The notes below the pieces were generated by a model, which saw only the letters and a list, made by a program, of their open reading frames with translations, searched no databases and had not been told where the DNA came from. Below are positions 1-14,086 of a stretch of DNA of 14,086 nucleotides, piece by piece. The DNA lies in assembly GCA_031288635.1 (NCBI GenBank), contig JAITQZ010000073.1:1-14086 (forward strand), written 5' to 3'. Position 1 is the first letter of the stretch, and the number at the start of each line of letters is the position of its first letter. Source of the DNA: Candidatus Peribacteria bacterium. GTDB taxonomy: Bacteria; Patescibacteria; JAEDAM01; Absconditabacterales; Absconditicoccaceae. Made by a program: the position numbers and the translations under genes.

Positions 1-174
1 TTGAAAAAGCAACTAATAACTATTATTGATTATCAGCATGTACCACATAATTCAAAAGAAGAATTAAAAAGAGTTATGCATTATACTATTAAGTACATCA
101 AGAACCCAGAAATGAAAGAATATCGGGAAAAGAACATTGATAAAATGATAAATGAAATAGTGCTGAATAGCTAA
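1..174 (+). CDS. C-terminal part of an unknown protein
   Basis: An open frame runs from the first base to a TAA at 172-174 and gives 57 residues. The first codon is TTG, which could be a start, but the gene more likely continues upstream of the window. The peptide is hydrophilic and rich in Lys, Glu and Ile, with a probable helical C-terminus (KNPEMKEYREKNIDKMINE). It contains no TGA codon. I do not recognise a family. The next gene, ftsZ, begins 242 bases downstream, past a repeat-rich spacer, so the two are probably not tightly coupled. Confidence 0.5.
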   Translation: MKKQLITIIDYQHVPHNSKEELKRVMHYTIKYIKNPEMKEYREKNIDKMINEIVLNS

Positions 175-233
175 TAAGAACCAACAAAAACCAACACCAT
201 AACATTCATCTTTTGCCTCCTTCATACAATTTG

Positions 234-251
234 CCCCGCAGTACTGCGGGG
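234..251. repeat. GC-rich palindromic repeat, intergenic copy
   Basis: CCCCGCAGTACTGCGGGG is a perfect 18-bp palindrome. The same core (CCCGCAGTACTGC) recurs at 2783-2798 and, with one change, at 12913-12928. This copy is the only one outside a gene. It lacks the G-rich tail ending GATTTT that follows the other two copies on the + strand. Confidence 0.75.
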
Positions 252-306
252 GAAATGCCGAAGCCTGAACTTGTGAAGGCGAGAGACAAAGGGGTTAACA
301 GCACCC

Positions 307-331
307 TGTAGGGACAGGTCTCGACCCGTCC
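307..331. repeat. Hairpin repeat, TGTAGGGAC family, intergenic copy
   Basis: TGTAGGGAC is followed by an imperfect palindrome, GGACAGGTC-TC-GACCCGTCC (312-331), with one mismatch between the arms. It is built like the hairpin inside each 48-bp unit at 2261-2452, where TGTAGGGAC leads into GGACTGGAC-TT-GTCCTGTCC. I infer one dispersed repeat family. Confidence 0.55.
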
Positions 332-416
332 GCCCACATCAAATTAACCCAACAAAACCCAACATCATAACATTCAGCCTTTTATACCCTTTTTAACCCT
401 TATACCTTACATTACA

Positions 417-1601
417 ATGACCATTCAAGAAATCATCCCAGAATTCATCCCTGGAGCGAAAATTAAAGTCCTCGGTATCGGAGGCTGCGGAAACAAAGCC
501 CTTAATAGAATGATACAAGAAGGACTGGACGGCGTAGAATTTGTCGCTATCAATACCGACGCTCAAGACCTCGCCATCAACCTCGGACAAACCAAAGTCA
601 ACATCGGACTCAACATTACGAAAGGACTCGGAGCCGGAGCAAACCCAGAAGTCGGAAGAAAAGCAGCAGAGGAGTCTGAAGCCGAAATCAAAGCAGCCCT
701 CCAAGATGCTGATATGGTCTTCATCACTGCTGGAATGGGAGGAGGAACGGGAACCGGAGCAGCCCCAGTAATTGCCAACATCGCAAAAGCTATGGGAATC
801 CTCACTATCGGTATCGTTACTAAACCGTTCAGTTTTGAAGGAACAAAAAGGTCAACCAATGCTGAAGATGGTCTCATAAAAATGAAAGACGCAGTAGATA
901 CCTTAATCGTAATTCCAAACGACAAAATTTTCACCGTGGTAGACAAAAAAACAACTTTCAAACAGGCTTTTACAATGATTGATAAAATTCTGTATCTCGG
1001 AGTGCAAGGAATTTCTGACCTCATCATCAAACCGGGAGACATCAATATCGATTTCGCAGACATCAGAGAAGTAATGTCTAATAGCGGAAACGCCTTACTC
1101 GGTATCGGATACGGTGCAGGAGAAAAAAGGGCAGTGGACGCAGCCAGAAAAGCAATCGAGAATCCTCTACTCGAAACCAATCTCGATGGAGCAAAAAAAG
1201 TAATCTTTGCCGTTTCTGGAGGATTGGATTTAACACCTGTAGAAGTACAAGAAGCTGCAGCCGTAATCGAAGAAATCCTCGATAATGACGTAAATATGAT
1301 TTGGGGAATGAGTTTTGATGAAAGCTTTGAAGATGAAGTAAAAGTCACTATTATCGCTACCGGATTTGAAGAGCAGAGCAAAGACACCATCATCAAAAAA
1401 CCGCAAAGAGATTTGCTTGGTCGCCCAACAGCTGGTACAACTACAAGAAAAGAAAGCGAAAACTTTATTTTAAGAGGCTTGAAATCTGAATCTCCATCTC
1501 CTTCCGTTCCCCAAGAAAAAGAAACCTTCCACCTCAACGAACCAGAAGAAGACTTAGAAACACCCGCATTTATCACCAAGAGACTGAATAATGAAGGATA
1601 G
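417..1601 (+). CDS. ftsZ: Cell division protein FtsZ
   Basis: FtsZ is the tubulin-like GTPase that polymerises into the division ring on the inner face of the membrane. The 394-residue product is of usual length. The N-terminal nucleotide-binding segment [17 protein letters not shown] is at about 16-32, the tubulin signature GGGTGTG at 108-114, and the T7 loop that completes the neighbouring subunit's GTPase site ([11 protein letters not shown]) at about 210-220. A polar linker follows, then a C-terminal tail ([10 protein letters not shown]) resembling the conserved peptide that binds FtsA-type partners. The ATG at 417 follows TTACATTACA with no Shine-Dalgarno sequence; nearly the same bases precede dnaB. 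No TGA codon is used although the protein is glycine-rich. The gene ends in TAG. A long antisense frame over it is a codon-composition shadow. Confidence 0.97.
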
Positions 1602-1602
1602 G

Positions 1603-1911
1603 ATGCAATATCTCAAGACTCAACGAAACACCATTTGAGAAGAGAAACAGCTCTGCCTCAGTGTTAGCAACAATTCACTAACTCTATGAGACAAAAACAT
1701 CTCCTTCAATAATACAAATTTTGAACTCCTAAATTATGCAGGAAATTGCAGACCGTTACGAGAAACCCACAAAGCTCTGATGGATATTATTCAAGATAAT
1801 GATAGAGATATTCCTAAAATATCACAACAAAAAACTATCACTAGGAAACTTGCTGAAGTTAGAAAAAACTATCGAACAAGACCAAAATCCACCCGTACCA
1901 GATGAAGATAG
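1603..1911 (+). CDS. Doubtful small ORF after ftsZ, unknown function
   Basis: An ATG lies one base after the ftsZ stop and opens a 102-codon frame that contains three TGA (read as Gly) and ends in TAG at 1909-1911. Codon choice (CTC, AAC, ATC, GAA) resembles the neighbouring genes, but no family is recognisable and the C-terminus is strongly basic. A competing frame starts at ATG 1736 and ends at TAA 1916-1918. It gives 60 residues with one TGA and an acidic tail (NPPVPDEDSE) that also looks protein-like. At most one is likely real, or the region is a frameshifted remnant. A terminator follows either frame immediately. Confidence 0.35.
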
Positions 1912-1925
1912 TGAATAAAAATTTT

Positions 1926-1956
1926 CTGTGAACATCAAAACTCACAGGATTTTTTT
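1926..1956 (+). terminator. Rho-independent terminator after the ftsZ region
   Basis: CTGTGA (1926-1931) pairs with TCACAG (1942-1947) around a 10-base loop. GA and seven T follow at 1950-1956. The A/T-rich flanks extend the pairing imperfectly. It marks the end of the ftsZ transcript, before the methylase gene. Confidence 0.75.
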
Positions 1957-2050
1957 GTAGAATACCTTGATTTTTCTATCAGTTTTTTGTATACTAATAA
2001 CAGCTTTTATTCCCTTACCCACTCCACTTTACCCTTTTTTCTCTCTTCCA

Positions 2051-3355
2051 ATGTACTTCGCCATCCTCTGAAACCACCCCCAAATCTCCCTCACCGAACT
2101 CCAACTCATTCACCCTATCAATATTTCTCCTCTCCACACCAGTGGTTCTGCCCACATTATCACCTTCAACACCACCAAACCAGAAAAACTCCCAACCCTC
2201 GCCAGCCTAATAAAACGAGGAAGAATAGTAGAAATTTCAGCATTAGAAAGATTTTTTTGAGAACCAACAAATAGTGTAGGAACTGGACTTGTCCTGTCTG
2301 AGAACGGAGAACCAACAAATAGTGTAGGGACCGGACTTGTCCTGTCCAAAAACGGAAAACCAACAAATAATGTAGGGACTGGACTTATCCTGTCTGAGAA
2401 CGGAAAACCAACAAATAGTGTAGGGACTGGACTTGTCCTGTCCAAAAACGGAAAACCAACAAATAAAAAAAGCCTCCTCTGAACCGCCGACACCGCAATG
2501 GGTATCACAATGAAGAAAAAATACGGACTAAAAAGATTCAAAAAAGTTGACCTCCTCCACACGGACAAAGAAGTCAAAGAGAAAGGCATTGAACTCATCA
2601 CCCTCCCAAAACTTAAAGGCTTCGTCGGTGTAGTAAAAGGATATCAAAACATCAGCCTCTACGAAATCATCGACTTTGATAAACCCGCCCGCAGTATGCA
2701 AACTTGAATGATGCCTGCGAAACTCACCCATACCTTGATAAACATCGGACTATCACTACCCCCTTTCCTAAAGAGCCTGTCTCCCGCAGTACTGCAGGAC
2801 GGGAAGGGCAGGGGGGATTTTACCATCCGAGACCCCTTCTGCTGAACCTGAACCACCGGTTTCCTCGCCAACTCCTTCGGCTACAACTTCATCGGCTCCG
2901 ACATCAAACTCAACCTCGCCCTGAAAAACGCAGAACGACGAAAGAACACAACCAATTTCCATAATCAGCTTTTTTCTTTCGTTGAACAAGACATCTCAAA
3001 ACCGCTTAACAAAGAAAACTTCAAAACCCTTCTCACCCACCAAACCCTCATCATCACCGAAGGACGACTCGGACCCATCATCAAACAAACCACCACTCCA
3101 ACCGAAATCAAAGAATACCAACGCCGAGTAAAAAACCTCTACCTCCAATTCATTCAAACCATCACTAACTTTTTTCCAAAAGATAAAAAGCCAACAATGG
3201 TCTTTACCATCCCTTTCTATATCGGACAAGAGAACACCATCGAGCCTCAGATTTCTGCCCTCGCTGAACAATCAGGACGAACAATGAACACCGTAGACGA
3301 AATCTACAAAAGAGAAAACCAAAAAGTCTGACGCAAAATCATCATTCTACAATAA
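2051..3355 (+). CDS. TRM11-like tRNA guanosine methyltransferase with in-frame repeat insertions
   Basis: Reading seven TGA codons as Gly gives 434 residues in one frame. The start MYFAILG..ISLTELQ matches the N-termini of the archaeal/CPR TRM11-like, UPF0020-type methylases, which modify guanosine N2 in tRNA with S-adenosylmethionine. GMMPAKLTHTLINI (219-232) leads into motif I, DPFCGTGTTGFLAN (261-274), with GSDI ending the next strand (282-285). TEGRLGP (336-342) sits where the family has its catalytic loop (often TEPYLGP). The tail KVGRKIIIL is typical. Glycines 265 and 267 of motif I are TGA-encoded. Two stretches look foreign: four 16-residue repeats (71-134) in the N-terminal linker and a palindrome-derived insert (about 236-257) just before motif I. 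The ATG at 2051 has a pyrimidine-rich leader and no Shine-Dalgarno sequence. The pseudouridine synthase begins nine bases after the TAA, suggesting an RNA-modification operon. The exact tRNA position is not deducible. Confidence 0.82.
2261..2465 (+). repeat. 4.3 copies of an in-frame 48-bp tandem repeat in the methylase
   Basis: Units start at 2261, 2309, 2357 and 2405, with a partial fifth from 2453. Each encodes 16 residues of the form EPTNSVGTGLVLSENG. Units alternate between an SEN and an SKN ending, as if a 96-bp pair had itself been duplicated. Each contains an imperfect palindrome (GGACTGGACTTGTCCTGTCC in unit 4) related to the intergenic element at 307-331. The period is a multiple of three, so the frame is kept. 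Confidence 0.9.
2781..2821. repeat. GC-rich palindromic repeat inside the methylase gene
   Basis: CCCGCAGTACTGCAGG (2783-2798, one mismatch) is followed by a G-rich tail ending GATTTT. Core and tail match the copy at 12906-12956. Here it is translated in frame as approximately LSPAVLQDGKGRGDF, immediately before the conserved strand leading to DPFCGTGT. No stop codon is introduced. Confidence 0.8.
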
Positions 3356-3364
3356 CCCCCTCAA

Positions 3365-4168
3365 ATGAGACTGCTCACCTATCTCCAAACCACTCACCAC
3401 CTTTCTCGCCGCAAAATCGTTGTACTCATCCAACAAGGAAAAATTTTAATCAACGGACAAAAAGTACAATCTTTCAAACACGAACTCGCTTCAGATGACG
3501 AGATAAGTATCAGGAATACTTCTGACAATAGTTCTTCCCCATCAAAGAAAATGTCTCTTGCAACAAAGGAAGTACCAGCCAAACGCCTCTTGCTCTTCAA
3601 CAAGCCCAAAGGCTACGTCGTCTCAAAATTCGACCCTCACAACCATACCATCTACGAACTCCTCCCCGCAGAATTCCAGCATTACTACTACATAGGACGC
3701 CTAGACAAGGAGAGTAGGGGACTCGTCCTGCTCACCAATAGCCCTGACCTCGTCCACCGCTACGAACACCCAAAATTCAACATCACGAAAGAATACCTCA
3801 TCCAGCTTTCTTCTCCTATCTCTTCCCAACATCTCCAACAAATGACAAAAATCTGAGTATCCAACGACGGAGACCTCCTAAAATTCAAAGCAATCACTCC
3901 GACTCCGCTTCCTTTACAATACAAAATCACCTTGAACGAAGGGAAAAAACGCCACATCAGAAGAGTCATCAAAGCCTTGGGCTATAAACTTCTTGACCTC
4001 CAAAGAATCAAAGAAGGGGAGTACAAACTAGGAGATTTGAAAGAAGGAGAATGGATTGAGACTCTTTTTAGAGGATCATCATCCTGAACGAAGGCGAGAC
4101 CTGCGAGCCGTAGTGAAGAATCTTTGTGAGCGAGATGTGTCTACGACACTCCATTTTCCAAATCATAA
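3365..4168 (+). CDS. RsuA/RluB-family rRNA pseudouridine synthase
   Basis: The enzyme isomerises a uridine in ribosomal RNA. An N-terminal S4 RNA-binding domain (RLLTYLQTTHHLSRRKIVVLI, then GKILINGQKV) covers about 1-50. After a Ser/Lys linker come KPKGYVVSK (80-88) and the catalytic motif GRLDKESRGLVLLTN (111-125, Asp114). GVSNDG (164-169), whose first Gly is a TGA codon, matches the conserved GV-DG turn, and EGKKRHIRRVIKALGY (192-207) is the family's arginine-rich motif. Normal homology ends near GEWIETL (228-234). The remaining 33 residues, including two TGA glycines, are encoded by a dispersed repeat and sequence beyond it up to TAA 4166-4168, so the tail is probably not functional enzyme. 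It starts nine bases after the methylase stop. The subfamily (RsuA, RluB, RluE or RluF) cannot be fixed by eye. Confidence 0.9.
4081..4125 (+). repeat. ATCCTGAACGAAGGCGAG-type dispersed repeat overlapping the synthase 3' end
   Basis: The stretch begins ATCCTGAACGAAGGCGAGAC and ends GAAGAATCTTT. It resembles the CATCCTGAGCGAAG...GAAGAATCT type of dispersed repeat known from many bacterial genomes. A related fragment (CCTGAAC...GAAGGCGAGA) lies at about 264-286 upstream of ftsZ. It supplies part of the C-terminal extension of the synthase. Confidence 0.5.
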
Positions 4169-4186
4169 AAAATACTTTATTTTCAT

Positions 4187-4216
4187 TTGACTTTCATATC
4201 AAAATCATCATACTAG
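4187..4216 (+). promoter_or_regulatory. Possible promoter of the MORN gene
   Basis: TTGACT (4187-4192) lies 18 bases before TACTAG (4211-4216), with further A/T-rich sequence up to the ATG at 4271. The -35 is good and the -10 is poor. It sits just after the stop of the preceding gene, where a separate promoter would be expected. Confidence 0.35.
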
Positions 4217-4270
4217 AAGATATAAAATCCTATAAATTAGGATAACATTTTATCTTCTCTATTTCTACCA

Positions 4271-5305
4271 ATGAGTATCCAAAAAAAATCTGTATCTACA
4301 GACAATCAAATCACCCGACCAGATGCACAAGAAATTCTTAATGGTCATAAACAAAATCAAATCGCATTAAAATCATTAGATACTAATGATATATATATGC
4401 TATTAAAAAAATGTTGATTTACAGAGGAACTAGTTACTCAATATGGAAAAGAAATTACTACTGCATTAGTAAACAAAATTGAAAAAGTTGTAAATAAAAA
4501 AGAAAATGCTCCTGAAGTAATAGCTGCTTTATCAACAATGAATGACGTACATCAAACTATAGAAACCCTAGTAAAACAGAGTGGATTGAAATGAAAAGAC
4601 GCAGAAAATCTCAAAAGAGAACTGGAAACAAAGATGGGACTAGATGACCTTACACTTTGTGAAAATCCAGATAAAAAACAAGAATATTCTACAATTGAAG
4701 ATTGTTATATTATTAAAAACGAGAGCATTATCCTAAAAGATACATGCACTGATACCATTTTTGTTCCCAATGTTTGAGCCAGCAACCACTATCTTCTTAT
4801 TGCAGGAAAGAGATATTATGAAATTAAGAAAGAAACAAAGTATACGTGATTAGGATATCGTCTTTACAATAACGCTTTGTTCATTGGAGAATGGAAAAAT
4901 GGTCAAGAAAACTGACAAGGAACATTGATTTGAAATAATGGAAATCGGTATAAAGGAGAGTGGAAAGACGGTCGAAAACATTGACAAGGAACATCGACTT
5001 GGAAGGATGGAAGTCAGTATGAAGGAGAGTGAAAAGACGGTCTAAAACATTGACACGGAATAATGACTTGGAATGATGGAAGTCAGTATGAAGGAGAGTG
5101 GAAAGACGATACATTTTTCTTTCCCTCACTGATTTGGCTTTATAATAATAAAGAACTTACTATGACAACAGAGTATGGCTATATCGTAACAATAACAGAT
5201 AAAGATTGAGTTTCTCATACCTTTGACGAACCAGGAAAAACTCTCAAAGAGGTAGAAACATTTTTAGCTACTGCAGAAGGACAGCAACTTTTCCCCGCTA
5301 GCTAA
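4271..5305 (+). CDS. MORN-repeat protein
   Basis: Ten TGA codons read as Gly join this into a 344-residue protein ending in TAA. Residues 1-130 are polar and probably helical (ENLKRELETKMGLDDL). Residues 203-280 hold MORN repeats of the form YxGEWKDGxxHGxGxxxWxDGSQ: one diverged, two good 23-residue copies (227-272) and a final YEGEWKDD. Several consensus glycines are TGA codons (215, 221, 238, 261), which is strong evidence for the code. At residue 254 a consensus Trp (TGG in the other copies) is TGA. A C-terminal segment (about 290-344) follows with no recognised domain. No signal peptide is visible. MORN repeats often bind lipids or scaffold proteins at membranes, but the role here is unknown. 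No adjacent gene suggests a partner. Confidence 0.85.
4949..5109 (+). repeat. 69-bp tandem repeat encoding MORN units
   Basis: Units start at 4949 and 5018, with a partial third from 5087. They are near-identical at DNA level (GGAGAGTGGAAAGACGGTC recurs with single changes), including silent positions. This indicates recent duplication rather than old conserved repeats. Confidence 0.8.
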
Positions 5306-5362
5306 TCTTATAAATCCACTTTTTACTGGAAATTAATTTCAAAAATCGTATATTATAATATA

Positions 5363-5857
5363 ATGTATTATGATTTACGGCTTTTTATGAAACAGCACCG
5401 ATATCGATTTTTCATCAGTATTACAGCAATCCTATCGATAGTACGAACCTATCTTACTTTTTTCAGACCTTCTTCTCCCCAAATCTGTTGCCACTCCACT
5501 TGCTTCACCCTCGAACTCGCCCAAACCAACCAAGAGAGACAAACCTGACTAATGTTCCGCGAAACTCTCCCCGACAACGCAGGAATGCTTTTTATCTTCG
5601 AGACCGAACAACCTCACTCTTTCCGAATGAGAAATACCCTCATCCCACTAGATATGCTCCGACTAAATACCAATCTCCAAATCGTTGATATCCAAGCAGC
5701 AACCCCCTGCAAAACAGACCTTTGCCCTTCCTACATTCCTGCAGCACCAGCAAAATATGTCCTAGAACTCAATCAAGAAGCCAGTAAAAAAAACTGAATA
5801 GAAATCTGAGACTCCTGTTCCTTATCTCTTCCATCAAAAAATCGAACCATTTTCTAA
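5363..5857 (+). CDS. DUF192 family protein, membrane-anchored
   Basis: Reading three TGA codons as Gly gives 164 residues. The DUF192 signature is complete: FTLELAQTNQERQTGLMFR (48-66), GMLFIFE (74-80), FRMRNTLIPLD (87-97), CPSYIPAAPAKYVLEL (121-136) and GIEIGD (145-150). Glycines 62, 145 and 149 are TGA-encoded. A single hydrophobic segment (about 15-34) after a basic N-terminus suggests a signal anchor, with the domain outside the membrane. The biochemical function of DUF192 is not established. TATAAT at 5354-5359 is a likely -10. If so, transcription starts near 5366 and the next in-frame ATG at 5387 (MKQHRYRFF) is the true start, which would give 156 residues. I list the longer form. Confidence 0.9.
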
Positions 5858-5877
5858 AGAAATCAACTTTTTTTACT

Positions 5878-5907
5878 AAAAAGTCACCATCTAAGACACA
5901 GCTTTTT
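5878..5907 (+). terminator. Weak terminator candidate after the DUF192 gene
   Basis: AAAAAG (5878-5883) can pair with CTTTTT (5902-5907) around an 18-base loop that contains little further pairing. It lies 20 bases after the stop codon. The T-run is part of the stem, so efficiency is uncertain. Confidence 0.3.
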
Positions 5908-5961
5908 ACCTAGTATTTTTATCAGCACAGAAAAAAAGTGCAAAAAAAAGTGCAAAAAAAT

Positions 5962-5989
5962 TTGCATTATTTTTTTTTCTGAGTATACT
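5962..5989 (+). promoter_or_regulatory. Promoter of the large non-coding RNA
   Basis: TTGCAT (5962-5967) and TATACT (5984-5989) are separated by 16 bases, mostly T. The predicted start at 5996-5997 coincides with the first base of a 7-bp stem (GTCATCA, pairing with TGATGAC at 6028-6034). The same arrangement, TTGTAT-16-TATACT, precedes the membrane gene at 9120. An A-rich direct repeat (AAGTGCAAAAAAA, twice) lies just upstream and could be an UP-like or regulatory element. Confidence 0.6.
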
Positions 5990-6084
5990 AATATCGTCAT
6001 CAAGAAAGAGAGCAAAAATATCCTCCCTGATGACAGATGAAAAATCTTCCAACAAATTGTTCCCAAAAAATTGTTCAAGTATAT

Positions 6085-6755
6085 TGGAAGAAGTGGTCTT
6101 TAACAAGATATATTGGAAAATCCATTTATCATTGGTAGTACTCACGTACTATCCTCACTTGTTTCTCTGACTTGTTCAGTGAGATAAAGGAGAAATGTAT
6201 GGAGGAAACGTATCGAGATGTCTAGATTCTTCTGTGTTGTGTTGTTAGCATTCTACAAAATTAGGAGTTGCAACACCTACCATTCAAGTCCTTATCAGCT
6301 TATCACTGGTGAGAAAAATCATCTAGCGGTCTTGCCTCTCTATCAGAAAGAGTATTTGAAAGCATCAATCTTTCAGAGTTCTAACCTCTTTGACCGTAGC
6401 AAATGTGCAAATCATTTCTGCGAGTTTCCAGACTTCAGAGAAATCTGATTTCGTTAGGAGTGGGTAGAGAAAAGCTTGTAAAAAAGCTAAATCGCAAGTG
6501 AAAGAGACGCTTGCATTTGTAAGAAACGACTACATCAAGTACATACATAAGATGATAAAATTATCGACCGACTAGAGCGATAAGGTTTCATCAACTGGAT
6601 TCCGCAGTTAATCTTCATAGAGTGTTTTGTATTCTCGCTATCAAAAGTAGTAGGAACTTTTCCCTCAAATAGCTTCTTATGGGTAACTATAAGTAAGATA
6701 GAGATTAAAATGTTCATACAAACCTTTCAGGTTAGCCTGTGTTTGTGTGAGATAT
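6085..6755 (+). repeat. Unit 1 of the large RNA
   Basis: Starts with TGGAAGAAGTGGTCTTTAAC and the hairpin TGGA-AAA-TCCA (6114-6124). A bulged hairpin, GGTAGTAC-TCAC-GTACTATCC (6135-6153), follows. GGAGGAAACGTATCGAGATG (6201-6220) has a close copy in unit 2. TAGGAACT...CTCAAATAG lies at about 6651-6672. The closing hairpin is ACAAAC...GTTTGT around CAGG-TTAG-CCTG (6728-6739). It is the longest unit, with about 200 extra bases in its middle. Confidence 0.6.
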
Positions 6756-6817
6756 ATCTTGTGAAATCTCTTCTTTCCATATCCTTGGACAGTTCATCAC
6801 TGAATTGTTTGAGGTAC

Positions 6818-7250
6818 AGGAAGAGTGGTCTTTGAAAGAACGTATGGGTAATCCCTTTGTACTTAGTACTATCACTACAAGAGTTGTTTTGCTTCCCTCC
6901 CGAGGAATGTATCAAACAATTCCGATAGTATTATCACTGGTTCGCAAGAATACAGGATATACTACCAGAGGAAACGAATCGAAATACTTTCATCAGTATC
7001 TCGACTGTTAGTAAGAGCTACAAACTATTTCATCGTGCAATTCACTTTGCAAGTTGGGGTGGAAAACAGGATACCACAATATATCTGTAAAGAAAGTACT
7101 GATTTCTTAATTTCAAAAGGATTAGGAACTGTATCTCTCAAATAGTAACTTCGCTTTTGCACTGTTTACTAGAGATAGATTGTTTACGAAACCTCAGGTT
7201 AGCCTGCCGTTTCAGGGTTGTTAGAGTGTACCTTTATCGGTTGCTCTAAT
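6818..7250 (+). repeat. Unit 2 of the large RNA
   Basis: Starts with AGGAAGAGTGGTCTTTGA and the hairpin GGG-TAAT-CCC (6846-6855). AGAGGAAACGAATCGAAATA (6967-6986) matches unit 1. TAGGAACTGTATCTCTCAAA with TAG follows at about 7123-7145. The closing hairpin is GAAAC...GTTTC around CAGG-TTAG-CCTG (7195-7206), then a stem TTAGAG/CTCTAA (7221-7249). Confidence 0.6.
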
Positions 7251-7321
7251 AGAATGTAACATACTTCTTTTATTCACCTTCCTACATCGCCTGGTTGCTT
7301 CAAAAGAGTAGCTTGGCTATG

Positions 7322-7790
7322 CAGGAAGTCAGGTCTTTATAACAACTATGGTTCACATCCGTGTATCATTGGTATATAGTATCCCAAAAGCTTATCTACT
7401 GTTATTCCTCCCAAGAATTTCATTGAGATTTGCCTGCTATATGTCATCACTTGTCTCACTTTATTGTATCCTATTTCTTAACCGAGTAGTATTAGTAATG
7501 TTGTAGATAAAGAATTGCTTATCTCTATGGATAACTTCATCGTTATGCACATATAAGTAGGATGATACATCAGCTTTATTTTATCTTTCTTATTAACTGC
7601 TCTAAAAAGCTGTCTAATCTGATTGCTCTGAAATACAAGTTGCTCAAAACAGGATGTCGTATACTATCTTTCGAGAGGTATGCTGTTCTTTATCATAAAA
7701 TGGTTGAGAACTCATACATCAAAATTAGCTCGTCTAATAAGATAGGATATTCAGAAGGTCTATTTAGGTTCGCCTGATTCCTTCAGGGGT
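7322..7790 (+). repeat. Unit 3 of the large RNA
   Basis: Starts with CAGGAAGTCAGGTCTTTATA and the hairpin ATGG-n7-CCGT. It shares TATCATTGGTA...GTATCC with unit 1. GAGAACTCATACATCAAAAT followed by TAG at about 7706-7727 corresponds to the GAACT...TCAAATAG motif. The closing hairpin is GAAGG...CCTTC (7754-7784) around TTAGG-TTCG-CCTGA. It is the most diverged copy; its TTAG loop is replaced by TTCG. Confidence 0.5.
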
Positions 7791-7848
7791 AAATGCTTTG
7801 AAACTCCACCGTTTCATTCATCTACAGTTTGACATAGATGCTATATTC

Positions 7849-7897
7849 CTTCTTCCTTGAGAAGAAGCTGGTCATTATTGATTGGCTTTTTTCTTTT
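7849..7897 (+). terminator. Terminator of the large RNA, with a competing upstream hairpin
   Basis: AGCTGGTC (7866-7873) pairs with GATTGGCT (7880-7887) through Watson-Crick and G-U pairs around ATTATT, and the stem can extend by GAAGA with the T-rich 3' side. A long T-tract follows. The bases GAAGAAG (7861-7867) can instead pair perfectly with CTTCTTC (7849-7855) around CTTGA. The two structures exclude each other, as in an attenuator. The nucleotidyltransferase gene starts about 90 bases downstream. Confidence 0.65.
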
Positions 7898-7982
7898 TTT
7901 TTTCATTTTCTCCTTGCAACTGCTCCGCGAAACCCTACCATAACAATATCAAACACCCTTTATCTCTTTACCACCACCCTCA

Positions 7983-8894
7983 ATGCAACAACCTCTCACT
8001 CTCGTCCTCCTCGCAGCCGGAATGGGCAGCAGATATGGTGGACAGCTCAAACAAATGGACGCTTTCGGTCCCAACGGAGAAACTCTTTTGGAATACTCCA
8101 TTTTCGATGCAGTCAAAGCAGGATTTACTAAAGTCATCTTCGTCATCAGAAGAGATTTTGAAACCGCTTTTAGAAATCTGATTGGCAATAAATTCCACTG
8201 AAAAATCGAGGTTGAATACGCTTTTCAAGAACTAACCGACCTACCTCACGGATTTACCCTACCTCCCGAAAGAGAAAAACCTCGAGGAACTGCTCACGCA
8301 GTACTTTGTGCGACCAACTTCATTCAAGAACCTTTCGCCGTCATCAACGCAGACGACTTCTATGGAAAACAGAGTTATCAAGTCCTCGCCTCCTTCTTAC
8401 AAAATCCCGAAAACAACACCAAATGCTGCATCGTCTGATATACCCTATCAGAAGTACTTTCTGACCACGGGACTGTCTCTAGAGGAATTTGTGAAGTAGA
8501 CATAAGTAGACATTTAATGAAGGTTGTCGAAAACAAAAAAATCTATAAAGCAAACGACAAAATCCTCTCTGAACAACCAGATGGAGGAGCGAAAGAACTT
8601 GCTCCAGATGCACTTTGCTCTATGAATATGATGGGATTTACCCCAAAAATCATTCCGTTTTATGAGCAATACTTCCGTGATTTCTTAAAAGAGCATCTCC
8701 ACGACCTCAAAGCAGAATTCTATATGCCCGAAGTCATTTCTCGTCGAATGCAAGACGAAGGTGGAAGTGTTGTAGTGCTTCCAACGACTTCCAAACGATT
8801 CGGTGTCACCTACCAAGCAGACAAAGAAGCCACAAAAGAAAACATCAAAAAGCTCATTGCAGCAGGGGAATATCCTGAAAATCTATGGGAGTAA
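7983..8894 (+). CDS. Sugar-phosphate nucleotidyltransferase (NDP-sugar pyrophosphorylase family)
   Basis: The product transfers a nucleotide from an NTP to a sugar phosphate to make an activated sugar for envelope or polysaccharide synthesis. Two TGA codons (Gly73 and Gly152) join three fragments into 303 residues. The NTP-binding signature LAAGMGSRYGGQLKQ is at 10-24, the metal-binding INADDFYG at 121-128, VGYTLSEVLSDHGTVSRGIC at 151-170, and SMNMMGFTP at 213-221. The protein ends with the family tail LIAAGEYPENLW. This matches the roughly 300-residue GalU-like nucleotidyltransferases common in Firmicutes and Bacteroidetes rather than classical GalU. The substrate cannot be told from sequence. 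The ATG at 7983 has a C-rich leader with TACCATAACA 36-45 bases upstream, a string also found before dnaB. Expression may depend on its own promoter or on readthrough from the RNA terminator. Confidence 0.92.
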
Positions 8895-9052
8895 TTCCTC
8901 TTCCTCAAAAAAAACACCTCATCAACCGAAAAAAAGCAGACTAATAATCACCAACCAAACATCTTTTTTTTGTTGTAAGAGAAAGTAGAAACTTTGTGAA
9001 AAACTTGTGAAAAGAAATGTTAAAAAAGCTAGGTAAAAACTGGAATTTTCTC

Positions 9053-9080
9053 TTGTATTTTGTTTTAATTTTTTTATACT
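9053..9080 (+). promoter_or_regulatory. Promoter of the EamA-like gene
   Basis: TTGTAT (9053-9058), a 16-base T-rich spacer, and TATACT (9075-9080). The predicted start is near 9087, giving a leader of about 33 bases to the ATG at 9120. The layout matches the promoter at 5962-5989. Confidence 0.5.
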
Positions 9081-9119
9081 GAGTTACATCAGCCATTTTT
9101 TAGATAACAGCTACACAAA

Positions 9120-10052
9120 ATGCTTCGGCTTATTCTCATTCCACCTATTCTTTTCAACGTCTCAGGACTAATTGATGTCTATCTGACGAAACTTTTTGGG
9201 AAACAGCAAAAAAGTTGAGTGCTAGAAAGTAGCACAGGAACACTAATGATTATAGGAGAAATTATGGCGGTAATTGTTGCAATAGTGCTTTTTTGTATCT
9301 ATGGAATGCAGGTATTCACTATCGGGACGAAGGAAATTCTCAGTATTTTAATTGGTGGAATTTTTATAGGGATTGCCGTACGACCGTACTTGGTAGCATT
9401 AAAAGGAGAAAGAGTAGAGAACATCATTCCACTCTTACAAACTATTCCTTTATTCTGCTATGTATTTGCCAATTTGCTATTAGGAGAAGTGATGTCGGTG
9501 TGGAGCATTGTTTTGATGATAGCAACTGTAGGAGTAACGATATTATTCAACCGAAATTTCCAGACGAAAACCTTCAATCGAAAAGCCGTTTTTTTAATGT
9601 TGTTAAGTGCATTGTTATACGGATTATCTTTTGTGAGTTTTAAGTTTTGAGGAGAGAATGTAGAAAACATCCGAATCTCATATTTTTGGGAACATATCGG
9701 AATTGCTAGTGTGGCAGTGATTTTTTTCTTACAAAAGAATATCAGAACAACTACATTTCGTTATTTCAAAACTTCAGGCGTCAAACTCTCTCTTCTCAAC
9801 GTAGGGAATGAAATGTTTTACTTAATAGGAACAGTAATTATCAACTTTCTATCCCTCTCTTTCAATGTTGCTTATATTGATACTCTGAGCAACGGCTTAC
9901 AACCAATCCTTGCCTTTTTGATGGTTTTTCTCGCCTATAAACTGTTACCGCATATCTATACTTGGGAATACCACAAGAAAGAATTAGTACGAAAATTGAC
10001 GTTCTGTATTCTAATTTTTGTATTGTTATTCCTCTTTTATCGTATGACATAA
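9120..10052 (+). CDS. EamA/DMT-superfamily-like transporter
   Basis: The 310-residue polytopic membrane protein has two TGA glycines (33 and 177). About ten hydrophobic segments fall in two halves, the usual layout of drug/metabolite transporters. ALKGERVENIIPLLQTIPLF (93-112) followed by LLLGE (119-123) resembles the EamA pattern of a helix before the L-x-GE turn. The second half has the corresponding IDTLSNGLQPILAFLMVFLA (253-272). The ATG at 9120 is the first after an in-frame TAA at 9105. Codon use leans more to A/T-ending codons than in dnaB. The substrate is unknown. dnaB starts 37 bases downstream but has its own promoter-like sequence. Confidence 0.75.
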
Positions 10053-10054
10053 TT

Positions 10055-10083
10055 CTGACTTTTTAACCCCCTTACCATAACAT
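10055..10083 (+). promoter_or_regulatory. dnaB promoter, possibly giving a leaderless mRNA
   Basis: CTGACT (10055-10060) and TAACAT (10078-10083) are 17 bases apart. The -10 ends six bases before the ATG at 10090, so transcription would start at or next to the start codon. The bases TTTTTAACCC...ATTACAATG are shared with the ftsZ leader (390-419). Confidence 0.45.
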
Positions 10084-10089
10084 ATTACA

Positions 10090-11442
10090 ATGCCTACTGA
10101 CTACAATCTCCCACCTCACAATGTTGAAGCCGAAAAAGGACTCATTTCTGGAGCACTTATGGACAACGAAACCATGTGGATTTTTGAAGGTGATGGAATT
10201 ACCCACAAAGATTTCTACCAAAAGGAACATAGCTTTATCTACGAAGCAATCCACCAACTGCGAAGCGACCATAAAACCATTGACGTCATCACCCTTTCCG
10301 ACCAATTAGCCAAGAATGGAAGCCTAGAAACCGTCGGCGGCATTGACTACCTCTACGAACTCTCTGGGTTCCTCATTTCCACCGCTCCGTGCGTAGAATA
10401 CAGCAAAATCGTGAAAGAGAAATCCCTCTTGAGACAAGTCCTAAAAGTCTGCCAGCAGGTTTCCGGAGACGCGTATGAACAAAAAGATACCGTGCAGATT
10501 TTTGACTCTATTGAAAAAAGAATTTTCGAGCTCACACAAAGCCAAATCGGTGAAGGAATTCAGAGTTTAGATGAGATTTTGAAAGGGAGAGTTGAAGAAT
10601 ATATGGAAATTGTCGACAATCCGGAAGCAGTCAACGCAAAAAAAGTGAATTCCGGCTACAAAAGAATTGACGATATGCTCGCAGGCTTCAAACCGGGGGA
10701 ACTCATCATCCTCGCAGCCAGACCTTCAATGGGAAAAACTGCTTTTGCACTCAATCTTCTTACAAACATAGCTTTACAACAAAAAAAATCTGTCGTAATG
10801 CTCTCGCTCGAGATGTCTTCTGAAAGTATCGTAGACAGAATTATGTCCGAAGTCTCCAAAGTCCCTATGCACAAAATCACCAAAGGAGACCTCACCAACG
10901 AAGACTTCGCACAAATGGGAGAAGCGATGGAACACTTAGGAGGCTCAAAAATCTATATTGACGATAAAGGAGGGCTCACCGTCCCTGTTCTCAAATCCAA
11001 ACTCAGAAAGCTGAAAATCGAAAAAAAGGGATTGGACTTGGTCATCATCGACTACCTCCAATTAATGAACGCTACCTATTCCATCGGAAACAGAGTACAA
11101 GAAATCTCAGAAATCTCTCGCGGACTCAAAGAACTCTCCAAAGAGCTTGAAGTTCCTATCTTGGCATTGAGTCAGCTTTCTCGTGCCGTTGAACAAAGAG
11201 TAGACAAAAAACCACAGCTTTCCGACCTCCGTGAATCGGGAGCAATTGAGCAAGATGCCGACGCAGTATTGATGTTGCATAGAGAAGACTATTATGACCC
11301 AGATACCGACAAAAAAGGAGCCACCGATGTGTGTATCAGAAAAAATAGAAACGGAGCCGTAGGGGAGGTCGAACTCCACTTTGAAAAAGAAATTATGAAA
11401 TTCACGGAAAGAGAAGGAAAACAAGGAGACAGAACATATTAA
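10090..11442 (+). CDS. dnaB: Replicative DNA helicase DnaB
   Basis: DnaB is the hexameric 5'-3' helicase that unwinds DNA at the replication fork and recruits primase. The 450-residue product is full length. The N-terminal domain starts PPHNVEAEKGLISGAL (8-23). In the RecA-like core, Walker A is RPSMGKTA (211-218), Walker B lies in VIIDYLQLM (318-326), the H4 motif is SQLSRAVEQR (361-370), and SDLRESGAIEQDADAV (378-393) and the arginine-finger region RKNRNG (417-422) follow. No intein is present. No TGA codon is used. The C-terminus (REGKQGDRTY) is short, as is usual. Gene order (membrane protein, then dnaB) gives no operon information. Confidence 0.97.
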   Translation: MPTDYNLPPHNVEAEKGLISGALMDNETMWIFEGDGITHKDFYQKEHSFIYEAIHQLRSDHKTIDVITLSDQLAKNGSLETVGGIDYLYELSGFLISTAPCVEYSKIVKEKSLLRQVLKVCQQVSGDAYEQKDTVQIFDSIEKRIFELTQSQIGEGIQSLDEILKGRVEEYMEIVDNPEAVNAKKVNSGYKRIDDMLAGFKPGELIILAARPSMGKTAFALNLLTNIALQQKKSVVMLSLEMSSESIVDRIMSEVSKVPMHKITKGDLTNEDFAQMGEAMEHLGGSKIYIDDKGGLTVPVLKSKLRKLKIEKKGLDLVIIDYLQLMNATYSIGNRVQEISEISRGLKELSKELEVPILALSQLSRAVEQRVDKKPQLSDLRESGAIEQDADAVLMLHREDYYDPDTDKKGATDVCIRKNRNGAVGEVELHFEKEIMKFTEREGKQGDRTY

Positions 11443-11447
11443 ATAAC

Positions 11448-11476
11448 AAAAAAAGGCAGCTTGAATGCAAACCGCC
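11448..11476 (-). terminator. Minus-strand rho-independent terminator
   Basis: Read on the minus strand, GGCGGTTTG (11476-11468) pairs with CAAGCTGCC (11463-11455) through nine pairs, two of them G-U, around CATT, and seven T follow (11454-11448). It lies 20 bases after the stop of the minus-strand frame at 11497-11727. It also ends within six bases of the dnaB stop, so the two transcripts converge here. Confidence 0.7.
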
Positions 11477-11496
11477 TACTAGACCGCCAGCAACCC

Positions 11497-11727
11497 TTAT
11501 CAATACGGGTTATAAAGATAAGTAATCCCTCACTCATCTGTATATCCCACAAAGACCAAAAATAATTCAAAAGGCGATCTAGTGTTTTGTAATGTAAACT
11601 TCCCATTGGGTAATGTTCCATTTACCATAGAAGTTGTCCCTGCATACAGACCACATACCCCTACAAATTCCTTCAGAAAACCGAAAGAATCAAAGCTCCC
11701 TTGAGCAATAATCTTTTTTATTTCTTT
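11497..11727 (-). pseudogene. Minus-strand gene remnant or very small gene
   Basis: With TGA as Gly, an open frame runs from just after a stop at 11728-11730 down to TAA at 11497-11499 and encodes about 76 residues. The only ATG in it is at 11626-11628 and would give 43 residues. The peptide is protein-like (GSFDSFGFLKEFVGVCGLY, later SPFELFLVFVGYTDEGG, ending YNPYG). A good terminator follows at once, which suggests the true 3' end of a gene that lost its 5' part. An overlapping minus-strand frame (11439-11621, 60 residues) reads through the terminator and is less likely. No family is recognised. The rest of the 456-base gap between dnaB and the next gene holds only the two terminator-like structures and a promoter. 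Confidence 0.3.
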
Positions 11728-11782
11728 TTATTTTGTACCACCACTATAGCCGTATAAAATCAAATTGCAAGAAAAATCTAAA

Positions 11783-11816
11783 AAAAACCTCTAACCTCCG
11801 TTTATCACAGGTTTTT
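11783..11816. terminator. Symmetric terminator-like hairpin
   Basis: AAAAACCT (11783-11790) pairs with AGGTTTTT (11809-11816). It has T-runs on both strands, longer on the minus strand (eight T). A second, overlapping pairing (ACCT at 11794-11797 with AGGT) is possible. It would insulate the promoter at 11836 from upstream transcription. Confidence 0.4.
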
Positions 11817-11835
11817 ATAATTCCTGAAAATTGAC

Positions 11836-11864
11836 TTGACTTTAGATATATATATCCGTATAAT
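11836..11864 (+). promoter_or_regulatory. Near-consensus sigma70-type promoter
   Basis: TTGACT (11836-11841), exactly 17 bases, then TATAAT (11859-11864). The spacer contains an alternating TATATATAT tract. A second TTGACT overlaps at 11831. The predicted start near 11871 leaves a 28-base A/T-rich leader before the ATG at 11899, with no Shine-Dalgarno sequence. It is the strongest promoter match in the window. Confidence 0.8.
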
Positions 11865-11898
11865 AGATAAAAAAATAACTAATTAAATTAACAAAATT

Positions 11899-12459
11899 AT
11901 GAATGTAAAAAGTAAAGAAGCCCTCTGGAAAGAGGCAGAAAAAGAGAGAAGGGAAAAGTACAACGATAATGTTTTTGGTTACTTCTGGATAGTAATAATA
12001 AGTGCACCTACACTATTATATGTTTGTGTACTTTGTGAACCAAACCTAAATCATAGTATTGTTGTAGGGGCAATCATTATAATTGTTATAATTGTTGCTG
12101 TAATACTTGAAATTTATCTTTTCCACTGTCTTGTCCGCTGGGTGGTTTTTCTAACCAAAAAGAAGACAAAAAAAATGGTACTCAAGATTTACAACAGTAG
12201 AATTACAAGACTTGAAAGCGAATTGAAAGAACTCCCCAAAGAAATGTTGGAGGAGTACAAAAAATTGTCTTCTGCTCTTGTTCAAAAGAGATTCACAATT
12301 GTAGACAGAAAAGAGTTAAAGCTTACTCGTCTTGTCTCTCTATTAAAAAAAGATCAGAAAACATTATCCCAAAATTTAGACAGTCTTGAAGAGAAGTTTG
12401 AGAAAAAAAGACAAGAAATTGAGGATGGAATAAAGCATTACCAACAAATAATGCAATAA
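11899..12459 (+). CDS. Small membrane protein with a coiled-coil tail, unknown function
   Basis: The 186-residue protein has a charged N-terminus (KEALWKEAEKERREKYND, 5-22), two transmembrane segments (about 26-46 and 54-78, the second very rich in Ile and Val), and a long hydrophilic helical region (about 85-186) with heptad-like Leu/Lys/Glu spacing that suggests a coiled coil (RLESELKELPKEMLEEY). No signal peptide or catalytic motif is visible, and no family is recognised. It uses no TGA codon and has its own strong promoter and terminator, so it is probably a well-expressed single-gene unit. The short positively charged loop after the second segment suggests that the coiled coil is cytoplasmic. 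Confidence 0.75.
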   Translation: MNVKSKEALWKEAEKERREKYNDNVFGYFWIVIISAPTLLYVCVLCEPNLNHSIVVGAIIIIVIIVAVILEIYLFHCLVRWVVFLTKKKTKKMVLKIYNSRITRLESELKELPKEMLEEYKKLSSALVQKRFTIVDRKELKLTRLVSLLKKDQKTLSQNLDSLEEKFEKKRQEIEDGIKHYQQIMQ

Positions 12460-12476
12460 AGAATCCATCCGCTTCC

Positions 12477-12505
12477 AAAAGGTGTGCCATATTGACACAT
12501 CTTTT
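12477..12505. terminator. Bidirectional terminator between convergent genes
   Basis: AAAAGGTGTG (12477-12486) pairs over ten positions, one of them G-U, with CACATCTTTT (12496-12505) around a nine-base loop. It lies between the + strand coiled-coil gene (stop 12459) and the minus-strand engB (stop 12507), and has a U-run on both strands. Confidence 0.65.
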
Positions 12506-12506
12506 A

Positions 12507-13187
12507 TTATGCAATAATTCCCTCAATATACCTCAACAACTCATCTCTCCCTTTTCACGAAACATTAGAAATCTGAAAAAAATCGGGGAGGGGAGTCTTC
12601 ATTTTCTTCACCGCCTGCTGAAACTCTTTCAAATTTTTACTCCTTTCTTTCTGAGTCCCTTTATCCATCTTCGTAAAGACCAAAGCAAAATCCACCTGTT
12701 CTTCCACGAGACTTGCTATCATTTCCAAATCAATCTTCTGCGGTGGAATACTTCCATCTATCAACAAAAACAGCTTCTTCAAAGTCTTCCTCTGCTTCAA
12801 AAAGTGTTGCGTCATATCCAGCCAGTTTTTTTTCTCCTTATCCGAGGCCTTCGCATATCCATATCACGGTAAATCAACTATTTGCCACACCCCCTTTCAT
12901 ACTGTGCCCCATCCCGCAATACTGCGGGACGGGGAAGGGGGGCAGGGGAGATTTTGTTTTCAAGAAGCTTTCTCTTTCATATACTCAACTTCAAAAAAAT
13001 TAAAAAGTCTGGTTTTTCCTGGAGTAACAGAGGTTTTCGCAAGATTGTTTCTTTGCGTCAACACATTGATAAGTGATGATTTCCCTACATTCGACCTACC
13101 AAAAAATGCAAATTCAGGATAAAGAGGGGAGGGACATTGCTGCAGACTCGCAGCACTTTTTATAAATTGAGCTGAAGTAATACGCAT
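12507..13187 (-). CDS. engB: Ribosome biogenesis GTPase EngB (YihA/YsxC) with an in-frame insertion
   Basis: EngB is a small GTPase needed for large ribosomal subunit assembly. Reading four TGA codons as Gly joins the frame into 226 residues. G1 is GRSNVGKS (30-37), G2 lies in SVTPGKT (53-59), G3 is DLPGYG (105-110, with Gly108 a TGA codon), G4 is TKMD (172-175), and G5 lies near SNVSGKG (207-213). In typical EngB, the strand NFFEV (63-67) is followed after only a few residues by the strand leading to DLPGYG. Here about 30 residues intervene (about 71-100), rich in Pro, Ser and Gly ([15 protein letters not shown]), encoded by the GC-rich palindromic repeat at 12906-12956. The insertion lies between two strands, at a surface turn next to switch II. 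The ATG at 13187 begins [12 protein letters not shown], the normal family start. The rest of the protein is intact, so it is likely functional. Confidence 0.93.
12906..12956. repeat. GC-rich palindromic repeat inside engB
   Basis: CCCCATCCCGCA and TGCGGGACGGGG form a long imperfect palindrome (12907-12934), followed by a G-rich tail ending GATTTT. Core and tail match the copy at 2781-2821. Because engB is on the minus strand, this copy is translated in the opposite orientation from the methylase copy, yet neither reading has a TAA or TAG. Confidence 0.85.
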
Positions 13188-13215
13188 TAGAAAAGAGGAA
13201 GTTAAATAGAATAGT

Positions 13216-13243
13216 ATTTTATCTATTCATTTAATTATTGCAA
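13216..13243 (-). promoter_or_regulatory. engB promoter overlapping an inverted repeat
   Basis: On the minus strand, TTGCAA (13243-13238) and TAAAAT (13221-13216) are separated by 16 bases, giving a predicted start near 13209, about 22 bases before the ATG. A 12-bp inverted repeat with one bulge (TTAAAT/GAATAG with CTATTC/ATTTAA, 13202-13234) covers the -10 and the start site. It could be an operator or an RNA hairpin. Confidence 0.5.
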
Positions 13244-13275
13244 GATAAGATAGAAAGGAGGGGAAAACAACTACC

Positions 13276-13746
13276 TTATTTCTTCTTTATCTCACATACC
13301 AATAATTTTTTATACATATGCCAATTACTCCATATCAATAACATCAATGCAACAATCTTTAACTCTAATCCGCTCCAAGGAAGCCCAGAAAGCAGACTTC
13401 CCACCCCAAGAAAAGAAGCCAAACTAATACTACAACTTGGACATCCTGTAAGAAAGGCACCAAATATTCCCCCCAATCGACCTTGAGTTTGCAGAGCCTT
13501 TTTGCCACTTTTCATAAGTTTAATTTTATACATTTGCCCCGCTAAAAAAACTCCAAAAAGCAAAGCAAGTACAAAATTGAGAAATATCTCACTATACGTA
13601 ATAAATGTTCAAAGATTTGCTAGAGAAAAACGATACTTAAAAAAGGCGAAACTAATGCACATAAATAAGAAAGCTGAAAGTAATGCATAAATTCGGGACT
13701 CCCAGCGAGAAAAAACTAATTTCAGATGTCTACAAACCATTTTCAT
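13276..13746 (-). CDS. CPR-type membrane protein with a CPSC motif
   Basis: One TGA glycine (residue 46) extends the frame to 156 residues from ATG 13744-13746 (MKMVCRHLKLVFSRWESR). There are about four hydrophobic segments (about 20-36, 51-70, 92-121 and 129-145). GAFLTGCPSCSISLASFLG (96-114) with GLPWSGLELKIVALMLL (121-137) resembles a conserved but uncharacterised membrane protein seen across CPR genomes; I recall the type but cannot name a family. The two cysteines in CPSC could be redox-active or bind metal; this is inference. The start overlaps the end of the upstream frame by 17 bases, suggesting coupled translation. engB follows after an 88-base gap with its own promoter. Confidence 0.75.
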
Positions 13747-13981
13747 ACCTTCTAAAAAAAGGGATAAAAAGCAATCCCTCGAGCACTATATTTCTCCTGA
13801 TGTATCTCAGAAAACAAACAATGGTAAGCGAAACGGCGAGAAAGAGATTCTCGTGGGATTTCACATACCGCGATACACTTTGAAAAAGCATATTGTTTTC
13901 TGTGAGATACAAAAGCATCAGATAACTGATACGGAAAAAGAAAGCAAAATCAAGATGATTTTGTAATCGGTTAATTAACAT
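13730..13981 (-). CDS. Small membrane protein, unknown function
   Basis: The 83-codon frame runs from ATG 13979-13981 to TAG 13730-13732 and uses no TGA. It has two hydrophobic stretches (about 12-26, FAFFFRISYLMLLYL, and about 46-62, NLFLAVSLTIVCFLRYI) with basic residues between and after them. It overlaps the next minus-strand gene by 17 bases, the kind of coupling seen in real operons, which is the main reason to accept it. No homologue is recognised. It might instead be the N-terminal part of one protein split by a frameshift from the downstream frame. Confidence 0.55.
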   Translation of the reverse strand: MLINRLQNHLDFAFFFRISYLMLLYLTENNMLFQSVSRYVKSHENLFLAVSLTIVCFLRYIRRNIVLEGLLFIPFFRRYENGL

Positions 13982-13987
13982 TTAAAA

Positions 13988-14051
13988 TGCACACTCAAAT
14001 GATTATAGATTAGATACTTTAACTTCTAATCAAATCAACAATGAGTGTGCA
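13988..14051. repeat. 10-bp inverted repeat spanning a divergent intergenic region
   Basis: TGCACACTCA (13988-13997) and TGAGTGTGCA (14042-14051) are perfect inverted copies 44 bases apart. The left arm lies just upstream of the minus-strand gene starting at 13981, and the right arm covers the start of the + strand gene at 14041. Such symmetry between divergent genes could serve as paired operator sites or a leader hairpin. Confidence 0.5.
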
Positions 14052-14086
14052 AAAGAATACTAAACATTTCACCCATATAACGCAAG
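14041..14086 (+). CDS. Start of a gene cut by the window end
   Basis: ATG at 14041 opens 15 codons (MSVQKNTKHFTHITQ) to the window edge. The context CAACAATGAGT resembles other starts here, such as CCAATGAGT of the MORN gene, whose product also begins MSIQK. It is divergent from the minus-strand membrane genes. Too little is visible for identification. Confidence 0.4.
   Translation, partial: MSVQKNTKHFTHITQ

Follow-up and report, generated by a model that had tools for sequence, protein, structure and literature searches.

In the window, by which we mean the whole 14,086-nucleotide stretch of Candidatus Peribacteria bacterium DNA analysed here, a region of about 1.9 kb separates two groups of protein genes. 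Upstream lie ftsZ and the genes of a DNA methylase, a pseudouridine synthase, a MORN protein and a DUF192 protein, and downstream those of a nucleotidyltransferase, a protein with a weak, below-cut-off EamA match, and dnaB. Code 25, in which TGA encodes glycine, reads through the window's genes. The nucleotidyltransferase is 79% identical to its homologue in L001, from a MAG titled Peribacteria, and 67% identical to the one in L002, from a MAG titled Absconditabacteria. Between the two groups, at 5996-7892, the longest stop-to-stop frame under code 25 spans 147 amino acids, against 109 +/- 23 in shuffled sequence (15 of 200 shuffles as long); where the window's frames have longer matches in the relatives G001, G002 and G039, those matches are interrupted by stops, and a 142-aa ORF on the minus strand has no Pfam match; the earlier claim that the region has no coding capacity even under this code therefore holds. 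An Rfam scan of the window returned no family up to E = 1. The OLE, ROOL and GOLLD models match neither the window (E = 1) nor the relatives' loci L020-L023 and L067 (0.1), where the sole Rfam match up to 0.1 is a tRNA that lies about 3.5 kb away from the RNA in L023, and no Rfam match to a group II intron, rRNA, RNase P or tmRNA was found in the window or the relatives' loci, in line with the preliminary description, which had recognised no rRNA, tmRNA, RNase P or intron signature. By comparative sequence evidence, 5996-7892 is thus confirmed as a non-coding, covariation-supported RNA locus without an Rfam relative.

Elsewhere in the window, the palindrome CCGCAGTAYTGCRGG occurs at 236-250, 2784-2798 and 12914-12928, giving six strand matches at up to two mismatches where 0.01 would be expected, and two of the copies lie within predicted protein genes (the methylase and a GTPase), resembling in-frame inserted palindromic elements. 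The DNA methylase gene holds an in-frame 48-nt tandem repeat of 4.2 copies (2262-2465). The features of the RNA locus are as follows.

5931..5989, + strand: promoter block, with A-tract/GTGC repeats at 5931-5960, a -35 element TTTGCA at 5961-5966 and a -10 element TATACT at 5984-5989
5996-7892, + strand: non-coding RNA locus of three tandem units, one full and two shortened, the third strongly diverged
5996..6034, + strand: 5' leader stem-loop, beginning at the predicted transcription start
6044..6093, + strand: leader hairpin arms before unit 1 (8 bp, -10.4 kcal/mol; 6 of 300 shuffles equal), weak here
6084..6770, + strand: unit 1, full-length (z = 21-41 against the five other long units)
6095..6103, + strand: boxA-like motif of unit 1, GGTCTTTAA, from the 16S comparison
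6178..6335, + strand: arm A of unit 1, model R1 (32 pairs, 17 changed on both sides; 0 of 500 shuffles)
6336..6471, + strand: arm B of unit 1, model R2 (37 pairs, 21 changed on both sides; 0 of 500 shuffles)
6591..6743, + strand: 3' domain of unit 1, the R3 region, which includes the CAGGTTAGCCTG hairpin
6768..6826, + strand: junction hairpin between units 1 and 2 (17 pairs and an internal loop, -17.1 kcal/mol; 2 of 300 shuffles equal)
6819..7274, + strand: unit 2, shortened, orthologous to unit 1 of G001 (z = 25; trees)
6827..6835, + strand: boxA-like motif of unit 2, GGTCTTTGA, from the sequence
7063..7223, + strand: 3' domain of unit 2, its sequence used in building R3
7275..7331, + strand: junction hairpin between units 2 and 3 (12 interrupted pairs, -16.4 kcal/mol; 4 of 300 shuffles equal)
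7322..7847, + strand: unit 3, shortened and diverged, orthologous to unit 2 of G001 (z = 20; tree support 100/100)
7332..7340, + strand: boxA-like motif of unit 3, GGTCTTTAT, from the sequence
7646..7795, + strand: 3' domain of unit 3, its sequence used in building R3
7848..7892, + strand: 3' hairpin and intrinsic terminator (GCTGGTCATTATTGATTGGC and T6), looking like a unit start folded to a hairpin

A search with 5990-7900 found a match in the genomes of both L001 and L002, outside the syntenic position, and the downstream-nucleotidyltransferase loci in L001 and L002, compared together, held no RNA-like match. Across the 353 genomes of G001's class, blastn at E <= 0.001 gave matches in five, of which those in G001, G002, G039 and G043 were judged genuine and that in G319, which falls inside a coding frame, was put down to chance, so that relatives are present in 4 of the 353. 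G001 and G002 each carry two tandem units, and G039 carries two unlinked single-unit genes (G039a and G039b). The copy in G043 is represented by its ends only, at contig edges, the 3' end having been found by blastn and the 5' end by the promoter pattern described below. The conservation in related genomes that the preliminary description had called for is seen by both BLASTN and covariance searches in G001, G002 and G039 and, by BLASTN and the promoter pattern, in the G043 ends. Covariance model R2 at E <= 0.02 matched three of the 353 genomes (G001, G002 and G039) and, among 379 genomes sampled from the phylum, G001 together with one match put down to chance (G477, E = 0.0097). Model R3 found G001, G002 and G039 among the 353, plus one match within a long frame. 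Model R1 at E <= 0.1 matched 15 of the 353, three of which were taken as real, and gave eight matches, two of them real, in a family sample of 40 genomes; its matches up to E = 0.1 also include two weak ones in contig C14 of G002 and one in C5 of G039. Candidates were dropped where they overlapped the start of a small lipoprotein-like frame (G043 C1), overlapped reading frames (G018, G013 and G043 C12), lay within a long frame (G045) or fell in a locus that by eye resembles an mfd gene (G072).

Compared with the relatives by blastn, loci L030-L044 gave only short matches, except L042 and L043, which are known copies. Exact-pattern scans of genome contigs and viral contigs gave no match, nor did blastn against phages and plasmids. 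Because first-look filters limit sensitivity, the absence of the RNA from other genomes is provisional. The genes flanking the loci differ: among the flanks read, DUF192-like and pseudouridine-synthase-like genes lie upstream in the window and G002 only.

The promoter reads TTTGCA-17-TATACT (5961-5989) and is preceded by 12-nt A-tract repeats. A bare consensus scan of both strands yields four matches against 7.5 expected in shuffles, which is chance level; however, the block at 5931-6007 is 90% identical over 77 nt to the sequence upstream of the G001 relative, and a pattern derived from the promoter block recurs where the copies of G002, G039 and G043 begin. At up to two mismatches this pattern has 22 matches in G001, G002, G039 and G043, against none for the reversed pattern. 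Seven of these stand at this RNA: one in G001, three in tandem in G002, two in G039 and one in G043, the last belonging to the copy that runs off a contig end. One more lies at a second putative RNA gene in G001 (below) and 14 lie elsewhere, some of them preceding protein starts as judged by eye, so the promoter type is common to other genes as well. An rRNA-type promoter was considered and not adopted: a promoter copy lies at a G002 contig end (L059), but no rRNA was seen there. In G002 (L021 8216-8461), three tandem copies of the promoter block stand before the RNA, with a leader hairpin after each of the first two.

The leader stem, in which GUCAUCA (5996-6002) pairs with UGAUGAC (6028-6034), is found also in G001 and G043, is shorter in G039a and G039b, and has changed pairs in G002. 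At the other end, the terminator at 7861-7892 has counterparts in G001 and, weakly, in G002; the 7-bp hairpin that precedes it does not reach significance when treated as a bare duplex (100 of 300 shuffles equal). The promoter, the stem at the predicted 5' end and the terminator that had been proposed from the sequence are thus all present, the first owing its credit to the conserved block and the second recurring in relatives. The second putative non-coding RNA gene in G001, of about 0.6 kb by eye (L067, contig C23, around record position 6849, minus strand), has in common with the family a promoter block, a boxA-like start and a similar terminator; the arms are absent (no R1-R3 match).

Nine units were aligned. 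Six are long (unit 1 of the window, unit 1 of G001, units 1 and 2 of G002, G039a and G039b), with stretches of 707-842 nt in alignment A3, and three are short (units 2 and 3 of the window and unit 2 of G001). G002 is accordingly composed of two long units, G001 of a long and a short unit, and the window of a long unit and two short ones. Unit 2 of the window is without the central arms that its G001 orthologue keeps. Direct alignment within the window gives z = 6.7-7.1 for units 1 and 2 and 6.1-6.7 for units 2 and 3; for units 1 and 3 it gives 1.1-1.8, which is not significant, so the homology of these two depends on unit 2 and G001. Model R1, built without unit 2 of the window, matches that unit at E = 6.7e-5. 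From one boxA-like start to the next the distance is 732 and then 505 nt, and about 535 nt separate the last of them from the terminator. The preliminary description had spoken of three diverged copies of about 400-670 nt; the triplication stands, and the sizes have to be replaced by these spacings.

Three unrooted unit trees were built, one of six units and two of nine. All three separate unit 1 of the window and G039a from the rest (support 94/94, 97/95 and 97/98). Unit 2 of the window pairs with unit 1 of G001 (100/100 for whole units, 87/83 for the 3' domain), and unit 3 of the window with unit 2 of G001 (100/100 and 99.7/100). From these trees, the window RNA looks like a G039a-type unit placed ahead of a G001-type pair. 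The two G002 units pair at 98.7/98 in the six-unit tree and at 32/61 and 24/36 in the nine-unit trees; G002 likely duplicated its units separately, and because the nine-unit trees support the pair poorly, this stays short of established. The natural unit is 0.5-0.9 kb long and occurs by itself in G039, so that the 1.9 kb of the window is one species' tandem version. A structured RNA with internal repetition, as first described, is therefore upheld, and the idea of 1.9 kb as one giant fold is given up.

The structure rests on the six long units of four genomes, with alignment and structure derived from the same sequences. The energy of their alignment is -235 kcal/mol, against a mean of -93 and a best of -109 in 20 column shuffles, which corresponds to z = -20 on the RNA strand and -18 on the other strand; the latter is expected, because helices are complementary. 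Scored in twelve 200-column segments, the RNA strand gives z values between -12.9 and -1.2, the last of which is not significant. With three sequences, the RNA alignment gives z = -1.3 to -9.6 in seven windows and a coding control, the nucleotidyltransferase, gives -1.7 to +0.3 in eight. The pair counts of arms A and B exceed those of all 500 shuffles on all five measures, and the 3' domain has 16 pairs across the nine units, seven of them changed on both sides. Each of the six long units was held out once and tested for the pairs that the remaining five predict; 78-88% of these formed, where shuffling the letters gives control means of 40-42% and sliding the partners 35-48%. For unit 1 of the window, 164 of 195 pairs form (84%; shuffled 40%), and 36 pairs differ from the majority on both sides yet still pair, against three that differ without pairing. 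The possibility that the sequence is accidental or decayed, or that it codes for an unrecognised protein, has the chance-level bare promoter scan in its favour and is negligible in view of the covariation, the conservation and the broken frames; provided that the alignment is right, the hold-out result speaks against it.

Transferred to the short units, the structure forms 72 of 79 pairs in unit 2 of the window, 49 of 88 in unit 3, which is within the shuffle range, and 42 of 67 in unit 2 of G001; in the latter two it is the 3' hairpins that are secure. Divergence of the third copy has gone so far that the family structure lends no support to its central part. A search for pseudoknots and for tertiary or unit-to-unit pairings found none at the strict setting, where the null is also zero. 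The apical loops are A-rich and conserved in alignment A3.

The ends of the units are where the single and the tandem forms can be compared. In the single-unit RNAs G039a and G039b the ends are complementary and are predicted to form helices of 22 and 24 bp (-29 and -36 kcal/mol). The strands of this end helix are instead predicted, in G001 and G002, to form hairpins of 15-20 bp before the units (-21 to -29), although the first unit of G001 has no such arm in front. None of 300 shuffles equals any of these five helices and hairpins. The hairpins of the window, where the leader arms at 6044..6093 are counted as the equivalent of the junction hairpins, are weaker than those of the relatives, at -10 to -17 kcal/mol with 2 to 6 of 300 shuffles equal.

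A variant of GGTCTTTAA opens all nine aligned units. We take the motif to be boxA, from the E. coli sequence and from its position before 16S rRNA: window positions 6087-6105 are identical in 18 of 19 nt to a stretch of G001 that lies 35-53 nt before the 16S rRNA, and boxA-like variants also precede 16S in G002 and G039. Outside this boxA-like stretch, blastn against the 16S loci found no clear similarity. A boxA pattern has two exact matches in four genomes, one at this RNA in G001 and the other before the 16S of G002, and eight more at one mismatch, including one before the 16S of G001; it misses several units, whose motifs vary, and it is not enriched genome-wide, because the reversed control gives 32 matches against 10 in the four genomes. 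It is thus the placement of the motif that suggests boxA. NusB is encoded in all four relatives' genomes. In G001, G002 and G039, the strands flanking 16S form a long predicted helix after the motif, an arrangement that, as modelled, is similar in kind to the motif and long-range helix of the units. In this set of rRNA loci (L071, L070 and L072; 16S by Rfam, 5S and 23S by eye), the order in G002 seems unusual, 23S-5S-16S, and in G039 and G001 a 5S seemingly stands directly before 16S. NusB and NusE at boxA are needed for rRNA expression and have been proposed to prevent Rho termination (PMC4807359, PMC5725501).

Comparison of the sequences establishes conservation, covariation, lost reading frames and genes of one, two or three units, and likewise boxA-like unit starts, complementary ends in the single-unit RNAs and the same strands between tandem units. 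As an explanation of these observations, we think it somewhat probable that the locus specifies three covarying tandem modules in one boxA-antiterminated untranslated RNA, acting as a covalently fused multi-subunit RNA scaffold. Transcription would run from the conserved promoter through to the terminator as one untranslated RNA; NusB/S10 would load at boxA and allow RNA polymerase to cross the long untranslated RNA without Rho stopping it; and the units may then pack together as subunits, by analogy with the separate molecules of OLE, ROOL and GOLLD. Each of the four genomes with intact loci (the window, G001, G002 and G039) carries two or more units, whether linked or not, and for this reason a fused multi-subunit assembly is favoured over independent action of the units. 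We go further only tentatively, with rather more doubt than belief, in suggesting that this is a new natural class of RNA in which the subunits of an oligomer have been fused into one chain and the end helix of the single RNA has become a linker hairpin.

The main rival holds that the transcript is a tandem precursor from which cleavage in the junction hairpins, probably by RNase III, would free unit RNAs that act alone or together. RNase III cuts rRNA operon transcripts, and the predicted 15-24 bp helices of G001, G002 and G039 resemble its substrates; a boxA with long flanking helices is also the 16S rRNA arrangement in the three genomes examined, and the G039 units sit in separate genes. 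However, the window hairpins are short or interrupted, and the divergent unit lengths fit positions in one chain better than interchangeable products, and we consider this account unlikely, if a serious contender. Less probable again is a monomer that serves as an RNA-protein scaffold or as a regulatory RNA, in the manner of raiA or the OLE RNP, and in which the units would be repeated sites for a protein or the ribosome. The repeated domains and the conserved A-rich apical loops would suit such a role, and large ornate RNAs also bind proteins (PMC12286853), but no gene was seen to adjoin all the loci (from the ORF lists, and Pfam on the window proteins). A selfish or mobile RNA element, a broken intron or an rRNA fragment would account for the differing genomic positions and the patchy presence; it is very improbable, given the empty Rfam and phage and plasmid searches, the single locus per genome (two in G039) and, for an rRNA fragment, a likeness to the 16S loci confined to the boxA-like stretch.

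If the fused multi-subunit reading is true, the RNA is a counterpart of protein subunit fusion and, as a single molecule, exceeds OLE, ROOL and GOLLD in size. The module occurring alone, doubled and tripled offers natural one-, two- and three-unit constructs for testing the evolution of RNA quaternary structure. CPR bacteria gain a covariation-supported RNA class without an Rfam relative, and the boxA-like starts suggest that rRNA-type antitermination may serve another very long untranslated RNA. A literature search of partial coverage found no description of such an RNA in the lineage or of tandem large RNAs, and a term search of PMC11109978 found no mention of Absconditabacteria, Patescibacteria or tandem. 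As an RNA class it would be new; its broad kind, the large ornate non-coding RNA, has precedents.

Among those precedents, cryo-EM shows OLE, ROOL and GOLLD as protein-free homo-oligomers and raiA as a monomer (PMC12286853), and the length of OLE is put at about 600 nt (PMC9723947). Like these three oligomeric classes, the window RNA is large, elaborate, covariation-supported and non-coding, with its own predicted promoter and terminator. Its unit of 0.5-0.9 kb falls within the range of OLE, ROOL and GOLLD lengths. Unlike them, it lacks an Rfam match, comes with one, two or three units per gene and a boxA-like motif at each, and is so far confined to the window and 4 of the 353 genomes of G001's class. 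GOLLD is frequently, though not by strict definition, associated with phages or tRNAs; here there is no tRNA in the window, no similar phage record, and the exact-pattern scans of viral contigs were empty. raiA and HEARO resemble the window RNA as structured bacterial RNAs, at a few hundred nucleotides, but the window RNA is without an Rfam match and its units are tandem, and no HEARO-like nuclease is among the scanned window proteins. The leader of an rRNA operon shares the boxA-like motif, near-identical to the G001 pre-16S stretch and with variants in G002 and G039, and the long-range helix that follows; it differs in that the RNA downstream is here not rRNA and the motif is repeated at every unit. 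By this comparison, the best reading is that the window RNA is analogous, but unrelated, to OLE, ROOL and GOLLD.
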